Assembly: GCA_019694835.1 (NCBI GenBank)
Contig: JAIBBE010000171.1
Coordinates: 1-6,565, forward strand
From: Fimbriimonadaceae bacterium
GTDB taxonomy: Bacteria > Armatimonadota > Fimbriimonadia > Fimbriimonadales > Fimbriimonadaceae
Direction of reading: 5' to 3'
DNA: 6,565 bases
A program made the translations under genes and the position numbers. Positions 1-6,565 of the stretch are shown here, piece after piece (the first letter of the stretch is position 1; each line of letters begins with the position of its first letter). Under the pieces are notes generated by a model, which worked only from the letters and a program-made list of their open reading frames with translations, had not been told where the DNA came from and ran no database searches.

Positions 1-3000
1 TTCGCCATCGTCGGCAACGACGACAAGCCGCTGATGCTCGTCCATGTCCACGGGGCGGACGTCGATCTCGATGCCACCTCGAAGCTGGACGGCTGGGCCA
101 GCACACCGGCGGAACGCATGGTGACGCTCTGCCGCGCCACGGGATGCCGTCTCGGCCTCGTCACCAACGGCGAGCGCTGGATGCTGGTCGATGCGCCGGT
201 GGGCGCGGTCACCACCTTCGCCAGCTGGTATGCACGCATCTGGGGCCAGGAACCCGTCACTCTCCAAGCCTTCGTCCATCTCTTGGGCATCCGGCGCTTC
301 TTCGTGGACGAGTCCGAACGACTGCCTTCGCTGTTCGAGCGCTCGCTGAAGTTCCAGGACGAAGTGACCGACGCCTTGGGCGAGCAGGTACGGCGTGCCG
401 TCGAAGTGCTTATTCAGGCGCTCGACAAAGCCGACCAAGACCGCAGCCGCGAACTGTTGCGCGGCGTGAAGGAAGCCGAACTCTACGAAGCCGCGCTGAC
501 GGTGATGATGCGGCTGGTCTTTCTGCTTTCCGCCGAGGAACGTGGCCTGCTGCTCTTGGGCGATGAACGCTACGAAGCCAACTACGCGCTCTCGACCTTG
601 CGGATGCAATTGCGCGCCGAATCAGACGAGATTCTCGAGCGCCGCTGGGACGCATGGTCGCGCCTGCTGGCCGTGTTCCGTGCCGTGTATGGCGGCATCG
701 AGCACGAAAACTTGCGTCTGCCCGCGTTGGGTGGCTCCCTGTTCGATCCGGATCGCTTCCCCTTCCTCGAGGGCCGAGCCAAAGGCTCCGACTGGCGCAT
801 CGACGTCGCCAAGCCGCTGCCCATCGACAACCGCACCGTCTTGCTACTGCTCGAAGCCATCCAGCAATTCCAGGGGCGCACGCTGTCGTATCGGGCGCTG
901 GACGTGGAGCAGATCGGCTACGTCTATGAGGGCCTGCTGGAACGCACAGTCAAGCGCACCTCCGAGGTCACGCTGGAACTCGACGGCACTAAGAGTGCCC
1001 AGTCGCCCTGGGTCACGCTGGCCGAACTCGAATCGGCACGGCTCGACGGTGTAGAACGACTCGCCGAACTGCTTCAGGAGCGTTCTGGCAGTTCCGCCAG
1101 CCGCGTGCGCAACGATCTGAACCGTGCCGTGGACGATACGCTCGCCGATCGCGTTTTGACGGCCTGCCACGGCGACACGGCGCTGCGCGACCGCATCAAA
1201 CCCTTCGGCCATCTGGTGCGCACCGACCCGTGGGGCTACCCGCTGATCTATCCCGCCGGTGCCTTCATCGTCACCACCGGCTCCGATCGGCGTGAGACTG
1301 GCACCCACTACACGCCGAAGTCGCTCACCGAGGCGATAGTCGCCGAGACGCTCACACCCATCGCCTATGTCGGCCCGGCGCAGGGCACGCCACGCGCGGA
1401 CTGGGTGCTGAAATCTCCCGCCGAACTACTCGACCTGAAGATCTGCGATCCAGCCATGGGGTCGGGCGCATTCCTCGTGCAAGCTTGCCGGTGGTTGGCC
1501 GACCGGCTGGTGGAAGCATGGGCGCAGGCCGAGGCTCGGGGTAGCACGGTCGGGGCCGATGGACGAGTGGTGGTTGCCGACGCAAGCAGCGAGCCGCTGC
1601 CGCGCGACACCGAGGCTCGCACCATCGTCGCCCGCCGCCTCATCGCCGAACGTTGCCTCTACGGCGTCGACCTGAACCCGCTGGCAGTCGAACTGGCCAA
1701 GCTTTCCATCTGGCTGGTGACGCTGGCCAAGGGGCGCCCCTTCGGCTTCCTCGACCACAACCTGCGCTGTGGCGACAGCCTACTCGGCATCCATAAGCTG
1801 GATCAACTGACCCAGCTTTCGATGAATCCCACGGGCCAAGGCCAACTGCGCCTGTTCGGCCAGAACATCGAACGTGCTGTGATTGAGGCCATCGAGCTGC
1901 GGCAACGATTGCGCGAGATGCCCATACGGGACATCCGCGACGTGGAAGCCATGGCGCATCTGGACGCCGATGCGCGGCGTAGGCTTGAAGTGCCTGAACG
2001 CATCGCCGATGCGTTCATCGGGGAGGTGTTCGCATCTGGTGGCAATGGCGCGGGGCTAGAAAACGCGTTGGCGTCGCTGACCATCCAAGCTGGACAGGTC
2101 ATCGACGGTGATCGGGACGTTCTCACCTCAATGCGCCGGAGATTGATCGACGCACTTTCGACTGATCTGCCGGGCGACAAGCCCGTGCGGCGACCTTTCC
2201 ATTGGCCCTTGAATTTTCCTGAGGTCTTCGAAAGGACCACGACTGGGTTTGACGCGATAGTTGGAAATCCTCCATTCCTGGGTGGAAAAAAGATTAGTGG
2301 CGCTATCGGTGAACCGATGCTGCGATATCTCAAGGCGACGACGTCAGACACCGGTGCAACAACAGACTTGTGCGCCTACTTCTTCCGAAGGGGCGCTCAA
2401 ATTTCTGGGAGTAATGCCACAGTAGGATTGATTGCGACGAATACGATTTCAGAAGGTGATACACGATCTGCAAGTCTGGACTATCTTTGCAAATCGTTCA
2501 AAGTCATATTTGCCATTAAGTCACTGCCTTGGCCTGGAGTTGCGAATCTCTCTGTTGCAATAGTCGTATTCTGTAAATTTGAGTGGAACGCGGCCACTGT
2601 ATTGGACGGACAGCAAGTAAGCGCGATTAGCCCTTTTCTTACCAAAGACGAGTTTGGGATTTCCAAGCCGTATCCGATCAATGTTGACGGGCGACAGGCC
2701 TATATGGGCACGATTGTTCTCGGTGAAGGATTCGTAATCACGCAAGAGCAGGCTCGCGATCTCATAGCCAGCAACCAAAATAATGCGGATGTGATATTTC
2801 CGTACATGAATGGAGATGATCTCGCAAGCCGTTTCGACCAGTCGCCTAGCCGTGCAGTGATTAATTTCGGAGATAAGTCACTTGATGAGGCTAAAGCCTA
2901 TTTAGAGCCATATCGAATTGTCGAGGAGCTAGTGAGACCCCAACGAGAGAAGGTCAAGAGAGACTCCTATAGAAACAAATGGTGGCAGTTTGCGGAAAAA

Positions 3001-3939
3001 TGCAAGAATTTGTACTCTGCCATCAGTGGCAGCAGTGAAGTGCTGGTTTGCGGCAATGTCTCGAAATATCTGAATTTCGCGTTTGTGCCCATTGGCCCAA
3101 TCTTCACCGCAAATGTTTTTGTATTCAATATCAAGAGTTATGGTGACTTTGCATGCCTCCAGTCAGCATTGCATGAAAGCTTTGCAAGAGCCTTTAGCTC
3201 AACTCTCGAAACTAGGCTGAGCTACAGTCCTCGCGATGTCTTTTATACGTTCCCATTCCCGTCTGATACATCAAGCCTTGATGATGTAGGGATTCGATAC
3301 CATAAGATTCGGTCCCGCTTGTTGACGGGAAGAAAAGTTGGGTTAACCAAGTTATTCAATGACTTTCACAATCCGATTGAATGTGATTCGGACTTGAAGA
3401 CGCTTCGTGATTTAACTGAGGCTCTGAACTATGCGGTACTTGCCTCATACGGCTGGCGAGACATAGATCTCCAAATGGGTTTTCACGAGGTTACTTACCT
3501 ACAGGGCAACGACCGCACGCGATACACAATAAGCGATACGGCTAGGATTGAAGTGCTACGCCGACTCTTGGATTTGAACCAAAGGCGATATGCCGATGAG
3601 GTCAAGCAAGGCCAGCATGCTCGCACAATTGCGGGTTCACGAACTAGCAAACCTGGCGTCCAACGAACGACTAATTCTTTGGTGCTTCAACCTTCGTTTG
3701 ACTTTGAGCCAAGTGTAGCTGCCACCGCCAACGACGCGACGCCATCTTCGGCAATCCTCGGCTTCCTGGGGGCACGTGGTGGCTGGCATGCCAAAGCCGA
3801 TGTCCTCGCAGCCACCGGCATCACGGACGGACAGTGGAACGCCGCGATTGCCGACTTGATCTCGGGTGGCAGGGTTCAGCGCCAAGGCGAGAGGCGGGGG
3901 GCAAGGTATAGCGCCGTAAAGGACAACGGAGAAGCATGA
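1..3939 (+). CDS. Eco57I/type IIG-like N6-adenine DNA methyltransferase, 5' partial
   Basis: The protein is predicted to transfer a methyl group from S-adenosylmethionine to the N6 of adenine in a specific DNA site. The frame is open from base 1 and has no start or ribosome site near the ATG at 34, so the true start lies upstream. Numbering from that ATG: residues 1-60 are the end of an HsdR_N-like domain (LGLVTNGERWMLV). Residues 75-400 are the helical linker typical of this class (VMMRLVFLLSAEERG; IGYVYEGLLER). Motif X-like GTHYTP is at 423-428, SAM-binding motif I DPAMGSGAF at 472-480, motif II GVDLNPLAVELA from 544, and catalytic motif IV NPPF at 745-748. LPWPGVA is at 831-837. A target-recognition region spans about 850-1170, and a winged-helix-like tail about 1238-1294. 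Codons for about 850-1229 are AT-richer than the rest. The stop overlaps the next start (ATGA), so the genes are probably co-translated. The methylase class is secure. Whether it also cuts DNA is not, because the nuclease-like part is mostly outside the window. A PglX- or DrmMI-like role in BREX or DISARM is an alternative. Confidence 0.93.
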   Translation, partial: FAIVGNDDKPLMLVHVHGADVDLDATSKLDGWASTPAERMVTLCRATGCRLGLVTNGERWMLVDAPVGAVTTFASWYARIWGQEPVTLQAFVHLLGIRRFFVDESERLPSLFERSLKFQDEVTDALGEQVRRAVEVLIQALDKADQDRSRELLRGVKEAELYEAALTVMMRLVFLLSAEERGLLLLGDERYEANYALSTLRMQLRAESDEILERRWDAWSRLLAVFRAVYGGIEHENLRLPALGGSLFDPDRFPFLEGRAKGSDWRIDVAKPLPIDNRTVLLLLEAIQQFQGRTLSYRALDVEQIGYVYEGLLERTVKRTSEVTLELDGTKSAQSPWVTLAELESARLDGVERLAELLQERSGSSASRVRNDLNRAVDDTLADRVLTACHGDTALRDRIKPFGHLVRTDPWGYPLIYPAGAFIVTTGSDRRETGTHYTPKSLTEAIVAETLTPIAYVGPAQGTPRADWVLKSPAELLDLKICDPAMGSGAFLVQACRWLADRLVEAWAQAEARGSTVGADGRVVVADASSEPLPRDTEARTIVARRLIAERCLYGVDLNPLAVELAKLSIWLVTLAKGRPFGFLDHNLRCGDSLLGIHKLDQLTQLSMNPTGQGQLRLFGQNIERAVIEAIELRQRLREMPIRDIRDVEAMAHLDADARRRLEVPERIADAFIGEVFASGGNGAGLENALASLTIQAGQVIDGDRDVLTSMRRRLIDALSTDLPGDKPVRRPFHWPLNFPEVFERTTTGFDAIVGNPPFLGGKKISGAIGEPMLRYLKATTSDTGATTDLCAYFFRRGAQISGSNATVGLIATNTISEGDTRSASLDYLCKSFKVIFAIKSLPWPGVANLSVAIVVFCKFEWNAATVLDGQQVSAISPFLTKDEFGISKPYPINVDGRQAYMGTIVLGEGFVITQEQARDLIASNQNNADVIFPYMNGDDLASRFDQSPSRAVINFGDKSLDEAKAYLEPYRIVEELVRPQREKVKRDSYRNKWWQFAEKCKNLYSAISGSSEVLVCGNVSKYLNFAFVPIGPIFTANVFVFNIKSYGDFACLQSALHESFARAFSSTLETRLSYSPRDVFYTFPFPSDTSSLDDVGIRYHKIRSRLLTGRKVGLTKLFNDFHNPIECDSDLKTLRDLTEALNYAVLASYGWRDIDLQMGFHEVTYLQGNDRTRYTISDTARIEVLRRLLDLNQRRYADEVKQGQHARTIAGSRTSKPGVQRTTNSLVLQPSFDFEPSVAATANDATPSSAILGFLGARGGWHAKADVLAATGITDGQWNAAIADLISGGRVQRQGERRGARYSAVKDNGEA
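2400..3720. other. Low-GC block inside the methyltransferase gene (target-recognition region)
   Basis: Hand counts of 60-base lines give about 70% GC at 1201, 58% at 2161, 52% at 2221 and 2281, 57% at 2341, 42% at 2401, 38% at 2461, 47% at 2881 and 43% at 3661. The value then jumps to 68% at 3721 and 65% at 3781. The reading frame is unbroken throughout. The drop is gradual on the left, starting soon after the NPPF motif, and sharp on the right, where the winged-helix tail begins. AT-ending codons such as ATA, AGA and TTA become frequent inside the block. The block covers the part of the enzyme expected to read the DNA sequence, which fits replacement of a specificity module by recombination. 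Selection on the protein sequence alone could also lower GC, but it would not readily give so sharp a right edge. Confidence 0.7.
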
Positions 3940-3941
3940 TG
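3928..3941 (+). promoter_or_regulatory. Ribosome-binding site and ATGATG tandem start at the 4-base gene overlap
   Basis: GGAG at 3928-3931 lies within the last codons of the methyltransferase gene. It is 4 bases from the ATG at 3936 and 7 bases from a second in-frame ATG at 3939. The first ATG shares bases with the upstream stop (ATGA), the usual layout for termination-reinitiation coupling. The spacing fits the second ATG better. The two starts differ by one methionine only, so the product is essentially the same. Confidence 0.6.
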
Positions 3942-4760
3942 GGACGAGAGCTACAACGTCTCAAACGGCGAAAGTCGACGATCCAGAAAATGGATGCCCT
4001 TCTGGATCAGGCATCGACCTCCCTTGTAATTCATTACTCCTGTGAGAGCTTTTACGATAAGACCGATGGGCGCACACCAAGAGTTACATCAATAGCGGTA
4101 CGAAACCTAGCATCTGGACAGACGGACTCATTCTCTATTCACCAGATCGCTGAAGAACGCGGCGTCGCATTCAACGAAATCGACCTGCATTACGACGACA
4201 TGGAAAAGGCCATGTTGAGTCGTTTTTTCGATTTTGTTCGGAGCCATCAGCATTTCAATTGGATTCACTGGAACATGCGGGATGTGAACTATGGTTTTGC
4301 CGCCATAGAACATAGACTCAGGGTTCTCGGGGATGTGCCAATACAGATCGCCGAGGATCGAAAATTTGACTTATCTCGAGCGCTCGTAGATCTCTATGGT
4401 GTTGGGTATATAGGCCACCCACGATTAGAGACGCTCATTGCCAAAAACAAAATTACCAACAAGGATTTCCTGACGGGGAAAGAAGAGGCGGCCGCCTTTG
4501 ATGGCAAAGAGTTCGTCAAACTGCATCAGTCGACACTTCGCAAGGCAGACACACTTGCAAACATCTTCGAACGCACTTCGACAAACAGCCTCAAAACCAA
4601 CTCGTCTTGGTTTGAGTGCCATGGATATACGCCAGCGGCCATCGCCGAATGGGCGAAAGAACACTGGCTCGTATCAGTCCTGGCTGTAGGCGGCATTGCG
4701 CTCACATTCGTTGTTCGCGCATTCGACCTCCTGAAGATCTTATCTGTTGGGGGAGGTTGA
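3936..4760 (+). CDS. Unrecognised protein: possible degenerate DEDD exonuclease-like domain plus C-terminal membrane segment
   Basis: I do not recognise this 274-residue protein with confidence. Residues 1-25 are basic and helical. Residues 28-215 alternate strands and helices in an order like a DEDD 3'-5' exonuclease or RNase H-like fold. A first strand ends in HYSCESF (33-39), where E37 survives but the usual preceding Asp is Ser35. A middle helix follows HWNMRDVNYGF (111-121), at the place of the HN-x-x-F-D motif. A late helix LHQSTLRKADTLANIF (196-211) stands near the usual H-A-D motif. The full set of metal-binding acids is not convincing, so the domain may be non-catalytic or a different fold. 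Residues 244-260 (WLVSVLAVGGIALTFVV) form one hydrophobic stretch followed by Arg, suggesting a tail-anchored inner-membrane protein with its main domain in the cytoplasm. The gene overlaps the methylase gene by 4 bases and ends 1 base before the GHKL gene, so it is very probably part of the same system. Its GC content (about 45-50% in sampled lines) is lower than that of the next gene. The CDS is firm; the fold is a guess. Confidence 0.88.
   Translation: MMGRELQRLKRRKSTIQKMDALLDQASTSLVIHYSCESFYDKTDGRTPRVTSIAVRNLASGQTDSFSIHQIAEERGVAFNEIDLHYDDMEKAMLSRFFDFVRSHQHFNWIHWNMRDVNYGFAAIEHRLRVLGDVPIQIAEDRKFDLSRALVDLYGVGYIGHPRLETLIAKNKITNKDFLTGKEEAAAFDGKEFVKLHQSTLRKADTLANIFERTSTNSLKTNSSWFECHGYTPAAIAEWAKEHWLVSVLAVGGIALTFVVRAFDLLKILSVGGG
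4749..4756 (+). promoter_or_regulatory. Strong Shine-Dalgarno for the GHKL ATPase gene
   Basis: GGGGGAGG sits 5 bases before the ATG at 4762. It is embedded in the last glycine codons of the upstream gene, so it also explains that protein's Gly-Gly-Gly end. It decides the start at 4762 over later in-frame ATGs at 4804, 4822 and 4837, which have no comparable site. No promoter is expected here because the genes are separated by a single base. Confidence 0.75.
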
Positions 4761-4761
4761 T

Positions 4762-6565
4762 ATGACGAACAGCTACTTGGAAACTTATCAGGGTGAGTGC
4801 TCCATGCCTCCGACCCAAGCCATGCCGACGTTCGAGATGACCGTCGATCTCAACGTCCTCGAACATCTTGGCATCAATCTCTACAGCAATATCGCCGCCG
4901 TCCTGACCGAAGCGGTCGCCAATGCATGGGACGCGGATGCGTCGAACGTGCAGATTCGTGTCGATCCGAACAACGAGTGGATCGAGATCGAGGACGACGG
5001 GATCGGCATGTCCGTCGACGACCTGAACGGCAAGTACCTGCGCGTCGGATACCGGCGTCGCGACGAGGATTCGGAGCACGGGTGTAGGACGGCCAAGGGC
5101 CGCCCGGCCATGGGTCGCAAGGGACTGGGCAAGCTGTCGTTGTTCTCCATCGCCAACGTCATCGAAGTGCAGTCTGCCAAGGATGACCACACGCACGGCT
5201 TTCGCATGAGCGTGCCTGGCATCCACGAGGCCGTTCAGGAGAAGCGACCCTACCACCCCGAGCCGCTTACGAGTGATGTGCTCACCGTGACGCAGGGGAC
5301 GAAGATTGTGCTGCGCGAGATCAAACGGCAACGTCTCGGCAAGGGGGTGAGTGCATTGCGCAAGCGACTTGCCCGCCGCTTCTCGATCATCGGTCAGGCC
5401 AATGGTTTCGAGATCAAGATCGACGGTCAACCTATCACGGCGGCCGATCGCGGCGATCTGCCCAAAGCCCAGTTCCTCTGGACGTTCGAGGGTTACGAGC
5501 CGGAAGCCAGCACCATCGCGCACGTCGTGGAGCGCGAATCGCTGTCCGCGCGGTTCGACGCCTGGGATTCGGCCTGGCGCGTGAGCGGTTGGCTTGGCAC
5601 CGCGCGCAAGCCCAAAGACCTCGACGACGAGGAAGCAGGCAATCTCAACGGCATCGTGGTCTTCGCTCGAGGTCGCTTGTTTCACGAAAACGTGCTCGAC
5701 CGTCTGAACGACGGGCGGCTCTATACGAAATATCTCACCGGGCAGATCGAGGCAGACTTCCTTGATGCGGACGACCAACCGGACATCGCCACCAGCGACC
5801 GCCAGCGCGTGCAAGAGGATGACGAGCGGTACATCCAGTTGATCGCTTTTCTCAAGTCGCGCCTGGGACAAATCGAGAAGCAGTGGAGCGAATGGCGTAG
5901 GAAGCACGAAGTCAAGGAAGCGGAGAAGGCTTCCCCCGCTCTCACCGAATGGCTGAGTACGCTGCGTGAAGGCCACAGGAAGAGCGCAGAGACGCTCATC
6001 GCCAAACTGAGTGCACTTCCGGTGGATGACGAGGACGACCGCAAGACCCTTTATAAGCACGGAATCCTTGCCTTCGAGCGAATGAAGCTTCGAGGCTCCA
6101 CGGATGAATTCGTGATGGGCGTGGAAAGCTCCGACAAGTTGCTGGCCGTGCTCGCCGACCGCGACGCTCTGGAAGATTCGCTCTACCGCGACATCGTGCG
6201 ATCACGGCTCGAAGCCATTCGCGCCTTCCAAAAGCTCGTTGATGACGACGAGAAGGAAAAGGTGCTCCAGAAGTACCTTTTCGATCATCTGTGGTTGCTC
6301 GACCCTTCGTGGGAGCGGGCGACTGGGACCGAAGTCATGGAAACACGCTTATTGGACTCAGGGATTGTTGTCGAGGATTTGACCAAGAAGGAAGAACTCG
6401 GTCGCGTGGACATCAAATATCGTTTGATGGCTGGAAAACACATCGTGGTCGAGCTGAAGAAAGCTGGCCGCAACATGAAGCTCCTCGAACTTCAGGAGCA
6501 GGGTCAGACCTACGTAGACAAGCTCAAGAAGATTCTGCTCGCGCAGAACGAGCCAACGCCGAACA
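4762..6565 (+). CDS. MutL/MORC-like GHKL ATPase fused to a PD-(D/E)XK nuclease-like domain, 3' partial
   Basis: 601 codons are visible and the frame runs off the window. It was probably missed by ORF callers that need a stop. Residues 24-185 are a GHKL ATP-binding fold. The N-box is TEAVANAWDADA, with E50, N54 and D57. The G1 box is DDGIGM (78-83), the G2 box GRKGLGKLSLFSIA (118-131), and a GT motif lies at 179-180 (TQGTKIVL). Residues 190-350 resemble the MutL/MORC transducer domain (GIVVFARGRLFHEN; DIATSDRQR at 341-349). Residues 360-500 are mostly helical and charged. From about 495 comes a nuclease-like module: LQKYLFDHLWLLDPSWE, then GRVDIKYR with D550, VVELKK with E564 and K566, and QGQTY with Q580 and Y584. 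That is the D...ExK...QxxxY order of PD-(D/E)XK enzymes, and its lead-in resembles Shedu-type (DUF4263) domains. The inferred role is ATP-dependent clamping or sensing of DNA followed by cleavage. GHKL-nuclease fusions beside methylases are known in R-M loci. The GHKL call is secure; the nuclease call is strong by motif but incomplete because the C-terminus is missing. Confidence 0.92.
   Translation, partial: MTNSYLETYQGECSMPPTQAMPTFEMTVDLNVLEHLGINLYSNIAAVLTEAVANAWDADASNVQIRVDPNNEWIEIEDDGIGMSVDDLNGKYLRVGYRRRDEDSEHGCRTAKGRPAMGRKGLGKLSLFSIANVIEVQSAKDDHTHGFRMSVPGIHEAVQEKRPYHPEPLTSDVLTVTQGTKIVLREIKRQRLGKGVSALRKRLARRFSIIGQANGFEIKIDGQPITAADRGDLPKAQFLWTFEGYEPEASTIAHVVERESLSARFDAWDSAWRVSGWLGTARKPKDLDDEEAGNLNGIVVFARGRLFHENVLDRLNDGRLYTKYLTGQIEADFLDADDQPDIATSDRQRVQEDDERYIQLIAFLKSRLGQIEKQWSEWRRKHEVKEAEKASPALTEWLSTLREGHRKSAETLIAKLSALPVDDEDDRKTLYKHGILAFERMKLRGSTDEFVMGVESSDKLLAVLADRDALEDSLYRDIVRSRLEAIRAFQKLVDDDEKEKVLQKYLFDHLWLLDPSWERATGTEVMETRLLDSGIVVEDLTKKEELGRVDIKYRLMAGKHIVVELKKAGRNMKLLELQEQGQTYVDKLKKILLAQNEPTPN

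Follow-up and report, generated by a model that had tools for sequence, protein, structure and literature searches.

RESULTS

Three coupled genes make up the window

The window, i.e. the whole 6,565-nt stretch that was analysed, is made up of three + strand frames in the ORF list (Table 1). Gene 1 (1312 aa) is open at the window start and gene 3 (601 aa from its ATG) at the window end, with gene 2 (274 aa) between them. Both outer genes are cut, as the lengths of relatives show: 1434 aa for P0122, which is 89% identical to gene 1, and 658 aa for the homologue of gene 3 from the DISARM locus L203. Given the model scores of genes 1 and 3 and the homologues of gene 2 (3318 at E ≤ 1e-3 among 4440 candidates), the three frames are not due to chance. 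No drmD, drmA, drmB or cytosine-5 (m5C) methylase gene is reached within the window.

A preliminary description of this DNA had reported three same-strand genes with a 4-base overlap and a 1-base gap, and the window sequence confirmed both junctions, the single base 4761 separating the gene 2 stop TGA from the gene 3 ATG. The majority of 37 aligned gene 2 homologues begin at the residue of the second ATG, at 3939, so this is likely the true start of gene 2, and the first junction is then refined to a 1-base TGATG overlap with gene 1. Because of these tight overlaps, the three genes are expected to be expressed jointly. The domain claims of the same description were also borne out, as given below for each gene.

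Table 1. Coordinates of the features in the window
Feature	Position	Strand	Evidence
Gene 1, DrmMI, class 1 DISARM adenine methylase, ~120 N-terminal residues missing	1..3939	+	PADLOC, Pfam, drmD synteny of relatives
MmeI_N-like N-terminal part of gene 1	109..414	+	PF20464 23.4 bits, under cut-off 27
GNPPF motif of gene 1	2263..2277	+	N756-P757-P758-F759 invariant in 21 sequences
DrmMI target recognition domain, AT-rich stretch	2722..3264	+	PF20466 48.5 bits
ATGA overlap, drmMI stop / gene 2 start	3936..3939	+	window sequence 3840-4920
Gene 2, probably membrane-anchored pseudo-exonuclease, PHROG 8766 (unknown function)	3936..4760	+	fold match, hydrophobic helix
HYSCESF, at place of Exo I D-x-E motif, Asp position = Ser	4032..4052	+	mapping inferred from fold match
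C-terminal hydrophobic helix of gene 2, predicted membrane anchor	4668..4724	+	19-residue hydropathy 2.16
Gene 3, BbrUII/HgiDII-family restriction enzyme, GHKL ATPase + RE-fold nuclease, C-terminus cut	4762..6565	+	NF050001
GHKL boxes of gene 3 (E50, N54, D78, G80, G82)	4909..5007	+	invariant in 9 aligned family members
Nuclease motif of gene 3 (D550 ... E564-L-K566)	6409..6459	+	D550, E564, K566 invariant in 9 aligned family members

Gene 1 is the DrmMI of class 1 DISARM

Gene 1 is the DrmMI of class 1 DISARM (drmD, drmMI, drmA, drmB, drmC), an anti-phage gene cluster, with 1782.7 bits to the PADLOC DrmMI model. DISARM systems contain DrmMI and/or DrmMII plus auxiliary genes (PMC9142583). The Pfam domains Eco57I, MmeI_Mtase and MmeI_TRD were found in it, its GNPPF motif is what we take to be the N6-methylase motif, and a PDB sequence search matched MmeI (5hr4). 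GC content is 0.468 at 2261-3600 versus 0.643 at 1-2260. Gene 1 thus shares the methylase and recognition domains of MmeI-type IIG/IIL enzymes, and the PADLOC model REase_MTase_IIG scores 1904.4 bits, above the DrmMI model. It differs from these enzymes in the nuclease of the same chain: the MmeI_N match stays below its cut-off and, by eye, no E-x-K of a PD-(D/E)XK nuclease was seen in the N-terminal part within the window or in 14 relatives. A BREX-like locus, which had been suggested as well, is rejected, with 40.6, 36.9 and 18.6 bits to the PglX models against cut-offs of 500, 900 and 400.

The loci of gene 1 relatives are organised as DISARM operons. Upstream of drmMI, drmD was found in 25/26 loci (L228 has no drmD match); drmA was found in all 23 loci with enough sequence, in the same orientation in 21 of them (inverted in L133 and L217), and each of the 26 counted relatives is accompanied by drmD, drmA or both. 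All viewed relatives with at least 50% identity to gene 1 lie in DISARM loci. Among 412 plasmid records matching gene 1, nine loci were viewed, all from the 30 that cover at least 80% of the query; drmD, drmA and a DUF1998 gene are annotated in every one, and drmC in 6/9. L203 carries a 63% identical DrmMI and a 74% identical BbrUII in the order of the window, with drmA 12 bases later; its drmD passes the DISARM DrmD model with 1434.9 bits (cut-off 610), and the best model for its drmA, which is truncated, is DISARM DrmA with 613.1 bits, under the cut-off of 950. The DISARM-related ARMADA has a YprA-like helicase with a fused DUF1998 module beside a BrxHII-like helicase and a PglX-like methylase (PMC12458937), whereas drmA and drmB are separate genes in the relatives' loci. 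For partial methylase relatives with 32-40% identity (L231-L235), tblastn of the fetched stretches at E 1e-8 gave no match to DISARM genes.

The DrmMI profile yielded 45 IMG/VR loci, four of which (L203, L204, L229 and L230) enter the junction count below; L231-L233 were annotated and have no DISARM matches, L234-L239 were judged by tblastn scores only, and the rest are weaker. L146, a contig of 3,963 bases, was left out of the counts. In L007 a frame merging drmC with drmB sequence was labelled drmB by hand, and in L136 drmB and drmC are known from the record annotation, not from ORF picking.

Gene 3 belongs to a named restriction enzyme family

By model score and motifs, gene 3 is a member of the already named BbrUII/HgiDII family of type II enzymes: it reaches 798.5 bits with NCBIfam NF050001 (equivalog cut-off 550), is 73-74% identical to the BbrUII inside L203, and has intact GHKL and PD-(D/E)XK-type nuclease motifs, in agreement with the GHKL ATPase carrying its own nuclease domain that had been described. 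Of 398 genomes searched with this family, 388 match, mostly weakly, and one is over the cut-off. Gene 3 might also be equated with paraMORC3, from paraMORC work that precedes the naming of DISARM. In the paraMORC sections concerned, PMC2292703 reports GHKL proteins with a C-terminal RE-fold domain, i.e. the domain order of gene 3, and neighbourhoods with cytosine methylases, Vsr and SF2 helicases; DISARM does not appear in these sections.

Relatives of gene 3 were collected as the best 80 of 98 BbrUII loci in IMG/VR, of which 55 are strong. An m5C methylase lies within 1.5 kb of the BbrUII relative in 54 of these 55 loci, and DISARM genes occur in one. Both M.HgiDII, which acts on GTCGAC, and M.BbrUII are 5mC methylases, and the two are homologous to the same archaeal protein (PMC5867850). 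The idea that adenine methylation by gene 1 is the self mark for the GHKL nuclease is therefore rejected, since the relatives pair with a cytosine-5 methylase. Gene 3 differs from these relatives in having no m5C methylase gene inside the window; there is none in the 4.7 kb before it, which genes 1 and 2 fill, and the downstream side is cut.

Gene 2 is probably a membrane-anchored pseudo-exonuclease

The earlier view of gene 2 as exonuclease-like with a membrane tail agrees with the predictions. Structure comparison gave a DEDD 3′-5′ exonuclease fold; the Foldseek match is weak, with a best E of 2.6e-3 and with rows for prolidase and transposase also in the top 50, and the stronger Z was obtained by re-examining (VIA-align) Foldseek's own candidates alone, with other folds outside this comparison. 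PDB sequence searches gave no match up to E 1 with gene 2 alone and none up to E 10 with a 47-row profile. A hydropathy of 1.6 is reached near the C-terminus in 40/47 aligned family rows, some of which are cut short, and gene 2 is probably membrane-bound. Compared with the exonuclease domain of KOD/Tgo family-B DNA polymerases, gene 2 lacks the polymerase domain and has the hydrophobic C-terminal helix in addition.

The full set of four catalytic acidic residues of DEDD enzymes is apparently lacking in gene 2. In HYSCESF, the invariant S35 takes the place of the Exo I Asp, and E37 is conserved in at least 90% of 47 sequences. Of the remaining Asp positions expected from the polymerase exonuclease fold, one falls, by alignment offset alone, on what is probably G120 and one on K203. 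We therefore reject a catalytically normal DEDD exonuclease, and gene 2 appears to be an exonuclease-built protein without cutting residues. It could instead be an active enzyme with a rearranged active site, as S35, E37, D116, S199 and K203 are invariant or nearly so in the 47 sequences, but with Ser, probably Gly, and Lys at the expected Asp positions we consider this rather unlikely.

The three genes were not found as a set in the sampled loci

For gene 2, 116 loci were fetched (36 viral ones and, from 228 in the genome collection, the 80 best), and none of them has a BbrUII match or a strong DISARM match in the flanks; conversely, none of the 55 strong BbrUII loci has gene 2. Among the DISARM loci seen, only the window carries it: homologues of genes 1 and 3 stand together without gene 2 in L203, and close together in a Deinococcus plasmid. 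Weak matches near gene 2 in the 116 loci were to helicases (L070, 121 bits; L079, 144 bits), methylases (L038, 133; L043, 110; L069, 100 bits) and vsr (L029, 84 bits). TrlF was not borne out as a general partner, being found in L003 alone. Of 20 genomes carrying gene 2, seven have gene 1 relatives, as partial matches only (best 1.2e-30).

Neighbours were examined in 112/116 loci, giving 39 operon-like neighbours, 30 of which were scanned with Pfam (PADLOC was run on chosen ones only). About six of the 30 are R-M families (three HsdR-type, one specificity subunit, one or two methylases), and the remainder belong to other families or none. Gene 2 stands beside hsd genes in L039, L063 and L072, which resembles PrrC-type accessory genes of type I R-M operons; this is a likeness of place only, as Pfam and PADLOC gave no PrrC-like match for gene 2.

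Cargo and a cytosine methylase in DISARM loci

In the sampled loci, the drmMI|drmA junction holds cargo in 10/21 cases, compared with 2/25, 0/17 and 0/6 at other junctions. A slot was counted as filled under a 150-aa same-strand rule, so that L132 and L134, with antisense or small genes, count as empty; the loci are not independent, since L006/L222, L223/L224 and L138/L218/L219 share a cargo kind. Cargo kinds are PifA with BbrUII, helicase with DUF2290, reverse transcriptase-nitrilase, PARIS/Septu-like pairs, and GHKL with Methyltransf_35. The first same-strand ORF of the slot overlaps drmMI by 4 bases in L203, L137, L223 and L224, and as annotated in L006. No report of cargo at this junction was found by titles and abstract openings in a partial coverage of the literature, and we do not claim the slot as unpublished.

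The near subclade differs from class 1 DISARM by an m5C methylase before drmD, present in 9/9 loci with a visible upstream side (L229 starts inside drmD and hence is outside this count), so both adenine and cytosine methylases occur there. Its best PADLOC model is DrmMII in the two that were scanned, its recognition stretch resembles the one in methylases that accompany stand-alone BbrUII enzymes, and vsr lies alongside in 4/9. The more distant DISARM locus L215 has no m5C gene in 20 kb.

DISCUSSION

Gene identities, motifs, the locus organisation of relatives and the junction preference in the sampled loci lead us to a reading that we hold to be probable: the window comes from inside a class 1 DISARM operon, from which it differs by two extra genes, gene 2 and a BbrUII-type enzyme, placed as cargo where drmA directly follows drmMI in a cargo-free operon. 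The proposed defence role and a DISARM core with helicases beyond the window, both raised in the preliminary description, fit this reading; its independent three-gene system does not. In that system the adenine methylase would mark self, the GHKL nuclease would cut and gene 2 would help at the membrane. The tight overlaps favour it, but gene 2 and BbrUII homologues were not found together in either set of fetched loci, BbrUII relatives pair with cytosine methylases, and all 26 counted gene 1 relatives are accompanied by DISARM genes, and we reject it as highly improbable.

Gene 1 could also be a type IIG/IIL enzyme that stands alone, in a defence island that lacks the DISARM helicases and holds an unrelated BbrUII R-M system next to it, as its MmeI domains and its highest PADLOC score, to the type IIG model, suggest. 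The E-x-K motif was not seen in it or its relatives, however, the viewed close relatives lie in DISARM loci, and there is no room for an m5C gene in the 4.7 kb before gene 3, so that we regard this as quite unlikely. Equally improbable to us is a decayed remnant that kept drmMI and cargo and lost the helicases: broken loci do exist (in L227 a 526-aa frame separates two pieces of drmMI, and in L219 and L229 drmMI is in two frames), but the three window frames have no internal stops, and genes 1 and 3 retain their motifs.

For the DISARM operon with cargo, we infer that an m5C methylase, perhaps vsr, and drmD lie upstream of the window, with drmA and drmB downstream. DrmMI would carry out adenine methylation at a site of its own, and marking of the BbrUII/HgiDII-type site would fall to the m5C methylase encoded upstream. 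Unmodified incoming DNA would be attacked by the DISARM helicase machinery and, at sites without 5-methylcytosine, also by the enzyme of the cargo, in which the GHKL module would gate the nuclease by ATP. Gene 2, probably non-cutting, may act at the inner membrane as a sensor or effector beside restriction systems, by binding a ligand or the ends of DNA.

More tentatively, and with the odds somewhat against it, the drmMI|drmA junction may serve class 1 DISARM as a dedicated docking slot, translationally coupled to drmMI, that co-expresses other complete defence modules with DISARM. In one line the cargo enzyme would have shed its own methylase and would rely on the DISARM cytosine methylase, so that a single mark would license two attacks independent of each other. 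Restriction systems would have in gene 2 a new kind of portable accessory, a dead exonuclease anchored in the membrane and sensing DNA ends or a failing restriction enzyme.

If this is right, the DISARM operon is also an internal landing place, which swaps helper defences under joint expression and in one case also under DISARM's own methylation mark. The drmMI-drmA interval could then be searched for defence genes that have yet to be described, and layered defences sharing one self mark would be directly testable. Moreover, the large unstudied family of gene 2 gains a fold and a context.

DrmMI and its probable DISARM setting

Gene 1 is DrmMI, the adenine methylase of class 1 DISARM, with 1782.7 bits against the PADLOC DrmMI model and 1904.4 bits against the type IIG model, and its Pfam domains are Eco57I, MmeI methylase and MmeI recognition. 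In 14 relatives with the N-terminus kept, nuclease E-x-K was not seen on reading by eye, and thus the chain looks like a methylase only. The preliminary description had considered a BREX-like locus; this identity is not supported for gene 1, as BREX PglX models score far under cut-off. Several DrmMI homologues bear the public-record name 'ATP phosphoribosyltransferase regulatory subunit', which looks like a naming error.

All nine plasmid relatives opened have annotated drmD, drmA and DUF1998 (drmB) genes. Across 26 loci of relatives (nine plasmid, four IMG/VR and thirteen genome loci, denoted by L-numbers), drmD precedes drmMI in 25, mostly directly, and drmA was found in 23/23 loci with enough sequence, in the same orientation in 21. 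DISARM matches were absent from the fetched stretches of L231-L235, which contain weaker, partial methylase relatives (32-40% identity). Close relatives are patchy, occurring in 6/399 genomes of one order (E<=1e-90) and in 2/376 and 2/360 genomes of two classes (E<=1e-120).

Layout of the window

Frames and sequence bore out the claim of a one-strand trio with a 4-base overlap (ATGA, genes 1 and 2) and a 1-base gap (genes 2 and 3). The second ATG of gene 2 (3939) is the start in most of 37 aligned homologues. In L038, L040 and L049 the gene 2 homologue is followed by 419-aa and 848-aa genes, the larger being argonaute-like in L038 (253 bits). GC is 0.468 in the drmMI recognition half (2261-3600) and 0.493 in gene 2, lower than the 0.643 of the opening part of drmMI and the 0.588 of gene 3, which suggests separate acquisition. 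The longest contig in the protein cluster of gene 1 measures 6565 bases, so that the window probably represents an entire metagenome contig. The window itself comprises drmMI and cargo only, and all statements on its flanks are drawn by analogy from relatives.

Reading frames in the window
Feature	Position	Strand	Remark
Gene 1	1-3939	+	open at window start
Gene 2	3936-4760	+	
Gene 3	4762-6565	+	open at window end

A cargo slot between drmMI and drmA

Cargo was counted at each DISARM junction as any frame on the same strand with 150 aa or more, in a convenience sample of loci, some with common cargo. It was present at drmMI|drmA (the slot) in 10/21 loci, at drmD|drmMI in 2/25, at drmA|drmB in 0/17 and at drmB|drmC in 0/6; such cargo was absent from the slot in 11/21, e.g. 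L007, L135, L136, L215, L216 and L226. Six kinds occur over the ten filled loci, to which L204 and the window are added; L204 has an NsnA-like GmrSD_N protein (168 bits) after drmMI, and its sequence ends before drmA. A 4-base overlap joins the drmMI stop to the first ORF on that strand in the slot in L203, L137, L223 and L224, and likewise in L006 (by annotation) and in the window.

Cargo found in the slot
Locus	Cargo	Remark
L203	PifA + BbrUII	
L223	UvrD-type helicase + DUF2290	972 and 268 bits
L224	pair of same sizes as in L223	likened by size only
L227	reverse transcriptase UG5-nitrilase	948 bits
L006	GHKL + Methyltransf_35	no PADLOC match
L222	same pair as L006	84% and 77% identity
L137	AAA15 ATPase + AriB-like protein	PtuA 107, AriA 91 bits; AriB-like weak, 25 bits
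L138, L218, L219	RmrA-like proteins with partners	weak, 64-70 bits

The last three loci share a recurring set of ~370 aa (weakly RmrA-like) and ~170 aa, the latter without PADLOC match in the two scanned. In L227, whose slot holds the reverse transcriptase-nitrilase gene, drmMI is in two parts with a 526-aa frame between them. One of just two cargo cases at drmD|drmMI is a Schlafen-group-3 helicase protein in L224 (PDC-S41, 737 bits).

The template for the window is L203 (IMGVR_UViG_3300043178_000066), with the order m5C (cytosine-5) methylase, vsr, drmD, drmMI, PifA-like KAP NTPase, BbrUII, drmA, and 12 bases between BbrUII and drmA. The window keeps this gene order, with gene 2 where L203 has PifA. 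Identity to the window genes is 63% for drmMI and 74% for BbrUII (73% in the comparison that gave 36-48% for seven other family members).

Gene 3 is a BbrUII/HgiDII-family restriction enzyme

Gene 3 is a member of this already named family, scoring 798.5 bits against NCBIfam NF050001 (cut-off 550). The earlier claim of a GHKL ATPase with its own nuclease domain held, as GHKL residues E50, N54, D78, G80 and G82 and nuclease residues D550, E564 and K566 are kept across nine aligned family members. GHKL proteins that carry a C-terminal domain of this type were described as paraMORC3, in a group with cytosine methylases, Vsr and SF2 helicases in its neighbourhoods (PMC2292703). The 5mC methylase M.HgiDII has the target GTCGAC (PMC5867850).

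Among the best 80 of 98 IMG/VR loci, a related m5C methylase lies at most 1.5 kb away in 54 of 55 strong BbrUII-family members. The single exception, L206, is the same contig as L203, with the m5C gene ~9.9 kb off, upstream of drmD. On the Deinococcus sp. AJ005 plasmid (L141/L007), where the DISARM locus has nothing in its slot, drmC is directly adjoined by a BbrUII R-M set that is complete with vsr, m5C methylase and restriction enzyme.

A possible shared cytosine mark for two systems

An m5C methylase precedes drmD in all nine near-subclade loci with a visible upstream side (L006, L203, L204, L216, L222, L223, L224, L226, L227), with vsr in between in four; the sequence of L229 starts inside drmD. 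In the more distant L215 none was found within the stretch read. BbrUII is visible in only one of the nine, L203. The recognition stretch of these methylases resembles that of methylases of stand-alone BbrUII enzymes (L140, L142, L207, L208, L220), at 48-56% overall identity; their specificities may be equal. Two near-subclade methylases scanned against PADLOC matched DrmMII best (299 and 309 bits; type II methylase 293 in both). Most simply, the m5C methylase would be part of DISARM itself, and the restriction enzyme a recruit to an already protected site.

Proposed mechanism

Unmethylated DNA stimulates the ATPase of DISARM DrmAB, which runs more slowly on 5-methylcytosine DNA (PMC9142583), and class 1 DrmA has an EVE-like domain, a predicted reader of modified bases (PMC12458937). 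Gene 2 might conceivably bind DNA ends coming in at the membrane, or watch the restriction machinery in the manner of PrrC, which the type I enzyme linked to it keeps silent (PMC2610378). The best reading is that the window derives from a DISARM system into which a restriction enzyme is plugged, along with a helper probably anchored in the membrane, and in which self would be marked by DrmMI and the m5C methylase, and unmarked DNA would be attacked by the DISARM helicases and, separately, by the ATP-gated BbrUII enzyme.
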